Origin: Alcaligenes ammonioxydans
Lineage (GTDB): Bacteria > Pseudomonadota > Gammaproteobacteria > Burkholderiales > Burkholderiaceae_B
Length of the DNA stretch: 64,000 bases
Direction: 5' to 3'
Assembly: GCF_019343455.1 (NCBI RefSeq)
Contig: NZ_CP049362.1
Coordinates: 1,674,001 to 1,738,000, forward strand
The position numbers and the translations under genes are program-made. Position 1 is the first letter of the stretch, and the number at the start of each line of letters is the position of its first letter. Below, in pieces: positions 1 to 64,000 of the stretch. The notes beneath the pieces are model-generated. The model did not search any database and was not told the DNA's origin. It saw only the letters and a program-made list of their open reading frames with translations.

Positions 1-1
1 C

Positions 2-1423
2 TTGGCCGAAGGCTTTTACGACCGGCTTCCCGCGGCCCGTCAGCAAGCTCTGGAGCAGCCCATGCTAACTAGCCAGCGCCTGCAGCAAGTGGCTAGCGAA
101 CACCAGGTCTGCCCCTATTACTTGAGCCAGGAAATGCTGCGTTGGGCGGACGCCATTGTGGGCGACTACAACTATTTTTTCGACTCACATGCGGTGCTCT
201 ATAGCCAGACCCTGGCCCAGCAATGGCGCAGCGCGATCTTGGTGGACGAGGCGCACAATCTGGTAGAACGTGCTCGTTCCATGTATTCCGCGTCCTTCTC
301 GCAAGTGCAGTTGCGCATGGCACGTAAAGCCGCGCCTTCGGCCTTGAAGCGTCATTTCGCTCCATTGACTCGCTTGATGGAGGACCTGATACCCGAGGAA
401 GGCGGTGACCAATGGGGGCTGGAAAAAATCCCGGAGGACTTGCTGGAGCAGTGCGAGTATCTGGCTGCCCGTTTAGGGGCCTATGTAGCGGAGAATCCCC
501 TGCCGCAAGACAGCCCCTTGCTGCTGTTTTATTTCGAGCTACTGTATTTTGTGGACCTGGCCGGGCAGTTCGGCTCGCATTCCTTGTTTGATATTTTGGC
601 GCAGCGCGATGGTGTACTTCTGAACCTGCGCAATATCGTGCCTGCTCCCTTTCTGGCCGAACGCTACGGCGATGCGCACGGCGTGGTGCTGTTCTCCGGC
701 ACGTTGAATCCTTCGCAGTTTTATCGTGATGTCTTGGGGCTGCCGCCCAGTACGGCAGAGTTGAACGTAGCATCTCCTTATCGAGCCGAGCAGTTGCGGG
801 TACGTCAATATGCCGGTTTGTCCACGCGTTATGCCGACCGGGCGCAAAGCCTGAGCGGGGTGTGCGATATTGTCGGGCAGGCCTATCAGGAGCAGCCGGG
901 CAACTATCTCTTGTTTTTGAGCAGCTTTGATTATCTGGAGCAGGTCAGCCAGGCCTTGCAGGAGCGCTGGCCGGATATGCCGCTTTGGCATCAGCAACCG
1001 GGTATGAGCGATCAGCAAAGAACGCAGTTTCTGGACCGCTTTACGCTGGACGGCAAGGGAGTGGGTTTGGCAGTGCTGGGGGGGGCGTTTTCAGAAGGGG
1101 TAGATTTACCCGGTAAACGCTTGATCGGTGCTTTTATTGCCACTTTGGGTTTGCCGCAATTCAACCCGGCCAATGAGTCGGTGCGGCAAGTCATGGCCCG
1201 GCTCTTTGGGGAGCGGCGGGCCTATGACTATACCTATCTGTATCCGGGACTACGCAAGATTACACAGGCCGCGGGTCGTGTGATTCGCGATGAACAGGAT
1301 CAAGGCTTTGTGTATCTGCTGGACGAACGTTATGGGCAGCGGCGGGTGCAGCAGTTGTTGCCGGACTGGTGGCAAATTGAGCAGGTGCGGACTGACGCTC
1401 GTTCTGGGCAATCACCTCGGTGA
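2..1423 (+). CDS. ATP-dependent DNA helicase, DinG/Rad3 (XPD-like) family, 3' part only
   Basis: The N-terminal part, with the Walker A motif, lies outside the window. The visible 473 residues hold a CPYYLSQE segment near residue 37 (the region that carries Fe-S cysteines in this family), a DEAH box (VDEAHN, about residue 81), a LFSGTLNP motif near 235, GGAFSEGVDLPG near 365 and motif VI (QAAGRVIRD) near 423. This is the order expected for superfamily-2 5'-3' helicases of the DinG/YoaA type, which unwind damaged or structured DNA using ATP. The protein ends about 15 residues after the conserved LLPDWW segment, so the C-terminus looks natural. The last 164 bp overlap the convergent dadA gene. 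Family assignment is firm; DinG versus YoaA cannot be settled from this part. Confidence 0.88.
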   Translation: MAEGFYDRLPAARQQALEQPMLTSQRLQQVASEHQVCPYYLSQEMLRWADAIVGDYNYFFDSHAVLYSQTLAQQWRSAILVDEAHNLVERARSMYSASFSQVQLRMARKAAPSALKRHFAPLTRLMEDLIPEEGGDQWGLEKIPEDLLEQCEYLAARLGAYVAENPLPQDSPLLLFYFELLYFVDLAGQFGSHSLFDILAQRDGVLLNLRNIVPAPFLAERYGDAHGVVLFSGTLNPSQFYRDVLGLPPSTAELNVASPYRAEQLRVRQYAGLSTRYADRAQSLSGVCDIVGQAYQEQPGNYLLFLSSFDYLEQVSQALQERWPDMPLWHQQPGMSDQQRTQFLDRFTLDGKGVGLAVLGGAFSEGVDLPGKRLIGAFIATLGLPQFNPANESVRQVMARLFGERRAYDYTYLYPGLRKITQAAGRVIRDEQDQGFVYLLDERYGQRRVQQLLPDWWQIEQVRTDARSGQSPR

Positions 1424-2621
1424 TGATCTGCGCAGTGGCGGCGGACAGGGTCCAGCCCAGGTGACCGTGGCCGGTGTTGTAGTACACGCCAGGACGGCTG
1501 CCCGCTTTTACGCGCGGCATCATGTCCGGCATCATGGGGCGCAAACCTGCCCACGGTACGACACGGTCGGTAGCCGCGTCGTGGAAGTTGCGACGTGTCC
1601 AGTTGGTCAGCGGGGCGATGCGATCGGCGCGTATGTCTTTGTTGGACCCGTTGTATTCCGCGGTGCCGGCCACACGCAGGCGGTCTTTGCCCAGGCGGCT
1701 GGTCACAATCTTGGCCTCTTCGTCCAGCAAACTGACCCAGGGGGCTGCATGTTGGGCTTCGGGCGTATCCAGGTACACCGAGATGGAGTAGCCCTTGACG
1801 GGATAAATATTGATGTAGTCGCCCAGCATACGGGCCAGGTGGCGGCTGCCTACGCCAGCGCACACGACCAGGGAGTCCACGGACAGCGTATGGGTGTGGG
1901 CATCTGCACCTTCGCCGGTACGGAGCTGGATACGGTGCGGTGGGCCGCAATCAATACCCAGGACTTCGGTATCCTGCAGAAACTTCACGCCGCGCTTGGC
2001 GCACGCATCGGCCAAGCCGCGGGTGTATTTGTGAATATCGCCGGTGGCGTCCGAGGGCGTGAAGAAACCGCCGTAATAGGTGCCTTGCAGAGCAGGTTCG
2101 ATCTGATGGATTTCTTCGTTGGTAACGGTACGGCGTTCCAGACCGCCTTTTTGCAGTAGCTGGCTGACTTTTTTGCCAGACTCAAAGCCGCCGGGCGTGT
2201 GGTAAATATGCAAAATGCCGCGCTGCTCCAGGTCGAAATCAATATTTTCGTCCTTGGCCCACTGATACAAGTTTTCGCGAGCGGCAATGGCCAGCTTGAC
2301 GGTCTCGATCGTGTTGCGCTCGTAACCGGAAATTGCCCCCACAAATTGGCCCATCCAGCTGTATTTGTGCCAGCTTGGCTTGGGGTTGAAGAGCAGTGGA
2401 GCGTCCTTGCGCATCATCCATTTCAAGCCTTTGAAAATGGTGCTGCGGCTGTTCCAGACCTCGGCATTGCAGGCGGAAAGCTGCCCGCCATTGGCAAAAG
2501 AAGTTTCCATCGCGGGGTAGCGAAGGCGGTCAATAACGGTGACTTGATAGCCCTTCAGACTAAGGGCGTAGGCGGTGGTGATTCCGGAAATACCGGCACC
2601 AATGACGGCAATATGCGACAT
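1260..2621 (-). CDS. dadA: D-amino acid dehydrogenase small subunit (FAD-dependent)
   Basis: A 453-residue FAD oxidoreductase that deaminates D-amino acids at the inner membrane and passes electrons to the respiratory chain. The N-terminus has the dinucleotide-binding motif GAGISGITTAY (residues 8-18), then the DadA-type ETSFANGGQLS segment near 40; the C-terminal domain has NTGHGHLGWTLS near 385. E. coli DadA has 432 residues; the extra length is an Ala/Pro-rich tail after about residue 412, encoded opposite the helicase motif VI region. The start is supported by AGGAG eight bases upstream. A tandem glycine riboswitch precedes it, so glycine probably controls it. That suggests a role in glycine or related amino-acid oxidation, which is inference. 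No dadX racemase is adjacent. Confidence 0.9.
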   Translation of the reverse strand: MSHIAVIGAGISGITTAYALSLKGYQVTVIDRLRYPAMETSFANGGQLSACNAEVWNSRSTIFKGLKWMMRKDAPLLFNPKPSWHKYSWMGQFVGAISGYERNTIETVKLAIAARENLYQWAKDENIDFDLEQRGILHIYHTPGGFESGKKVSQLLQKGGLERRTVTNEEIHQIEPALQGTYYGGFFTPSDATGDIHKYTRGLADACAKRGVKFLQDTEVLGIDCGPPHRIQLRTGEGADAHTHTLSVDSLVVCAGVGSRHLARMLGDYINIYPVKGYSISVYLDTPEAQHAAPWVSLLDEEAKIVTSRLGKDRLRVAGTAEYNGSNKDIRADRIAPLTNWTRRNFHDAATDRVVPWAGLRPMMPDMMPRVKAGSRPGVYYNTGHGHLGWTLSAATAQIITEVIAQNERQSAPAQFATSPATTAAPAAAHNVRPADTQSLDPVHRESHDPRPV

Positions 2622-2641
2622 AACAGGCTCCTGACAGGTGA

Positions 2642-2663
2642 ATTACCACCGAGTAGTGGCAAT
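2642..2663 (-). other. hairpin between riboswitch and dadA start
   Basis: ATTGCCAC and GTGGTAAT can pair around a six-base loop just downstream of the second glycine aptamer and about 20 bases before the dadA start. There is no U-run, so it is not a classical terminator. It may be part of the riboswitch expression platform, acting on translation; this is inference. Confidence 0.4.
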
Positions 2664-2670
2664 ACCCCAT

Positions 2671-2830
2671 CTGTCCTGTGACCTGAGAGTTTATCCAACC
2701 TGTGCATCTGGCTGGGCTCCTTCGGTGGGCGTCAAACGCCGCTCTCCAGAGTGTCGGGCTGGTACGATCCTTTTGCCTGAGAGATTCCGGGGTGGTTGCT
2801 CCGTCGGCGCCTGACTGAACAGGTCTCTTT
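2671..2830 (-). promoter_or_regulatory. tandem glycine riboswitch upstream of dadA
   Basis: On the minus strand two glycine-aptamer cores follow each other. The first has a 5' GAGACC arm, the GCCGACGGAGCAA bulge region, and AATCTCTCAGGCAAAAGG. The second has CTGGAGAGC, CACCGAAGGAGC and AAACTCTCAGGTCACAGGAC. These blocks match the conserved core of the glycine riboswitch, which usually occurs as two cooperative aptamers. It lies 50 bases upstream of dadA on the same strand. Confidence 0.92.
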
Positions 2831-2890
2831 CATACCGCCTGTAGTGACGCGACTACATTAGCCGCGCTTACAAAAGTTTGCAATCAGGGT

Positions 2891-2923
2891 AAACCGGGAG
2901 CTGTGGGGGGCGGCTCCCGGTTT
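2891..2923. terminator. strong hairpin at end of ABC importer operon
   Basis: Perfect 11-bp arms AAACCGGGAGC / GCTCCCGGTTT sit 12 bases after the stop of the ABC ATPase gene. No U-run follows, so it may be a 3'-end-protecting hairpin or part of a Rho-dependent end. Confidence 0.5.
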
Positions 2924-2934
2924 GGAGCGATGGA

Positions 2935-4005
2935 TCAGGAGGGGTAAATCCACAGTTTGGAGGGCGGCAATTGCAGATGATGCACGCCACTGGGCAGTGG
3001 TTCAGGTCCGAAAGCTCGCAGTGTGCCGGCAGTCGGGTCGGCCATGCGGAAAACGTGCTCCCACTTGTCGCCCAGATACATGCTGGTGGATAGCTGCAGT
3101 GGCAGCGTATCGGGGCCGGGCTGCGCATTCAGTTGCACTTGTTCGACGCGAATCACGGCGGTGGCGTGCTGGCCGGCGCTCAGAGGAGCGGCGGCATGGC
3201 CCCATAACTCCCAACCAGGGCCGCTAAGCCGAGTTTGTTGATCGCGTTGCTCGGTAACCTTGCCTTGCAGATGATTGTTCGAGCCCATGAACTCGGCGGT
3301 GTACAGGGTCTTGGGATTGCTGTAGACCTCTTGCGGGGTACCTTGTTGCTCGATTTCGCCACCATTCAGCAACAGGATCCGGTCCGAAATCGCCATGGCC
3401 TCCGCCTGGTCATGGGTTACCATCAAAGCGGACAGGCCCATTTTCACAATCAGTTCGCGCAGGAACACGCGGGCCTCTTCACGCAGCTTGGCATCCAGGT
3501 TGGACAGTGGCTCATCCAGCAAGATGACCGGGGGGTTGTAAATCAGCGCACGGGCAATGGCCACACGCTGCTGTTGCCCTCCAGACAGTTGGCTGGGGTA
3601 GCGCTCGCCCAGGCCTTTCAACCCCAATTGATCCAAAATGGCGTCCACCCTTTGGCGGCTTTGCGCCTTGGAGGTTTTGCGCAGCGTGAGCGGATAAGCC
3701 ACATTGTCCTGCACGGTCATGTGTGGCCACAAGGCATAGGACTGGAAAACCAGGCCCAGATTGCGCGCCTCGGCGGGCAGGTCGATACGGTTTTGCGAGT
3801 CGTACAGCACGTTCTCATTGATGGCGATACGCCCTTGGGAGGGCTGTTCGAGCCCGGCAACCGCACGCAGCAAGGTGGTTTTGCCACTACCCGAGGCCCC
3901 CAGCAGGGAAACCACCTCACCTTTGTTCAGGCTCATGGACACGCCTTTCAGGACCGGGTTGCGGTCGTAGGCCAGATGAATGTTGTCTACAGTCAGCTCG
4001 GTCAT
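2935..4005 (-). CDS. ABC importer ATP-binding protein (Fe3+/organophosphate type, FbpC/AfuC-like)
   Basis: A 356-residue ATPase of an uptake system. It has Walker A (GASGSGKTT, residues 36-44), a Q-loop (FQSYALWP), signature [15 protein letters not shown], Walker B VILLDEPLSNLD and switch histidine in MVTHDQAEAM, then a C-terminal TOBE-like domain. Length and organisation fit the FbpC/PotA/UgpC branch. An earlier in-frame ATG would add 35 residues without homology. The chosen ATG overlaps the permease stop as ATGA, indicating translational coupling. The substrate is not shown by the ATPase; see the binding protein and kinase. Confidence 0.9.
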   Translation of the reverse strand: MTELTVDNIHLAYDRNPVLKGVSMSLNKGEVVSLLGASGSGKTTLLRAVAGLEQPSQGRIAINENVLYDSQNRIDLPAEARNLGLVFQSYALWPHMTVQDNVAYPLTLRKTSKAQSRQRVDAILDQLGLKGLGERYPSQLSGGQQQRVAIARALIYNPPVILLDEPLSNLDAKLREEARVFLRELIVKMGLSALMVTHDQAEAMAISDRILLLNGGEIEQQGTPQEVYSNPKTLYTAEFMGSNNHLQGKVTEQRDQQTRLSGPGWELWGHAAAPLSAGQHATAVIRVEQVQLNAQPGPDTLPLQLSTSMYLGDKWEHVFRMADPTAGTLRAFGPEPLPSGVHHLQLPPSKLWIYPS

Positions 4006-5768
4006 CGTAGTTTTACTCCGAAGCGCAATGCGATGGTCAGGCCAATGACCACCAGAACGATATTGATAAAAGACAGGGCAGCTACAATGTCGATGGCGCC
4101 GGTCGCCCATAGTGAAACCAGCATGGAGCCAATGGTTTCCGTGCCCGGTGTGAGCAGGTACACGCCGGTAGAGTATTCCCGCTCAAAAATCAGGAACATC
4201 AATAACCAGGACCCGATCAGGCCGAACTTTGCCAGTGGTAAGGTGATTTGACGTGTTACCTGACCGGGACGCGCTCCCGTGCTGCGGGCGGCTTCTTCCA
4301 GCTCCGGACCCACTTGTAAAAGGGTGGAGGAGATCAGACGCAAGCCGTAAGCCATCCAGACCACGCTGTAGGCCAGCCAGACGCTGAAGATGGTGCTGCG
4401 CAGGGCGCGCAGCGGACTGACGAGCGTGCCTTGCAACCATTCCGCCATGGGCAGGACCGACAAGTAGCCGTTTTCCAGGGACTGATCCAGCCACATGGGC
4501 ACGAACAGGAACATCCACAAAAAGGCCAGACCCGCCAGTAGACCGGGGACGGCACGGGGTACCAGAACGCTGTAGTCCAGAAAGCGGGTGATGCCGTCTG
4601 GCTTGCGGTGCATGGCCAGGCCAATGAAGGTGTAGCAGATGACGGCCAAGGCGCCGCCAAATACACCAATCGCCACTGAGTTCAGAATGGCGCGCAGCAG
4701 ATTGGCTTGCCCAAACACTTGCCGGAAGGCATCCAGGGAGAGCACGTCCATCAGCGAGACGCCAATCCCCCAGTTGGACACAAAGGCGCGTAAGACTACG
4801 CCCACCACCGGGGCAATGACGGTGAAGAACAACCACAGACCGACCAGTGTTGCAGCTGCCCAGCGCCAGCGGCCCAGCGGCAAGGCACGTGCCTGGGAGG
4901 CTTTGCCCTTGACGGTTACGAAGCGGTTGGCGGTGCGCATCAGACGGCGTTGCAGCATCACGAGCGGGATAGTCATGGCAATCAGGACGACTGCCACAGC
5001 CGCCATCAGGTGGTAGGACGGAATGCCGAGCTTGTTGGTGAGCTTGTATAGATAGGTGGCCAGTACCAGGTGGCCTTCAGGGTCGCCGAGCACCAGCACC
5101 AGACCAAATACTTCCAGCCCCAGAAAAAAGAGCAGAACGCAGGCGTACAGGATGGCGGGACGCACCATGGGCAGGCTGACCGAGCGCATGACCTGCCAGG
5201 GGCTGGCACCGGCGCTGCGGGCGGCTTCTTCCACATCCGAGCCCATGCTGCGCAAGGCCGAGGAAATGTACAGATAGGCGTGGGGAACGTGCGTCAGACC
5301 GGCAATGATGACAATGCTGGTGAAGGAGTAAATGCTCCAGGGGACAAAGCCGATCAGCTCCAGCGTCCAGGTGGAGAAGAAACCGACGGGTCCGGCGGCA
5401 ACAATATAGCCAAAGCCCAGCACCATGGGCGAGACGAAAATCGGGACCAGAATGAGCGGTTCAATCCAGGTACGGCCGGGTAAATCGGTACGTACCATCA
5501 GGAAGGCCAGGATGCCGCCCAAAGGAATCGAAATACCGGCCAGGCCAAAGGCCATGATGAAACCGCTCCCCAGTGCTTTGTAAAAGTCCGGGTCGTCGAA
5601 GATGAAACGGAAAGCATCCAGCCCCAGAGACTTGTCAGTCGCAAAAAAGGGGGCCGATAGCAGGCTTTGGATGATGATCAGGCTAAGCGGCACATAAATG
5701 GCCAATGCCGTGATCAGAACAACGACATGGCGTGGCCAGGCCTGCCACCGAAGGCGTAAGGCTTGCAT
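4002..5768 (-). CDS. ABC importer permease, fused double-domain (FbpB-like)
   Basis: A 588-residue inner-membrane protein with about 12 hydrophobic segments in two homologous halves. Each half carries an EAA loop contacting the ATPase: EEAARSAGASPWQV in the first and EEAARSTGARPGQV in the second. One polypeptide therefore supplies both transmembrane domains, as in FbpB/AfuB-type ferric iron and phosphorylated-compound importers. It is separated from the upstream binding-protein gene by a hairpin that may lower its expression relative to the binding protein. Confidence 0.9.
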   Translation of the reverse strand: MQALRLRWQAWPRHVVVLITALAIYVPLSLIIIQSLLSAPFFATDKSLGLDAFRFIFDDPDFYKALGSGFIMAFGLAGISIPLGGILAFLMVRTDLPGRTWIEPLILVPIFVSPMVLGFGYIVAAGPVGFFSTWTLELIGFVPWSIYSFTSIVIIAGLTHVPHAYLYISSALRSMGSDVEEAARSAGASPWQVMRSVSLPMVRPAILYACVLLFFLGLEVFGLVLVLGDPEGHLVLATYLYKLTNKLGIPSYHLMAAVAVVLIAMTIPLVMLQRRLMRTANRFVTVKGKASQARALPLGRWRWAAATLVGLWLFFTVIAPVVGVVLRAFVSNWGIGVSLMDVLSLDAFRQVFGQANLLRAILNSVAIGVFGGALAVICYTFIGLAMHRKPDGITRFLDYSVLVPRAVPGLLAGLAFLWMFLFVPMWLDQSLENGYLSVLPMAEWLQGTLVSPLRALRSTIFSVWLAYSVVWMAYGLRLISSTLLQVGPELEEAARSTGARPGQVTRQITLPLAKFGLIGSWLLMFLIFEREYSTGVYLLTPGTETIGSMLVSLWATGAIDIVAALSFINIVLVVIGLTIALRFGVKLR

Positions 5769-5793
5769 GATAAGGATTCCAGGCGGTAAAAGG

Positions 5794-5821
5794 CCGGGTG
5801 ACGGCCGAGGCCGTCACCCGG
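5794..5821 (-). terminator. intercistronic stem-loop between binding protein and permease
   Basis: Arms CCGGGTGACGGCC and GGCCGTCACCCGG form a very stable hairpin. On the minus strand it is followed by CCTTTT. In ABC operons such hairpins protect the binding-protein mRNA or partly terminate transcription; either is possible here. Confidence 0.6.
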
Positions 5822-5838
5822 TTCACAGACGAGGTGTC

Positions 5839-6924
5839 TTATTTATTGGCCGCAGCGCGCCATTGCTTGATGAAGTCCAGGCGTTCCTTTTGCTTCAGGA
5901 AGTCCAGCAGCGACGAATCCACCGGGATGGGGGTCAGTTCTACCCCTGCCAATTTCTTGGTCAGGCCATCCACATCGTTGTCGCCTTCCACGTCAGAGCG
6001 GATCGAGGCCAGCTCGGATTGGTTCGCCAGAACATCCTGTCCGTCCTTGGATAACATGTAGTCCAGAAAGACACGGGCGGCATGGGGGTGCTGGGCCTTG
6101 TTGCTGATGAACGCCACGCGTGACAGGACCAGGGTGTAGTCCGAGGGGTACACAATCCCGATGGCTTTATCCTTGGCGGCGCGGGTCTCCGCATATGAAC
6201 CCAGCAGGTTGTAGCCAATCAGGTTTTCACCCGAGCTGACGCGCTCCATCATGGTGCCCGTCGAGGACTGCAGTACCAGATTGGCTGAACCTACGCCTTT
6301 GATGAAATCCCAGTAGCTCTGGCCTTTCTTGCTGTCTTGAGCGGCCAGCATATAGCCTACTGCAGATTTTTCAATGTCGTAGGTAGTGACCTTGTTGCGA
6401 AAGCGGTCCTTGTCGCTTTCCACCAGCCTGGCCAGTTCTGCATGCGTCTTGGGTGCTTCTTCAGGCTTGATAAGACGGTTGTTGTAGATGAATACCGTCG
6501 GCTCGTAAGTGGTGCCAAACGCCTTGTTTTCCCATACGGCCCAACTGGGCAGGGCAGGGATTTCAGGGGAGTCGTAGCGGGCTGCGTAGTCGGTGGCCAG
6601 GCGCATAGCCGAGTCCATGGAGGAGCTCCACACAAGGTCGCCACTGTGGCTGCCCGAAGCCTGTTCGCTGATGTAGCGGTTGTACAGCTCGGTGCTGTTC
6701 ATGTCGTGGTATTCGACTTTGATCTTGGGGTGGGCGGCCTCAAACGCGGCAATGAGCGGTGCGGCGGCTTTGGTGTCCGTGGTCGAGTAGACAATAACCT
6801 TGCCTTCTTTGTCCGCTGCTTGAGTCTGGTCGTCCTGAGCCCAGGCCGCTTGTCCGGCCAGCAGGCTGGCACTGAGTGACAGGGCGAGCAGGCTCAGGCG
6901 CTTAGGGGGGGTAAATGCTGACAT
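5839..6924 (-). CDS. periplasmic substrate-binding protein of ABC importer (AfuA/PgtC-like)
   Basis: A 361-residue secreted binding protein with a signal peptide (about residues 1-29, ending AAWA). The mature part begins KVIVYSTTDTKAAAPL, followed by YHDMNSTELYNRY, GTTYEPTVFIYNN, TTYDIEKSAVGY, IGYNLLGSYAETR and YPSDYTLVLSR. This resembles type-2 binding proteins of the ferric/hexose-phosphate (AfuA, FbpA) and phosphoglycerate-sensing (PgtC) branch. The classical ferric-ligand tyrosine pair is not obvious, so an organic phosphate or similar anion is as likely as iron. AAGGAG precedes the start. It is clearly paralogous to the C-terminal domain of the neighbouring kinase. Confidence 0.85.
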   Translation of the reverse strand: MSAFTPPKRLSLLALSLSASLLAGQAAWAQDDQTQAADKEGKVIVYSTTDTKAAAPLIAAFEAAHPKIKVEYHDMNSTELYNRYISEQASGSHSGDLVWSSSMDSAMRLATDYAARYDSPEIPALPSWAVWENKAFGTTYEPTVFIYNNRLIKPEEAPKTHAELARLVESDKDRFRNKVTTYDIEKSAVGYMLAAQDSKKGQSYWDFIKGVGSANLVLQSSTGTMMERVSSGENLIGYNLLGSYAETRAAKDKAIGIVYPSDYTLVLSRVAFISNKAQHPHAARVFLDYMLSKDGQDVLANQSELASIRSDVEGDNDVDGLTKKLAGVELTPIPVDSSLLDFLKQKERLDFIKQWRAAANK

Positions 6925-6980
6925 TCGGGTCTCCTTGTTGTCAGAGTCCCGTCCTGTTGCGGGACTTCTTGGGTGATCGG

Positions 6981-7025
6981 TGTCATTGCATTGTCTGGAC
7001 TCTAGCTGTCAGCATCCTGTCATTG
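6981..7025. promoter_or_regulatory. direct-repeat operator upstream of binding-protein gene
   Basis: TGTC occurs at 6981, 6992, 7007 and 7018, giving two pairs each with 11-bp spacing; the outer copies extend to TGTCATTG. It lies 57-101 bp upstream of the binding-protein start. OmpR-family regulators bind tandem repeats spaced about one helical turn, and such a regulator is encoded just upstream, so this is a candidate operator. Binding is inferred. Confidence 0.5.
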
Positions 7026-7039
7026 GGGATGGGAAGGGG

Positions 7040-9553
7040 CTAGGGTCTTGCCGGCGTGTCGGTGACCAGACGTCGCCAGTTCTGCAGAAAACGGTGGCGG
7101 CGGGTGGGGTCCAGGCCCACTAACAAAGAGGGATTGAGAATAAGCGGTTGAATAATTCCAATTGATTGATTTTCAATGGTTTTTGTGAACCAGCTGCCCG
7201 TTTCCACGGCGTTGAGCGAGCCTAATCCGGCTGGGCCGGCGAGGGTTTGTTGGCCTTGGGGAGAGAGCAGGTAATCAATGAAAGCAGCGGCTAGATCGGG
7301 GCGGCGAGCTTGTTTATGAATCAGGGCGCTGCGGGTAAACACTGACACATAATCGCTGGGTACGATGATGGCAATGTCCGAGCCTGCTTTTTGCCGAGCC
7401 AGGGCATACGAGCCTAGTACGTTGTAGGCGACATCCAGGGTGCCATTGTCCAGATCATCCAAAATGGCACCGGTATTGGCATACAGACGGGTGCCGACAC
7501 GGCCCAGGGCATTGGCCAAGCCCCAGAACGTGGAAGAGGTGCGTTCGTCGTACAGTGCAAACAGGTAGCCCACGCCACTGATCTGAATGTCATAGGTGCC
7601 CACCCGGCCCCTCAGACTGCCCTGGTTACGCTCCAGCAGCTTAAGCAGCGCTTCGCGAGAGGCCGGCAGCTCGTACGGTAAACGAGCCGGTGCGTAGGCG
7701 ATGACGGCCGGCTCCAGCGTGAAGCCAAACACCTCATTGCGCCAACGTGCCCAGCCGGGCATGGTCTGGGTCAGACTGGATGTGTGCGCACGAGCATAGC
7801 CGTCGTTCGCCAGTTTGACCTGCATGTCCGCGGCCGAGCTGATCAGCAGATCCGTTTCAGGCAGGCTGCCTTGAGTGGTGTGCCGATACAGCGCGGTGGA
7901 ATCCATCTCGTGATAAAGAATGCGTACGTGAGGCTGGATACGCTGAAAGTCCTGTACGAGCACTTCAAACAGTTCGGTGTCGGTAGGGCCAGCAATCACC
8001 AGCAAGGCCTGATCTTCCGGTCCAGGTGGACGGGGGGAGCGAGCCGGGTAGTCGTGACTGCGAATGCCCATATCGGGTTCCGCGGCGCTGGCGAGGGCGA
8101 AGGCTGGCTGGGGCTGGGCCAACATGCCCGTCATGATCAACGCTGCGATGAGCAGGGTCAGGGGGGGCGAGGGTCGGGGACTCTGGTAAAGGGTGGGGAT
8201 TTCGATGCGGACTGTCAGACCCTGCGGGGTATGGTCACGCAAGAGCAACGTGCCTTGATGCGCTTGTACCACGGTGCGCACGATAGACAGCCCCAGGCCC
8301 GAACCGGGCCGCCCCTGGCTGCTGGGACCACGCTGAAAACGCTCCAGCAAACGGGTTTTGTCATCGTCACTGATGCCTGGGCCCAGGTCGGACACATCAA
8401 ACACCACCCAACCGTTCGGGCGGGTGTAGATTCGCACGGAAACAGGCTCGTCGCTGTAGAGCATGGCGTTGTCGATCACATTGCGCAGCATCTCCCGCAA
8501 GGACACATGGTCGCCCAGGATTTGTGCTCGTCGAGCCGAGGGCGTGAGGTGAATGTACAGCCGGTGGGCCCGGTCGGGATCGACCCGGCCCTGGATTTCC
8601 TGAATCAACGGGGCCACATCTAAAGGCCGCATGGTGCTGCGGTCCAGGCGGTGGCTGACGGTGGCGTCCATCAGTAACTGGTTCAACAGATGGGTGGCAT
8701 GCGTAGTGTTGTTCAGAATCCGTCGCAGGCGTGGCCTTAGGGTGTCAGAGCCGGGCTCATCCATCGCGAGCTGGGTTTGCAGATGGACTGCCGCCAAGGG
8801 AGTGCGAATCTGATGGGCCGCATCGGCCACCAGATTGTTCAGAGTACCAACCGCTGTTTGCAGGCGCTGCATGAAGGCATTGAGGGTATCGACCAGACGG
8901 CGAATCTCTTTGGGTACCGGCGTGTCGATGGGCTGCAAATTGTCGTGGGAGCGTTCTCGCAGTGCTGTTTCCAATTCGGCCAAGGGGGCGAACGCACGCC
9001 GAATCCCCAGGCTGGTAATCATCAGGGCCAGCAACATCAGACCGGTCAGGGACAGGGTGCTGCGACCCAGCAACTCATCGGCCAGCGCTTGTCGGGTGCC
9101 CAGGGTTTCAGCAACGCGGATGGTGATCCAGCCACGGCCCAGTGAATGCTGGCCTGTCAGCAAGCGTCCGATCGTGGCGACACGCACGGCAGTGCCGTGA
9201 TAGGAAATGGTGTCGTAGCGCGGTTCGGAACTGGTGGCCGGCGGCAGGGTGTCTCCCAAGTCTGGATAGCCGGAAATCAGGCTATTGGCCGAGCGTACGC
9301 TGTAAAAAATATGTTCCTGTTCGGACAGCATGGCCATCGCCGAATAGGGCAGCTCCAGGGAAAGTTCACCCTCGTCAATTTGAATGGCATTGGCAATAGT
9401 CAGGGCGGCGGCGTTCAGGAGCCTGTCATAGGCGGAGTCGGCGGCACGCTGGGCATATTGTCGCGATGCCAGACCCAATGCCAGTAAGGCAGCGGCCAGC
9501 AAGCATACGGCCAGCGCCAGTACACGCTGCTGGATAGACAGGGTGCGGCGCAT
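7040..9553 (-). CDS. hybrid sensor histidine kinase with C-terminal periplasmic substrate-binding domain
   Basis: An 837-residue protein. Residues 10-30 form membrane segment 1, 31-164 a short periplasmic domain, 165-183 membrane segment 2, then a HAMP-like region. The phospho-acceptor is His247 (AAHQIRTP); the ATPase part has RNVIDNAMLYSD (357-368), DLGPGIS (389-395) and GSGLGLSIV (417-425). Unusually, residues 464-482 form a third hydrophobic segment ending AFALA, like a signal anchor, and 515-837 are a full binding-protein domain: YHEMDSTALYR, GTYDIQISGVGY, VAYNVLGSYALAR, VPSDYVSVFTR. This matches the neighbouring importer's binding protein block by block. The C-terminal domain would face the periplasm. 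The start overlaps the regulator stop as TGATG. The TctE-like kinase part is firm; sensing through the extra domain is inferred. Confidence 0.9.
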   Translation of the reverse strand: MRRTLSIQQRVLALAVCLLAAALLALGLASRQYAQRAADSAYDRLLNAAALTIANAIQIDEGELSLELPYSAMAMLSEQEHIFYSVRSANSLISGYPDLGDTLPPATSSEPRYDTISYHGTAVRVATIGRLLTGQHSLGRGWITIRVAETLGTRQALADELLGRSTLSLTGLMLLALMITSLGIRRAFAPLAELETALRERSHDNLQPIDTPVPKEIRRLVDTLNAFMQRLQTAVGTLNNLVADAAHQIRTPLAAVHLQTQLAMDEPGSDTLRPRLRRILNNTTHATHLLNQLLMDATVSHRLDRSTMRPLDVAPLIQEIQGRVDPDRAHRLYIHLTPSARRAQILGDHVSLREMLRNVIDNAMLYSDEPVSVRIYTRPNGWVVFDVSDLGPGISDDDKTRLLERFQRGPSSQGRPGSGLGLSIVRTVVQAHQGTLLLRDHTPQGLTVRIEIPTLYQSPRPSPPLTLLIAALIMTGMLAQPQPAFALASAAEPDMGIRSHDYPARSPRPPGPEDQALLVIAGPTDTELFEVLVQDFQRIQPHVRILYHEMDSTALYRHTTQGSLPETDLLISSAADMQVKLANDGYARAHTSSLTQTMPGWARWRNEVFGFTLEPAVIAYAPARLPYELPASREALLKLLERNQGSLRGRVGTYDIQISGVGYLFALYDERTSSTFWGLANALGRVGTRLYANTGAILDDLDNGTLDVAYNVLGSYALARQKAGSDIAIIVPSDYVSVFTRSALIHKQARRPDLAAAFIDYLLSPQGQQTLAGPAGLGSLNAVETGSWFTKTIENQSIGIIQPLILNPSLLVGLDPTRRHRFLQNWRRLVTDTPARP

Positions 9554-10227
9554 CAGCGGGCATCACCCAAGCTTGCCATATAACCGGTGCCCCGCACCGT
9601 GTCGATGCGAATGGCACTATCGCTAAGCTTGCGCCGCAGACGAGAGACATGCAGCTCCACGGCATTGGGGCTGGAGTCTTCATCGAAGTTGAACAGCTGC
9701 ATCATCAACCGTTCCTTGGTGACCACTTGTCCGGCACGACTCAGGAGCAACTCCAGCAAGCAGAATTCGCGCTGGCCAAATTCCACGGTCTGATCCCGGC
9801 TATTGATGCGTCGGGCGGCGATGTCAATGCTGACGTGTCCCAACTGCCAGATTTCCGCTTGGGTGGTGGCGGGCCGCCGCATCAGGGCACGCAGCCGTGC
9901 TTCCAGCTCGCGCAGATCGAAAGGTTTGACCAGATAATCGTCTGCTCCCAGGTCCAGCATGGACACACGATCTTCGATTTCTGAACGAGCCGTCATGACC
10001 AGCACGGGCAGGCTGGGTGTTTGCTGGCGCAGATGCCGCAAAATGCTGAAACCGTCCTGATCGGGCAGCATGATGTCCAAAAGCAGGACGTCCCAGTTAT
10101 CCATTTCCAGATAGCGTAGGGCCAGCTCGCCAGTGTTGACCCACTCCACGCTATGACCGCCCGCGCTGAGCCGGCTGGCGATGGCTTCTCCCAAATCCTC
10201 ATTGTCTTCGACCATGAGTAATCGCAT
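9553..10227 (-). CDS. OmpR-family response regulator (TctD/QseB-like)
   Basis: A 224-residue two-domain regulator. Receiver: acidic pair E7/D8, phospho-acceptor Asp51 in LLLDIMLPDQDG, Thr79 and Lys101 (YLVKPFD). C-terminal winged helix with ELHVSRLRRKL and RIDTVRGTGYM. An ATG 15 bp upstream exists, but GGAGG lies inside that extension at correct spacing for the start chosen here. It is co-transcribed with the kinase (1-bp overlap) and probably controls the importer genes downstream. Confidence 0.93.
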   Translation of the reverse strand: MRLLMVEDNEDLGEAIASRLSAGGHSVEWVNTGELALRYLEMDNWDVLLLDIMLPDQDGFSILRHLRQQTPSLPVLVMTARSEIEDRVSMLDLGADDYLVKPFDLRELEARLRALMRRPATTQAEIWQLGHVSIDIAARRINSRDQTVEFGQREFCLLELLLSRAGQVVTKERLMMQLFNFDEDSSPNAVELHVSRLRRKLSDSAIRIDTVRGTGYMASLGDAR

Positions 10228-10308
10228 ATTGCCTCCATCCAATGGGCTCCTGTTCGTCGAGAAGCCTCTTTATTTATTTTTTTATTCTATCTCATGGAAC
10301 TAAGGCTT

Positions 10309-11907
10309 CTAGTCCAGCCGAAAATGCGCGCCCAGACTGTGAGGGCGGGCCAGAGCCGCGTGGGCCAGCAACCAGGCGGTGTCCAGGTGCAGACTGCCAA
10401 TGCGATGATCGACCGTGTCGGGCAGGCGGCGACTTTGCTCTCGCCAGTCGCTCAGGGTGTGGATGGCGTGCGCCAGACCAGCTCTATTGCGAAGCAGACC
10501 GACATGCTCTTGCATCAGGTTTTGCAAGGCAGGCAGGGTGGGGAACGGGGGTGTGGGTGGGCGATGCAGTGTTCCCTTGTCTTTGCAGGTAATGTTGTTG
10601 TTGTTGTTGTTGTTGTTGTCGCGTGCGGGCGCAGGGGTGTGCGGTGATCCTGCGAAGGTCGGTGCCGTTTTTGATCTTTCGTCCTCGGGAGTCAGGGCGG
10701 AACAATGAGCGGCCCGGCTCCCTTCGATGGCCTGCGCTGCTGCCCGCCCCATGACCACGCACTCCAGCAGCGAGTTGCTGGCCAAGCGGTTCGCCCCGTG
10801 CAAACCGGTGCAGGCCACTTCCCCTATCGCATACAGACCCGGAACGCTCGTGCGACCGAACAGGTCGGTTTGAATCCCTCCACAGCTGTAATGCGCTGCC
10901 GGCGCGACAGGTATCCAGTCCTGGCGTAAATCCAGGCCGCGGCGTAAACCTTCTTCCAAGGCCCGTGGGAAATGCCGCTGCAACGTATCGGCACCCAGAT
11001 GGCGCACATCCAGCCAGACGTGTGCACGGTCCTCTTGTTTCATTTGTGCTGCAATGGCTCGCGACACAATATCGCGGGGGGCCAGTTCGGCGCGGGAATC
11101 ATAGTCCGGCATGAAGCGACGACCATGTGCATCCAGTAAATGGCCACCTTCACCCCGCAAGGCTTCGGTAAGCAGAAACGTCGGCCCTTGTGTGTACAGG
11201 CAGGTGGGATGGAACTGCACGAACTCCAGATCGCGGATTGCTGCGCCTATGCGCCAGGCCAAAGCCACGCCTTCACCTTTGGCGGTGTCGGGATTGGTGC
11301 TGTGGGCATACAGACTGCCGAGCCCGCCCGTGGCCAGCACCACATGGTCCGCTAGAATCGTTTCATGACGATGGGTTTGTTTGTCGTAAATATCAACCCC
11401 CGCTACACGACCGTGTTCATTCCGGCGCAAGGCCAATGCCAGGCAGTTTGTGCGTTGGAGCAGTTGTGTGGCTTGTTGTAGCTGGGGGTACAAGGCCTGC
11501 ATGATGGCGTACCCACTGGCATCCGCCGCGTGCACGATACGTCGCTGGCTGTGCCCCCCTTCGCGGGTCAGGTGCAGTTGCCCGTCTGGTGTTCTGTCCA
11601 AAGGCACCTGGCGCTCCAGCAGCCACTGCACCGCTTGTGGCGCGGCTTGTAAGATGTTGCGCACAGCATCCGCATCGGAATGGTGGGCACCTGCCTGCAG
11701 GGTGTCCTCGATATGCAGCTCCACACTGTCCTGGGCGCTGAGTACGGCAGCCAGCCCCCCCAGCGCCATCGTGCTTGCGCTACACGGAGCCGCGCCACTG
11801 CTCAGCAACGTTGCCTTCATGGAGGCAGGCAGAGACAGAGCCAGACTGGCGCCAGCCAGGCCCGCCCCAATAATCAATACATCCGTCTTTGTGCTAAGGC
11901 GCGGCAT
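10309..11907 (-). CDS. nadB: L-aspartate oxidase with polyasparagine insert
   Basis: FAD enzyme oxidising L-aspartate to iminoaspartate, the first step of de novo NAD synthesis; NadA uses the product. The N-terminus has the FAD motif IIGAGLAGASLAL, then GGLAAVLS, and the family motif NRLASNSLLECVVMGRAA before the C-terminal helical domain (LQNLMQEHVGLLRNRAGL). Between them lies an unusual low-complexity linker of about 60 residues that includes eight consecutive Asn (431-438), encoded by an (AAC)8 microsatellite. The gene is coupled to nadA by a TGATG overlap. Typical NadB has a short linker here, so the insert is odd but in frame. Confidence 0.93.
   Translation of the reverse strand: MPRLSTKTDVLIIGAGLAGASLALSLPASMKATLLSSGAAPCSASTMALGGLAAVLSAQDSVELHIEDTLQAGAHHSDADAVRNILQAAPQAVQWLLERQVPLDRTPDGQLHLTREGGHSQRRIVHAADASGYAIMQALYPQLQQATQLLQRTNCLALALRRNEHGRVAGVDIYDKQTHRHETILADHVVLATGGLGSLYAHSTNPDTAKGEGVALAWRIGAAIRDLEFVQFHPTCLYTQGPTFLLTEALRGEGGHLLDAHGRRFMPDYDSRAELAPRDIVSRAIAAQMKQEDRAHVWLDVRHLGADTLQRHFPRALEEGLRRGLDLRQDWIPVAPAAHYSCGGIQTDLFGRTSVPGLYAIGEVACTGLHGANRLASNSLLECVVMGRAAAQAIEGSRAAHCSALTPEDERSKTAPTFAGSPHTPAPARDNNNNNNNNITCKDKGTLHRPPTPPFPTLPALQNLMQEHVGLLRNRAGLAHAIHTLSDWREQSRRLPDTVDHRIGSLHLDTAWLLAHAALARPHSLGAHFRLD
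10594..10617. repeat. trinucleotide microsatellite (GTT)8 inside nadB
   Basis: Eight perfect GTT copies on the plus strand read as AAC (Asn) in nadB. Copy-number slippage would change the length of the Asn tract without shifting the frame. Confidence 0.95.
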
Positions 11908-13040
11908 CAGGCGGCCCCTACGTGCAGAAACTGCTGGCTGTGTTGGGCGAGATCAGCTCCTACACGCAGTGTTCTCTGATGAGCAGCTGCAAAGTCCATC
12001 ATCCTTTGCAGGGAGCGTCGTGCGCCTTGCTGTAATGCGGGCTCGATTTGTATACCCGGGCCCGGCTCGCTCAAGCGTTGTTGCAGCGCTTGCAAACTGT
12101 TCAGCGCCATCCAGGGGCAATAGGCGCAGCTTTTGCAGGTGGCGCTTTCGCCTGCTGTAGGGGCGGCCAAAAAGGTTTTGCCTGGGGCCTGTTGACGCAT
12201 GGCATGCAAAATGCCCTGATCGGTCGCCACGATAAAGGTGTCGGCAGGGTGGTTGACAGCGGCGCGCAGCAGTTGTGTGGTGGAACCAACCACATCGGCC
12301 AAGGCCACCACCGCAGCTGGCGATTCTGGATGGACCAGTACCTGAGCATGCGGATGCTCATTCATCAACGCTTTTAAGCCGTCGGCCTTGAACTCGTCGT
12401 GAACCAGACAGGAGCCTTGCCAGAGCAGCATGTCCGCTCCGGTCTGCTTCTGGATGTACGCACCTAAATGACGATCGGGCGCCCACACTATTTTTTTCCC
12501 TTGCGCATGCAGATGGCGCACGATGTCCAGTGCGATCGAGGACGTGACCACCCAGTCTGCCTGAGCTTTCACCGCCGCGCTGGTATTGGCATAGACAACC
12601 ACCTCCCGGTCCGGGTGAGCGGCGCAAAACTGTTTGAAGTCTTGCGGGGCGCAGCCCAGATCCAGTGAGCAGGTGGCTTGATCGTGGACGGCCAGGACCC
12701 GTTTTTCCGGACTCAGGATTTTGGCGGACTCTGCCATGAAACCCACACCGGCTACCAGGACCGTGCTGGCTTTGTGCTCTTGTCCAAAGCGAGCCATTTC
12801 CAAGGAGTCGCCCACGCAGCCCCCGGTCTCCAGCGCCAGATCCTGAATATCGGGATCGGTGTAGTAATGGGCCACCAGCACCGCATCCTGGGCCTTCAGC
12901 TCCGTGGCCAAGACTTGTTTCAAAGCCGCTTTATCGTTTTGTGACTTGATCGGGGATGGGACTTCATGCCAGCCAATCTGACGGTTTAAGGCATCCTGTG
13001 AATCGGGCTGACAGACATCAATAGGGAAACGCTGAGTCAT
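11907..13040 (-). CDS. nadA: quinolinate synthase
   Basis: A 377-residue [4Fe-4S] enzyme condensing iminoaspartate with dihydroxyacetone phosphate to quinolinate. Visible blocks are [75 protein letters not shown] and [13 protein letters not shown], which carry the Cys ligands and active-site residues of NadA. AAGGA precedes the start. It forms a nadA-nadB operon; nadC is absent from the window. Two palindromes immediately upstream are likely operators. Confidence 0.95.
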
Positions 13041-13051
13041 GAGTGTCCTTG

Positions 13052-13068
13052 ATGCTCAAATTGAGCAT
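13052..13068. promoter_or_regulatory. palindromic operator-like site 1 before nadA
   Basis: Perfect 17-bp palindrome ATGCTCAAATTGAGCAT, 12 bp upstream of the nadA start. It shares half-sites with a second copy at 13130. A NAD-biosynthesis repressor such as NadQ is the candidate ligand; this is inference. Confidence 0.6.
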
Positions 13069-13129
13069 AAATGATTTAAAAAAATGGCCGCGGTGAAACA
13101 TCGAGCGAAAAGGAAAATTGTTTTTTTTG

Positions 13130-13150
13130 TTATGCTTTTTTTGAGCATAA
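13130..13150. promoter_or_regulatory. palindromic operator-like site 2 before nadA
   Basis: TTATGCT and GAGCATAA half-sites around a T-run, 7-bp matching arms, centred 80 bp from site 1. Same half-site as site 1. Confidence 0.5.
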
Positions 13151-13195
13151 TTAAAAAATCAATGCTTCGCAAGCACAAGGACAGATTCAGTCAGA

Positions 13196-13231
13196 AAAAG
13201 GAGACCCCGCGTCATGACATTGAAGCGGGGC
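13196..13231 (-). terminator. terminator after tas
   Basis: On the minus strand CCCCGC and GCGGGG pair around a 14-base loop and are followed by TCTCCTTTTTC. It separates tas from the nadA promoter region. Confidence 0.55.
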
Positions 13232-13239
13232 CAAGTCCC

Positions 13240-14286
13240 TTACGGCGCCGGATTGGGCGTGTGGTGATGAATGGCGTTGATTTTGCTGATCAGTTCATCA
13301 TTGAGCTGAACATCCACGCTGGCAATGTTTTCGCGCAATTGCTCCAGGGTGGTTGCACCAATCAAGTTGCTACTGGTAAAGGCTTGCTGGTTTACCCATG
13401 CCAAAGCCAGCTGAGTCGGTGTCAGACCATATTCACGGGCTAGTTCGTTGTAGGCCAACGCGGCCTCACGAGCCCGCGGCGCGTCATAACGCGTGAATCG
13501 GTTGTACCGTGTCAAGCGACCCTTCTCGGGGCGTGCGCCGTGATCATATTTGCCGGTTAGCACACCCATCGCCAAAGGCGAATAGGCCAGAAGCCCAAGT
13601 CCTTCATAGCGACAAAATTCGGACAGGCCCTCTTCAAACACCCGGTTCAGCAGGTTGTAGGGATTCTGGATGGTGGCAATCAGAGGCAGGGACTGGGTGC
13701 GCGCCAATTCCAGAAAGCGGGAAACCCCCCAGGGCGTTTCATTGGAAACACCGATATGCCGCACCTTGCCTTGACGTACAAAGTCGTCCAGTACCGCCAG
13801 AGTTTCTTCAATAGGGACGGTGTCTTCCTCTTTCCAGGGGTAACTGCGCTGCCCAAACGTAACCGTGCTACGGTCTGGCCAGTGCAACTGGTACAGATCC
13901 AGGTAGTCGGTTTGCAGTCTGCGCAGACTGTCATGCAGGGCTTGTTCCAGATTTTTGCGATCCAGGCTTGTGCTGCCATTACGGATGTGTCCGGGACGCT
14001 TGGGGTCGCGCTGCGGACCGGCAATTTTGCTGGCCAACACAATATCCTTGCGACGGCCCGTTTTCGCCAGCCAGGTACCAATATATTGCTCGGTCAAACC
14101 CTGTGTGGCTGCCATAGGAGGGACAGGGTACATTTCGGCGGTATCCACCAGATTTACCCCCAGCTCCAAGGCAAGGTCCAGTTGAGCGTGCGCCTCGGCC
14201 TCGCTGTTTTGTTCCCCGTACGTCATGGTGCCCAAACCAATCAGGCTGACGTCCAGATCTGTATTGCCCAGCTTGCGGTATTCCAT
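13240..14286 (-). CDS. tas: NADP(H)-dependent aldo-keto reductase, Tas family
   Basis: A 348-residue TIM-barrel reductase, almost the length of E. coli Tas (346). It has GLGTMTYGEQNSEAEAH near residue 18, VDTAEMYPVPP (catalytic Asp and Tyr) near 47-56, the catalytic Lys in ASKIAGP, and the His in YQLHWPD; the C-terminal IGATTLEQLRENI is the cofactor-binding part. The physiological substrate is unknown. GGGAG lies nine bases before the start. It is upstream of nadA on the same strand but separated by a terminator. Confidence 0.9.
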   Translation of the reverse strand: MEYRKLGNTDLDVSLIGLGTMTYGEQNSEAEAHAQLDLALELGVNLVDTAEMYPVPPMAATQGLTEQYIGTWLAKTGRRKDIVLASKIAGPQRDPKRPGHIRNGSTSLDRKNLEQALHDSLRRLQTDYLDLYQLHWPDRSTVTFGQRSYPWKEEDTVPIEETLAVLDDFVRQGKVRHIGVSNETPWGVSRFLELARTQSLPLIATIQNPYNLLNRVFEEGLSEFCRYEGLGLLAYSPLAMGVLTGKYDHGARPEKGRLTRYNRFTRYDAPRAREAALAYNELAREYGLTPTQLALAWVNQQAFTSSNLIGATTLEQLRENIASVDVQLNDELISKINAIHHHTPNPAP

Positions 14287-14357
14287 CTACTTCGACTCCC
14301 GAAAACGCAGGGCCGGGCGGCCCTACAAATCGTGCATGGTAGCGTATTTACCAGACG

Positions 14358-14852
14358 CTATGCGGCTTCATCATGCTCGGGCAAGGCGGGCGGAGCGGGT
14401 AAGGGACGTTTGGGCAGCAGGGGCAAACCGTGCTTGGCCCGCAGACGTTGGCAGTCGACGTTGGGGCTGCCATCCAGTTCCCAGATCTGATAGTCGCGAC
14501 AGGGGGTAGGGCGATCCGGGTAAATGGCGCAATGAATGCCTGGCTGACCCAAGGTGCCCCGCAAGGCAATGCAACGACCCTCACCTTGTTCTGTGCCTTT
14601 CATGCACGCGCGCAGCGGCCCGACCTGGGTGGTCAACTCGACCGGAACGGTCCCGCCCGTCTCGCCACTTAACTCGCCACTATAGAAGGAAACCCGAAAG
14701 TGTGAGCAGCACACCCCACAGCTCAAACAGGGGTTTTCGTCGAAAATCTCATCATTGGGGGGCGTATAAAGCACCGTTTCCAGCGTTGTTTCTTGAACGC
14801 CAGGCAAGTCAAGCAAAGTAGTGGGGGTAGGCGGGAGAGAAGAGCAAGTCAT
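14358..14852 (-). CDS. YkgJ-family cysteine cluster protein
   Basis: A 164-residue protein with CLSCGVCC near residue 43 and further cysteines in CMKG, RCIAL, HCAIYPDRPTPCRDY and VDCQRL. This spacing matches the YkgJ / zinc- or iron-binding cysteine-cluster family of unknown function. The C-terminus is proline-rich. The ribosome-binding site before the chosen ATG is weak, so the start is moderately certain. Confidence 0.85.
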   Translation of the reverse strand: MTCSSLPPTPTTLLDLPGVQETTLETVLYTPPNDEIFDENPCLSCGVCCSHFRVSFYSGELSGETGGTVPVELTTQVGPLRACMKGTEQGEGRCIALRGTLGQPGIHCAIYPDRPTPCRDYQIWELDGSPNVDCQRLRAKHGLPLLPKRPLPAPPALPEHDEAA

Positions 14853-15188
14853 GTGCGTGGATGTCCCGTAGTAGCCGCAAATTCGGTTCAGATCAGATCG
14901 CGTATCTGCAGGCGTAAAGCATTTATTTTATTTTTGCGCGAAGAACTTGAATAGAAAAATCGTGTATGCCCCCAGGGGCGTGATGCTGAGGCGAGACAGA
15001 ATTGATGTATCCATATGTATCTTGTGATGAGTTGAGCAGAAAACACCCAAAATTTTTTGGAACGATAGGTTTTCGTTTTATTCTAAGTAAAACAATGGCT
15101 TGGAGCTTATTCTGGGGATTTTGATGCGTTCGAGCGGATAGGTGGAGAAAAAAATAAGGGATTTTTTATGGAAAAACGCAAAATAGTG
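14853..15188. other. AT-rich intergenic region without a recognised gene
   Basis: About 335 bp, noticeably AT-rich, between the YkgJ-like gene (divergent) and the tRNA promoter. It should hold the YkgJ-like gene promoter. No ORF or RNA gene was recognised. Confidence 0.6.
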
Positions 15189-15217
15189 TTGACAGCCTCA
15201 TAGGGAAGATCTATTAT
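15189..15217 (+). promoter_or_regulatory. sigma70 promoter of tRNA-Val
   Basis: TTGACA at 15189-15194, a 17-bp spacer, TATTAT at 15212-15217; the mature tRNA begins 17 bp further on. Near-consensus, as expected for a stable RNA gene. Confidence 0.85.
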
Positions 15218-15233
15218 TTCATTTCTTCACCGC

Positions 15234-15310
15234 AGGCGGTTAGCTCAGTTGGTTAGAGCGCTACGTTGACATCGTAGAGGTCGCTGGTTCGAATCCAGTA
15301 CTGCCTACCA
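15234..15310 (+). tRNA. tRNA-Val (anticodon GAC)
   Basis: A 77-nt cloverleaf. Acceptor arms AGGCGGT/ACTGCCT pair, the D arm is GCTC-AGTTGGTTA-GAGC, the anticodon stem CTACG/CGTAG encloses TTGACAT (anticodon GAC), the T arm has GCTGG-TTCGAAT-CCAGT, and the discriminator A is followed by an encoded CCA. GAC reads GUC/GUU valine codons. Confidence 0.96.
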
Positions 15311-15342
15311 GAATATATGCACACAGCTCCAAGCTGTGCCAA

Positions 15343-15377
15343 GAAAAGCCCCAAAGATCAATACTTTGGGGCTTTTT
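15343..15377 (+). terminator. terminator after tRNA-Val
   Basis: AAGCCCCAAAG and CTTTGGGGCTT pair around ATCAATA, followed by a T6 run. Confidence 0.85.
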
Positions 15378-15466
15378 TGTTGCCCAGCGTTCCAAGCTGC
15401 GCCAAGCCCCGCCAAGGTATTTTGGTGGCATGAATGGGGGCACGGACGGAACGAATGGGGGCATGG

Positions 15467-16075
15467 CTATTTTGGCGCTTTCTCCAACTGCGCGTCCAGG
15501 TAATCCGACCACCATTGCATCAGGTCATGGCGCTCGGCCATGTACTGAGCATGGTTGTAGGCACGGCGCACCTTGTTGCGATCACGGTGTGCCAGCTGAC
15601 GCTCAATCACCTCTGAGCGAAAACCGCTTTGCTCGTTCATGATGGTGGAAGCCAAGCCACGAAAGCCATGGCCCGTCTGCAGGCCGCCAAATCCCATAAT
15701 CTTTAAAGCCCGGTTCATCGTCTCGCTGCTGATAGGCGTAGAGCGAGGATTGTGCACACCCGGAAAGAGAAACGCATGCCGGCCGGATAGGCTGTACAGC
15801 GAATCAAGAATTTGTAGGCTTTGGCGGGACAGGGGCACCAGGTGATCCGCGGCGCTTTGTTTTTGAATCAGCCGGCCTTTCATGCGCTCGGCGGGGATGG
15901 TCCATAAGGCGTTGGCCATATCGAATTCTTCCCAGCGCGCCCATTGCCGCTCGCTCGTGGGTGGGGTGGGGCTGTAATTAAATGAGGGAGCAGCGGGTGG
16001 GCTTCGCAATATAGGCGCTGTTACGCTCAGCCACAGCCCGTGTGCGCATGGACTGTGCACTGCAAGCGCTGTCAT
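15467..16075 (-). pseudogene. decayed tyrosine recombinase (P4-type integrase), C-terminal part
   Basis: Residues about 40-202 match the catalytic domain of tRNA-targeting integrases: TSERQWARWEEFD, IPAERMKGR, HLVPLSRQSLQIL, LFPG, HGFRGLAST with the H-x-x-R box, RQLAHRD and a YMAERHDLMQWWSDYLD tail. The first 40 residues show no similarity, the arm-binding and core domains are missing, and the catalytic Arg expected just before TSE is replaced by Pro. It ends about 160 bp from tRNA-Val, a usual target of such elements. It is best read as a remnant of an integrative element that has otherwise gone. Confidence 0.8.
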
Positions 16076-16375
16076 GCATAACCCCGTGAGGTTTGCGCCG
16101 CGTCAGGCTCCATTGAAAGGCAAGAGGCTTAGCCTGTGCCTGTCGCTGCATCTACGCGTAGGCCGTGACCGCCATGTCCGGGGATCTAATCCTATCGTTC
16201 GCGGTACTCTCGTTGCTCATGACAAGGCAGTTTTGATATTGAAATGCTTGAGGGAGTGGGAAGGCGGTGGCTGCAGAGCCAAGATTGAACGCGGTTTGGC
16301 TATTTAGTTTGTAACAGCGCTATCTATATCTCTGAATAAGGTCCATAGTGTGTTCAGGGAGATTTTTCCCTTGAA
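16076..16375. other. region without a supported gene between integrase remnant and cold-shock gene
   Basis: About 300 bp. A 77-codon open frame at 16074-16307 lacks recognisable similarity and may be part of the decayed element. The last stretch is probably the cold-shock gene's promoter and leader. Confidence 0.4.
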
Positions 16376-16390
16376 CAATTAGGACATACA

Positions 16391-16600
16391 TTGAAAACAG
16401 AAATTGGTATCGTGAAGTGGTTCAACAACGAAAAAGGCTTCGGCTTCATCGCACCGGAAAGTGGCGGTAAAGACCTCTTCGCACACCACAGTGAAATTCA
16501 GGGTACTGGGTTTAAATCTCTCGAAGAGAATCAGCGAGTTTCTTTCGTTGCAGGCGCTGGCCAAAAAGGCCCTTGCGCTACCCAGATCCAAATCGTTTGA
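16391..16600 (+). CDS. cold-shock protein, CspA family
   Basis: A 69-residue single cold-shock domain that binds single-stranded RNA and [21 protein letters not shown] holds RNP1 (KGFGFI); RNP2 is DLFAHH where VFVHH is typical. The start is TTG, seven bases after AGGA; no in-frame ATG is available before the conserved [11 protein letters not shown] terminator follows. Confidence 0.93.
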
Positions 16601-16642
16601 TCCCCTGCTTGCCTTCTTAGGCAAGTGTTGAGTTGATCGGTT

Positions 16643-16679
16643 AAGGCCGGACCCTTTGAAACATTGGGTTCGGCCTTTT
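16643..16679 (+). terminator. terminator after cold-shock gene
   Basis: AAGGCCGGACCC and GGGTTCGGCCTT pair across an 11-base loop and run into TTTTC. Confidence 0.75.
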
Positions 16680-16997
16680 CGTATGCAAGTGCCCCTTGCC
16701 CTCATCCAGGCATGGTCCGCGACGATGCATCGGCGTCCCTGACCCTCTGTCAATGAGGGTGTTTCTGGCAGAGACGACGCTGTGAGCATGATAGGGAAGG
16801 GCATGACAAGCTGGTTCTCAACCTCCATCCATACACGCCTCTTGTTGAAATAGACGCGCTGTTGGTAGCTTCAACGCCTAGCGTTGAGAATAAGGTAACG
16901 GCGCAGTGGTTGGTGATAGAATCGCGCATTTAATAATGTCAAATAGTCAAATAATGAGAAAATAAATGCACTAACACTAGGTGCCATCGCTTGTAGC

Positions 16998-17435
16998 ATG
17001 TTGATCGGTAGCGCCCACGCTCAGACGAGGGTGTCCTGTGAGCAGGAAGTGAGAGAGGTCAACCAGTTTCTCTCAGAGCAAGGGATGCCGGTCATCAATG
17101 ACGTGAAGGCGCTTGTCCATGTGCTTCGCCAAATAAAGCAGTACGAAAGGCTTCCTCCTCAGTACCTGACAAGTAACGAAGCAAGGAGACTGGGGTGGTC
17201 TGGGAAGGCTTCAGACAGTCTGTGGGGGCTTAGGGCAACCAATCAGAAATTGATAGGAGGGGACGCTTTCAGAGGCCCAGGCTTGCCCGCTAATGTGCAG
17301 TGGCTCAGTGCTGACCTGGATGTGTCGCGAGGCTATCGCGGTAATAAGCGCTTGATTTACAGTCCCGAAAGCCCGATAAGCTTTATCAGCGTTGATAACT
17401 ATCGGAATTTTGTTGAGTTATCTCCCTGTCATTAA
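16998..17435 (+). CDS. secreted barnase-like ribonuclease-fold protein, catalytic residues replaced
   Basis: The 145-residue frame aligns along its length with barnase: LPPQYLTSNEARRLGW (residues 52-67) to LPDNYITKSEAQALGW, IGGDAF (86-91), WLSADLD (102-108) to WREADIN, GYRGNKRLIYS (112-122) to GFRNSDRILYS, and VDNYRNF (132-138) to TDHYQTF. The positions of barnase Arg83 and Arg87 are kept (R114, R118), but the general base Glu73 is Ser104 and the general acid His102 is Asn134, so ordinary RNase activity is not expected. The frame starts inside a signal peptide. One extra A in the A-run at 16959-16962 would join it to ATG at 16954 and give a normal leader beginning MRKINALTLG and ending AHA. 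No barstar-like gene is adjacent. It may be a pseudogene or a repurposed fold. Confidence 0.7.
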   Translation: MLIGSAHAQTRVSCEQEVREVNQFLSEQGMPVINDVKALVHVLRQIKQYERLPPQYLTSNEARRLGWSGKASDSLWGLRATNQKLIGGDAFRGPGLPANVQWLSADLDVSRGYRGNKRLIYSPESPISFISVDNYRNFVELSPCH

Positions 17436-17596
17436 AGCGATTGTGTTTGTCAGGTTGCTATGAGGGGCCTTGTAGGACAAGCGTGGCGCTGATCATTATC
17501 AGCGTCGAAGCAGAGCTACCCATGGGGAGCCGCTTGGGTAGGCCAGCGCTTCGTACAAGCGCCTGATCATCAGGGAGTGGTTGGCTGGAGTTGGCT

Positions 17597-18217
17597 TTAC
17601 ATCACCACGTATTGGGATATGGCCAGGAAATGTGCTGCACTGCCCGCCAGTACAAATAAATGCCAAATGCCGTGCCAATGTCGGAAGCGCTCGTCAAACA
17701 CGAAAAAAACAATGCCGGCAGTATAAATTGCCCCTCCTGCCGCCAACCAGGAAAAGCCCTGTGAGCCCAGACTGGATGCCAGGGGCTCCAGCGCCAGCAA
17801 GACAATCCAGCCCATAAGAGCATAAATGACCAGCGACAAGACGCGTGCTGGCGAACGTGGACGGATATCCTGAAGGATACCGATGAGAGCCAGACCCCAG
17901 ACCACGCCGAACAGACTCCATCCCCAAGGTCCTCGCAGCGTTACCAGGCAAAAGGGGGTATAACTTCCCGCAATCAGCAAATAGATGGAAAAGTGGTCCA
18001 TCTTGCGAAATACGCGTTTGGCTCGTCCCTGGAAGCAGTGGTACAGCGTGGAGATCAGGTAAAGCAGGACAAGCGTAGTGCCATAGATGGCTGTGCTGGT
18101 AATGCGCCAAGGGTCGCCCGTAAAGCTTGCCATGACCAGCAGCCAGGAGACACCGCCGATGGCCAGAACCGCGCCGATCAAATGTGACCAGGCATTGAAT
18201 CGTTCACCGTAATACAT
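17597..18217 (-). CDS. hemolysin III / PAQR-family membrane protein
   Basis: A 206-residue protein with seven hydrophobic segments. Metal-binding residues typical of the family are present: WSHLIGA near the N-terminus, STLYHCFQGR and KMDHFSIYLLIAGSYTPF in the middle, HWHGIWHLFVLAGSAAHF near the C-terminus. The function of bacterial members is poorly defined. The start chosen follows GAGGG at good spacing; an upstream in-frame start would add 12 residues. Confidence 0.9.
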   Translation of the reverse strand: MYYGERFNAWSHLIGAVLAIGGVSWLLVMASFTGDPWRITSTAIYGTTLVLLYLISTLYHCFQGRAKRVFRKMDHFSIYLLIAGSYTPFCLVTLRGPWGWSLFGVVWGLALIGILQDIRPRSPARVLSLVIYALMGWIVLLALEPLASSLGSQGFSWLAAGGAIYTAGIVFFVFDERFRHWHGIWHLFVLAGSAAHFLAISQYVVM

Positions 18218-18253
18218 GATTCCCTCTTCTCTCCGAACACAGGGCAGGCACAA

Positions 18254-18625
18254 TGGAAGACTGTTGCCGAAAGGGAAAAGCTTAGTGCATCGCTTCGAAG
18301 CCCGTATTGGTGTTGATCAAGTCCGCGCAATACCTGGGGCATGAACCGCCGTGTTTTTTAATTTCTTGCCGTACGGCGCCGTTTTTGGCGATCGTGCTGT
18401 TTTTGTGTTGGCTCCAAGCTTATTCCCTTACGGAAATGGGGCTCGTGCGGTGTCCGCATACTCCGTCAGGTTCAAAGTGGACGCCGTGTCTCCTAGCCTA
18501 GCGCTGTGGCCTGTTTGGCTAACCCGACAAGGCGATGCTGTCAGGTAAACCCCAATGTCTGCTGAACCTGTCTGGCCCTAGGATAGCAGCAGCGCAATGT
18601 GCGTTTTTACTCTGGGAGGGTCATC
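18254..18625. other. intergenic region without a recognised gene
   Basis: About 370 bp between divergent genes. Short open frames overlap one another without ribosome-binding sites or similarity. Nothing specific seen. Confidence 0.5.
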
Positions 18626-18799
18626 ATGAAATTTGTGCTTTACAAGGACAAAGGGGGTGAATGGCGCTGGCGGTTCAAGGCGGCAAACGGCAATATTATT
18701 TGCGTCAGCTCGGAAGGCTATACCAGTAAGCAGAGTGCTCAAAACAGTATTGAGTCGGTCAAGAAAGGAATACCGGATGCGCCAGTTGTGGAGGAATAG
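18626..18799 (+). CDS. YegP-family (DUF1508) small protein
   Basis: A 57-residue single-repeat protein: FVLYKDKGGEWRWRFKAANG then SSEGYTSKQSAQNSIESVKK, the YegP repeat. Members are soluble and of unknown function. GGGAGG precedes the chosen ATG; an upstream in-frame start adds nine residues without support. A GGGGC/GCCCC hairpin followed by TTCTTC lies at 18801-18824. Confidence 0.88.
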   Translation: MKFVLYKDKGGEWRWRFKAANGNIICVSSEGYTSKQSAQNSIESVKKGIPDAPVVEE

Positions 18800-19036
18800 A
18801 TAGGGGCCCTTGTTGCCCCTTCTTCGTTCAGTCGGGAACGTGGACGAGAGCTCAGCCCGCCTGTCCGTGTGTCTTTTTATCTTGGGCCTTGCCATTACGC
18901 CGTCGCCTGGCGGAGGCTTCCTGCAACGGCGGTGCAGACAGGTACGGTGTGTGAACAGAGTCGTCGCCGCCTGCCATTGGGCAGGCTCAGGGCTTGGACG
19001 AGAGAAACAGGACGGCGCGGTCAACACGCCGTTCTG

Positions 19037-20050
19037 TCATTCGTGCTCCATTTTTTGTTCTTGGGCGTTATCTTGGCTGCGTACGATGCCGCAGCGCTTG
19101 TGGGCCTGCATGACCACAGCCACGTTGCTGTTGAGCACGCCTTCTATTTCCCCCAGCCGACGCGTCACTACATCCCAAAGCTGGAGGCTGTCGCGGCACA
19201 GCACGTGCCAGAAAAGTTGGGAAGGGCCACTGGTGCCAAAGAGACAACGGGTATTGGGGTCCTGGGCCAGGTGTGCTGCCAGCGTATTGACCGCCTGAGG
19301 GCGCACTTGTATCGAAACCACAGCTTCAACCGGAAAGCCTACCAAAGCGGGCTCCACTTCGACCCGGAAAGATAGCGCTTTACGCTCTACCAGATGCTGT
19401 AAAAGCCGTTGCGCGGTCGGTTCGCTTACGCCAGCCTGCTCGGCCAAATCGGCCAGGCTGGCCCGACCATCCCTTTTTAACCCATTCGCGATTCGGTGTT
19501 CGGCTTCGGTCAGTGCCAGGGGAGCGTGCGTGGAGTGGCTGTCGGTCGTGTCCGCTGGCTTGGCCTGTATGCGCCACTGACCTGCCCGTCGAAACGAGCG
19601 TAGTACCAGGCGTGCATCGACATGCTCGACGCCGGGCATGCAGGGAAGGCTGCGGGTCACCAGTTCGGGCATGTCTGCCTCATCGGCAAGTGTCAGTTCG
19701 GCCATCAAGTCTGCGGAGCCTGCCAAGGTGACCACCAATTGGCAGTTTTCCATTTGGGCCAGTTTTTCGGCCACGAAAGGAACTTGTCCGGCATGACAGC
19801 GCATCCAGGCATGCAAGACCACCCCCTTGCCAGTGGTCAACGGGTCGGTTTCGGCAATGACGCGCAGGGCGCCTGTTTCCAAAAGGCGCTTGATCCGTCT
19901 TCCCACTGTACGTTCGGCGATGCCGGCGGCCGCGCCGAGCTCTCGCCAGGAGGCGCGTGGCTCTGCCTGCAAGGCAATCAGGCAGGCCAGATCGGTGTCA
20001 TCGAGAGTGGGTAGCAAGGGTTTACCCTTGCTTGACGTGACCATATTCAT
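19037..20050 (-). CDS. tandem Lrp/AsnC-family transcriptional regulator
   Basis: At 337 residues it is twice the usual Lrp length. Two units are visible: helix-turn-helix about 17-65 (LDDTDLACLIALQ, SWRELGAAAGIAERTVGRRIKRL), ligand-binding-like domain about 70-155, a second HTH about 180-225 (LTEAEHRIANGL, LADLAEQAGVSEPTAQRLLQHL) and a second effector domain to the end. It is divergent from an MFS transporter and amidase and probably regulates them. Confidence 0.9.
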   Translation of the reverse strand: MNMVTSSKGKPLLPTLDDTDLACLIALQAEPRASWRELGAAAGIAERTVGRRIKRLLETGALRVIAETDPLTTGKGVVLHAWMRCHAGQVPFVAEKLAQMENCQLVVTLAGSADLMAELTLADEADMPELVTRSLPCMPGVEHVDARLVLRSFRRAGQWRIQAKPADTTDSHSTHAPLALTEAEHRIANGLKRDGRASLADLAEQAGVSEPTAQRLLQHLVERKALSFRVEVEPALVGFPVEAVVSIQVRPQAVNTLAAHLAQDPNTRCLFGTSGPSQLFWHVLCRDSLQLWDVVTRRLGEIEGVLNSNVAVVMQAHKRCGIVRSQDNAQEQKMEHE

Positions 20051-20128
20051 CTAATTAACCTTCTTAAATTGCTAAAAAATAAACTTTTTAAACCTGTTTT
20101 GACCAAAAATAAACAAATTGAGGAATTC

Positions 20129-21433
20129 ATGAGCACTCCCTCTCTACGTCCGAGCGCCCCGACAGGAGTGGACCCCGTTCCGGTTTCGCGCGTTCGCACC
20201 ATTGTGGCAGGTAGTGTAGGCAACGCGGTTGAATGGTTCGATTGGACCATTTACGCCTCCTTCGCTATCTTTTTTTCCAGTCAGTTCTTTCCTGAAGGAA
20301 ATGAAACCACGGCACTGCTGGCCAGCTTTGGTATTTTTGCAGTGGGTTTTTTCATGCGTCCCATCGGCGGCTGGCTGCTTGGTATCTTCTCCGACCGTTA
20401 CGGACGCAAAGCCGCTTTAGGACTGACTATCCTGATGATGGCCGGAGGGTCGCTTATTATCGCAGTAACCCCGACCTATGCGGCAATCGGTTTGGCGGCT
20501 CCTCTTTTATTGACCCTTGCCCGTCTGTTGCAAGGTCTGTCTTTGGGAGGAGAGTATGCCTCGGCAACAACTTTTCTGACCGAGATGGCGCCGCCCCATC
20601 GCCGCGGTTTTTACTCCAGCTTTGTTTTCTTCAGTGCGGCGGTCGGTATCCTGGCGGCTTCGGCCGTAGGGTGGGTGCTGACGACCTGGTTGACGCGTGC
20701 GGAAATGGCCGCCTGGGGTTGGCGTATTCCGTTTCTGCTGGGGGCATTGGGCGGGGTAGTGGGTCTGTGGATTCGACGCTCGATTCCCGAGACCGAGGCT
20801 TTTTCCGAAAGCAAGAAAGCAGGGGTTGAAAAGCAGCCTTTGCGCACGTTGCTGCGTGATTACCCCAGAGAAGTGCTGCGCATTATCGGTTTTTCCGTGC
20901 TGACAACCTTTGCGTTCTATATTTTTGTCGCCTATGTGCCGACCTATGCCATCCGCCATGTGCAGGCCGATCCCAAGGTTGCATTTGCCGCCAATACTGT
21001 GGCCTTGATTGTGTTCATGATGGTCCAGCCCTTGTTCGGTGCCTTGTCCGATCGGATCGGACGCAAACCACAATTGATCGTTTTTGCGGCCGGGTACCTG
21101 TTCTTCTTTTATCCGCTGATGAGCACGTTGGGCCCGTCTTTCGGTTCTATTTTGTTGGTGGAGCTGTTTGGTCTGGTCCTGTACGCCATGTATACCTCGA
21201 TCGGCCCAGCGATTATGTCTGAGCAGTTCCCGACCAGCGTCCGGGCGGTTGGCATCGGTGCCCCCTATAACCTGATGGTGGCTTTGTTGGGAGGCACGAC
21301 GCCTTATCTGTTGACCTGGTTGCAAAGCAATGGCCTGGAACGATGGTTCTTTTACTATGTGTTGGCTGGCGCGGTAATTACCTTGGTCACCTTTATACGT
21401 ATGCCCGAGACAGTCGGACAAAAATTGCGCTGA
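20129..21433 (+). CDS. MFS transporter, metabolite:H+ symporter (MHS) family
   Basis: A 434-residue inner-membrane protein with about 12 membrane segments. The N-terminal VGNAVEWFDWTIYASFAIFF, the loop SDRYGRKAAL and LLQGLSLGGEYASATTFLTE are typical of the KgtP/ProP/ShiA branch, which imports organic acids or related solutes with protons. GAGGAATTC precedes the ATG; an earlier in-frame start lacks a ribosome-binding site. Followed by an amidase gene after a hairpin. Confidence 0.9.
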   Translation: MSTPSLRPSAPTGVDPVPVSRVRTIVAGSVGNAVEWFDWTIYASFAIFFSSQFFPEGNETTALLASFGIFAVGFFMRPIGGWLLGIFSDRYGRKAALGLTILMMAGGSLIIAVTPTYAAIGLAAPLLLTLARLLQGLSLGGEYASATTFLTEMAPPHRRGFYSSFVFFSAAVGILAASAVGWVLTTWLTRAEMAAWGWRIPFLLGALGGVVGLWIRRSIPETEAFSESKKAGVEKQPLRTLLRDYPREVLRIIGFSVLTTFAFYIFVAYVPTYAIRHVQADPKVAFAANTVALIVFMMVQPLFGALSDRIGRKPQLIVFAAGYLFFFYPLMSTLGPSFGSILLVELFGLVLYAMYTSIGPAIMSEQFPTSVRAVGIGAPYNLMVALLGGTTPYLLTWLQSNGLERWFFYYVLAGAVITLVTFIRMPETVGQKLR

Positions 21434-21470
21434 TCGCGCCTGTTTAGCCCGGTGTCTGGCCGGGTAGTAG

Positions 21471-21495
21471 ACACAGCCCGCGATGCGGGCTGTGT
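21471..21495 (+). terminator. hairpin between MFS and amidase genes
   Basis: ACACAGCCCGC and GCGGGCTGTGT pair around a three-base loop, followed by GATTTT. Likely a partial terminator or RNA-stabilising hairpin, since the amidase start is 17 bp downstream. Confidence 0.6.
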
Positions 21496-21512
21496 GATTT
21501 TCAGGAAACCCC

Positions 21513-22940
21513 ATGTTGAAACAAGATGTCGCCCTTCATTTTCGAGATGCTCTGGAGATTGGGCAGGAGATTCGGCAGGGCCGCTTAAGCGCCCGCCAGG
21601 TTGCCACGTATTTTCTGGATCGTATCGAGCGTGCAGCCGAGCTCAATGCCTTTAGTGTCATCACGGCCGAACGCGCCCTGGCCCAGGCGGACGCGGCCGA
21701 TCGTTTGCTGGCGGCGGGCATTGTGCTGGGACCCTTCCATGGTGTGCCCGTGGCCGTCAAGGACAGTGTGCAATGGGAGGGTACCGAGGCGACTCTCGGT
21801 TCGCAAAGCCGGGGCGGCAAGCTTAGTACCGAGACGGCAGCTGTCCTGCGCTCCTTGATGGCGCACGGTTTGGTGGTGCTGGGCAAAACCCGGATGACCG
21901 AGTTCGCCTTTGGCTTATCCGGGCAGAATCCTAGCCAGGGCACGGCGCGCAATCCCTGGGATGCGGTCGTCGCGCGTGCTCCGGGGGGCTCCTCCAGTGG
22001 CAGTGGGGTGGCGGTAGCGGCTGGTCTGGTGCCGATGGCCATGGGAGGCGATACGGGCGGCTCAGTACGTGCTCCTGCCACACTTAATGGCCTTGTCGGT
22101 TACAAGCCTTCGACCGGCGTGATCAGTTGTGCAGGCAGCTTGCCTTTGTCTGCGACCCTGGATGTTCTGGGACCCATCGCGCGCAGCGTGGCCGATGCCC
22201 GTCAAGTGACGGCGCTGTTGGCAGGCCCGGACATTGCCGATCCTTCGACGCTGGCGTTGCCTGCCGGGTGTGTGGCGGCCTTGCGCGCACCTGTTGCACC
22301 GATACAGGGTTCGATTGCCGTGCTGGACGAGACGGACTGGCCCACTATGTTGGACCATGACACACAAACGAGCTGGCATTCCACGCTGGAGCGCTTGCAG
22401 GAGGCAGGCGTATCACTGCAGACCTGGGCACCGCCGCCGGATTGTTCTTTTGCCCGACTGGCTGAAGATAATTCGATTGTGCTCGCTTACGAGGCCTATC
22501 AATATTACGGTGAGCTCGCTGCCGATCCTCGACACGACCTGTGGTCAGTGGTGCGGGAACGCATCCTGGCGGGGGGGCGGATTGATAGAGCGGCTTATGA
22601 AGCGGCTTTGCAACGACGCACAGCCGATATGCAGGCGTTTGCGCAGGCGATGCATGGCTTTGCAGCGTTACTGATGCCCGCCTGCGATCAGGTGGCTCAG
22701 CCGCTCGATCCTGAAGATGTACGGCATGCTGGTTTGGGCCGCTTGCTGCGCCCCGGCAATTTTTTGGGAGCAGCCGCTATTTCTCTGCCCACCGGGCTGG
22801 ATGGGCACGGTTTACCTACGGGCATTCAATTAATGACTCCGCGGGGAGGTGATGCGGGTTTGCTCGATTGTGCGCACGGGGTTGAACACGCGCTTGGCCG
22901 ACTTTCCCGCCATCCGGATTTGACGGCGTGGGGGCTGTAA
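21513..22940 (+). CDS. amidase signature family protein
   Basis: A 475-residue hydrolase with the Ser-cisSer-Lys triad of the amidase signature family: Lys in PVAVKDSV near residue 82, cis-Ser in PGGSSSGSGVAVAAG near 158 and nucleophile Ser in GGDTGGSVRAPA near 182. Related enzymes hydrolyse amides or ureas. It is not expected to be GatA because no gatB/gatC is adjacent and it sits with a transporter and regulator. The substrate is probably what the MFS protein imports. Confidence 0.9.
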   Translation: MLKQDVALHFRDALEIGQEIRQGRLSARQVATYFLDRIERAAELNAFSVITAERALAQADAADRLLAAGIVLGPFHGVPVAVKDSVQWEGTEATLGSQSRGGKLSTETAAVLRSLMAHGLVVLGKTRMTEFAFGLSGQNPSQGTARNPWDAVVARAPGGSSSGSGVAVAAGLVPMAMGGDTGGSVRAPATLNGLVGYKPSTGVISCAGSLPLSATLDVLGPIARSVADARQVTALLAGPDIADPSTLALPAGCVAALRAPVAPIQGSIAVLDETDWPTMLDHDTQTSWHSTLERLQEAGVSLQTWAPPPDCSFARLAEDNSIVLAYEAYQYYGELAADPRHDLWSVVRERILAGGRIDRAAYEAALQRRTADMQAFAQAMHGFAALLMPACDQVAQPLDPEDVRHAGLGRLLRPGNFLGAAAISLPTGLDGHGLPTGIQLMTPRGGDAGLLDCAHGVEHALGRLSRHPDLTAWGL

Positions 22941-23065
22941 AAAAACTGCTTGAGCCCGCCTGCAGCTCTTTGGGTGCTCCCCGTTCCCCACTCAGGGCGC
23001 AGGCTCTGTTTTCAGTAGTGCCCTTAGCAAGGTGAGCCCACACACAGGCTCTGGAGACAGAGAGC

Positions 23066-23102
23066 AAAAAAAAGACCTCGGTTCGATACCAGGTCTTTTT
23101 TT
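23066..23102. terminator. bidirectional terminator between amidase and RidA genes
   Basis: AAAAAAAGACCT and AGGTCTTTTTTT pair around CGGTTCGATACC. The A- and T-runs serve both convergent genes. Confidence 0.9.
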
Positions 23103-23136
23103 GCGCTCAGCATTTAAAAATGCATAGTGCGCGCGA

Positions 23137-23583
23137 TCAGTCCAGCATGGCCTCTGCTTCAATCTCAATCAGCCATTCGCGTCGGGCCAGGCCGTTGATC
23201 AGAATCCAGGAGGAAGGGGGGGGATTGACCGGAAAGCGTTTCAATAATGCGGCGGCAATCTCATCCTGCTCTTGGGGTGAACTGGCATCTTCCCGAATAA
23301 AAATTCGCAGCATGATTACCTGATCGATCCGGCCGCCCGCTTCGGCCAGAACCAGTTCTATATTGTCCAGAGCGGCTTCTGTCTGTTCACGCATACCACC
23401 GCTGACGGTTTGTTCCTGGGCGTTGACGCCCACTTGCCCGGACAACATGACACGGCGTTGGCCGGTGACAACCAAGCCTTGGCTGAAACCGTATTGCAGA
23501 GAATTGAATACGGTGGAGGGGTTAATAGCGCTTTTAGTCATCTTCATCAATACATAAAAGGTCAGTTGAGGCGGTGTGTTCAC
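23137..23583 (-). CDS. RidA family protein (enamine/imine deaminase-like)
   Basis: A 148-residue trimer-forming fold that hydrolyses reactive enamines or imines. Blocks seen: NSLQYGFSQGLVV, MLSGQVGVNAQEQ, MREQTEAALDNIELVLAEAGG, LRIFIRED and a C-terminal GLARREWLIEIEAEAM. A GTG start with AGGAGG seven bases upstream is used; an internal ATG would shorten it by 12 or 14 residues to the usual RidA N-terminus. Confidence 0.88.
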   Translation of the reverse strand: MNTPPQLTFYVLMKMTKSAINPSTVFNSLQYGFSQGLVVTGQRRVMLSGQVGVNAQEQTVSGGMREQTEAALDNIELVLAEAGGRIDQVIMLRIFIREDASSPQEQDEIAAALLKRFPVNPPPSSWILINGLARREWLIEIEAEAMLD

Positions 23584-23777
23584 ACGCCATCCTCCTACCT
23601 TGGGGCTGTCTGGTAGAAGACAAGGGCTGTGTGGAAAATAGATACCGGCCCGGGCAGGGATTCACCAAGAGGGCTCACAAGACTGGAGGCGTAGTGCGGA
23701 GACACCTTACATCGAGTTTCCCTTGTTCGACCGCGCAGCCGCTAGAATGAGTTCACGTCCTAGCCACGGAGGCGTTT

Positions 23778-24197
23778 ATGACGAGTGATCAAACCCGGAT
23801 TCAGGGCACGTGTTTGTGTGCTGCGGTGTCAATCAGTATTGCGCAGCCCAGCCCGACAATCAGTGCTTGCCATTGCAGTATCTGTCGAAACTGGACGGGA
23901 GGCCCGTTCTTTTCATTGGAGACGCATGAGAGCCCTGTCATTGAGGGCAAAGAGCATGTCAGGTCTTATGCTTCCTCGGAATGGGCGCGGCGTAGTTTTT
24001 GCGCTGTCTGCGGCACGCATTTATTCTATGAGCTCAAGGCAGGTGGCTTTCATGCTATTTCGGCCGGCCTGTTCAAAGAGAGCGGGCAATGGCCGTTTGA
24101 ACTGCAGGTTTTTATCGATGAGAAACCAGATAATTATCAGTTTGCCAATTCAACACGGCAGATGACCGGCGAGGAGGTGGTGAAGCTGTTTTCCTGA
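23778..24197 (+). CDS. GFA / CENP-V domain protein (zinc-binding)
   Basis: A 139-residue protein of the family once named glutathione-dependent formaldehyde-activating. Zinc ligands are visible as CLC (residues 12-14), CHCSICR near 31 and CAVCG near 75. No formaldehyde pathway genes are near, so no specific reaction is assigned. Confidence 0.9.
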   Translation: MTSDQTRIQGTCLCAAVSISIAQPSPTISACHCSICRNWTGGPFFSLETHESPVIEGKEHVRSYASSEWARRSFCAVCGTHLFYELKAGGFHAISAGLFKESGQWPFELQVFIDEKPDNYQFANSTRQMTGEEVVKLFS

Positions 24198-24322
24198 TTG
24201 TTTGCGCTGTCCTGGCAGTCGGGTCTGGAAGCCGGCTGCTCGCCCTGCCCGGGCAGCGCTGTGAAAATCGTAAGAGAAGGTCGGCGGAAATAGTCTTTGA
24301 TTCGTGTTCAAGGGGAGTTCTG

Positions 24323-24862
24323 ATGAAAAAAATTATGGTGCTATCACTATCTGTCACCTTAGCGGCCTGCGCCACCTCGCAGGCGGACCTGGCGACACAA
24401 AAAGACGTGGACTTGAACCAGTACATGGGTACCTGGTATGAGCAGGCACGGTTGCCCAACAGTTTTCAGCGTGAGTGTGTCGGGGACGTGCAGGCCAATT
24501 ATGTGATGGCGGCAGACAAAACCATCACGGTCACCAATCGCTGTCAGGGTAGCGATGGTCAGGTCAAAGAAGCGGTGGGGCAGGGCAGGCTGGCCAGTAG
24601 CGTTAATCCAGCTGATCCGGCGGTGCTGGAGGTGCGCTTTGCTCCGAAATGGTTGTCCTGGCTCCCGATGGTCTGGGGAGATTATTGGATCATGAAGCTG
24701 GAAGGAGACTATCAGTATTCTCTGGTTGGAACTCCAGACCGGAAATATCTGTGGGTCTTGTCCCGAGACAAGCAGGCTGATCCCAAGACGGTGAGCCAGT
24801 TGCTGGACTATGCGGCATCACAGGGTTTTGCCGTGCAAAAGGTGATTCCGACGAATCAATAG
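24323..24862 (+). CDS. blc: outer-membrane lipocalin (Blc family)
   Basis: A 179-residue lipoprotein. Signal peptide with lipobox LAAC (Cys at residue 16), then the lipocalin motif YMGTWYEQARLPNSFQREC, RFAPKWLSWLPMVWGDYWIMKL and YLWVLSRDK. Blc-type lipocalins bind fatty acids or lysophospholipids and are lipid-anchored in the outer membrane. Confidence 0.92.
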   Translation: MKKIMVLSLSVTLAACATSQADLATQKDVDLNQYMGTWYEQARLPNSFQRECVGDVQANYVMAADKTITVTNRCQGSDGQVKEAVGQGRLASSVNPADPAVLEVRFAPKWLSWLPMVWGDYWIMKLEGDYQYSLVGTPDRKYLWVLSRDKQADPKTVSQLLDYAASQGFAVQKVIPTNQ

Positions 24863-25032
24863 TCGCCTTTTAAGGGGCGGGGTCGCCGCAGCAGCACAGT
24901 TTTGCCTCTCTCCTTACATGTTTTGGTTATAAGCATGGGGAGATTTGATCGTTTTGAAAGGCTGACGGCTGTGGTCGAATGGCACGACGGTATGTATCGG
25001 ACGTGCCATTTTTTTTACGGAATGTTTTTATT

Positions 25033-25842
25033 ATGAAGTCGTTTTTAAGCATTGCCGCAACCCTTACCCTGGCGTTGGTGGCTGGAGTGGCCCAGGCTGA
25101 CCGTCTGGATGACATCAAGAAAACGGGTGTCTTGAAAGTCGCGTCTTTCGACAGCAATCCACCGTTTGGTTTTGTGGATCAGAAGTCCCGTCAGATCACG
25201 GGTCTGGATGTGGATTTTGCTCAGGCTCTGGCGGACAAGCTGGGCGTGAAGCTGGAAGTTTTGCCGACCAACCCAGCCAATCGTGTGCCGCTGCTGACGT
25301 CCAATAAAGTGGATCTGGTTCTGGCCAACTTTACGATTACCGAAGAGCGCGCCAAACAGGTTGATTTCAGCATTCCGTACTTTGCATCGGGTCAGCAGTT
25401 CTTGGCCAAGAAAGGCGTCTTGTCCTCGCCCGAGCAATTGAACTCGCTGCGTATTGGTGTCGACAAAGGCACAGTCAATGAGATCGTCCTGCGTGAAAAA
25501 TACCCCCAGGCCAAGCTGGTTGCCTATGACGATACGCCTTTCGCCTTTACCGCCTTGCGTAACGGCAATGTGCAGGCTATCACACAGGATGGCCCCAAGC
25601 TGATCGGCCTGTTGGCCAATGTGCCGGACAAGGAAAACTATGAAATCCCGGCCTTTAGCATTTCCGAGGACTTGATCGGTATTGGTATCCCCAAAGGCGA
25701 GACAGCACTGAAGTCCTTTGTGGATGAAACCTTGCTGGAGCTGGAAGCCCAGGGCAAGGCACAAGCCATTTATGACGTTTGGTTTGGTCCTCAATCCAAA
25801 ACACCGCTGGAGCGTTTGTACCGCATCGGTCAGCAACAGTAA
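25033..25842 (+). CDS. polar amino-acid ABC importer, periplasmic binding protein
   Basis: About 269 residues from the ATG used here, with a signal peptide (ending GVAQA). The mature part has DDIKKTGVLKVASFDSNPPFGFVD, GLDVDFAQALADKLG, LVLANFTITEERAKQVDFSIPYF and GVDKGTVNEI, the type-2 fold of the PAAT family (glutamate, aspartate, cystine and similar). An upstream in-frame start adds 18 residues that do not fit a leader. It is first of a four-gene importer operon. Confidence 0.92.
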   Translation: MKSFLSIAATLTLALVAGVAQADRLDDIKKTGVLKVASFDSNPPFGFVDQKSRQITGLDVDFAQALADKLGVKLEVLPTNPANRVPLLTSNKVDLVLANFTITEERAKQVDFSIPYFASGQQFLAKKGVLSSPEQLNSLRIGVDKGTVNEIVLREKYPQAKLVAYDDTPFAFTALRNGNVQAITQDGPKLIGLLANVPDKENYEIPAFSISEDLIGIGIPKGETALKSFVDETLLELEAQGKAQAIYDVWFGPQSKTPLERLYRIGQQQ

Positions 25843-25944
25843 GTCGCCACGTGCTTGCAGGCCAGCCTTGCATGTTCAGGCTGGCCTTTTCCTGTTTGTG
25901 TTTTTAACAGCGGGATCGGTTGATCCTGCTTTTTGGTGTTTGCT

Positions 25945-26679
25945 ATGCCGTCTTCTGATTTCTGGCTGGCACCCCACTATGTGGGCTGGTTGCTGCAAGG
26001 GTTCTGGGTCACGATTCAGCTCTCTTTAATCGTTTCCTTCGCTGCAACTGTTTTGGGTTTTTTGGTGTGTATTGCCAGGCTCTCGTCATTTGCCTGGCTG
26101 GCCTGGCCGGTGCGTGCCTACCTTAGCTTGTTCCGTAATACGCCCTTGTTGGTGCAACTGTTCTTCTGGTATTTCGGTGCCTCCGCGCTGATGCCCCCGG
26201 AGCTGGTTCAATGGCTGAACACCCAGCATGTCTTGCAACTGGTTTTGTTCGATGTGCAGTGGCCCAGTTTTGAGATGTTGGCCGCCTTTGTGGGGCTGAC
26301 GCTCTACACCACATCGTTTGTTGCGGAAGAGTTTCGCTCCGGCGTGCGCGCGGTGCGCAAGGGGCAATGGGCCGCTGCGGCCTCCCTGGGCATGTCATCC
26401 ATGCAGGTCTGGCGCTATGTGGTGATGCCGCAAGCCTTGCGCAATACCTTTCCTTCGCTGATCGGGCAGTACATGAATGTCATCAAGAACACCTCGCTGA
26501 CCATGGCCATTGGTTTGGCAGAGCTGTCTTATGCCTCCCGTCAGGTGGAAACCGAAACCTTCAAGACCTTCCAGTCCTTTGGGATTGCCACGCTGTTGTA
26601 TGTCTTGCTGGTCATGCTGGTTGAGGTGGGTGGGCAATGGTTGCAACGCCATCGTCTGCAAGTGCGAGGTGGGCTGTAA
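25945..26679 (+). CDS. amino-acid ABC importer permease 1 (HisM/GltJ family)
   Basis: A 244-residue membrane protein with FWVTIQLSLIVSF at the N-terminus, RNTPLLVQLFFWYF, and the EAA-type loop AAASLGMSSMQVWRYVVMPQAL. These are marks of PAAT permeases. TTG and GTG codons upstream are in frame; the ATG is preferred. It ends in TAATG overlapping the next gene. Confidence 0.92.
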   Translation: MPSSDFWLAPHYVGWLLQGFWVTIQLSLIVSFAATVLGFLVCIARLSSFAWLAWPVRAYLSLFRNTPLLVQLFFWYFGASALMPPELVQWLNTQHVLQLVLFDVQWPSFEMLAAFVGLTLYTTSFVAEEFRSGVRAVRKGQWAAAASLGMSSMQVWRYVVMPQALRNTFPSLIGQYMNVIKNTSLTMAIGLAELSYASRQVETETFKTFQSFGIATLLYVLLVMLVEVGGQWLQRHRLQVRGGL

Positions 26680-27377
26680 TGAACTTCGATGTAATCCATG
26701 AGAACCTCCTGTACTTCCTGGTGGGGGCGTATCCGCACGGCCCTTTAGGAGGGGCAGCCCTGACGCTCTTGTTAAGCGTGCTCTCGGCAAGCCTGTCTGC
26801 CATTTTGGGTTTGGTGTTCGGAGTGGCGTTGGTGTTGACGCGTGGTGTGGCGCATACCGCTTTGCTGCTGTTTCTGGGCTTTTTTCGCGCCGTGCCCGTG
26901 ATCATGCTGATTTTCTGGGTGTATTTTTTGCTGCCCATTCTGTTCAAGGTGGATGTGCCGGGTTTGTTTACCGTGGTCTGCGCCTTGTCCTTGATTGGCG
27001 GTGCGTATCTGGCGCACTCGGTGTATGCGGGCATCAGCAGCTTGCCGGCGGGGCAATGGCAAGCGGGCAAGGCCCTGGGGCTGAAAACTGCCCAAATCAT
27101 GACGTCCATCATCCTGCCGCAAGCTTTGCCGGTAATGCTGCCTTCTTTTATTAATCAGTGGGTTGCCTTGATCAAGGACACGTCGCTGGCCTATGTCATT
27201 GGCGTAGCGGAATTGTCTTTCGTGGCCACTCAGGTCAGTAACCGGGTCATGGTGCACCCCACTGAAATCTTCTTGTTTGTCGGGTTGATGTACTACGTGA
27301 TTTGCGCAACGCTGGAGTTGATCGCGAACCGGGTGGCCCGACGTTATGACAAACATCTGCGACTGGATGGCAAATGA
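26679..27377 (+). CDS. amino-acid ABC importer permease 2 (HisQ/GltK family)
   Basis: A 232-residue partner permease: [40 protein letters not shown]-type loop [21 protein letters not shown], then [22 protein letters not shown]. The start overlaps the previous stop (TAATG) and its stop overlaps the ATPase start, so the three genes are translationally coupled. The two permeases form a heterodimer channel. Confidence 0.92.
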
Positions 27378-28108
27378 TCCGTATCGATAGTGTTTCCAAG
27401 TGGTATGGCACATTTCAGGTGCTCAAGGACTGTACGGCCAAGGTGGACCGGCAGGAAGTCGTGGTGGTGTGCGGGCCTTCGGGCTCTGGCAAGTCCACCT
27501 TGTTGAAAACCGTCAATGGTCTGGAACCGTTTCAGCAGGGCGCGATTGTTGTGGATGGGATTTCCGTCGGTGACCCGGCAACGAATCTGCCAGACTTGCG
27601 CAGCCGGGTCGGGATGGTGTTTCAGAACTTTGAGCTTTTTCCGCATTTGAGTGTCATGGCCAATCTGACCTTGGCGCAGCGTAAAGTGCTGGGCAGGGAT
27701 CGTGATGAAGCGAACGAGCGGGCCTTGCTGTATCTGGATCGGGTGGGCCTGAAAGCGCTGGCCGATCGTTATCCGGCCAGTTTGTCGGGCGGGCAGCAAC
27801 AGCGTGTCGCGATTGCGCGGGCGCTGTGCATGGACCCGGTCTGCATGCTTTTTGACGAGCCCACCTCCGCATTGGACCCGGAGATGGTCAATGAGGTGCT
27901 GGACGTGATGGTCAGCTTGGCGCAGGAGGGCATGACCATGATGTGCGTCACCCATGAGATGGGCTTTGCCCGCAAGGTAGCCGATCGGATGGTTTTCATG
28001 GATCAGGGCCAGATTCTGGAGGACGTGCCCACGGATGTGTTCTTTGGTGATTTGGCAGGTCGGCCACAGCGAGTGCAAACCTTTTTGTCCAAGGAACTGC
28101 GCTTGTAG
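27374..28108 (+). CDS. amino-acid ABC importer ATPase (GlnQ/GltL family)
   Basis: A 244-residue ATPase with Walker [11 protein letters not shown]-loop [11 protein letters not shown], signature [15 protein letters not shown], Walker [15 protein letters not shown] and [14 protein letters not shown] and the length are typical of PAAT systems. It overlaps the upstream permease by four bases. Confidence 0.95.
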
Positions 28109-28173
28109 CTGGTTGTGGTGCACGGCAGCCAGTTGCTTGATTGCCGAGCCGTGCCGAGCCCAGAGTCCGTCAC

Positions 28174-28214
28174 CAAAAAAAGCCCGCCTGTGGAAAAATG
28201 GGCGGGCTTTTTTA
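28174..28214. terminator. bidirectional terminator after amino-acid importer
   Basis: AAAAAAGCCCGCC and GGCGGGCTTTTTT pair around a 12-base loop. It also serves the convergent gene at 28295. Confidence 0.92.
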
Positions 28215-28294
28215 CGGGCGAACAAACCAGGCTTGGTGAAACAGGGCGAATGACATGCGTGCCCGGCCTAGAGTGGATCGCGATGTACTCAGAA

Positions 28295-28567
28295 CTACTG
28301 AGCGGCGGTGTCAAACGATTGCAGTAGGGATTCTGAGGCCAGTACGGCGCGGCGTGCCTGTTCATGCTGATCATGCAGGGCCAGATAACGTGCTTCGGCT
28401 TCGTCGCCTCGCGCTACATCCCCTTTGTAGGAATGCTCTACGTAGTTTGCGTACCAGATGGACTCGGCTACGGTCATACCGACAAACACTTCATTGTTGT
28501 CCTGATCGTTCGTCAGGGCTCGGATACCCGATAAATACGCCCGTTCACGGGGCTGAAATTCCAACAT
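28295..28567 (-). CDS. conserved hypothetical protein, 90 aa
   Basis: Not recognised. A soluble, acidic, probably helical protein with FQPRERAYLSGIRAL at the N-terminus, VGMTVAESIWYANYVEH in the middle and ARYLALHDQHEQARRAVLASE near the end; no signal peptide or membrane segment. AAGGAG six bases upstream of the ATG is a strong ribosome-binding site. An upstream start (28591) would include that site and is rejected. Confidence 0.75.
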   Translation of the reverse strand: MLEFQPRERAYLSGIRALTNDQDNNEVFVGMTVAESIWYANYVEHSYKGDVARGDEAEARYLALHDQHEQARRAVLASESLLQSFDTAAQ

Positions 28568-28782
28568 AAGACTCCTTAGATAAGCCTCCATTGTAGTAGG
28601 TAGAGGAAATCAGGCTAGATCTCGTGCAATCCGCTCGACCAAAGCAAGGAATGAGGCCCTTTGTTGAGGAAACGAGCATTGGCGATTTGTTATGACGGAG
28701 CAACGATAGACTCTTTGTTTTGTTGCCCCGCAGCCTGCCTTATAGTGACCGCTTCCTGGCCACGAACTCAGCGTTAACTTAT

Positions 28783-29379
28783 ATGGATAGACAGAAACTC
28801 GAATCACGCTTGGCTTTTCTCGAAGAGGCGGAACGGCTCAAGAGTGTATTGCGTAGTGGACATACGTCGACCGGGCGCCCTGAGAGCACGGCGGAGCACT
28901 CCTGGCGCTTGTGCTTGATGGCCATGCTGTTTCAGGATGAGCTCGGTGATCTGGATATGCTTAAAGTCTTGAAAATCTGTCTGGTCCACGATTTGGGCGA
29001 GGCCTTGCACGGCGATATTTCCGCCATTGAAAAAGATCAGCATCCTGATAAGAGCGAGCAGGAGCGTGCGGATATGGCTTATCTGACCTGCCACCTGGAT
29101 GCGACGGCCCAGGCCGGCATTCTGGGCTTGTGGGAAGAGTACGAAAATGCCAGTTCAGCCGAAGCACGTATGGTGAAGGCACTGGACAAGCTGGAAACGA
29201 TTTTGCAACACACACAGGGGCGCAATCCGCAGGACTTTGATTACGGCTTCAACCTGACTTACGGTGAGAAATACACGGCTATAAGGCCGTTTCTGGCCCG
29301 CTTACGCCAGATTCTTGACGAGAAAACCCGTGCTCGCATGGATGAGCGGGCAGGGGATGCGGACAAGGCTGGTGCATAA
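28783..29379 (+). CDS. HD-domain hydrolase (YfbR/HDDC2-type 5'-nucleotidase-like)
   Basis: About 198 residues from the chosen ATG. Metal-binding residues of the HD fold: STAEHSWRL, CLVHDLGEALHGD and a later Asp in KALDKLETILQHTQG. Related proteins are 5'-deoxynucleotidases. The ribosome-binding site is weak and a TTG 63 bp upstream is in frame, so the start is uncertain. Confidence 0.85.
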   Translation: MDRQKLESRLAFLEEAERLKSVLRSGHTSTGRPESTAEHSWRLCLMAMLFQDELGDLDMLKVLKICLVHDLGEALHGDISAIEKDQHPDKSEQERADMAYLTCHLDATAQAGILGLWEEYENASSAEARMVKALDKLETILQHTQGRNPQDFDYGFNLTYGEKYTAIRPFLARLRQILDEKTRARMDERAGDADKAGA

Positions 29380-29433
29380 ACGTCAATGAGCGCTCACACA
29401 GGGCCCGAGTCTTGTAAAAAGGCACTGGACTCG

Positions 29434-31137
29434 TCAAGCGGGCATCGTCACTTTTTTCAAGCGATAGGCCAATGCAGGCCGGGTCAATCCCAGTCTGCGG
29501 GCAGCTTCCGATATATTTCCGTTTGTCCTTTTCAGGGTCAGTTGAATGATCTGTTCCTCCAGCTCGTCCAGATTGAAGGGCGTTTCCAGCAAACTCTCCA
29601 GATACTGCGTCTGATTCGCGCTCAGACAGGATTCCTTGGCCATAAAGCCTTGCGTATTCAAACTGCTCAGATACTGCAAGGCACTTTTTTGCTGGGGGAA
29701 CAGGTGGTGGGTTTCGATTTCGTGGTTGTGCTCGGTCAGGATGACACCACGCTCGATCATGTTTTCGAATTCGCGGATATTGCCCGGCCAGTCGTACTGC
29801 ATCAGCAGTTCCCGGCTGCGGTCGCTCACTCCCAGCACGTGCTTTTTGTACATGCTGGAGTATTTGTTCAGGAAATATTCGGTCAGCAGCGGGATGTCTT
29901 CTTTGCGCTCACGCAGCGGCGGAATGTGGATGGGAAAGACATTCAGGCGGTAGTACAAGTCGGCGCGAAAACTGCCTTTTTGAACCGCCTCGGCCAAATC
30001 CTCGTTGGTTGCTGCCACTACACGCACGTCGATGTGACGGGTATTTTCATCCCCGACGCGCTCTAGCTCCTGTTCCTGCAGGACCCGGAGCAGGGCAGCT
30101 TGAGACCTTGGTGACAGTTCCACAATCTCGTCCAGAAACAGGGTGCCGCCTTGAGCGCGTTCGAAGCGGCCTGGGCGGGACTTGTGGGCGCCCGTGTAGG
30201 CCCCTTTTTCCACACCAAACAGCTCTGACTCAATCAGTTCTGGCGGGATGGAGGCACAGTTCACGGCGATGAAGGGCTGATCAGCCCGGTCGCTGGCCGC
30301 GTGTAGGCCGCGTGCGAAGGCTTCTTTCCCCACGCCGGTTTCTCCCAGCAGCAGCACGGAGACTTTGCTTTGCGCCGCTTTCTCCAGCAAATGGCAGGCG
30401 GCCTGGTAAGCCGCCGACTGGCCGATGGAGTTGGGCAAGGTGAAGTGGGCACTGGAGCGTTTGAACTCCTGCTCACGTAACTTCACCAGCTCGCATCGCA
30501 AGGCAAACAATTCGTCCTGAACCGGGTCGGGCAGCATGAAGCGGTCAATTTCGGGGTCGTCATGCTCCCATTCTTCGGCGGGTTTGCCTACGATTTTGCA
30601 GTGACTGTGGCCCATGGCCGCGCATTGGGTTTCTTTGTAGATGATGCTCTTGCCCATATAAAAGCTGGTGTAGCCGCTCGCATAGCCGAGCAGGCTCCAA
30701 CAGACGGGCTCGCTGGACTGGCCGTGCTCTTTCTGGTGATTGCTGACTTCATAGGAGTCAAACCAGTCAAATTCGCCGTAATACTGGCCAGCATCGCGGT
30801 CAAAGGTCAGGGCGGTAGGTACCACTTTGACCATGCCGCGAATGGTGTGCATTTGCGGCCCCGCCAGAAAGGTCTCTTTCAGCGACAGGTCCGGGCGCAC
30901 TTTCTGGGACACCTCAGCATCTTTCATGCCCGCGTGGTAGCCAAAGCGCATCAGAAAGTATTTGGCGCGCTCGCTGCCTAAAGAGGCAATCAGCTCTTTG
31001 CGCAACTGACCAAAACCGCTGGCGTGCAGCAAGAGCATGCGTTGCTCGCTAAACCAGATTTTTCCCTCACGAGCGTCAAAGCGAATGGCGTCGATCAGGT
31101 CCTGACTTAATGGCAGGGTGAGTTCAGTAGCCCCCAT
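29434..31137 (-). CDS. dmpR: sigma54-dependent phenol-sensing activator (DmpR/MopR/PoxR type)
   Basis: A 567-residue activator. Sensory domain with V4R fold: the residues that bind phenol in MopR (H106, W134) and zinc (C155, E178, C181, C189) are found at the same spacing (H97, W125, C146, E169, C172, C180 here). A linker follows, then the AAA+ domain with Walker [15 protein letters not shown] loop (family norm GAFTGA), Walker B GTLFLDEI and arginine-finger region [21 protein letters not shown]. The Fis-type HTH is [27 protein letters not shown] precedes the chosen ATG; an ATG 12 bp upstream is also possible. It is divergent from the phenol hydroxylase operon, whose -24/-12 promoter it should activate when phenol is present. 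Confidence 0.94.
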
Positions 31138-31309
31138 GGCAGTCTCCATCTTGTGTTTTTTTATTGTGTTTTTGGGTTTTCTAAAACCAGTATGCCGCCT
31201 GTCTTTCTAGTGACTCAAGGAAAACCGAATAGTGTCCAGAGTACGGATAAAACCGTTTTTTCTAAGGTTTTACCCTAACTCAGCATTTGGTGAAAACGGC
31301 GCTAAGCAC

Positions 31310-31325
31310 TTGATCAAATGATCAA
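31310..31325. promoter_or_regulatory. upstream activator site for DmpR-type regulator
   Basis: Inverted repeat TTGATCAAATGATCAA, nearly identical to the known DmpR/XylR-class half-sites TTGATCAATTGATCAA. It lies about 110 bp upstream of the -24 element, a normal distance for a sigma54 enhancer. Confidence 0.88.
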
Positions 31326-31422
31326 TTTTCCTGCTGCGGACCCGTCTCAGGCCGCATTCCTTCTCGGCTGGTTTTCCTCTATCTCTTTAATCCTAAAGGG
31401 TTAAATCCTTCAAATTTGAAGT

Positions 31423-31438
31423 TGGCACGGCGTTTGCT
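31423..31438 (+). promoter_or_regulatory. sigma54 -24/-12 promoter of phenol hydroxylase operon
   Basis: TGGCAC-N5-TTGCT, an exact match to the -24 and -12 elements, 50 bp upstream of the first gene. Confidence 0.93.
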
Positions 31439-31488
31439 ATGAACAGGCTGTGGACACTCATGCAACCGTTTGATCAGGAGGAGAACCG

Positions 31489-31761
31489 ATGGCAGACACG
31501 AGCTTGCCCACCTTGACGAAGTATGTACGCGTACGCAGTCCCGCCAATGCCCGTTTTGTGGAGTTTGATTTTGCGATTGGCCAGCCGGACCTGTTTGTGG
31601 AGCTGGTCATGCCCCCGGCGGCATTTGAGCAGTTTTGCCTGCAAAACAATGTCCAGCCCATGAGCGATGAGCAAATGCGGGTCAATGACGAGAACGAGGA
31701 AAAATGGCGTTTTGGTTATGACACTTTGGTCGGTAACAGTCGTCAGGCTGAAGCCCAGTAG
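31489..31761 (+). CDS. dmpK: phenol hydroxylase auxiliary component P0
   Basis: A 90-residue protein: KYVRVRSPANARFVEFDFAI then FVELVMPPAAFEQFC. This is the DmpK/PhK family, a small component that helps iron loading or assembly of the oxygenase and is not part of the catalytic turnover complex. GGAGGAG precedes the ATG. First gene of the operon. Confidence 0.9.
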   Translation: MADTSLPTLTKYVRVRSPANARFVEFDFAIGQPDLFVELVMPPAAFEQFCLQNNVQPMSDEQMRVNDENEEKWRFGYDTLVGNSRQAEAQ

Positions 31762-31784
31762 GTTTTATTCAGGAGAACAAGAGG

Positions 31785-32792
31785 ATGACATTAGAAATTA
31801 AAACGGCCAGTTTGCAGCCGGTGCGGCAAACCTTCGCCAACGTGGCCCGCCGCTTTGGCGAAAAACCGGCCACGCGCTACCAGGAAGCCACCTACGACGC
31901 CCAGGCGACGGCCAACTTCCATTACCGGCCTCTGTGGATGCCGGACAAGACCCTGAACGACCCTACACACACCGCCATTCAAATGAAAGACTGGTATGTG
32001 TTCCGTGACCCGCGTCAGTTCTATTACGGGGCGTATGTTCAGAACCGTGCCCGCATGCAGGAGTCGGCGGAAACCAATTACGGTTTTTTTGAAAAGCGCG
32101 AGCTGGCTCAGTATCTGAGCGAGGACGTCAAAGCCAAGGTCACCCGCTTGCTGCTGCCTGTGCGTCACATTGAGCAAACTGCCAACCTGAACTTCATGTC
32201 GGGCTCGGCCTACGGGTATGGCACCACCATTACCCAAGCCTGTCTCTATGCCGGGATGGATTCGCTGGGTATGGCGCAATACGTCTCCCGTATGGGGCTG
32301 CTGATCGATGGCAATAGTGCCGATTCCCTGAGCCAAGCCAAAGAGGCCTGGATGCAGGATGCGGCCTGGCAAGGTCTGCGCGCCTTATGCGAGAAAACGT
32401 TGGTCCAGAAAGACTGGTTTGAACTGCTGCTGGTGCAGTCCCTGCTGGTCAATAGCGTGGTGCATCAGGGGGTGTATCAAGCTCTGGTGGCGGATCTGGC
32501 CAAGGAAGGCGGCCGCGATCTGGATATGCTGCTGGAGTTCATGTTGGAGTGCCATAAAGACCTGTCCAATTGGAGCGATAGCGTCTTCAAGATTGCCGTT
32601 GCCGAAGGCGAGGAAAACAAGCAGCAACTGCAAACCTGGCTCAATCAGTGGCTGCCTCAAGTACACGCCGCCTTCATGCCATACCTTAAGGCGGCCTTTG
32701 CCGAGCAGGCTGATCAGGTCTGGGAACAGGCGCAGGAAACCATTGCCAAACGCGTCACGAAAGCAGGCCTGAGCCTGGGTGGAGAAGCCTGA
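31785..32792 (+). CDS. dmpL: phenol 2-hydroxylase component P1 (oxygenase beta subunit)
   Basis: A 335-residue subunit of the (alpha-beta-gamma)2 diiron oxygenase. The N-terminal segment RRFGEKPATRYQEATYDAQAT and the later EMKDWYVFRDPRQFYYGAYVQ-like region are characteristic. It resembles the alpha subunit fold but lacks diiron ligands. It overlaps dmpM by one base (TGATG). Confidence 0.93.
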   Translation: MTLEIKTASLQPVRQTFANVARRFGEKPATRYQEATYDAQATANFHYRPLWMPDKTLNDPTHTAIQMKDWYVFRDPRQFYYGAYVQNRARMQESAETNYGFFEKRELAQYLSEDVKAKVTRLLLPVRHIEQTANLNFMSGSAYGYGTTITQACLYAGMDSLGMAQYVSRMGLLIDGNSADSLSQAKEAWMQDAAWQGLRALCEKTLVQKDWFELLLVQSLLVNSVVHQGVYQALVADLAKEGGRDLDMLLEFMLECHKDLSNWSDSVFKIAVAEGEENKQQLQTWLNQWLPQVHAAFMPYLKAAFAEQADQVWEQAQETIAKRVTKAGLSLGGEA

Positions 32793-33064
32793 TGACATCC
32801 AAGGTTTATATCGGCCTGCAAGACAACGACATGTCGCGCTACATCGTCGAGGCCATCGAGGAAGACAACCCGGACGCGACGGTGATTTATCAGCCAGCCA
32901 TGATCCGTATTGAGTGTGTGGGTCAGTTGACCGTCAAGCGCGAGACCGTGGAAGAAAAGTATGGGCAGCAATGGGACATGCAGGAGCTGCATCTGAATCT
33001 GATCACCTTGGGTGGCAACGTGGATGAAGATGAAGACCGCTTGTTTTTGCACTGGAACAGCTAA
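32792..33064 (+). CDS. dmpM: phenol hydroxylase component P2 (MmoB/DmpM effector)
   Basis: A 90-residue coupling protein without cofactor that binds the hydroxylase and permits catalysis. VYIGLQDNDMSRYIVEAIEEDN and IECVGQLTVKRETVEEKYG match the MmoB/DmpM family. Confidence 0.93.
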   Translation: MTSKVYIGLQDNDMSRYIVEAIEEDNPDATVIYQPAMIRIECVGQLTVKRETVEEKYGQQWDMQELHLNLITLGGNVDEDEDRLFLHWNS

Positions 33065-33082
33065 ATCGGAAAAGGGGGCAAT

Positions 33083-34588
33083 ATGGCCACGAAAAAACTA
33101 AATATCAAAGACAAATATCGCTATTTGACTCGTGATCTGGACTGGGAATTCAGCTACCAGGATCGCAAGGACGCCTTCCCCTATGAGGAGTTCGAAGGTA
33201 TCAAGATTACGGATTGGTCCAAATGGGAAGATCCGTTCCGTCTGACCATGGACGCGTATTGGAAGTACCAGGCCGAAAAAGAAAAGAAGCTGTATGCCAT
33301 TTTTGATGCTTTTGCGCAGAACAATGGCCAGATGAATATTTCCGATCCGCGTTACCTGAACGCGATCAAGGTGTTTCTGACGGCAGTGACCCCGCTGGAA
33401 TACCAGGCTTACCAGGGCTATTCCCATGTGGGCCGTCAGTTCAGCGGCATCGGCGCCCGTATTGCGTGCCAGATGCAGTCGATTGATGAACTGCGTCACG
33501 TCCAGACGCAGGTCCACGCCATGAGCCATTACAACAAGTTTTTCAATGGCTTTCAGGACTGGAGCCATATGCATGACCGGGTCTGGTACCTGTCCGTGCC
33601 CAAGTCCTTTTTTGAAGATGCCCGCTCGGCCGGACCCTTTGAGTTTCTGCTGGCGATCAGCTTCTCCTTTGAGTACGTGCTGACCAACCTGCTGTTTGTG
33701 CCTTTTATGTCGGGCGCAGCCTATAACGGCGATATGGCGACGGTGACCTTCGGTTTCAGCTCGCAGTCTGACGAAGCTCGACACATGACGCTGGGGCTGG
33801 AAGTGATCAAGTTCTTGCTGGAACAGCACGAGGACAACGTGCCTATCGTTCAGCAGTGGATTGATAAATGGTTCTGGCGTGGCACCCGCCTGCTCTCCGT
33901 GGTGGCCATGATGATGGACTACATGTTGCCCAACAAGGTCATGTCCTGGAAAGAAGCGTGGGAAGTGTATTTTGAACAGGCCGGCGGTGCTCTGTTCAAG
34001 GACCTGGCCCGTTACGGCATTCGCATGCCCAAGTACAGCGACGTGATCGAGAAAGAAAAAGAGCACATCTCGCATCAGGCCTGGTGGATTTTTTACAACT
34101 TCGGTCACGCGGCCGGTTTTCACACCTGGATTCCCAGCGACGAGGAGCTGGATTGGTTAAGTGCCAAGTATCCCGACACCTTCGACAAGTATTACCGCCC
34201 GCGTTGGGAGATGGCCAAGAAGATGGAAGCGGAAGGCAAGCGTTTTTACTCCAGCGGTCTGCCACAGCTGTGCCAGGTGTGTCAGGTGCCCATGACCTTT
34301 ACCGACATGGAAAAACCGGACGAGATTACCTATCGACAAAGCCTTTATCAGGGTGAGCGTTACCACACCTGCTCGGACGGTTGCCGCGATATTTTCGAGC
34401 ACGAGCCTGAAAAGTACATCCAGGCCTGGCTGCCGGTGAACCAGATCCTGCAAGGCGGCTGCGGTGGCCCCGAGCTCGAGAAGATCCTGAGCGATTACTA
34501 CCGGCTGAACGTGGGTGTCGACAATATGGACTTCAAGGGCTCGGTGGATGAAACGCGCTGGAATGAATGGAAAGGAGTGACGGCCTAG
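33083..34588 (+). CDS. dmpN: phenol 2-hydroxylase component P3 (diiron oxygenase alpha subunit)
   Basis: A 501-residue catalytic subunit that hydroxylates phenol to catechol. Two ligand boxes are visible: DELRHVQTQ near residue 137 and DEARHMTLG near 232, with further Glu ligands in the helices before each. The C-terminal part has the Cys-rich LCQVCQVPMTF and HTCSDGCRDIFEHEPEKYIQAW segment typical of this subunit. GGGGG precedes the ATG. Confidence 0.96.
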   Translation: MATKKLNIKDKYRYLTRDLDWEFSYQDRKDAFPYEEFEGIKITDWSKWEDPFRLTMDAYWKYQAEKEKKLYAIFDAFAQNNGQMNISDPRYLNAIKVFLTAVTPLEYQAYQGYSHVGRQFSGIGARIACQMQSIDELRHVQTQVHAMSHYNKFFNGFQDWSHMHDRVWYLSVPKSFFEDARSAGPFEFLLAISFSFEYVLTNLLFVPFMSGAAYNGDMATVTFGFSSQSDEARHMTLGLEVIKFLLEQHEDNVPIVQQWIDKWFWRGTRLLSVVAMMMDYMLPNKVMSWKEAWEVYFEQAGGALFKDLARYGIRMPKYSDVIEKEKEHISHQAWWIFYNFGHAAGFHTWIPSDEELDWLSAKYPDTFDKYYRPRWEMAKKMEAEGKRFYSSGLPQLCQVCQVPMTFTDMEKPDEITYRQSLYQGERYHTCSDGCRDIFEHEPEKYIQAWLPVNQILQGGCGGPELEKILSDYYRLNVGVDNMDFKGSVDETRWNEWKGVTA

Positions 34589-34654
34589 TCACGCGAGAAA
34601 AAAGGCAGCGCTCCCGGTGGGTGCTGCCACTACCTATAAAAATTGGAGATCAAT

Positions 34655-35017
34655 ATGGCAGTTACTGCGATTACCCCGGATTATCAAGGCTACGCGCGCG
34701 ACCAGCGCTCCCACTATGGCGACAGCATGTTGCTGTACATCGGCTGGGATGAGCATCTGTTGTTCTGCTCGGCCAAGGCCTTTCTGGTTCAAGCTGACAT
34801 GACCGTGTCGCAACTGATCCAGCAACTGATGCCCGCTGGCTTTGCCCAGCACCCTGACTTCGAGCAGATCGAATGGAGCAAGGTGCAATGGAATCTGAAT
34901 GGTCAGGCGGTGGACCTCAAGCCTGATGGCACTCTGGGTGAACAAGGCTTCGATCACAAATCCTTGTTGCGTTTCAAAACCCCGGGCCTGAATGGCTACA
35001 AGGGCACGGGCGTATAA
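34655..35017 (+). CDS. dmpO: phenol hydroxylase component P4 (gamma subunit)
   Basis: A 120-residue small oxygenase subunit: PDYQGYARDQRSHYGDSMLLYIGWDEHLLFC is the family's hallmark region. GGAG lies six bases before the chosen ATG; a TTG 12 bp upstream overlaps that site and is rejected. Confidence 0.92.
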   Translation: MAVTAITPDYQGYARDQRSHYGDSMLLYIGWDEHLLFCSAKAFLVQADMTVSQLIQQLMPAGFAQHPDFEQIEWSKVQWNLNGQAVDLKPDGTLGEQGFDHKSLLRFKTPGLNGYKGTGV

Positions 35018-35032
35018 GAGGCGGAGGCAGCA

Positions 35033-36094
35033 ATGACGTATCAGGTAACCGTAGAACCCACAGGTGATGTGGTCGAGGTGGAAGACGGACAAACCTTGTT
35101 GGACGCTGCGTTGCGACAAGGGGTTTGGTTGCCTTTTGCCTGTGGACATGGCACATGTGGCACCTGCAAGGTGCAGGTTCTGGAAGGCTATGCGGACGCA
35201 GGGGATGCGTCCAGTTTTGCCCTGATGGATTCGGAGCGCGATGAAGGCAAGTTGCTGGCCTGTTGCTGTCTGCCCGAATCCGATATGGTCATCGAGGCCG
35301 ATATTGATGTAGACCCGGATTTTCAGGGGCTGCCCGTGGAGGACTATCAGGGCAAGGTCGTCCTGATTGAAGACTTGTCGCCCACCATCAAGCATATCCG
35401 TCTGGAATTGGATCGCCCGATGGCGTTCCAGGCCGGGCAGTACATCAACCTGCATGTGCCGTCCATCGACAGCACCCGTGCTTTCTCGATTGCGAATCCG
35501 CCGTCCATGAGCGGCATCGTTGATTTGCATGTGCGCAAGGTGGAAGGGGGAGCCGGCACCACCTGGCTGCACGAGGAGCTGCAAGTGGGACAGAGCCTGG
35601 ATGTGTCTGGCCCCTACGGGCAGTTCTTTGTGCGCAAGTCCGATCCGCAAGGCGCGATCTTCATTGCCGGAGGCTCGGGGCTGTCCAGTCCCGAGTCCAT
35701 GATTATGGACTTGCTGGAGCAGGGCGATACCCGCCCGATTTACCTGTTCCAGGGAGCGCGCAATAAAGCCGAGCTGTATCACGCCGATTACTTCTATCAG
35801 CTAGCTGAAAAGCATGACAATTTTCACTACATTCCGGCCTTGAATGCCCCCTTGCCGGAAGATGCCTGGGAAGGGTTTGTAGGCTTTGTACACGAGGCAG
35901 TGGGGCAGTTCTTTGAGCAACGCTGTTCAGGCAACAAAGCCTATTTGTGTGGCCCGCCACCCATGATCGAAGCGGCGATCTCCACCTTGATGCAAAGCCG
36001 CCTTTTTGAGCGTGACATTCACATGGAGCAGTTTCTGACAGCGGCAGATGGGGCGAGCGGCAAGGTGCGCTCGGCCTTGTTCAAGCGTATTTAA
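35033..36094 (+). CDS. dmpP: phenol hydroxylase component P5 (NADH:ferredoxin-type reductase)
   Basis: A 353-residue electron-transfer component. An N-terminal plant-type [2Fe-2S] domain (CGHGTCGTCKV plus a distal Cys in LACCC), an FAD domain with RAFSIANPPS, and an NAD domain with GGSGLSSPESMI and CGPPPMIEAA. It passes electrons from NADH to DmpN. Last gene of the operon; no ferredoxin (dmpQ) or catechol 2,3-dioxygenase gene follows. Confidence 0.95.
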   Translation: MTYQVTVEPTGDVVEVEDGQTLLDAALRQGVWLPFACGHGTCGTCKVQVLEGYADAGDASSFALMDSERDEGKLLACCCLPESDMVIEADIDVDPDFQGLPVEDYQGKVVLIEDLSPTIKHIRLELDRPMAFQAGQYINLHVPSIDSTRAFSIANPPSMSGIVDLHVRKVEGGAGTTWLHEELQVGQSLDVSGPYGQFFVRKSDPQGAIFIAGGSGLSSPESMIMDLLEQGDTRPIYLFQGARNKAELYHADYFYQLAEKHDNFHYIPALNAPLPEDAWEGFVGFVHEAVGQFFEQRCSGNKAYLCGPPPMIEAAISTLMQSRLFERDIHMEQFLTAADGASGKVRSALFKRI

Positions 36095-36110
36095 GGGCGG
36101 GGGATTTCCA

Positions 36111-36452
36111 TCAGTCGGGCCCTTTGGCAATGAAAGGACCCGACTGGTGCGCCATGATCGCATTTTCAATAGTTTGTTGAAATATGGCGAGCAGCCCCTC
36201 TTCGAGCTCTAGTGTGTGCATGGGATTGCCTCCCTGTACCCAACCCCGCTGCAGGCCTTCCACGCCTTCGGCTCTGGCGAAATCCTCGCCATCGAATACG
36301 ACATCACTCGTATAACTGAAGCGTTTTTCCAATGCCTTGATACCTGCTTCTCCATGAAATTGGGTTGGTCGATACAGCATTTCATGTGTCCAGATTGTTC
36401 GATTCGGTGCCTCAGGACAGAACAGATTAATGGCCACGTAATCTGGGCGCAT
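36111..36452 (-). pseudogene. C-terminal fragment of a Rieske-type ring-hydroxylating oxygenase alpha subunit
   Basis: The 113-residue frame has DYVAINLFCPEAPNRTIW, then VVFDGEDFARAEGVEGLQRG and a short C-terminal tail. This resembles the end of the catalytic domain of Rieske oxygenase large subunits, where a strand is followed by an EDF...E..Q.G helix. The Rieske domain and the Fe-binding His/Asp motif are absent and no continuing frame was found upstream. It is convergent with dmpP, about 16 bp away. Assignment by remembered motif shape only. Confidence 0.5.
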
Positions 36453-36645
36453 AATAAAAAAGCGTGCGAGAAAAGAGAGTAGTAAAGCGATGCAAAATCC
36501 AGAATACGTCGCTGGTCCGCCTGCACAGGCACTGTTTTCTGAAAGTTGCTTCGCGCCGTATTATCTGTCCCTTTATACCGGGCTATCGCTGTTCGCCGAG
36601 TCCTAGTATGAAGCCAAGCTTTTTGGGGGAGTCAGTTCAAGGGGT

Positions 36646-37053
36646 TTAAGTGGCCGGAACCACGGTTCCCTGTGCCAGCGCGCATAGTTTTTGGGACTCG
36701 CCATCAATGGCGTAAACCTCGCATTGGCAAACGGCCAAGCGCTTTCCTGTGCTACGTGCTTGCGCCTGGGCGACCAAACGAGTGCCAATCGCTGGCCGGA
36801 TGTAATTGATTTTAAATTCTACGGTTAACGCGTTTCCGCCCAGTGCAAGCCCCCCAGCAAAAGTGATGGCATTGTCCGCCAGGTAACTGATCGCGCCACC
36901 ATGAACAAATCCATGTTGCTGTTTGTGATGATCCTGAACAGCGAGTGCCAGTTCGGCGCTGTCGTGAGAGCATGTCACCAGCTCCGCGCCGATGAATTGG
37001 CTAAAGGGTTGTGATTGAAATATTTTTAACGCAAATGCTTTTATATCGTCCAT
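36646..37053 (-). CDS. PaaI-family hotdog thioesterase
   Basis: A 135-residue single hotdog domain with HGFVHGGAISYLADNA (active-site HGG...D region) and VEFKINYIRPA. PaaI-type enzymes hydrolyse hydroxyphenylacetyl-CoA and related CoA esters and rescue stalled aromatic degradation. Its place between two aromatic clusters fits, but no CoA-dependent aromatic pathway is in the window. Confidence 0.88.
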   Translation of the reverse strand: MDDIKAFALKIFQSQPFSQFIGAELVTCSHDSAELALAVQDHHKQQHGFVHGGAISYLADNAITFAGGLALGGNALTVEFKINYIRPAIGTRLVAQAQARSTGKRLAVCQCEVYAIDGESQKLCALAQGTVVPAT

Positions 37054-37310
37054 TGATAAGCACCTTTGCCGAAAACACGGCGTTAGGTTTTTCGCAGTTT
37101 TTTTGAGAGAAGTTTTTATTTATTATGTTAGCAAGATGATAAACCGGGATATTCAGTCGAAAACCGTAATTTTTTTTCTTGAAACTGTATTACGGTTTTA
37201 TGCCAATTTTTCAAAATTCATTTATCTTTCATTTTGAACGACGCCCTATATTATTTAAACTAAATAATATAGGGCGATAATATGGCATCTATTGGAAATC
37301 GTCGCGCTAT

Positions 37311-38243
37311 TCAGGCAGGACCGTTGCTTAAAGCACTGTGCCCTGGAATGAGCCAGGGCGGTTTTTCTGCATACATCTCTTCGATAAACGCATGCATCTG
37401 GGCTATATACCAGGAGTTGTCGTTTTTTCTGTGGCTGAAAATAATGGGCGAGGTCACTTTCTCGTCGTCAATCAGCCGGTAAACCAGATCGCTGCGTATC
37501 TGAGCGGCCGAGGGAATCAGACACAAACCCACGCCCCCGGCAACCAGTCCCATTGCGGTTTGCAGCTCCTTCACCTCATGTACTTCAGTGGGGAAAATAG
37601 CATTGTCATGCAGGATATTGAGCACATGATCGGCAAAGCTGGGGCGCGGAGATTTGGGATAAACGATGAAGGCGTGATCGGCAATGACCTGTAAAGACAC
37701 GGGGCCCCGATCCCTGGCCAGTTCAATGGTGGGCGGGATGGCCAGAACCAGACGTTCTTCACGCAAAACGGTACGACATACGGCGCTGTCGTGAATGCGC
37801 ACGCGGCCAAAAGCCACATCAATGCGCCCGGCACGCAAGGCGGCTATCTGCTGGCTGGAGGTGAGCTCCAGAAAGTGAAAACGAATGTCGGGGTAGGCGT
37901 GACGGAACTTCTGGATCAGGATAGGCAAGCCGCCGTACAAGGTGGAGGCCACAAAGCCAATCGACAGTTGCGGGCGTTGGTTCAGCCCGACTTCGGTGGT
38001 TGCGGTCTTCATGGCTTCCACCCGATTGAGCAGTTGGAGCGACTGCTCGTAGAAGATTCGGCCGGCCTCGGTCAGTTGTAAGGGTCGGCTTTCTCGTGAG
38101 AGCAGCAGGACATTAAGCTCCTGTTCCAGTAACTGGATCTGCCGGCTCAGTGCGGGCTGAGCGATGTGCAGTTGTTCGGCAGCGCGTGTGAAATTGCGTG
38201 CTTTGGCGACCGCAACAAAGTAGCGGATTTGTTTCAAGTCCAT
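37311..38243 (-). CDS. LysR-type regulator of benzoate/catechol genes (BenM/CatM/CatR-like)
   Basis: A 310-residue regulator. HTH residues 1-60 (LKQIRYFVAVAKARNFTRAAEQLHIAQPALSRQIQ), then the effector domain with IGFVASTLYGGLPILIQKFR, a signature of BenM/CatM/CatR-type proteins that bind muconate or benzoate. Divergent from benA with a 448-bp intergenic region, so it is probably the ben activator. Confidence 0.88.
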   Translation of the reverse strand: MDLKQIRYFVAVAKARNFTRAAEQLHIAQPALSRQIQLLEQELNVLLLSRESRPLQLTEAGRIFYEQSLQLLNRVEAMKTATTEVGLNQRPQLSIGFVASTLYGGLPILIQKFRHAYPDIRFHFLELTSSQQIAALRAGRIDVAFGRVRIHDSAVCRTVLREERLVLAIPPTIELARDRGPVSLQVIADHAFIVYPKSPRPSFADHVLNILHDNAIFPTEVHEVKELQTAMGLVAGGVGLCLIPSAAQIRSDLVYRLIDDEKVTSPIIFSHRKNDNSWYIAQMHAFIEEMYAEKPPWLIPGHSALSNGPA

Positions 38244-38691
38244 ATGCTTTGCCTGTGGCCCAGATCCAAAAAACCCGATTCAATATATCACCTATCTCGA
38301 CCATCCAAGCTTCAAGCTTATGCTCCTATACGTCTAGGGTTAACGATAGGTTTTGGTGTTGGTGATATATAGGCTATTGATTTTAATAATAAAAAACAAA
38401 CTATCGAATTTTGATATAGAGCGGAAACGATATGGTATTGGAAGCCTGAGTCCACCCGGACTGTAATGAAAGTCATGCAGAACAGCCCTTGGTGTCAATT
38501 TAGCGGGCTGAGCGTCAGCCGCCCGACAGCGTTCCAGTCGGGTGTGAAACAGGCTCGGTGCAGACTCACTTGCACGCTGTCATGAGCCTGCCGGATTTCG
38601 ATCCGGCGCGATTTCTCTTTTTATCACGCGTGCTTGCTATGTCTCTCGGGGCATGGGCAGGGACGGCTGCAACTCTCATAAAGGCCACATC
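38244..38691. promoter_or_regulatory. LysR-benA divergent regulatory region
   Basis: 448 bp. TATATCACC at 38284-38292 and its inverted copy GGTGATATA at 38361-38369 flank an AT-rich core; these are candidate LysR recognition elements. The rest, including about 300 bp before benA, shows no recognised gene. Confidence 0.45.
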
Positions 38692-40044
38692 ATGTCAGTC
38701 CTTATGGATAAAACCAAAGATATCAGACACTTGCTGGATACTGCCCTGGAAGAAAACAAAGAATCCGGCGTGTACCGCTGTCGTCGTGACATCTTCACGA
38801 ACCCTGATTTGTTCGAGCTGGAGATGAAACATATTTTTGAAGGTAATTGGGTCTATCTGGCCCATGAAAGTCAGCTGCCCGAGGTCAATGACTACTTCAC
38901 GACTTATATCGGACGCCAACCTGTGTTTCTGACACGCGGCAAAGATGGCGGACTGAATGCGTTCATCAATGCCTGCGCGCATCGTGGGGCCATGCTGTGC
39001 CGTCGCAAGCACGGCAACAAGGGCAGTTTTACCTGTCCTTTTCATGGCTGGACTTTCAATAACAGCGGCAAGCTGCTCAAGGTGAAAGATGAGAAAAGCA
39101 CCCAGTATCCCGAGCAGTTCAATAGCAATGGCTCCCATGACCTGACGCGGGTGGCGCGTTTTGAGAACTATCGCGGTTTTCTGTTCGGCAGCCTGAATCC
39201 GGATGTGGTGTCCCTGGATGACTATCTGGGTGAAACCAAAGTCATTATTGACCAGATCGTGGACCAAGCCCCGGAGGGGCTGGAAGTGCTGCGCGGCAAC
39301 TCTTCCTACATGTACGACGGCAACTGGAAGCTGCAGATGGAAAACGGCGCTGACGGCTATCACGTGAGCAGCGTGCACTGGAACTACGCAGCCACGATGG
39401 GTCGTCGCAAAGAGGGTGGGACGCAAGCGGTGGATGCGAATGGCTGGAGCAAAAGCCTGGGCGGTGTGTATGGCTTTGATTACGGCCATATTCTGCTGTG
39501 GACCAAGACCATGAATCCAACCGTGCGTCCGGTCTATGAGCATCGCGAGGAACTGAAACAGCGTTTGGGCGAGAAACGAGCCGAACTCATCGTCAACCAG
39601 ACACGTAATCTGTGTTTATACCCGAACGTATACCTGATGGACCAGTTCTCCACTCAGATTCGGGTAACGCGCCCGATCAGCGTGGACAAGACAGAGGTCA
39701 CGATCTATTGCTTTGCTCCCAAAGGCGAGAGTGCCGAGCAGCGTGCGATCCGTATCCGTCAATACGAGGACTTTTTTAACGTGTCGGGCATGGGAACGGC
39801 GGACGATCTGGAAGAGTTCCGCGCCTGTCAGGAGGGCTATGCCGGTTTGGCAGCCCCCTGGAATGATTTGAGCCGAGGCGCTCCCTTGTGGGTGGAAGGG
39901 CCGGATGATAATGCCACCGCCATGGGCATGAAGCCCTTGATCAGCGGCGGGCGTAGTGAGGATGAAGGCTTATTTGTCTGCCAGCACGAGTACTGGGCCA
40001 AGACCATGAGCCAGGCGTTGCAAGCAGAAAACGGGGAGGTCTAA
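38692..40044 (+). CDS. benA: benzoate 1,2-dioxygenase large (alpha) subunit
   Basis: A 450-residue Rieske oxygenase converting benzoate to the cis-1,2-dihydrodiol. Rieske ligands in CAHRGAMLC and CPFHGW, mononuclear iron ligands in [13 protein letters not shown] and a later Asp. AAGG lies eight bases before the chosen ATG; a 13-codon upstream extension lacks a ribosome-binding site. Confidence 0.94.
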
Positions 40045-40047
40045 GCC

Positions 40048-40536
40048 ATGAACGCAAGCTATCACTCTATTTGCACTTTCCTGTATCGCGAAGCCCGCTT
40101 GCTGGATGATCGCCAGTGGGATGAATGGCTGGAATGCTATAGCCCCAACGCCCAGTACTGGATGCCTTGCTGGGATGATGATGATCAATTGACCGAAGAC
40201 CCGCATAGCGAGATTTCCTTGATCTTTTATCCCAACCGCAACGGTCTGGAAGATCGGGTGTTCCGCATCAAGACCGAGCGTTCTGGCGCCTCCACGCCCG
40301 AGCCACGTACTGCTCACATGCTGAGCAATATTGAGATTCTGGCCGAGCGCGACGGGCAGGTGGACGTTCGCTATAACTTTTTAACGCTGAACCATCGCTA
40401 TCGCGTGACAGATCAGTTCTTTGGCACGATTTACCTGACCTTGTCGCCTCAGGAGCAGGGCTGGGTGATCGAGCAAAAGAAGGTAGTGCTCAAGAATGAC
40501 TACATCCGTCAAGTGATTGATGTGTATCACATTTAA
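40048..40536 (+). CDS. benB: benzoate 1,2-dioxygenase small (beta) subunit
   Basis: A 162-residue structural subunit with cystatin-like fold: FLYREARLLDDRQWDEWLEC, YWMPCWDDDDQLTEDP and HMLSNIEIL are typical of BenB/XylY. GGGAGG precedes the ATG, three bases after benA ends. Confidence 0.95.
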   Translation: MNASYHSICTFLYREARLLDDRQWDEWLECYSPNAQYWMPCWDDDDQLTEDPHSEISLIFYPNRNGLEDRVFRIKTERSGASTPEPRTAHMLSNIEILAERDGQVDVRYNFLTLNHRYRVTDQFFGTIYLTLSPQEQGWVIEQKKVVLKNDYIRQVIDVYHI

Positions 40537-40549
40537 AGCGGGGAACGTC

Positions 40550-41563
40550 GTGAATAGCTATCGTATTGCGCTGAATTTTGAGGACGGCGTCACCCGTTTT
40601 GTGGACTGTGGTGAACACGAAAAAGTACTGGATGCCGCGTATCGCCATCAGATCAATCTGCCTATGGATTGTTCGGACGGAGTATGTGGCACTTGTAAAT
40701 GTCAGGCCGAAAGTGGTCAGTATGATCAGGGCGACGACTATATCGAAGATGCCCTGACGCAGGAAGAAGCGGACAAAGGTTTGGTGCTGACTTGCCAGAT
40801 GATTCCCAAATCAGACTGCGTGATTACCGTGCCGATTTCATCGGGTGTGTGCAAGACCGCCGTGGCCAAGTGGCAGGGGCAGGTATCGGAATGCCGTCAG
40901 TATGAGGACGCGGCTTACGAGCTGAAGATTGATGCGGCCGACAAAGCCTTGCCGTTTCTGCCGGGGCAGTACGTGAATATCACGGTGCCCGGCGGGCAGG
41001 CGCATCGCTCCTATTCCTTCAGCTCTGCGCCGGGCGAGTCGCGTTTGAGCTTCTTGATCAAGCAGGTTCCGGGTGGCCTGATGAGTTCCTGGCTGGCTGC
41101 ACAGCCGCTAGGACAGCAGGTAGAAATGACTGGTCCTTTAGGCAGTTTTTATCTGCGGCAGGTAACTCGTCCCTTGCTGTTTCTGGCCGGCGGAACGGGC
41201 CTGGCGCCGTTTTTATCCATGCTTGAAGCATTGGTCCGGCAAGGCTGTACGCAGCCTGTGCATCTGGTCTATGGCGTCACCCGTGATCAGGATCTGGTGA
41301 TGCTGGCAGAGCTGGAGTCCTATACCCAGCGATTGCCGGGATTCAGTTACACCACCTGCGTGGTGGACCCGAAATCCCGCCACGAGCGCAAAGGCTACGT
41401 TACCCAGCATTTGGATTTGGCGCATTGGCATGAGGGGCAGGTGGATGTTTACCTGTGCGGGCCGCCGCCCATGGTGGACGCAGTCAGCCAGTTCATTGAT
41501 GCGCAAGCCCATGCTCCCGCGAATTTTTACTACGAAAAATTCATTACCAGCCAAGCAATGTAG
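40550..41563 (+). CDS. benC: benzoate 1,2-dioxygenase electron-transfer component (reductase)
   Basis: A 337-residue [2Fe-2S]/FAD/NADH reductase: CSDGVCGTCKC plus distal Cys, FAD motif RSYSFSSAP, NAD motif GGTGLAPFLSML and CGPPPMVDA. A GTG start after GGGGAA is chosen. An upstream in-frame ATG lies inside benB and would add 11 residues without similarity. Confidence 0.94.
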   Translation: MNSYRIALNFEDGVTRFVDCGEHEKVLDAAYRHQINLPMDCSDGVCGTCKCQAESGQYDQGDDYIEDALTQEEADKGLVLTCQMIPKSDCVITVPISSGVCKTAVAKWQGQVSECRQYEDAAYELKIDAADKALPFLPGQYVNITVPGGQAHRSYSFSSAPGESRLSFLIKQVPGGLMSSWLAAQPLGQQVEMTGPLGSFYLRQVTRPLLFLAGGTGLAPFLSMLEALVRQGCTQPVHLVYGVTRDQDLVMLAELESYTQRLPGFSYTTCVVDPKSRHERKGYVTQHLDLAHWHEGQVDVYLCGPPPMVDAVSQFIDAQAHAPANFYYEKFITSQAM

Positions 41564-41622
41564 GCAGGCAGCGCCTCCTTTGCGGGGCGTCCTGTGCTGC
41601 TTGACCCTTACAAGGAAAAATC

Positions 41623-42393
41623 ATGACTGCGCCTGCGCGTTTTTATCAAAAAGTGGCCATTGTGACGGGTGCGGCCCAAGGTATTGGCCGTCGCGTTGCC
41701 GAGCGCCTGCAGGCCGAAGGGGCCTGGGTGCTGGCAGTCGATCGTTCGGAGCTGGTGCGGGAACTGGCCTGCGAGTCGGTCTTGACGCTGGAAGCGGATC
41801 TGGAAAGCGTTGAAGGTGCTCAGGCCGCGGCCCGGGCGGCGCTGGATAAGTGGGGGCGTATTGATATTTTGATCAATAACGTCGGAGGAACGATCTGGAC
41901 GCGTCCTTATGAGTATTACACACCCGGGCAGATTGAAGCCGAGATCCGTCGCTCCCTGTTTCCAACGCTGTGGTCCTGTCATGCCGTTTTACCCAGCATG
42001 CAAGCGCAGGGTAGCGGGGCCATTGTGAATGTGTCCTCGATTGCCACCCGCAGCATCAACCGCGTGCCTTATGCCGCAGCCAAAGGCGGGGTCAATGCCT
42101 TGACCGCCTCATTGGCTTTTGAGAATGCCCAGCGCGGCATTCGGGTCAATGCCGTCTCGCCCGGTGGGACCGAGGCACCGCCACGGCGCATTCCCCGCAA
42201 TACCCAGAATCACGAAGATCCTCAAGAAGCGATCTGGTATCAGCAGATTGTGGATCAGACCGTAGCGAGCAGTTTGATGAAGCGTTACGGCAGCCTGGAT
42301 GAGCAGGCTGCCAGCATTTTGTTTTTGGCCTCGGACGAGGCTTCGTACATTACCGGCACTGTCTTGCCAGTAGGAGGTGGCGACCAGGGCTGA
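41623..42393 (+). CDS. benD: cis-1,2-dihydroxycyclohexadiene carboxylate dehydrogenase
   Basis: A 256-residue short-chain dehydrogenase that oxidises and decarboxylates the benzoate diol to catechol. NAD motif TGAAQGIGRRVA, NNVGGTIW, and active site Ser (NVSSIA) with Tyr-x3-Lys (YAAAKGG). The segment RPYEYYTPGQIEAEIRRSLFP is typical of BenD. Confidence 0.95.
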   Translation: MTAPARFYQKVAIVTGAAQGIGRRVAERLQAEGAWVLAVDRSELVRELACESVLTLEADLESVEGAQAAARAALDKWGRIDILINNVGGTIWTRPYEYYTPGQIEAEIRRSLFPTLWSCHAVLPSMQAQGSGAIVNVSSIATRSINRVPYAAAKGGVNALTASLAFENAQRGIRVNAVSPGGTEAPPRRIPRNTQNHEDPQEAIWYQQIVDQTVASSLMKRYGSLDEQAASILFLASDEASYITGTVLPVGGGDQG

Positions 42394-42463
42394 TCAAGCG
42401 ATGCGTGCGGCTTGTAGAGCGAATGGCATCAAGACAGAAACTCCATATTGGGGGAGACAAATC

Positions 42464-43798
42464 ATGAAAATAATAGAAGTGAATGAAGTCATTGAGCAGG
42501 CTCGTTTTGGATCTTATCACTGGCTGGTGATGAGCCTGTGTGCGTTGCTGCTGGTGTTTGATGGCTATGACCTGTTCATTTATGGCGTGGTCTTGCCGGT
42601 GCTGATGGACGAGTGGAATCTGACTCCGGTACAGGCTGGTGCCTTGGGCAGCTACGCCTTGTTTGGCATGATGTTCGGCGCGTTTGTGTTCGGGCCCCTG
42701 GCTGATCGGATTGGCCGCAAAAAGGGGGTCACCCTTTGCTTTACCTTGTTCAGTCTGGCCACATTTTTCAATGGTTTTGCATCCTCACCGACCGAGTTTG
42801 GTGTGTATCGCTTTCTGGCTGGCTTGGGCTGCGGGGGCTTGATGCCCAATGCCGTGGCCTTGATGAATGAGTATTCGCCCAAGCGGTCGCGCAGCACCTT
42901 GGTGGCGATCATGTTCAGTGGCTATTCATTGGGTGGCCTTTTGTCGGCGGCGATCGGCATCTATATGCTGCCGCGCTTTGGCTGGCAGTCCATGTTTTTC
43001 TGTGCGGCCATACCGTTGTTGCTGCTGCCTTTGATTGTCTGGAAACTGCCCGAGTCGCTGGCGTTTCTGATGCGCCAGGGGCAAGAAGACAAGGCACGGG
43101 CGATTGTGCAGAAACTGGCGCCGGAAATGGAGGTGTCAAAGCAGACAGTGTTGACCTTGAATGAGCCGAAAAAAGCGGGCGTGCCCATGCTGGATCTGCT
43201 CAAAGATGGGCGTTTGCTGGGCACCTTGATGATCTGGCTAGCGTTTTTCTGCTGTTTGCTGATGGTTTATGCACTGGGTTCCTGGTTGCCTAAACTGATG
43301 GCCAATGCCGGTTACAGCCTGGGCTCCAGCCTGTCTTTCTTGGTGGCGCTGAATCTGGGGGGGATGTTCGGTGCCATTTTGGGTGGCTGGCTGGGAGATC
43401 GGTTCAGCTTGCCCAAGGTGGTGGCATGGTTCTTTCTGGTGTCAGCGGTCTCTATTACGCTGCTGGGTTTCAAAAGCCCGACTTTGCTCCTGTATTTGCT
43501 GATCGTGATCGCCGGGGCGACGACGATAGGCACGCAAATTCTGCTGTATGCGAATGCGGCGCAATTCTACCCGCTGTCCATGCGTTCCACGGGTCTGGGC
43601 TGGGCGTCGGGAGTGGGGCGTCTGGGTGCGATTGCAGGACCTTTTCTGGGGGGGACTCTGATGGCAGCCAACTTGCCCTTGCAAATGAATTTTATGGCTT
43701 TTGCGGTACCGGGCGTTCTTGCCATGCTGGCCTTTCTCGTGTTTTTGGCCTCGTTGCGCAGTAGTTCGCGGCTAGCCATGAATGCCGTAGCAGGTTAG
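42464..43798 (+). CDS. benK: benzoate MFS transporter (AAHS family, BenK/PcaK-like)
   Basis: A 444-residue inner-membrane aromatic acid:H+ symporter with about 12 membrane segments. The DGYDLFIYGVVLP motif in segment 1 carries the conserved Asp of the family, and GPLADRIGRKKG is the MFS loop motif. GGGGGAG precedes the ATG; longer frames run back into benD and are rejected. It closes the ben operon. Confidence 0.92.
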   Translation: MKIIEVNEVIEQARFGSYHWLVMSLCALLLVFDGYDLFIYGVVLPVLMDEWNLTPVQAGALGSYALFGMMFGAFVFGPLADRIGRKKGVTLCFTLFSLATFFNGFASSPTEFGVYRFLAGLGCGGLMPNAVALMNEYSPKRSRSTLVAIMFSGYSLGGLLSAAIGIYMLPRFGWQSMFFCAAIPLLLLPLIVWKLPESLAFLMRQGQEDKARAIVQKLAPEMEVSKQTVLTLNEPKKAGVPMLDLLKDGRLLGTLMIWLAFFCCLLMVYALGSWLPKLMANAGYSLGSSLSFLVALNLGGMFGAILGGWLGDRFSLPKVVAWFFLVSAVSITLLGFKSPTLLLYLLIVIAGATTIGTQILLYANAAQFYPLSMRSTGLGWASGVGRLGAIAGPFLGGTLMAANLPLQMNFMAFAVPGVLAMLAFLVFLASLRSSSRLAMNAVAG

Positions 43799-43957
43799 TT
43801 CTGAGGGTTTGCCAGGCCGTTCCTAAAACGGCCTTCCTGGTCGCTATCGGCTGGCAGCCTGTTGGATTGGGGGAGCTTCGTTATACTTACTTGTGCTAAC
43901 AGGTCCTCTTTCAAGGGGGCGCCGGTATCAGGTTTGAACCCGTCTTTGTCAGTCCAC

Positions 43958-43992
43958 CAATGCCAGCACTTCCGAATGAAGTGCTGGCATTG
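43958..43992. terminator. perfect 15-bp stem-loop after benK
   Basis: CAATGCCAGCACTTC and GAAGTGCTGGCATTG pair around CGAAT. There is no T-run. It lies 20 bp before the LysE-family start and could terminate ben transcription weakly or shape the next gene's leader. Confidence 0.55.
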
Positions 43993-44012
43993 TCTATGGA
44001 GTCCGTACCATC

Positions 44013-44633
44013 ATGAATGCCAGTAGTGTCTTGCTGTTTCTGCCCGCCTGCTTTGCCTTGAACATGGCTTTTGGGCCCAATAATCTCTTGTCCATGACCG
44101 TGGGCGCCAAGCAGGGGGTGTCTACGGCCTTGGTCGCGGCTATGGGACGCCTGCTTGCTTTCGCGATCATGATTGTGGTGGCAGCGCTGGGGATGGGAAG
44201 CTTGCTGATGGTCTCTGAAACGGCGTTTACCGTCGTCAAGTTTGCCGGCGCGGCCTACCTCATCTGGCTGGGCATCAAGATTTTGCGTGCCAATGGCAGG
44301 GCATCCACAGAGCAGCTAGAGCTGGGCAAAACGGATATCCGGGGGCTGGCACGTCAGGAGTTTTTGGTGGCGATTGGCAACCCTAAGGCAATCCTGATCT
44401 TTACGGCCTTTTTTCCACAGTTTGTGGACATGAATAATTACTGGACCAGTTTTATGATTCAGGGCGTGATTTTCTTGTTGCTGGAGGTGATTGCGATCGC
44501 CGCCTACGCGTATGTGGGTACGCGGCTGTCCGGGGTGCTGCAGCATGCGCAGGGGCTGCGTTGGGTGAATCGTATCAGTGGCAGCATGATGATTGGCTTT
44601 GGTTTGATCCTTGCCATGGCCAGACGTTCATAA
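44013..44633 (+). CDS. LysE/RhtB-family exporter
   Basis: A 206-residue membrane protein with about six hydrophobic segments. FALNMAFGPNNLLSMTVGAKQG and AAYLIWLGIKILRA, with AIGNPKAILIFTAFFPQFV, are hallmarks of amino-acid or homoserine-lactone exporters. The substrate is unknown. Terminator follows. Confidence 0.92.
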   Translation: MNASSVLLFLPACFALNMAFGPNNLLSMTVGAKQGVSTALVAAMGRLLAFAIMIVVAALGMGSLLMVSETAFTVVKFAGAAYLIWLGIKILRANGRASTEQLELGKTDIRGLARQEFLVAIGNPKAILIFTAFFPQFVDMNNYWTSFMIQGVIFLLLEVIAIAAYAYVGTRLSGVLQHAQGLRWVNRISGSMMIGFGLILAMARRS

Positions 44634-44656
44634 CATCTGCATTGAGCTTGGCCAAG

Positions 44657-44683
44657 AAAGCGCTCGCACGAGCGCTTTTTTTT
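44657..44683 (+). terminator. terminator after LysE-family gene
   Basis: AAAGCGCTCG and GAGCGCTTT pair around CAC, followed by T8. Confidence 0.9.
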
Positions 44684-44871
44684 CCTTTTTACATCCTTAT
44701 CCCTACGCTCCTGTTTTTTTGACTGTTTTTGGTTTGCAGAGAAAATATGCAAACAAACAAACAGACTGACAGGGCAACGCGCGGCCCCTGTTTTTTCCTG
44801 GATGTGCATTGATGCAGGGAAAACACTAGGTAGTATGAAAGACGCTTGCGATTTGGTTTCTTTTTGATAGG

Positions 44872-44982
44872 ATGAAAACTCGTTCTACGCTTTCACTATT
44901 AACCAAGCAGCAGGAGGTGACGATGAACGATATACCGATGAACTGGCCCGGTGATTTTCCAAATAAACACGATTCACTATAA
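44872..44982 (+). CDS. candidate small protein (36 or 19 aa)
   Basis: A short open frame. The inner ATG at 44923 gives a 19-residue peptide (MNDIPMNWPGDFPNKHDSL) and is preceded at ideal spacing by AGGAGGTGACG, one of the strongest ribosome-binding sites in the window. ATG at 44872 is in frame and would give 36 residues. A terminator follows 34 bases later, so it may be a stand-alone small protein or a leader peptide. No homology recognised. Confidence 0.45.
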   Translation: MKTRSTLSLLTKQQEVTMNDIPMNWPGDFPNKHDSL

Positions 44983-45382
44983 ACACTCATTAAAAACGGA
45001 GTCTTTTGCCCGCCAGGCCGCCTTTGGGCGGCTTTTTTTATGCATGCTGTTATTTTGCATAAAAATCACTTTATCTGCTGTGGCTATTTTCGAGTTGCTT
45101 TCTGGGCTTCTATGGATCGCGCTTTAATGCGTTTTATTTCAAGCAATGGTTGGGTCTCTGTATTTATCAGTAATCACCGTTGCAGTGTCTGAGTGGAAAC
45201 AGCGGCCTCAGCTCATCCCCTCGGTCATCGACGAACCGGTGCCTGTCACCTTGGCCCGTAGCAAAGGGATTAAACAGCTCAGGCATCTCTGTGCGGCCAT
45301 TAACTTGTAAGATAGCGCCTGAGGGAATGGACCAAGGCGTTTGGCCCTGGTTTGTTAAGCGTGGATGTGGGCAAAGGGTGTA
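44983..45382. other. region with terminator and possible gene debris
   Basis: After the small ORF a terminator lies at 45016-45039. The rest has no supported gene. On the minus strand about 45180-45350 a frame reading ILQVNGRTEMPELF and DRHRFVDDRGDEL has protein-like composition but no start; it may be a fragment of an unrecognised gene. Confidence 0.35.
45016..45039 (+). terminator. terminator after small ORF
   Basis: GCCGCC and GGCGGC pair around a four-base loop and are followed by T7. Confidence 0.88.
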
Positions 45383-45691
45383 ATGAATAATTCAAATCGG
45401 GCCTATATGAGCGATCTGCTTAGTGTCGCTTCCTGGATGACCGGCCTGGGAGCGGCTTTTGTGGGGTTTGTTTACTTGCTGTCCTTTCCCTGGGATTGGG
45501 TCGTACCGGCCGCGATTGGTCTGGAAGTGGTCTTGTTGGTCATCGCCATAAGAATGGAGTTTTCAGCCAGACAAGTGAGTGGAGCCGCGGGCTGGGCAAC
45601 GTTTGGATTCGTGTTCGGACACATCTGGATATTTGCGGCGGCACTGGTTCTGCGAGGCATCGTGTTGCTGGGGCAATGGGCGTTGGCTTAA
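45383..45691 (+). CDS. small integral membrane protein, 102 aa
   Basis: Not recognised. Three hydrophobic segments at about residues 18-35, 38-56 and 70-97 of the 102. AAGGG precedes the chosen ATG closely; an ATG further in (MSDLL) is an alternative start. Confidence 0.6.
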   Translation: MNNSNRAYMSDLLSVASWMTGLGAAFVGFVYLLSFPWDWVVPAAIGLEVVLLVIAIRMEFSARQVSGAAGWATFGFVFGHIWIFAAALVLRGIVLLGQWALA

Positions 45692-46064
45692 GTCAGGCCG
45701 TCCCAGCCTTGGGTTGCTCGCCCGCATGTTCCCACAAGGCAGTCATCAATTCAGCCTGGCGGTCAGGTCGGCGAGGAAGGCAAACATCGGCCCCGGTCTA
45801 GCCTACGTTCGCGATGGGCGCGTTGGTAAACCAGCGCCCAAGGCAGGCTGCCAATACCCGTTGCGGTTTCCCTGATATCTGTCATCAGACTCGTGGTGAC
45901 AAAAACTTTTTTACCGGGATTGAAGTGGGGCTAGAACGGGCCTACGATCAGCGTACCCCCATGTCGCTGATGCCCTGCATCAAGATGTCCGGCAGAACAG
46001 CGGCCAATACGATCGGCACACTGGCGGTCATCTCGCAGTCCTCCACCGTCGCGAGTAACAGGCC
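45692..46064. other. region without a supported gene
   Basis: About 370 bp. An 84-codon plus-strand frame (45814-46068) shows no similarity or ribosome-binding site. The stretch looks like degraded coding sequence, but its origin was not recognised. Confidence 0.4.
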
Positions 46065-46394
46065 TTAATCCACAATGTAGAGTTTGGCGCCTGTCTGGGT
46101 GGAGGAACGATGTGGCTCGGCATTATCAGCCACATGGTAGGACTGCCCCGCCCTTAACGTGAAGCGGCGCCCGTCTTGCAGCTCGGTGTCCAATTCGCCC
46201 TCCAGACACAGCAGCATATGGCCTTTGACACACCAGTGATCGGCCAGGTAACCGGGGCTGTATTCCACCATGCGTACACGAATGGGGCCAAACTGCTGGG
46301 TACGCCACAGGGCCATGCCGGTTTCGCCTTTGTGCTCTGTAGGGTTAATGTCGGACCAGTTGACGGTGCAAAAAGGTAAGTTCTGAATATCCAT
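46065..46394 (-). CDS. DHCW-motif cupin protein
   Basis: A 109-residue single cupin domain. YLADHWCVKGHMLLCLEGELDTEL carries the DHCW motif and cupin box 1 region; box 2 is YHVADNAEPHRSS. Function unknown. AAGGAG lies seven bases before the ATG. Confidence 0.88.
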   Translation of the reverse strand: MDIQNLPFCTVNWSDINPTEHKGETGMALWRTQQFGPIRVRMVEYSPGYLADHWCVKGHMLLCLEGELDTELQDGRRFTLRAGQSYHVADNAEPHRSSTQTGAKLYIVD

Positions 46395-46560
46395 GTGTGG
46401 CTCCTTAAAGAGGAATGAGGTTCATGCTAGGCCTGTTCGAAAGATTTGATTTGCTGCCTTACGAATTTTGCCTGATACGGACGATTTCAATTTAGAAATT
46501 TGCTGATGTCACAAGTGCAGGGAGGCGAGGAATACTCGCGCTTAACAAGGGCACGACACG
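46395..46560. other. intergenic stretch before gene fragment
   Basis: Contains the cupin gene promoter region; nothing else recognised. Confidence 0.4.
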
Positions 46561-46743
46561 CTTTTGACGATTTTCAGCAGCCTGGGGCAGAAAAACTATC
46601 AGCTGGCGGGTAAAGCAGGCGAGCGTTGCGTCTTGGTTTATACCAATCGCAGCGCCACGCCTTATGAAATCATCACCAGGGTAGATGGTCTGGATGTTTT
46701 GTCGGGCAAGCCGGGCAGCCGCAGCTCTAAGGCTGATCTCTAG
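46561..46743 (+). pseudogene. truncated gene fragment (GQ-Y-I...VDGLDVLSGK family)
   Basis: An open stretch without a start reads LGQKNYQLAGKAGERC, VLVYTNRSATPYEII and RVDGLDVLSGKPGS before a stop. The pattern (extracytoplasmic beta-domain with a ...SVDGxxVxxGxxA.. core) is common in proteobacterial hypothetical proteins whose conserved C-terminal half is missing here. Probably a gene remnant. Confidence 0.4.
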
Positions 46744-46929
46744 CAGGCTGGGACTGTCTTGCGGATCGAGCGCCTTCCGTCCCTTCGTCAACAGAGCCGT
46801 CAGTGTTCGATGAGGGGACGCAGGACAATCGCGTAAATGTCAGAGCTCATAGCGGGAAAGTACGCGCTTGGAGCCCCGAAACGACTCTGTTAATGTGGGC
46901 CAGGATTTGTCACTTTGCAAGGACAAGCC

Positions 46930-47520
46930 ATGCCGCCAGAGTTGATCCACCCCGAGCATTTTGTTCACGTTCGCATCATTATCGGTATGGTGCTGGGGAT
47001 CAGCATTTCCCGTCTGATTGTGGGCGTCTCCGAGTTCATTCAGCATCCCAAAGCCAAACGCATCTACCCCATTCATATGGGGTGGGTGCTGTACCTGTTT
47101 CTGACGATTATCCATTTTTGGTGGTATGAGTTCAGCCTGGTCAAAGTGCAAGTCTGGTCCTTTCCGCTGTATTTTTTCCTGATTCTGTATACCTGCGTGT
47201 TTGCCATCATGGCCTCCTTGCTCTTTCCTTCCAGCCTGCAGGAGTATCGGGGCTTTGAGGATTACTTCCAGACTCGGCGGCGTTCGTTCTACGGTATTTT
47301 TGTACTCATCCAGATCATGGATTTGATCGACACCGCCATCAAGGGAGAAGCCTATTTTCTCAGTCTGGGACTGGAGTATCCCTTGCAGCAAACGGTATTT
47401 ATTGTCATGGGGTTGATCGCGATGGTCGTGCCCAGCCAACGTTACCAGGCCGCTTTAGTTGTGTGGACGCTGCTTTATAAAGGGCTGTGGATTTTCCGCT
47501 TGTACGACATTTTGAATTAA
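46930..47520 (+). CDS. integral membrane protein of unknown function, 196 aa
   Basis: Not recognised. About six hydrophobic segments, with HFVHVRIIIGMVLGISISRLIVG at the N-terminus and an amphipathic basic stretch (FQTRRRSFYG) in the middle. AAGGA before the ATG supports the start; a TTG 15 bp upstream is less likely. Confidence 0.75.
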   Translation: MPPELIHPEHFVHVRIIIGMVLGISISRLIVGVSEFIQHPKAKRIYPIHMGWVLYLFLTIIHFWWYEFSLVKVQVWSFPLYFFLILYTCVFAIMASLLFPSSLQEYRGFEDYFQTRRRSFYGIFVLIQIMDLIDTAIKGEAYFLSLGLEYPLQQTVFIVMGLIAMVVPSQRYQAALVVWTLLYKGLWIFRLYDILN

Positions 47521-47693
47521 TGCCGCTCAGTGGCGTCCACCTGTTTTACGCGTGCTGGCCTGTTTGTCGGGTTTGATAACGTGGCTGGATGCTGTCAACG
47601 GAAAGGGCCGCGCAATGACGTTCTTTCGCTGAGCTGTCATTGAGGCTGGGCTAGAATTGCTTTTTCAGCTTTGTTCTTGGAGAGGGTGACGAC

Positions 47694-48620
47694 ATGAGTG
47701 GCTCCTTTACCTTTGTAGTGATGTTGGCGTTTTTGGCGGTGGTCGTGGTGATGGCCGGAGTCAAAGTAGTGCCTCAGGGGCAGCAATGGACGGTGGAACG
47801 CTTTGGTCGCTATACCCGTACGCTGACGCCGGGCCTGTCTTTATTGGTTCCGTTTATGGACCGTGTCGGCAGAAAACTCAAAATGATGGAATCCGTGCTG
47901 GATGTGCCGTCGCAAAACGTGATTTCTCGCGATAACGTGGCCGTTACCGCCGATGGTGTGGTGTTTTATCGCATCGACAATGCGGCTCAGGCAGCCTATG
48001 AAATTGATCACCTGGAAATGGCGATTGTGAATCTGACCACCACCAACCTGCGTTCGGTTCTGGGTTCGATGGAACTGGATCACATGCTGTCCAATCGCGA
48101 AGTGATCAACGATCGCCTGCTGGCAGCGGTGGATGCAGCGACGACACCTTGGGGCGTGAAAGTGACGCGTGTTGAGATCCGTGACTTGAACATGGCGCCG
48201 GAATTGCAGGAAGCCATGAATTTGCAAATGACGGCGGAACGTCATCGCCGCGCGGTAGTGACCAAGGCCAGCGGGCAGAAAGAAGCCGAGGTCCTGCAGG
48301 CTGAAGGGGAAAAGCAGGCTGCTGTGCTGCGTGCCGAGGGTGAAAAGCAGTCGGCAATTCTACGGGCCGAGGCGCGTGAGCGTGAGGCCGAGGCGGAAGC
48401 GCGTGCCACCCGCGAGGTATCGGAGGCAATCAAAAGTGGGGACGTACAGGCTTTGCAGTACTTTGTGGGCCTGAAGTATGTGGAAGCGTTGCGGGACGTA
48501 GGCAATGGCCCCAATAGCAAGCTGGTATTGATGCCGTTGGAGGCCAGCGGCATCACCGGTGCCGTCGCCGGCGTCGCAGAGCTGTTAAAGTCCACCGCTG
48601 GTCACTCGGGCCAGGGTTAA
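47694..48620 (+). CDS. qmcA: SPFH/Band-7 membrane protein (QmcA-like)
   Basis: A 308-residue stomatin-like protein. One N-terminal membrane anchor (about residues 7-22), an SPFH domain (VPQGQQWTVERFGRYTRTLTPGL, PSQNVISRDNVAVTADGVV), then a coiled coil with near-repeats EVLQAEGEKQAAVLRAEGEKQ. Such proteins form large ring-like membrane assemblies and work with NfeD-type partners, one of which is the next gene. Confidence 0.93.
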   Translation: MSGSFTFVVMLAFLAVVVVMAGVKVVPQGQQWTVERFGRYTRTLTPGLSLLVPFMDRVGRKLKMMESVLDVPSQNVISRDNVAVTADGVVFYRIDNAAQAAYEIDHLEMAIVNLTTTNLRSVLGSMELDHMLSNREVINDRLLAAVDAATTPWGVKVTRVEIRDLNMAPELQEAMNLQMTAERHRRAVVTKASGQKEAEVLQAEGEKQAAVLRAEGEKQSAILRAEAREREAEAEARATREVSEAIKSGDVQALQYFVGLKYVEALRDVGNGPNSKLVLMPLEASGITGAVAGVAELLKSTAGHSGQG

Positions 48621-48643
48621 GCGCAGGGCGGAAGGAGGTGATC

Positions 48644-49096
48644 GTGGCGTTTATTTTCGATTCCTTTTGGATATGGTTGTTATCAGGCCTTGTCCTGATT
48701 GCCGCCGAGGTTGTCATCTCCGGCGTCTATCTGCTTTGGCTGGGGTTGGGGGCTCTGACCGTGGGCTTGTTTTCAGCCGCCTGGCCCCATGCTCCCGTGT
48801 GGTTGCAATGGGTGATTTTGGCGCTTGCGATGATTGGCTGGGTGGTCGTGGGCGTACGGTGGCAACGGCGCAGCCGGGCGAATCAACCCGACATGCTCAA
48901 CACTGGCTTGAGTGCCTATGTCGGGGCGCGTGCGCAGGTGAGCGAAGGTTTTGTGAATGGCCGAGGTCGTATTCGGCTTAACGATAGTTATTACAGTGCT
49001 ACCGCGAGCCAGAGTCTGGAGCAGGGCGCTGTCGTAGTGGTCTTGGCGGTGGAAGGCGCTGAAATGCGTGTTCAGGCTGTTGAGCAGCATAAATAG
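48644..49096 (+). CDS. NfeD-family membrane protein (YbbK-like)
   Basis: A 150-residue protein with two to three membrane segments followed by an OB-fold (AYVGARAQVSEGFVNGRGRIRLNDSYYSA). It starts with GTG, five bases after AGGAGG; a GTG six bases earlier overlaps that site and is rejected. It forms the usual SPFH-NfeD pair with qmcA. Confidence 0.92.
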   Translation: MAFIFDSFWIWLLSGLVLIAAEVVISGVYLLWLGLGALTVGLFSAAWPHAPVWLQWVILALAMIGWVVVGVRWQRRSRANQPDMLNTGLSAYVGARAQVSEGFVNGRGRIRLNDSYYSATASQSLEQGAVVVVLAVEGAEMRVQAVEQHK

Positions 49097-49110
49097 GTAC
49101 ATGTAGAACC

Positions 49111-49875
49111 ATGATGAATAATCGCTATGGAAAGTTGGCTTCCTTGGTGTATCACCTGGACAAGCCGGTAGGACGTTCTTTTGGAGATGTTGAGTATTAT
49201 CTGGAGCGCTTGCGCGGTGTAAGCGGACCTGTTCTGGAGCCGGCAGTCGGTACGGGGCGCATGCTCATCCCCTTGTTACAGGCCGGGCTCGATGTCAGTG
49301 GCTTTGATATCTCTCAGGAAATGCTGGATTACTGCCAGCGAGAGCTGGAGCTTCGCTCCTTGACGGCGCGACTGGAGTTGGCGGGGTTTACGGATTACCG
49401 CGTCGATCGTCCTGTGGAGGCGATTGTGGTGCCGGCCGGCTCTTTTCAACTGCTGGACTCCTTTGAGCAGGGTTTGCTGGCCTTGCGCCGTTTTCATGCC
49501 AGTTTGAAGGTGGGTGGACGTTTATTGCTGGATCTGGACCCGGTGGCTGCTATTGTCAATGTGCAGCCCGGTTTGCGGACTTGGTCGGCCCCGCCACACG
49601 GCTTGATTACCCTCAATGCGACCCCCTTGGAAAAAGATTATTGCGCGCAGCTTACGCGGGAAATGCATCGCTATGAGCTCTGGGAACATGGTGTTTTGCT
49701 GGAAACCCAGCTGGAGCAGTTTTCGCTGCGCTGGTGGGGGGTACAGGAGATGCGGATGGCGCTGGAGCAGGTCGGCTTTACCGAGATAAGCGTATCAGGT
49801 GGCTACCAGTATGGAAAAACGCCGCAGGACACCGACGGAATCATCTCGTTTGAAGCATACAAGCGCCAGGACTGA
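49111..49875 (+). CDS. SAM-dependent methyltransferase
   Basis: A 254-residue class-I methyltransferase: motif I VLEPAVGTGRMLIPLL, acidic VSGFDISQEMLDYC, and GGRLLLDLDP. Substrate unknown. It follows nfeD by 14 bp and may be in that operon. Confidence 0.9.
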   Translation: MMNNRYGKLASLVYHLDKPVGRSFGDVEYYLERLRGVSGPVLEPAVGTGRMLIPLLQAGLDVSGFDISQEMLDYCQRELELRSLTARLELAGFTDYRVDRPVEAIVVPAGSFQLLDSFEQGLLALRRFHASLKVGGRLLLDLDPVAAIVNVQPGLRTWSAPPHGLITLNATPLEKDYCAQLTREMHRYELWEHGVLLETQLEQFSLRWWGVQEMRMALEQVGFTEISVSGGYQYGKTPQDTDGIISFEAYKRQD

Positions 49876-49876
49876 A

Positions 49877-50344
49877 ATGCCGCTGTGCATGGCGGGGGCG
49901 ATTTGTACTATCGTCCGTCGCGTGCAGGCAGGCCTGCGGGCAGAAGGGCTATTCTGGATTCAAGCCTTGTTTCTGCTTTTGATCTTCACGTTTGGTACGT
50001 CTGCATACAGTCAGCGCCTGATTCAAGATGAGCACGGCTGGGTTTATGTGAATCATCGCGGTGAAGCGCTGTTGCGACCCTTTATTTACGATAATGGCCC
50101 GGATTATTTTGAAGAAAGTTTGGCGCGTTTTGTGCATGACGGGAAGATGGGCTTTCACGACGAGGCCCTAAGGATCTGGGTCCCCGCCCGCTATGATTTT
50201 GCCTTTCCTTTTGTGAATGGCAAGGCTCAGGTTGGTATGGATTGTCACCGGGTGTCTGACGGAGAGCATCGTTCGGTGTACTGCCAGCATTGGGACAGCA
50301 TTGTCCACCCCGTGTCAGGTTCAACCTTTGCGCCCGACCATTAG
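49877..50344 (+). CDS. WG-repeat-like envelope protein, 155 aa
   Basis: An N-terminal hydrophobic segment (LFWIQALFLLLIFTFGTSAYS) acts as a signal peptide or anchor, then repeats of the WVYVNHRGE / KMGFHDEALRIWVPARYDFAFPF type resemble WG/KWG repeats. Function unknown. AGGA seven bases upstream and one base after the methyltransferase stop support this start; a longer frame runs into the methyltransferase gene. Confidence 0.75.
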   Translation: MPLCMAGAICTIVRRVQAGLRAEGLFWIQALFLLLIFTFGTSAYSQRLIQDEHGWVYVNHRGEALLRPFIYDNGPDYFEESLARFVHDGKMGFHDEALRIWVPARYDFAFPFVNGKAQVGMDCHRVSDGEHRSVYCQHWDSIVHPVSGSTFAPDH

Positions 50345-50389
50345 ACGTTGCGCAGTACACTGCACGGCAGAACTTATCCGGAGAACATG

Positions 50390-50629
50390 ATGAAAAAATG
50401 GGGAATCCTGGGACTTGTCAGCGTCTTGTCCGCCTGTGCAAATCAGCCAGCCAACCCGCCTGCCCTCAGTATGGCCAATCCCGCTTCGGCCTATTGTGTG
50501 GAAAAAGGAGGGCGCCTCGATATAGTGCAGACGGCGGCAGGGCAAGTGGGTATGTGTACCTTGCCAGATGGCAGCGTGATTGAAGAATGGGAATTGATGC
50601 GCCGTGACCATCCATCGCCGCAATCGTAA
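50390..50629 (+). CDS. DUF333-type small lipoprotein 1
   Basis: A 79-residue lipoprotein: signal peptide with lipobox LSAC, then ANPASAYCVEKGGRLDIV and MCTLPDGSVIEEWELMR, the DUF333 pattern. Function unknown. An adjacent ATG three bases upstream could also serve. A paralogue lies at 53063. Confidence 0.88.
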   Translation: MKKWGILGLVSVLSACANQPANPPALSMANPASAYCVEKGGRLDIVQTAAGQVGMCTLPDGSVIEEWELMRRDHPSPQS

Positions 50630-50640
50630 TGTTTGACATT

Positions 50641-50671
50641 AAAAAGCCAGCAAATTGCTGGCTTTTATGTT
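50641..50671 (+). terminator. terminator after DUF333 lipoprotein 1
   Basis: AAAAGCCAGCAA and TTGCTGGCTTTT pair around a minimal loop and are followed by ATGTTTTT. Confidence 0.85.
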
Positions 50672-50783
50672 TTTGATATCAAATGTGTGGCCTGACTTGG
50701 GGGCAAGCCTGTTTGTAGTGATGCGCCGCGTTCCAGCGGTGCTTTATCGCTTGAATTGCCCGGGTGTCGTAAATGGACGTGGA

Positions 50784-51077
50784 TCAGCGCTCAATACGAA
50801 CTTCAAAATACGCTTCTGATTCACCCAAATCACGAAAACCATCGCTCATGGCGCGCGTGGCGGCAGCGATCCATTTCTTGGCCAAGGCAATATCTTCTCC
50901 AGACAATTCGGTCTCTGCGGTTTCTTCCGCCAGTTGCCAGGCACGGTAGGCCTGGACCACGGCCTCTGGGCCTTGCATGACTTTTTCTAAGCTGCGGCGA
51001 AATCGCTCCTCAGCCTCGCGGCGGCCGCGTTCAGTGATATCGGAAGGAGCGTCGTGCAAAGTGATGGTATAGGACAT
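50784..51077 (-). CDS. conserved hypothetical protein, 97 aa
   Basis: Not recognised. Soluble, acidic and helical: DITERGRREAEERFRRSLEKVM, VVQAYRAWQLAEETAETEL and KKWIAAATRAMSDGFRDLGESEAYFEVR. The second ATG (MSYTITL) is chosen because GAAG precedes it; 14 extra residues upstream look random. Confidence 0.7.
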   Translation of the reverse strand: MSYTITLHDAPSDITERGRREAEERFRRSLEKVMQGPEAVVQAYRAWQLAEETAETELSGEDIALAKKWIAAATRAMSDGFRDLGESEAYFEVRIER

Positions 51078-51327
51078 GATGCTTCTTTTTTGCTGTATGG
51101 ATGAACAGTAATTTAGCACGACTTTTTATCTTGGGCTAGATTTTTATGCGTCAGTCTACGCCATGAAAGCAAGCTGGTTTTATGGCTCTGGGCATGGCCG
51201 GTTGGGGTGGCGCCAGCAGCGGACTGAAAGCGCAGATCTGATTTTCTATCCTGGACCAAGAGAGGCCGCGGCTGGGTATACTGCTCCAGGCAGATTGGCG
51301 CTTTCTTATTCATGGCCGAGGTATACG

Positions 51328-52266
51328 GTGCAGCTTGTAGCAATTGGCAGTATTACCCTTGATATTGTGGTTTCAGGTATGCCGGCCGAGCTGGCGCGTG
51401 GTGACAAGCAGGAGGTGGGATCAATTGATCTGTATCCTGGCGGAGGCGCACTCAATGCGACAGCGAGTTTTATGGGCCAAGGCGAGACGGTCAGACTCGT
51501 GGGAGCGTTGGGCCGGGACGGCCTGGGTGCTCGTTTGCATGAGCATCTTGAACAATTAGGGGTGGCAGTCGGCAGTATCCAGTTCTGTCCCGATCAGCCA
51601 ACCGGTAAAGCGATCGTTCTGGTCGAGCCGTCTGGTAGTGCGTCAGTATTGGCCCGTCGTGGGGCGAATGCCTGTTTGCGTGTGCAGGCGCAAGATCTGC
51701 TGGCCGATCTGGTTTATGTAGCCCCCTTGGCGCTGCAACCGATGGAAAGCCTGGCACAGGCTTTGTCTGGAAAAAGTGCCAATTCAAGTTGTTTGGTAGT
51801 CAACCCCAGTGTGGCCTGCTTACAGCATCAGGGTCAGGGGTTCAGGCAGGTTTATGCGCAGGCCGATGTGTTGGGCCTGAATGCCGTGGAGGCTCAAATG
51901 CTGGCCGGTGTTCAAGGCGCCGATATTCAACTGGACCTGTCGGTTCAGCACGCCTGTGCGCTGGCCAGCCGCCTGCAACATCATGCGCAACAAGCCTTGT
52001 TGATTACCTTGGGGGCACAGGGAGCTGTCTTGCTGTTCCAGGGGCAGCATTACGTACAGCCTGCTTGCAAGGTGACAGTGTGTTCTACCGTCGGAGCGGG
52101 CGATGCGTTTCTGTCCAGCTTTGCCTTGGCATGGAAACGTGGCGTAGGGCCGACTCGCGCCCTGACAGTGGCCAGTCAGGCCGCGGCAATGCGCTTGGAA
52201 CAATGGGCCGCCAATGCGTTTCCTCCTCTGCTGGGAGAGGATGACAATGAAAGTCCTGTGCCCTAA
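51328..52266 (+). CDS. PfkB-family sugar/nucleoside kinase
   Basis: A 312-residue ribokinase-fold kinase. N-terminal AIGSITLDIVVSG, the glycine pair region YPGGGALNATASFMGQG, and C-terminal STVGAGDAF with the catalytic Asp. The substrate is not evident. GAGG lies six bases before a GTG start; a 55-residue upstream extension in the open frame has no family similarity. Confidence 0.88.
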   Translation: MQLVAIGSITLDIVVSGMPAELARGDKQEVGSIDLYPGGGALNATASFMGQGETVRLVGALGRDGLGARLHEHLEQLGVAVGSIQFCPDQPTGKAIVLVEPSGSASVLARRGANACLRVQAQDLLADLVYVAPLALQPMESLAQALSGKSANSSCLVVNPSVACLQHQGQGFRQVYAQADVLGLNAVEAQMLAGVQGADIQLDLSVQHACALASRLQHHAQQALLITLGAQGAVLLFQGQHYVQPACKVTVCSTVGAGDAFLSSFALAWKRGVGPTRALTVASQAAAMRLEQWAANAFPPLLGEDDNESPVP

Positions 52267-52302
52267 ATGGGATAACAGTTCATTTGATCGCGGGGAGGGG
52301 AT

Positions 52303-52482
52303 ATGGCAGCCATCGTCATTATTGTTAGCCTGTATCTGCTGGTAACGCTATTGTTGGGTGTGACACTGCGTTATACCCGCCCGAACAGCTGGAAGCGGGA
52401 TACGGGTTTGTTGATGGTCACGCCTTTGGCGGTGCCGCTAGCCTATGCTGTCTACTCTCTGCTGACTGGATGGGGGCCCTGA
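52303..52482 (+). CDS. small membrane protein, 59 aa
   Basis: Two hydrophobic segments (IVIIVSLYLLVTLLLGVTL and LMVTPLAVPLAYAVYSLLTG) joined by RYTRPNSWKRDTG. GGGGAGGGG precedes the ATG. No family recognised; small two-helix membrane proteins are often missed in annotation. Confidence 0.6.
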   Translation: MAAIVIIVSLYLLVTLLLGVTLRYTRPNSWKRDTGLLMVTPLAVPLAYAVYSLLTGWGP

Positions 52483-52683
52483 TATCCCTCTGGTTTGAAA
52501 GCCTGTTGGCGTCCTTTAAGCAGGTATACGCCGTTTATGCCGCAGAAGTAAATTGATGTTGCTTAATACAAGTCGTTGTGTCGTTCCTGTGCTGGAACTT
52601 GACAATCGTTGACTTCATGTTCGGAGCCTGGCCCGCTACCATAGTCCTAAGCTTGTTGTAAGTTGGACTTTGGGATGTACGCC

Positions 52684-52791
52684 ATGATTAATGCCTCGAA
52701 TCTGATCGATTATGTACCTATGGTATTAATGCTGGCCGGCTGCGGTATTTTAGGTTTCATTCTCCTGTCTTTCTGGCTGCATCGTTCGTAA
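52684..52791 (+). CDS. candidate single-span membrane peptide, 35 aa
   Basis: A frame of 35 residues with one hydrophobic helix (VPMVLMLAGCGILGFILLSF) and a basic C-terminus (HRS). The ribosome-binding site is weak (GGGA). Supported only by composition and position between two recognised small genes. Confidence 0.35.
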   Translation: MINASNLIDYVPMVLMLAGCGILGFILLSFWLHRS

Positions 52792-53062
52792 GCCAGGCCT
52801 GACGCTGTTGCGTCTTGTCATAACCTGTCTCTTTTCAGGCATGATTTCAGCGCCTTTTTTGACTGAAGGTGTTGCTTTTGCTGCACGCTTGGCTGTGCCC
52901 GCTTTTCGTGCTGGACAAGTGTAGTAAGCTATTTCCACGATCTGTTTCGCGACTGGCGCACTCCGATTTTCGATCCTGCGCGTCGTAGCGATTGCCTGGA
53001 CAGTCCCCATCTCGGAGGACATCTCAGACATCGGCAACCTTCAGATCAAGGAGAAGGAAATC

Positions 53063-53308
53063 ATGTTTTTCCGCTTAGTTTCTGCCTGTGCAGGGTCTTT
53101 GATGCTGTCGGCATGTGCCAACTCTCCCCAAACCGTGGCCAAGCCTGTTGCCCAGACGAATCTGGCATCCTCTTTTTGTCAGCGCATGGGTGGGCAAACC
53201 ATTGTTCATGAAAGCGAGAGTGGCGCTTATGGAACCTGTTTGATGAAAGATGGGTCGGAGTCGGAGGAGTGGGCGTTTTACCGTAGCTGGTATCCCCGTA
53301 TGGATTGA
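53063..53308 (+). CDS. DUF333-type small lipoprotein 2
   Basis: An 81-residue lipoprotein with lipobox LSAC, then NLASSFCQRMGGQTIV and TCLMKDGSESEEWAFYR, paralogous to the one at 50390. GGAG precedes the ATG. Function unknown. Confidence 0.85.
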   Translation: MFFRLVSACAGSLMLSACANSPQTVAKPVAQTNLASSFCQRMGGQTIVHESESGAYGTCLMKDGSESEEWAFYRSWYPRMD

Positions 53309-53409
53309 ATTCTTTTTCGAATGTGGTTTTTGTAGCGATACCGCATCGCGACGGCGGGGAAGGTGATAAACTTATCCAATCAAATGTGTTATTTGGGAAG
53401 CAGAATCTT

Positions 53410-53445
53410 ATGAACTCAACGCGAACTACCCGTCGGCAAGTCTAG
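53410..53445 (+). CDS. putative threonine leader peptide of thrS
   Basis: An 11-residue frame MNSTRTTRRQV with three Thr codons (ACG, ACT, ACC) among codons 4-7, after GGGAAG. It lies 129 bp before thrS and is followed by mutually exclusive hairpin segments ending in a terminator. The arrangement resembles amino-acid attenuators. Translation is inferred. Confidence 0.5.
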   Translation: MNSTRTTRRQV

Positions 53446-53495
53446 CCGTGGCCGCGTAGCGTTTCGTTTGCTTTTCAAGAACGTTCAATTCAAAA

Positions 53496-53523
53496 GCGCG
53501 GCTTTTTCAAGGCCGCGTTTTTT
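53496..53523 (+). terminator. terminator/attenuator just before thrS
   Basis: CGCGGC and GCCGCG pair around TTTTTCAAG, followed by T6; it ends 16 bp before the thrS start. GGCCGCG at 53450-53456 duplicates the 3' arm and can pair with the 5' arm as an antiterminator. Confidence 0.8.
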
Positions 53524-53538
53524 ATTTCAGGAAGTGTT

Positions 53539-55461
53539 ATGGTCCGAATCACACTGCCCGATGGCTCCCAGCGAGAGTTTGAGGGCCCGGTTTCCGTCAG
53601 CGAAGTGGCGAACTCGATTGGTACTGGCCTGGGCCGCGCGGCCCTGGCGGGTCGTGTCAGCACGCCAGGCACCGAGTCGCGGCTGGTGGATACCTCGTAT
53701 GTGATTGACCAGGACAGCAATCTGGCCATCATTACCGCCAAGGACGCAGACGGCCTGGAGGTGATTCGTCACTCCACCGCTCACTTGTTGGCTTACGCGG
53801 TCAAGAGCTTGTTTCCAGACGCGCAGGTCACCATTGGCCCGGTGATCGACAATGGCTTTTACTACGACTTTTCCTACAAGCGTGCTTTCACGCCCGAGGA
53901 CCTGGAAGCCATTGAAAAGAAAATGGCTGAACTGGCCAAGAAGGACGAAGTGGTCACCCGTGAGGAGTGGCTGCGTGACGATGCGGTCGAGTTCTTCAAA
54001 AGCATTGGTGAGGACTACAAGGCAGAAATCATTGCCTCCATCCCGTCCAACGAGCCCATCAGTCTGTATCGCGAGGGCGAGTTCATCGACTTGTGCCGTG
54101 GGCCGCACGTCCCATCGACGGGCAAGCTGAAAGTCTTCAAGCTGATGAAAGTCGCAGGGGCTTACTGGCGCGGTGACAGCAACAATGAAATGCTGCAGCG
54201 CATTTACGGTACGGCCTGGGCGAGCAAGGAAGACCAGCAAGCCTATCTGACCATGCTGGAGGAGGCCGAGCGCCGCGACCACCGCAAACTGGGGCGCGAA
54301 CTGGACCTGTTCCACTTCCAGGAAGAAGCCCCCGGTCTGATTTTCTGGCACCCCAAAGGCTGGGTCATCTGGCAACAGGTCGAGCAATACATTCGTCGCG
54401 TGTATCAGGACAATGGTTATCAGGAAGTGAAAGCGCCGCAGATTCTGGATCTGTCGCTGTGGAAGAAAACAGGTCACTGGGATAACTATGCTGAAAATAT
54501 GTTCACGACCGAGTCGGAGAATCGCGTTTATGGCCTAAAGCCCATGAACTGCCCCGGCCACGTGCAGATTTTCAATTCAGGTCTGCATTCCTACCGTGAG
54601 CTGCCTATTCGTTATGGCGAGTTCGGTCAGTGCCACCGTAATGAACCGTCGGGCGCCTTGCACGGCATGATGCGGGTGCGCGGATTTACACAAGACGACG
54701 GCCACATTTTCTGTACGGAAGACCAGTTGCAGGACGAATGCGCGGCGTTTACAGCCCAGTTGCAAGCGGTGTATGCGGACTTTGGCTTTACCGAGATTTT
54801 GTACAAGGTCGCTACTCGCCCTGAAAAGCGCATTGGTGATGATGCCGTCTGGGACAAGGCTGAGCAAGCCCTGATCGAGAGCTTGCGTCGTACCGGTTGC
54901 GAGTTCGAGATTTCGGAAGGCGAGGGGGCGTTTTACGGTCCGAAGATCGAGTACACCCTGAAAGACGCGATTGGCCGTCACTGGCAGTGCGGTACCATTC
55001 AGGTGGACTTCTCCATGCCGGCCCGTCTCGGGGCCGAGTATGTGGATGCTCAGGACCAGCGACGCGTGCCTGTTATGTTGCACCGTGCTATTTTGGGGTC
55101 GTTTGAGCGCTTTATTGGCATGTTGATTGAAAACCATGCCGGCGCCTTGCCTGCCTGGCTGGCGCCAGAGCACGTGGTGGTATGCTGCATTTCAGAAAGC
55201 TCGGCTGATTATGCCCAGTCCGTCGCCCAAAATCTGAAGAAAATGGGATTTCGTGCCTCCTCTGATTTGCGCGGTGAAAAAATCACTCGTAAAATCCGTG
55301 AGCACAGTATGCAAAAAGTGCCCTATATTCTGGTCGTGGGTGAAAAAGAGCGTGAGAACGGTGCCGTTGCCGTACGTGCACGCGGTGGCGTGGACTTGGG
55401 CGTCATGCCGGTAGCCGATTTTTCAGCACGATTGAAACAAGAGATCGATAGCCGTCAATAA
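53539..55461 (+). CDS. thrS: threonyl-tRNA synthetase
   Basis: A 640-residue class-II synthetase of normal length. Domains in order: TGS (residues 1-60), editing domain with zinc-type [11 protein letters not shown] near 80, catalytic domain with [10 protein letters not shown] near 334 and motif 2 [23 protein letters not shown]-terminal anticodon-binding domain. AGGAAG lies before the ATG. It is preceded by a putative Thr leader and terminator and followed by infC. Confidence 0.97.
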
Positions 55462-55507
55462 AACAGGAACGCTATCGTTTTTATCGACATTTTTAGGAGT
55501 TTTCGAC

Positions 55508-56032
55508 ATCGCAACCGAGAAAAAACATCGCATCAATGGTGAAATTCGTATTCCAGAGGTGCGACTCATTGGAGTCGAGGGTGAGCAGCTAGGTATCGTC
55601 AAGGTACCTGACGCCTTGGCTATGGCAGAACAGCACGATGTGGATCTGGTGGAAATCGCCCCTGCGGCTGTGCCACCGGTGTGCCGCTTGATGGATTACG
55701 GCAAGTTCCGCTATCAGGAGCAAAAACGCCAACAGGAAGCCAAGGCCAAGCAAAAAATCATTCAGATCAAGGAAGTCAAATTCCGTCCCGGAACGGATGA
55801 AGGCGACTACCAGGTCAAGCTGCGCAACGTGAAACGTTTTATTGACGATGGCGACAAGGTTAAGGTGACTTTGCGTTTCCGTGGTCGTGAGATGGCTCAC
55901 CAGGAATTGGGGATGCGCGTGCTGGAGCGGATTCGCGACGAAGTTAGCGAAATCTGTCAGGTTGAAGCGATGCCCAAGCTGGAAGGCCGTCAAATGGTCA
56001 TGGTTCTCGCGCCTCGCAAGAAAGCGTCCTGA
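55508..56032 (+). CDS. infC: translation initiation factor IF-3 (ATC start)
   Basis: A 174-residue factor that blocks 50S joining and proofreads the start codon. N-domain [23 protein letters not shown], linker rich in Lys/Gln, C-domain [18 protein letters not shown]. No ATG/GTG/TTG precedes the conserved N-terminus; ATC lies eight bases after AGGAG, and a rare start is the known means of infC autoregulation. The first conventional start (55559) would delete 17 conserved residues. The usual downstream rpmI-rplT genes are absent. Confidence 0.93.
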
Positions 56033-56078
56033 TCGTTTTGCGCGATACTGCCTGGGCCTGCCCAGGAGCATTATGCGT

Positions 56079-56144
56079 TGCCCGATTCGCTCCCAAGTAG
56101 CGAGTCGGGCACAATCGCCTTTGCAGCTGGTTTGCAAAGGCGTT
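56079..56144 (+). terminator. double hairpin with terminator after infC
   Basis: First GCCCGATTCGCT/AGCGAGTCGGGC, then CGCCTTTGCA/TGCAAAGGCG followed by TTTTTC. The second is a classical terminator that ends the thrS-infC unit. Confidence 0.85.
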
Positions 56145-56160
56145 TTTCTCTAGGTGTGAC

Positions 56161-57123
56161 ATGCACGTTCTATTCATCATTGATCCCTTGCCCAGCCTGT
56201 CGGCTTACAAGGATTCCTCCGTTGCCATGATGCGTGCATTCCTGGCGCGTGGTCATCGCGTCAGCGTGACCTTGCAGTCTGATCTGTATATCGCCCAAAG
56301 CCGGGTTCGTACGCGCAGCCAGGCTGTCAGCATTGCTGCGGATGCCGATTTGCGTGCACCTGCGTGGTGGAGTCATCCCGAACAGGCCATCGAGCAGGAG
56401 CTCAATGCCTTTGACGCAGTGATCATGCGCAAGGACCCGCCTTTCGATATGGAGTACGCCTATTCCACGCACCTGCTCAGTTTTGCGCAGGAGCAAGGGG
56501 CCAAGGTCTTCAATTCAGGGGCAGCCATTCGCAATCACCCTGAAAAACTCGCCATTACCGAATTTCCACAGTTCACACCGCCTACCCTGGTCACCCGTGA
56601 TATGGGTCGCTTGCGCGCCTTTCACCAAGAGCATCAAGATGTGATCGTCAAACCGCTGGACGGTATGGGCGGCATGGGTATTTTCCGTTTGCAGGATCCC
56701 GAACCCAATCTGGGTGCCATCCTGGAGACGCTGACTGCCAATGGTACGCAAACCATTATGGCGCAGCGCTACATTCCGGAGATCGTCAAGGGGGATAAGC
56801 GCATCCTCATTATTGACGGCGAGCCTGTGCCTTACGCCCTGGCCCGTATCCCTCTGGCTGGCGAAACGCGTGGCAATCTGGCGGCCGGTGGTCGCGGGGT
56901 TGCTCAGCCCTTGTCCGAGCATGACTGGCATATTGCCCGCACCTTGGGACCGGTGCTGGCGGCCCGTGGTTTGCTGCTGATCGGCCTGGATGTGATTGGT
57001 GACTACGTCACGGAAATCAATGTGACCAGCCCAACCTGTTTTGTCGAAATTACCGAGCAGACAGGCTTTGATGTGGCACAGCGCTTTGTCCAGGCTGTCG
57101 AGAAAGCGACGGGACGCGCGTGA
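56161..57123 (+). CDS. gshB: glutathione synthetase
   Basis: A 320-residue ATP-grasp ligase joining gamma-glutamylcysteine and glycine. IIDPLPSLSAYKDSSVAMMRA, MRKDPPFDMEYAY, VKPLDGMGGMGIFR (ATP loop) and EINVTSPTCFVEI are the family blocks. It overlaps the next gene by four bases (GTGA). Confidence 0.96.
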   Translation: MHVLFIIDPLPSLSAYKDSSVAMMRAFLARGHRVSVTLQSDLYIAQSRVRTRSQAVSIAADADLRAPAWWSHPEQAIEQELNAFDAVIMRKDPPFDMEYAYSTHLLSFAQEQGAKVFNSGAAIRNHPEKLAITEFPQFTPPTLVTRDMGRLRAFHQEHQDVIVKPLDGMGGMGIFRLQDPEPNLGAILETLTANGTQTIMAQRYIPEIVKGDKRILIIDGEPVPYALARIPLAGETRGNLAAGGRGVAQPLSEHDWHIARTLGPVLAARGLLLIGLDVIGDYVTEINVTSPTCFVEITEQTGFDVAQRFVQAVEKATGRA

Positions 57124-57527
57124 TCCGCCTAGCCTTGATTATGCATGAGCCCCTGGCCAGTGCGTTTGCCAGTTGCGCCGAGCACGTTCTGGGCGAGAAG
57201 CCCGATCTGTTTGTCTTTGATATTCAGGCGGACGAATGCACGGACACGGCGGTAGAGCGCTTGCTGGGGCAATTACACACGCAGGCGCCAGATGCCGTGG
57301 CGACCTTGATTCTGTGTGATCTGTATGGCGCCACTCCGTTTAATGTGGCGCGCCGGGTCCAGCAGGCTTTACAGGATCAGGGACAGGGCGCCTATTTATT
57401 GACCGGCACCAATATGTGCATGGTATTGAAAGCTTTGACCGAGCGACGCGACAATCCGGAGCAATTCGCTCAGGATGTCATGGCAGGCGCATTGCGTGGC
57501 ATTGTTCACGCCGACTGCCATTGCTGA
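57120..57527 (+). CDS. PTS EIIA component, mannose family
   Basis: A 135-residue phosphocarrier. His9 in LIMHEPLA is the phosphorylation site; LCDLYGATPFNVARR and TGTNMCMVLKAL match the EIIA-Man fold. No EIIB, EIIC or EIID follows, so it probably acts in regulation. GTG start. Confidence 0.92.
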   Translation: MIRLALIMHEPLASAFASCAEHVLGEKPDLFVFDIQADECTDTAVERLLGQLHTQAPDAVATLILCDLYGATPFNVARRVQQALQDQGQGAYLLTGTNMCMVLKALTERRDNPEQFAQDVMAGALRGIVHADCHC

Positions 57528-57563
57528 TTTTGAATTTTCACTTTCATTTTTCCAGTTGCCTCT

Positions 57564-57833
57564 ATGCCCAGCGTATCCATCACGATCAGTAATAAATTAG
57601 GTCTTCATGCACGGGCAGCGGCCAAGCTTACGCAATTGGCCGGCCGTTACAGCAGTGAGATTTTTATCGCACGTGGCTCTCAGCGTGTGAATGCAAAAAG
57701 TATTATGGGTGTCATGATGCTGGCCGCCGGAATGGGCGTCACGGTGGTGGTTGATGCCCAGGGCGATGACGCCGATCAGGCCCTGAATGATATCCAGGCG
57801 TTGTTTGACGCCAAGTTTGGTGAAAACGAATAA
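57564..57833 (+). CDS. ptsH: phosphocarrier protein HPr
   Basis: An 89-residue HPr with His15 (LGLHARAAAKL) and a Ser46 region (NAKSIMGVMML) as in HPr proteins subject to Ser phosphorylation. Takes phosphate from EI to EIIA. Confidence 0.96.
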   Translation: MPSVSITISNKLGLHARAAAKLTQLAGRYSSEIFIARGSQRVNAKSIMGVMMLAAGMGVTVVVDAQGDDADQALNDIQALFDAKFGENE

Positions 57834-57848
57834 GGAACCACACCGGTC

Positions 57849-59606
57849 ATGAATAGTGCTGCTGCTCGAACCCCCGCGTCTGATTTGTCCGCGATGTTTA
57901 CCGCTCAAGGTCAAGCAGTCGGCAAGGGGTACGCCATTGCCAAGGCGGTGGTGATGAGCGCAGCTGCCTTGGAAGTTCCTCATTACCGGATTGCCGCCGA
58001 GGACGTGGATTCCGAATGTCAGCGTTTGCTGAGCGCCATGGCCGGTACGCGTGATGAACTGCGCACCATGGTGGACCAGTTGCCGGTGGATGCGCCGCGT
58101 GAGCTGGCGCCTATTTTGACGGTGCACAGCCTCTTGCTGGACGACCCCATGTTGACGCAGCAAACCTGTGCCATCATTGCCGAGCGTCACTACAACGCCG
58201 AATGGGCCTTGACCTCGCAGGGCCAGATGCTGGTCGAACAGTTTTCGCAGATGGAAGATGAATATCTGCGTGAGCGTGGTGCCGATGTGCGTCAGGTGAT
58301 TGAACGGGTGCTGCGTGTCCTGGCTGGCAAACCCGCCATGCTGCCCGGCTTTGCCGCCGCTCACGAAGAGCCGCTGATTGTCGTGGCGCGTGATATTTCG
58401 CCTGCGGATATGTTGCGTTTGCGGGGAGGCCATTTTGCCGCCTTCCTGACTGATCTTGGCGGGCCGACCTCTCACACAGCCATTGTGGCTCGTAGTCTGG
58501 GCGTTCCGGCCGTTGTGGGTCTGGGCAGTTTTCGTAGTTTGATCCGCGATGGGGACTATCTGATTGTGGACGGCTTTTCAGGCGCCGTCATAGTGAATCC
58601 CTCCGAGCAGGTTCTGAGCGAATACCGGGAGCGGCAGGAAGCCTATCTCCGTGAACGTGCCGAGCTCCAGGCGCTGCTAGACGCCCCTGCGATGACTCTG
58701 GATGGTATTAATGTACGGCTCGAAGCCAATATCGAACTTCCCGAGGAGGCCGAGCTTGCCTTGAAAGCGGGCGCCGATGGCATTGGTTTGTTCCGTAGTG
58801 AGTTTTTGTTCATGGGGCGCACGGATTTGCCTTCTGAGCAGGAGCAGTATGAGGCGTATTCCCGCGTGGTCAACGCCATGCAGGGCAAAGTTGTCACGAT
58901 CCGCACACTGGATATTGGTGCCGACAAGACCTTGGATGGGGACGCGACGGTGGCGACCAATCCTGCCTTGGGCTTGCGCGCCATTCGCTACTGCCTGGAT
59001 CGACCAGAAATGTTTGCCACGCAGTTGCGGGCCTTGTTACGTGCCAGCCAGCATGGGCAGATTCGTATCCTGATTCCCATGATCTCGTCCATGAACGAGG
59101 TGTACGCCAGCCGGCAGGCCATTGAAGCGGCTGCCCGCGAACTGGAGAAATCCGGCACGCCGTTTGCACGTAATTATTTGCTGGGGGCCATGGTCGAAGT
59201 GCCCGCCATTGCCATTGCCATCGAACCTTTCGTGCAGGAGCTCGATTTCCTGTCGATCGGTACCAACGACCTGATTCAGTATGTGTTGGCCGTCGATCGG
59301 GGCGATGCTGAAGTGGCCAATTTGTACGACCCCATGCACCCCGCTGTTTTGCGTTTGATTGCGCATACGATCAACGCCGCTGACCGCGCCGGCAAGCCAG
59401 TGGCTATCTGCGGCGAGATGGCCGGCGATGCTTCCGTGACCCGGATGCTGCTCGGGCTGGGTCTGAAAGAATTCTCCATGCATCCGCAGCAATTGCTGGA
59501 TGTCAAAAAGGAAGTGCGTCTATCGCATTCCAACGCATTGCGTGTGAAAGTTGCCAGTGCCTTGAACCGCGCCGAGCGCATCGATTTGGCCACCTTAGCT
59601 GCCTAA
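57849..59606 (+). CDS. ptsI: PTS enzyme I
   Basis: A 585-residue PEP-protein phosphotransferase. Active His in GGPTSHTAIVARSLG near residue 213, PEP-binding GIGLFRSEFLFM and RTLDIGADK, and the ICGEMAGD cysteine loop near 520. With EIIA and HPr it forms a phosphorelay without a sugar permease. Confidence 0.96.
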   Translation: MNSAAARTPASDLSAMFTAQGQAVGKGYAIAKAVVMSAAALEVPHYRIAAEDVDSECQRLLSAMAGTRDELRTMVDQLPVDAPRELAPILTVHSLLLDDPMLTQQTCAIIAERHYNAEWALTSQGQMLVEQFSQMEDEYLRERGADVRQVIERVLRVLAGKPAMLPGFAAAHEEPLIVVARDISPADMLRLRGGHFAAFLTDLGGPTSHTAIVARSLGVPAVVGLGSFRSLIRDGDYLIVDGFSGAVIVNPSEQVLSEYRERQEAYLRERAELQALLDAPAMTLDGINVRLEANIELPEEAELALKAGADGIGLFRSEFLFMGRTDLPSEQEQYEAYSRVVNAMQGKVVTIRTLDIGADKTLDGDATVATNPALGLRAIRYCLDRPEMFATQLRALLRASQHGQIRILIPMISSMNEVYASRQAIEAAARELEKSGTPFARNYLLGAMVEVPAIAIAIEPFVQELDFLSIGTNDLIQYVLAVDRGDAEVANLYDPMHPAVLRLIAHTINAADRAGKPVAICGEMAGDASVTRMLLGLGLKEFSMHPQQLLDVKKEVRLSHSNALRVKVASALNRAERIDLATLAA

Positions 59607-59925
59607 GTAGTTGAAAATAGGTCTATTTAATTTGGTAAATATGTAACAAACCCCGGCTGTGATCCTATGAGGGATTCTATTTGTAACAGCGCATCAAAAC
59701 CGAGCTAGTCGCTAGGTGCTTGTTGTTAAAGGGTTTGTCATCCCGCTTGCGCGATATCGTCAGATTCATTGAAATCAGGATTTACACTAATGGATTGGTC
59801 TGTGTGCCCAGCACCGATAGAATGGCTCTTAGGGGAGTTGTAACAGACCCAAGGCCGAGCTGGCAGTCGCAACAGATCTCGGCCCATTCTATCTAGCGAC
59901 CTTGGAATAGTAGGAAGGAAATCTT
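59607..59925. promoter_or_regulatory. leader region of the lipoprotein gene with TGTAACA repeats
   Basis: 318 bp without an ORF. TGTAACA occurs three times, near 59641, 59683 and 59838. It should hold the promoter of the downstream gene; nothing else recognised. Confidence 0.4.
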
Positions 59926-60414
59926 ATGAAACTGACTCGTGCTCATTTTGCTGTCATGGCCGCTGCTGCTTCGATGACTCTGCTGGCTGCGTGTTCCAAA
60001 GAGGACGATAAAGCCGCTACGAGTGCACCACCTGCTCCTGTTGCTGCTCCACAATCGACAGCGCCTGCCACCACTCCACCTGCACCAGAGGCTGACAAGA
60101 CCTTGGAGCAGAGAACGGAAGAGCTGAAGAAGGATGCGGATAAAGTTGCTGAAGACGTCAAAAAAGACGCAGAGAAGCAGGAAGAAAACGCCAAGGAAAA
60201 TCTCCATAACCTGAAGGAAGACGCCAAGGCAGCGGGTGATGCAGTTGCTGAGAAAGCCGTTGAGGCTAAAGATGCCATGGCCGACGCTGCCAGCCGTACA
60301 GGCGATGCCATTAAAGAAGGTGCTGCCAAAGCGGACAGCGCTATTCAGAGCAAGCTGGGCAATGGCGTAGATTCCTCGCCTTCTACTGTGCCTTCTGAAC
60401 AGTCCAAGCCTTAA
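59926..60414 (+). CDS. Lys/Ala/Glu-rich lipoprotein with helical repeats
   Basis: A 162-residue lipoprotein. Lipobox LLAAC, a Pro/Ala/Thr-rich spacer (about 30-58), then heptad-like KKDADKVAEDVKKDAEKQEENAK and AEKAVEAKDAMADAASRTGDA repeats resembling LEA/apolipoprotein-type helices. Such proteins are envelope-located; function unknown. Ends with a Ser/Pro-rich tail. Terminator follows. Confidence 0.8.
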   Translation: MKLTRAHFAVMAAAASMTLLAACSKEDDKAATSAPPAPVAAPQSTAPATTPPAPEADKTLEQRTEELKKDADKVAEDVKKDAEKQEENAKENLHNLKEDAKAAGDAVAEKAVEAKDAMADAASRTGDAIKEGAAKADSAIQSKLGNGVDSSPSTVPSEQSKP

Positions 60415-60445
60415 GGTTTGAATTAATCGGTCGCTTTTGCGGCCA

Positions 60446-60481
60446 GATGCAAAAAGCGGGTGCCTTCGGTACCCGCTTTTT
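60446..60481 (+). terminator. terminator after lipoprotein gene
   Basis: AAAAAGCGGGT and ACCCGCTTTTT pair around GCCTTCGGT; T-run in the 3' arm. Confidence 0.9.
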
Positions 60482-60520
60482 CTATACTGCTGTTAGTGTC
60501 ACTAATTTCAGGAGAGGACC

Positions 60521-60811
60521 ATGATTAATCGTAGCGAGTGGCTGGAAGATCTGCAAAAAAATGTCTCGGAGCTGATCGCCAAAAGCCCGGCTGCCGATAT
60601 TGAGCGCAATGTTAAAGCCTTTATGGGACAGGCTTTCAATCGCATGGACCTGGTGACTCGTGAAGAGTTCGATACCTACAAGTTGATGCTCGAACGCGCT
60701 CTGGCTCGTGTGGCCGCTTTGGAAACCCGCTTGCAAGCCCTTGAAGGACGTCAGGCACCGGTAGTTCAGGACAAGGGCGAGGTCCCTGAGCAAGCGGACA
60801 GCCAAGGCTGA
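60521..60811 (+). CDS. ubiK: ubiquinone biosynthesis accessory factor UbiK (YqiC/BMFP)
   Basis: A 96-residue trimeric coiled-coil protein: DIERNVKAFMGQAFNRMDLVTREEFD and LERALARVAALETRLQALE. It assists the UbiJ/Ubi complex. AGGAGAGG precedes the ATG. Confidence 0.92.
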   Translation: MINRSEWLEDLQKNVSELIAKSPAADIERNVKAFMGQAFNRMDLVTREEFDTYKLMLERALARVAALETRLQALEGRQAPVVQDKGEVPEQADSQG

Positions 60812-60820
60812 TTACGGCAT

Positions 60821-62053
60821 TTGAATCCTACCGTCAGGCCTGGGGGCACACCATTGGCCAGCCCCTTTTTTACTGCTGTTTTTCTGGTCGTGACCGGGGT
60901 GTGCGCCGCATTGCATGTGTGGAAGGTACCCCCGGCTTTGCCTTTTATGCAGCGGGAATTGGGGATGGACTTGGTGCAGTCCGGCTTCTTGCTGGCCAGT
61001 GTGCAAATGGCCGGCATGTTGCTCGGGCTGTGCATTGGTCTGATTTCCGAGAAGATTGGTCTGCGCCGCTGCATTGTGACGGGGCTGGGTATTTTGTCTC
61101 TGGCTTCGCTGCTGGGCTCTCTGTCCGACCATAGCACGCCGGTATTGCTCGGTCGCATGATCGAAGGCTGTGGCTTTCTGATGGTGGTGTTGCCCATCCC
61201 GGCCCTGATTAAACGTATTACGGTTGCGGCACGCTTGAGCCGAGTCATGGGTTGGTGGGGGTGTTATATGCCTGCCGGCGCGGTCTTGATGCTGTGGGCG
61301 GGCGCTGCCTGGCTGGCAGTGGGCTCCTGGCGCACCTTGTGGGTGGTTCTAGGCATACTGACAGCCATCTTTATGGTTTTGACCTTTCTTCTTGTGCCCC
61401 CCGATTCTCAGACTCAAGCCAAGCGTGCAGTGCAGCACACCGTGGCGCTTCGCTGGTCCAGTCTGTTGCGCACGACCTTAAGCTCGGGCCAGGTTTGGTT
61501 GCTGGCTTTGGCCTTTGGGGTGTACGCGGCGCAATGGGCGGCAGTCGTGGGTTTTATGCCCACTATTTATAACCAGGCAGAGATAGCAGTCGGTACCGCC
61601 GGTTTGCTGACGGCCTCGATTGCTGCGGGGAATGTTATCGGCAATCTGGGGGCAGGGCGCTGTTTGCATGCGGGTATCCCGCCTCATAGATTGCTGCAAG
61701 CAGGCTACCTGGGCATGATTGCGTGTGCGGTCCTTGCGTTTGGACTGACACAAAATTTGGTGGTTCAGTTTGTCGCCATCCTGGTGTTCTCGATTGTGGG
61801 CGGCTTGATTCCCGCGACTTTGTTTTTTCTGGCCGTCACGGCCGCGCCTTCCCCGGAGACGACGTCCACGTCGGTGGGCTGGGTGCAGCAATGCTCTTCA
61901 CTGGGTCAATTTGTAGGGCCGCCTGTCGTGGCTTCAGTCGTGCATATGTTGGGCGGGTGGCAGTGGGCGTGGGTCGCGACAGTCAGCTTTGCAATTTTGG
62001 GTTTGATCATTGCCTGGCGTCTGTCCCGATTGGGTTTGCCTGGCAGCCGTTAA
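60821..62053 (+). CDS. MFS permease, CynX/NimT-like
   Basis: A protein of up to 410 residues with about 12 membrane segments: WKVPPALPFMQRELGMDLVQSG after segment 1, GLISEKIGLRRCIVTGLG loop, then MGWWGCYMPAG. Closest in shape to cyanate/nitroimidazole-type MFS permeases; substrate unknown. No ATG precedes segment 1; TTG at 60821 or TTG at 60854 (behind GGGGG) is used, so the start is uncertain. Confidence 0.82.
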   Translation: MNPTVRPGGTPLASPFFTAVFLVVTGVCAALHVWKVPPALPFMQRELGMDLVQSGFLLASVQMAGMLLGLCIGLISEKIGLRRCIVTGLGILSLASLLGSLSDHSTPVLLGRMIEGCGFLMVVLPIPALIKRITVAARLSRVMGWWGCYMPAGAVLMLWAGAAWLAVGSWRTLWVVLGILTAIFMVLTFLLVPPDSQTQAKRAVQHTVALRWSSLLRTTLSSGQVWLLALAFGVYAAQWAAVVGFMPTIYNQAEIAVGTAGLLTASIAAGNVIGNLGAGRCLHAGIPPHRLLQAGYLGMIACAVLAFGLTQNLVVQFVAILVFSIVGGLIPATLFFLAVTAAPSPETTSTSVGWVQQCSSLGQFVGPPVVASVVHMLGGWQWAWVATVSFAILGLIIAWRLSRLGLPGSR

Positions 62054-62097
62054 GTTTTGCTCTGATCAAGGTCAGATTGCATGATGCAGATAGTCAA

Positions 62098-62132
62098 GGG
62101 GCCCGTGCCGTCAGGCGGGCTCTGTTTTTTTT
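62098..62132 (+). terminator. terminator after MFS permease gene
   Basis: GGGCCCG and CGGGCTC pair and are followed by TGTTTTTTTTT. It lies 16 bp before the pentapeptide gene, so that gene probably relies on readthrough or its own promoter. Confidence 0.8.
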
Positions 62133-62147
62133 TGAGGGGAAGGCAGC

Positions 62148-62825
62148 ATGCTCGTCAGTAACGTCCAGATCACAAGAGATGAGTTGGCCGATCTGGTGGC
62201 CGGCGCCCATGCGTCTTTGAGTTTTGAGAACTGTATTTTTGATGATGAGGACCTGTCGGGGCTGGAGCTGGAAGGTTTGCTGTTTTCGGGTTGCAGTTTT
62301 TTGAGAACCTGCTTTACACGAGCCCATTTGCAAGACACGGTCTGGCAGCGTTGCAAGCTGAGTCAGTCAGATTTCAGCTTGGCGGACCTTAGTTCGGCCC
62401 GTTTTAGGGCTTGTGATCTGCACGTGAGCAAGTGGCTAGGCACTCGGATTGCCTCCTTGCAAATCGAGGACTCCAAGTTGAGCGCTGCGGTTTTCAACGA
62501 AACCCGTGGTTTGGACCTGAGGCTGCGTGAGTGCAAGCTAGTGGGTGCTACGTTGCGCGCGATTAGTTTCCGCAAGCAAAATCTGGTGCAACTGGATTTC
62601 TCCGATGCGGACCTCGGTGGCTGCGATTTCCAGGATGCCGTCTTTGAGGGCGGCAGTTTGCGCGGGGCCAGCCTGCGTGGGACCTGCTTTAAGGGGGCAG
62701 ATTTGCGCAGTGTGGAGTTGGGCAGTATTAGCTTTTATGACTTGAACCACTCTTTTCAAGGTGCGTGTCTGTCGGTGGAACAGGCGGTCGGGCTAGTCAG
62801 TTCCATGGGGGTGCGGGTGCAGTAG
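62148..62825 (+). CDS. pentapeptide-repeat protein with Qnr-like layout
   Basis: A 225-residue right-handed beta-helix: FENCIFDDEDLSGLELEGLLF, QSDFSLADLSSARFRACDL and LVQLDFSDADLGGCDFQDAVF show the A(D/N)LXX pattern with central Leu/Phe. It ends GACLSVEQAVGLVSSMGVRV, like the dimerisation helix at the end of Qnr proteins (..LD.YQASLL...LGI.V). Qnr proteins mimic DNA and bind gyrase; whether this one does is unknown. GGGGAAGG precedes the ATG. Confidence 0.88.
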   Translation: MLVSNVQITRDELADLVAGAHASLSFENCIFDDEDLSGLELEGLLFSGCSFLRTCFTRAHLQDTVWQRCKLSQSDFSLADLSSARFRACDLHVSKWLGTRIASLQIEDSKLSAAVFNETRGLDLRLRECKLVGATLRAISFRKQNLVQLDFSDADLGGCDFQDAVFEGGSLRGASLRGTCFKGADLRSVELGSISFYDLNHSFQGACLSVEQAVGLVSSMGVRVQ

Positions 62826-62933
62826 GGGCAGCGTTGCGTACAAGTACGCAGTGATCAAGTCAGAGCCGCCATCTGGCACTTTCTTCCTTGGCTGGGCAAG
62901 CTATCTGTTTGCCTCAGGATAGGGGAAAGGTCT

Positions 62934-64000
62934 ATGTCCTTGGCCGTGTTGAACAGTTGTGCCTTGTCGGGCCTGGATGTAATCGATGTGCGGGTTGAGG
63001 CGCATGTCGCTCCGGGCTTGCCCGCTTTTCATATTGTTGGTTTGCCGGATGCTGGTATCCGGGAAAGTCGGGAGCGAATACGTGCCGCTTTGCAAGCCAG
63101 CGGTTTTGATTTTCCCGCTGCCCGACTGACAATCAATCTGGCTCCGGCCGATCTGCCCAAAGATTCGGGGCGCTTTGATCTACCGGTGGCGTTGGCAATT
63201 TTGCTGGCCAGCGGCCAGCTTAGCCGCTGTGATGATGGGCAGCGTGAGCAGGCGATTACGGGTTTGGAGCGCTATGTCATGGCCGGTGAGCTGTCCTTGA
63301 CGGGCGCAGTGGTTCCCGTTCAAGGCGCGCTGACGATTGCGTTGGGAATGGCGCGGCGGCATCCAGCGCCTTGTTTGCTTTTGCCAAGACACAGCGCGGA
63401 GGTGGCGGCCCATGTGCCGGAACTGCAGGTTCGAGGTGTGGCGAGCCTGGCCGAGGCAGCCGCTTATCTGCGGGGTGATAAAGAGCTTGAGCCAGCTTTG
63501 GCTCAGCCCTGGCCAGAGGAGCACACTTACGATCCGTCGCTTTGCCTGTCTGATGTACGTGGACAGCCTTTGGCCTGTCGTGCTTTGGAAGTAGCAGCGG
63601 CGGGTGGTCACAGCCTTTTGTTGAACGGCTCGCCGGGTGTAGGAAAAACCATGTTGGCTCAACGTCTGCCCGGCCTGTTGCCCGATCTGGATCGCTATGC
63701 CCAACTCGAAGTGGCGGCCTTGTACTCTTTTGTTCAGGAGCGGGATTTTTACAGCCTACGCCCTCCGTTTCGTGCCCCGCATCACAGTGTGTCTACGCCA
63801 GCTCTGATTGGCGGGGGCAGCCGCCCCCGGCCGGGGGAGGTTTCTCTGGCGCACCAGGGCGTGCTGTTTCTAGATGAGCTGCCCGAGTTCAGCCGACGTT
63901 CACTGGAGGCGCTGCGCGAGCCCCTGGAACAAGGCTGCGTACATATTTCCCGTGCACAGAAGCAGGCGGTCTTTCCGGCCCAATTTCAATTAGTGGCCGC
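62934..64000 (+). CDS. comM: YifB/ComM-family AAA+ ATPase (magnesium chelatase-like), 5' part
   Basis: Runs off the window end. Residues 1-170 form the LonC-like fold: [45 protein letters not shown] and [22 protein letters not shown]. Next come [22 protein letters not shown], Walker [11 protein letters not shown] and Walker [12 protein letters not shown]. ComM is a branch-migration helicase in natural transformation. AAAGG precedes the ATG. In many relatives it is near ubiK; here two genes lie between. Confidence 0.95.

Follow-up and report, generated by a model that had tools for sequence, protein, structure and literature searches.

The question raised by the locus considered here is what a cell makes of a sensor kinase gene that runs, in one reading frame, past its catalytic core, through a further hydrophobic segment (segment 3) and into a periplasmic binding protein. 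The earlier note on this DNA took the product for a single chain, in which binding of the ligand outside would be relayed back to the kinase core through a third membrane helix. The present analysis agrees with this note on the composition of the gene and leads to another reading of its product: the gene probably encodes a two-part precursor, from which a kinase and a free binding protein would be released. The window means here the whole stretch of 64,000 nucleotides that was analysed, and positions of the features are collected in Table 1.

The frame of the fused gene comprises 837 codons with zero internal stops, and in the 3.77-Mb one-contig genome around the window the same frame is open over 840 codons, also with no stops. 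Together with the presence of Pfam domains typical for both parts this bears out the description of the gene as a kinase fused to a binding protein. The periplasmic sensor domain 2CSK_N (PF08521) is recognised with E 1.6e-32 and 112.9 bits against a cut-off of 23.2, and His247, as well as the residues of the N, G1 and G2 boxes, is invariant in 34 aligned fusions. Among the kinase parts named in the earlier note the sensor, the phosphoacceptor region with His247 and the ATPase core are therefore present, while HAMP with 23.9 bits stays slightly below its cut-off of 25. The C-terminal part gives a match to SBP_bac_11 at residues 517-771 (E 3e-14), and SBP_bac_8, SBP_bac_6 and SBP_bac_1 likewise pass their cut-offs; the binding-protein domain is complete. 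The AlphaFold model of the full chain (pLDDT 70.5, pTM 0.49), where residues 458-494 are non-helical and score below 50, is too poor to reveal any docking.

Table 1. Location of the fused gene, its predicted parts and the neighbouring genes in the window
Feature	Position	Strand	Basis
Fused gene, TctE-type histidine kinase + binding protein, 837 aa	7040..9553	-	ORF translation, Pfam, genome check
TM1, residues 11-30, uncleaved N-in/C-out anchor	9464..9523	-	20-residue uncharged run; signal peptidase-like motifs after TM1 fewer than in shuffles
2CSK_N periplasmic sensor domain (residues 20-161), where the binding protein is proposed to dock	9071..9496	-	Pfam
TM2 + HAMP, about residues 164-232	8858..9064	-	Pfam HAMP 184-232; helix 152-187 in the predicted structure
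HisKA, residues 238-297; His247 at 8813-8815	8663..8842	-	Pfam and alignment of fusions
HATPase_c, residues 347-453	8195..8515	-	Pfam
Predicted internal signal peptide, residues 455-486: basic flank, core 465-475, Pro481, A484-F485-A486	8096..8191	-	Sequence features
A-F-A motif with the predicted signal peptidase I site behind Ala486 (8096/8095)	8096..8104	-	Column conservation, parsimony steps
Predicted mature binding protein, residues 487-837, metal-citrate-binding (MctA) type	7043..8095	-	Fold and sequence match
OmpR-type response regulator (TctD-like)	9553..10227	-	TGA stop shares one base with the kinase ATG
Separate binding protein of the importer, paralogue of the fused domain	5839..6924	-	Pairwise alignment
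ABC importer permease, one chain with two BPD_transp_1 stretches	4002..5768	-	Pfam
ABC importer ATPase	2935..4005	-	Start taken as an internal Met of the longer frame 2935-4110

Existing annotations call some of the fused proteins TctE or sensor histidine kinase, and one public record (P0054) bears the name "putative bifunctional protein: two-component system sensor protein and solute-binding protein"; the fusion itself is, therefore, not new. Of the 151 genomes of the window's family covered by a whole-genome search, 28 have the complete fusion as a single ORF, and a further copy (L041) is cut by the contig end. In L038 the kinase and binding-protein parts occupy two overlapping frames (4605-5996 and 5903-6811, plus strand), the second of which stops near query residue 724; this is a decayed or mis-sequenced copy. 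When 399 genomes of the order were searched with the binding domain and 10 places of the resulting list were inspected (G179 with its 583-codon frame was left out), confirmed fused frames were found in the window's own family only. Long frames in L047-L049, which had been candidates for the fusion in another family of the order, proved to be separate frames for a kinase and a binding protein. Named genomes were scanned with the alignment of fusions as a query and the best 80 of 563 relatives were kept, so that this set is biased towards fusions and gives no estimate of their frequency. In all 80 of these best relatives the fusion is in one frame, with L128 ending early; 33 come from Betaproteobacteria (Achromobacter, Bordetella, Alcaligenes and their kin) and 46 are alphaproteobacterial by name (Devosia, Aureimonas, Labrys, Paracoccus, Yoonia, Mesorhizobium, Azospirillum and others). 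In L128 (7755-10082, plus strand) of Mesorhizobium sediminum the fused frame stops near query residue 721. One of the 80 records (L119) is titled Mycobacterium sp. KBS0706, and its copy groups with alphaproteobacterial fusions; the name of this record may be wrong. Since the frame is open across so many genomes, a sequencing error or a stop at the join, considered in the earlier note as a danger for its reading, can be ruled out.

A homologue of the response regulator accompanies the kinase in 79 of the 80 related loci. The binding protein, permease and ATPase of the importer are all encoded downstream of the fused gene. The fusion is adjoined by an ABC importer in the 33 betaproteobacterial loci, and in 33 of 33 this importer comes with a separate binding protein, while in the examined flanks of the other 47 loci a second binding protein of the same type with a matching permease was detected in L127 only. 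Alphaproteobacterial fusions are often adjoined by tricarboxylate transporters, and in many Alphaproteobacteria this is TctCBA. Several particulars were registered in passing. L127 (7869-14559, plus strand), which belongs to an Alsobacter MAG, has the fusion followed by an ABC importer seen elsewhere with betaproteobacterial copies, and this arrangement suggests transfer or ancestral gene order. In L084 of Allopusillimonas ginsengisoli the importer permease is split over two overlapping frames (11756-12520 and 12487-13527, plus strand). On the minus strand of the window there is a D-amino acid dehydrogenase gene (1260-2621; NF009074, 702.6 bits) downstream of the importer, a phage-integrase family protein (15467-16075; PF00589) about 5 kb from the sensor operon, and an FAD-binding oxidoreductase with a fumarate-reductase C-terminal domain, whose gene overlaps the NadA gene by one base; this pair (10309-13040) is probably NadB-NadA, the name NadB being inferred.

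The fused state has a two-gene counterpart. Nine loci in the same family (L028-L036) and three in another family of the order (L047-L049) encode a 2CSK_N kinase and a sister binding protein by adjacent, mostly overlapping genes, each having its own start, and the binding proteins of these split systems carry an ordinary-looking signal peptide. 2CSK_N was found in 3 of 3 split-system kinases scanned, two of them from the family and one from the other family. In L033, L032 and L036 the open frame of the binding protein extends well into the kinase gene ahead of it (521-536 codons), and the true protein is shorter. In the kinase tree (70 rows) fused and split kinases are set together against background kinases with support 100, the split ones forming one group (support 99) and the fused ones another (support 89); one change between the two states suffices in this tree. 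The binding-protein tree (71 rows) sets the sensor type, with 49 fused and 12 split rows, apart from importers and background by a branch of support 100. Five fusions of Azospirillaceae fall there outside the other fusions, and a single fusion group is not rejected (AU p 0.233). As both trees set the sensor pair apart, its two members have travelled together. The sequence blocks that the earlier note quoted as common to the fused domain and the importer's binding protein are indeed present, and the two proteins are 33% identical over 330 columns (E 9e-56 in a single comparison). They are paralogous, as had been claimed, in a loose sense only: the support of the sensor-type branch means that the fused domain did not arise by local duplication of the importer protein next to it, and such an origin was rejected on this ground.

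The join was analysed in 107 rows, one of an initial 108 having been removed; 12 of them are duplicates due to overlap of unnamed with named genomes, which leaves 95 distinct fusions. Signal peptidase I sites of Sec signal peptides obey the -3,-1 rule, and segment 3 resembles such a signal peptide, internal and cleavable, with A-F-A at its end. Its 15 residues ahead of the core are net positive in 83 of the 95 distinct fusions; the solved relatives of the C-terminal domain are periplasmic binding proteins, and both observations support the periplasmic location assumed for this domain earlier. The column of Ala486, taken from a MAFFT alignment, which tends to align alanines in an Ala-rich stretch, contains Ala in 91 of 95, and in the other four the motif is shifted by one place; in an overlapping set (best 120 of 567 proteins) the column has Ala in 113 of 120 and lacks it in 7. 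On the kinase-part tree of all 107 rows, duplicates included, this column required 4 parsimony steps versus 22-51 in the other 32 well-filled columns of the region 455-501, so that among 33 linker columns that of Ala486 changes most slowly. Ala or Val occupies column 484 in 83 of 95 and Pro481 is kept in 69 of 95, while column 485 is variable. The pattern [AVSTGL]xA, represented by AFA in the window gene, is present in 94 of 95; at -3 only L101 (PQA) is without an acceptable residue, and five more fusions have Leu or Gly. The strict motif follows the core of segment 3 in 89 of 95 fusions versus 61.0+-4.2 in shuffled tails, and it follows TM1 in 32 of 95 versus 62.1+-4.4 in shuffles. A self-trained weight matrix for signal peptidase, whose training sites were wrongly chosen, failed to distinguish segment 3 from shuffled sequence, with 4 of 49 cases above the 95% shuffle level (TM1 0 of 49). 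Also against a signal peptide, the median uncharged run of 17 residues (49 representatives) would allow segment 3 to cross the membrane. In the 107-row set the end of HATPase is separated from the hydrophobic core by a median of 15 and a minimum of 4 residues, and the stretch from the cut site to the first strand of the binding domain is long and variable (13-81 residues). Judging by the motif and the other signal-peptide features, signal peptidase I presumably cuts after Ala486. Since segment 3 combines the build of a signal peptide with the conserved Ala at -1, kinase and binding protein are probably two chains in their mature form, and the kinase's own N-terminal 2CSK_N is the most likely entry point of the signal. 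The third hydrophobic segment described in the earlier note does exist, with its core at 465-475, but its role as a permanent helix for covalent relay is not upheld.

As to the ligand, the fused domain has the same fold as the metal-citrate-binding protein MctA (PDB 7f6e and mutants) and is 34% identical to it over 316 residues. Five of the six mutated positions of the MctA pocket are kept (T199 as T or S), and the most conserved MctA position that is not kept is S26, replaced by Pro, Thr, Ala or Val in the fused domains. We infer from this likeness that the ligand may be citrate-like, perhaps metal-citrate, with the difference that MctA is a stand-alone protein of an ABC importer and the domain considered here, with its putative citrate ligand, is fused to a kinase.

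Based on this data one can assume, with a probability of roughly 0.68, that the gene encodes a precursor of a kinase and a citrate-type co-sensor, which are cut apart by signal peptidase I, the co-sensor docking on 2CSK_N. The kinase would insert via TM1 and TM2, and segment 3 (about 455-486), acting as an internal Sec signal peptide, would thread the C-terminal binding protein into the periplasm. Cleavage after Ala486 would then yield, in a 1:1 ratio, a TctE-type kinase and a binding protein that is free in the periplasm. The latter would bind a citrate-like (perhaps metal-citrate) ligand and dock, when loaded, on 2CSK_N, from where the signal would reach His247 through TM2 and HAMP; the response regulator, whose gene lies just upstream, would turn on the adjoining importer, i.e. 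the ABC system here and TctCBA in many Alphaproteobacteria. Both the docking on 2CSK_N and the importer as a target are presumed. Split relatives must signal without a covalent third helix, and the simplest account is, therefore, that the fused form gives the same two proteins after cleavage. It is also fairly probable that these genes represent a polyprotein family, where a kinase and its private co-receptor are made in one chain and the cut fixes their ratio and birthplace; the stub attached to the ATPase domain may restrain the kinase, making the cut possibly a maturation step. One may speculate that the short stretch behind the HATPase core would keep the ATPase domain near the membrane until the stub is removed.

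The chain may also stay whole, with segment 3 as a permanent anchor and the tethered domain signalling to the kinase directly, either via the third helix or by bending back onto the sensor domain. The single open frame in each of the 28 family fusions, the ability of segment 3 to span the membrane and the long tether-like stretch behind the site would all suit such a receptor. A permanent anchor, however, should lose an accessible signal peptidase site, yet Ala486 is the slowest-changing position of the linker and the motif exceeds its frequency in shuffles, while the reverse is seen behind TM1, a true anchor with this orientation. Since split relatives need no tether either, we regard the uncut chain as unlikely.

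Still less probable is that the precursor is cut and the freed protein feeds the importer, sensing nothing for the kinase. The protein shares fold and pocket with transport binding proteins and an ABC importer is adjacent in the 33 betaproteobacterial loci, but this importer never lacks a binding protein of its own there, a second binding protein with a matching permease accompanies just one of the other 47 fusions in the flanks examined, and both trees separate the sensor pair. Additional synthesis of the binding protein from an internal translation start is very improbable: a start codon with an SD-like site within 25 codons before the core occurs in 13 of the 107 rows (12 duplicates included) and is absent from 94, and codons 441-464 of the window gene contain no ATG, GTG or TTG. 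That the fusion is an artefact of annotation or sequencing is hardly credible; broken copies such as L038 and L128 do exist, but no stop interrupts the frame in the one-contig genome or in 28 of the 151 family genomes. The cleaved precursor of a kinase and its co-sensor remains the preferred reading.

FbcH of Bradyrhizobium japonicum offers a precedent for a single frame that yields two proteins by separation at an internal signal peptide; its products are cytochromes b and c1 and not a signalling pair. Among systems where a binding protein assists a kinase, BctE of Bordetella pertussis is a TctE-type kinase, while HptS of Staphylococcus aureus belongs to another kinase family. In BctE/BctC the citrate-loaded periplasmic binding protein interacts with the kinase and is needed for its full signalling, and, as in our loci, two-component genes lie beside a transporter (PMC5812351). 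BctE and BctC are products of separate genes, BctC being a TctC-family protein that also serves transport (PMC5812351), unlike the binding protein discussed here, which belongs to the MctA/SBP_bac type, serves the kinase alone and shares its reading frame. BctE/BctC is a nearer precedent than the PgtB/PgtC pair invoked earlier. In the second system the external binding protein HptA, complexed with HptS, transmits the signal; these are separate proteins with glucose-6-phosphate as a ligand, in contrast to the one-frame gene (PMC8534201). BvgS and EvgS likewise combine periplasmic domains of the binding-protein type and a kinase in one chain, but their domains precede the kinase core and stay attached (PMC8534201), whereas here the domain is C-terminal (515-837) and placed behind a cleavage motif. 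The split systems L028-L036 and L047-L049 have the same kinase type and a sister binding protein, and differ in having two frames instead of one.

In the literature searched no paper on a fusion of a kinase and a binding protein was found, and within this scope a conserved signal peptidase site inside a sensor kinase gene looks undescribed. Binding proteins that activate sensor kinases are usually encoded apart from them. If the proposed reading is true, Alpha- and Betaproteobacteria would make both partners as one precursor and signal peptidase I would undo the fusion, so that a catalogue of domain architectures which lists these proteins as bifunctional fused receptors would give a wrong picture of the cell's contents. 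The sister two-gene systems, which differ mainly in the join, would then offer a ready test of the docking.
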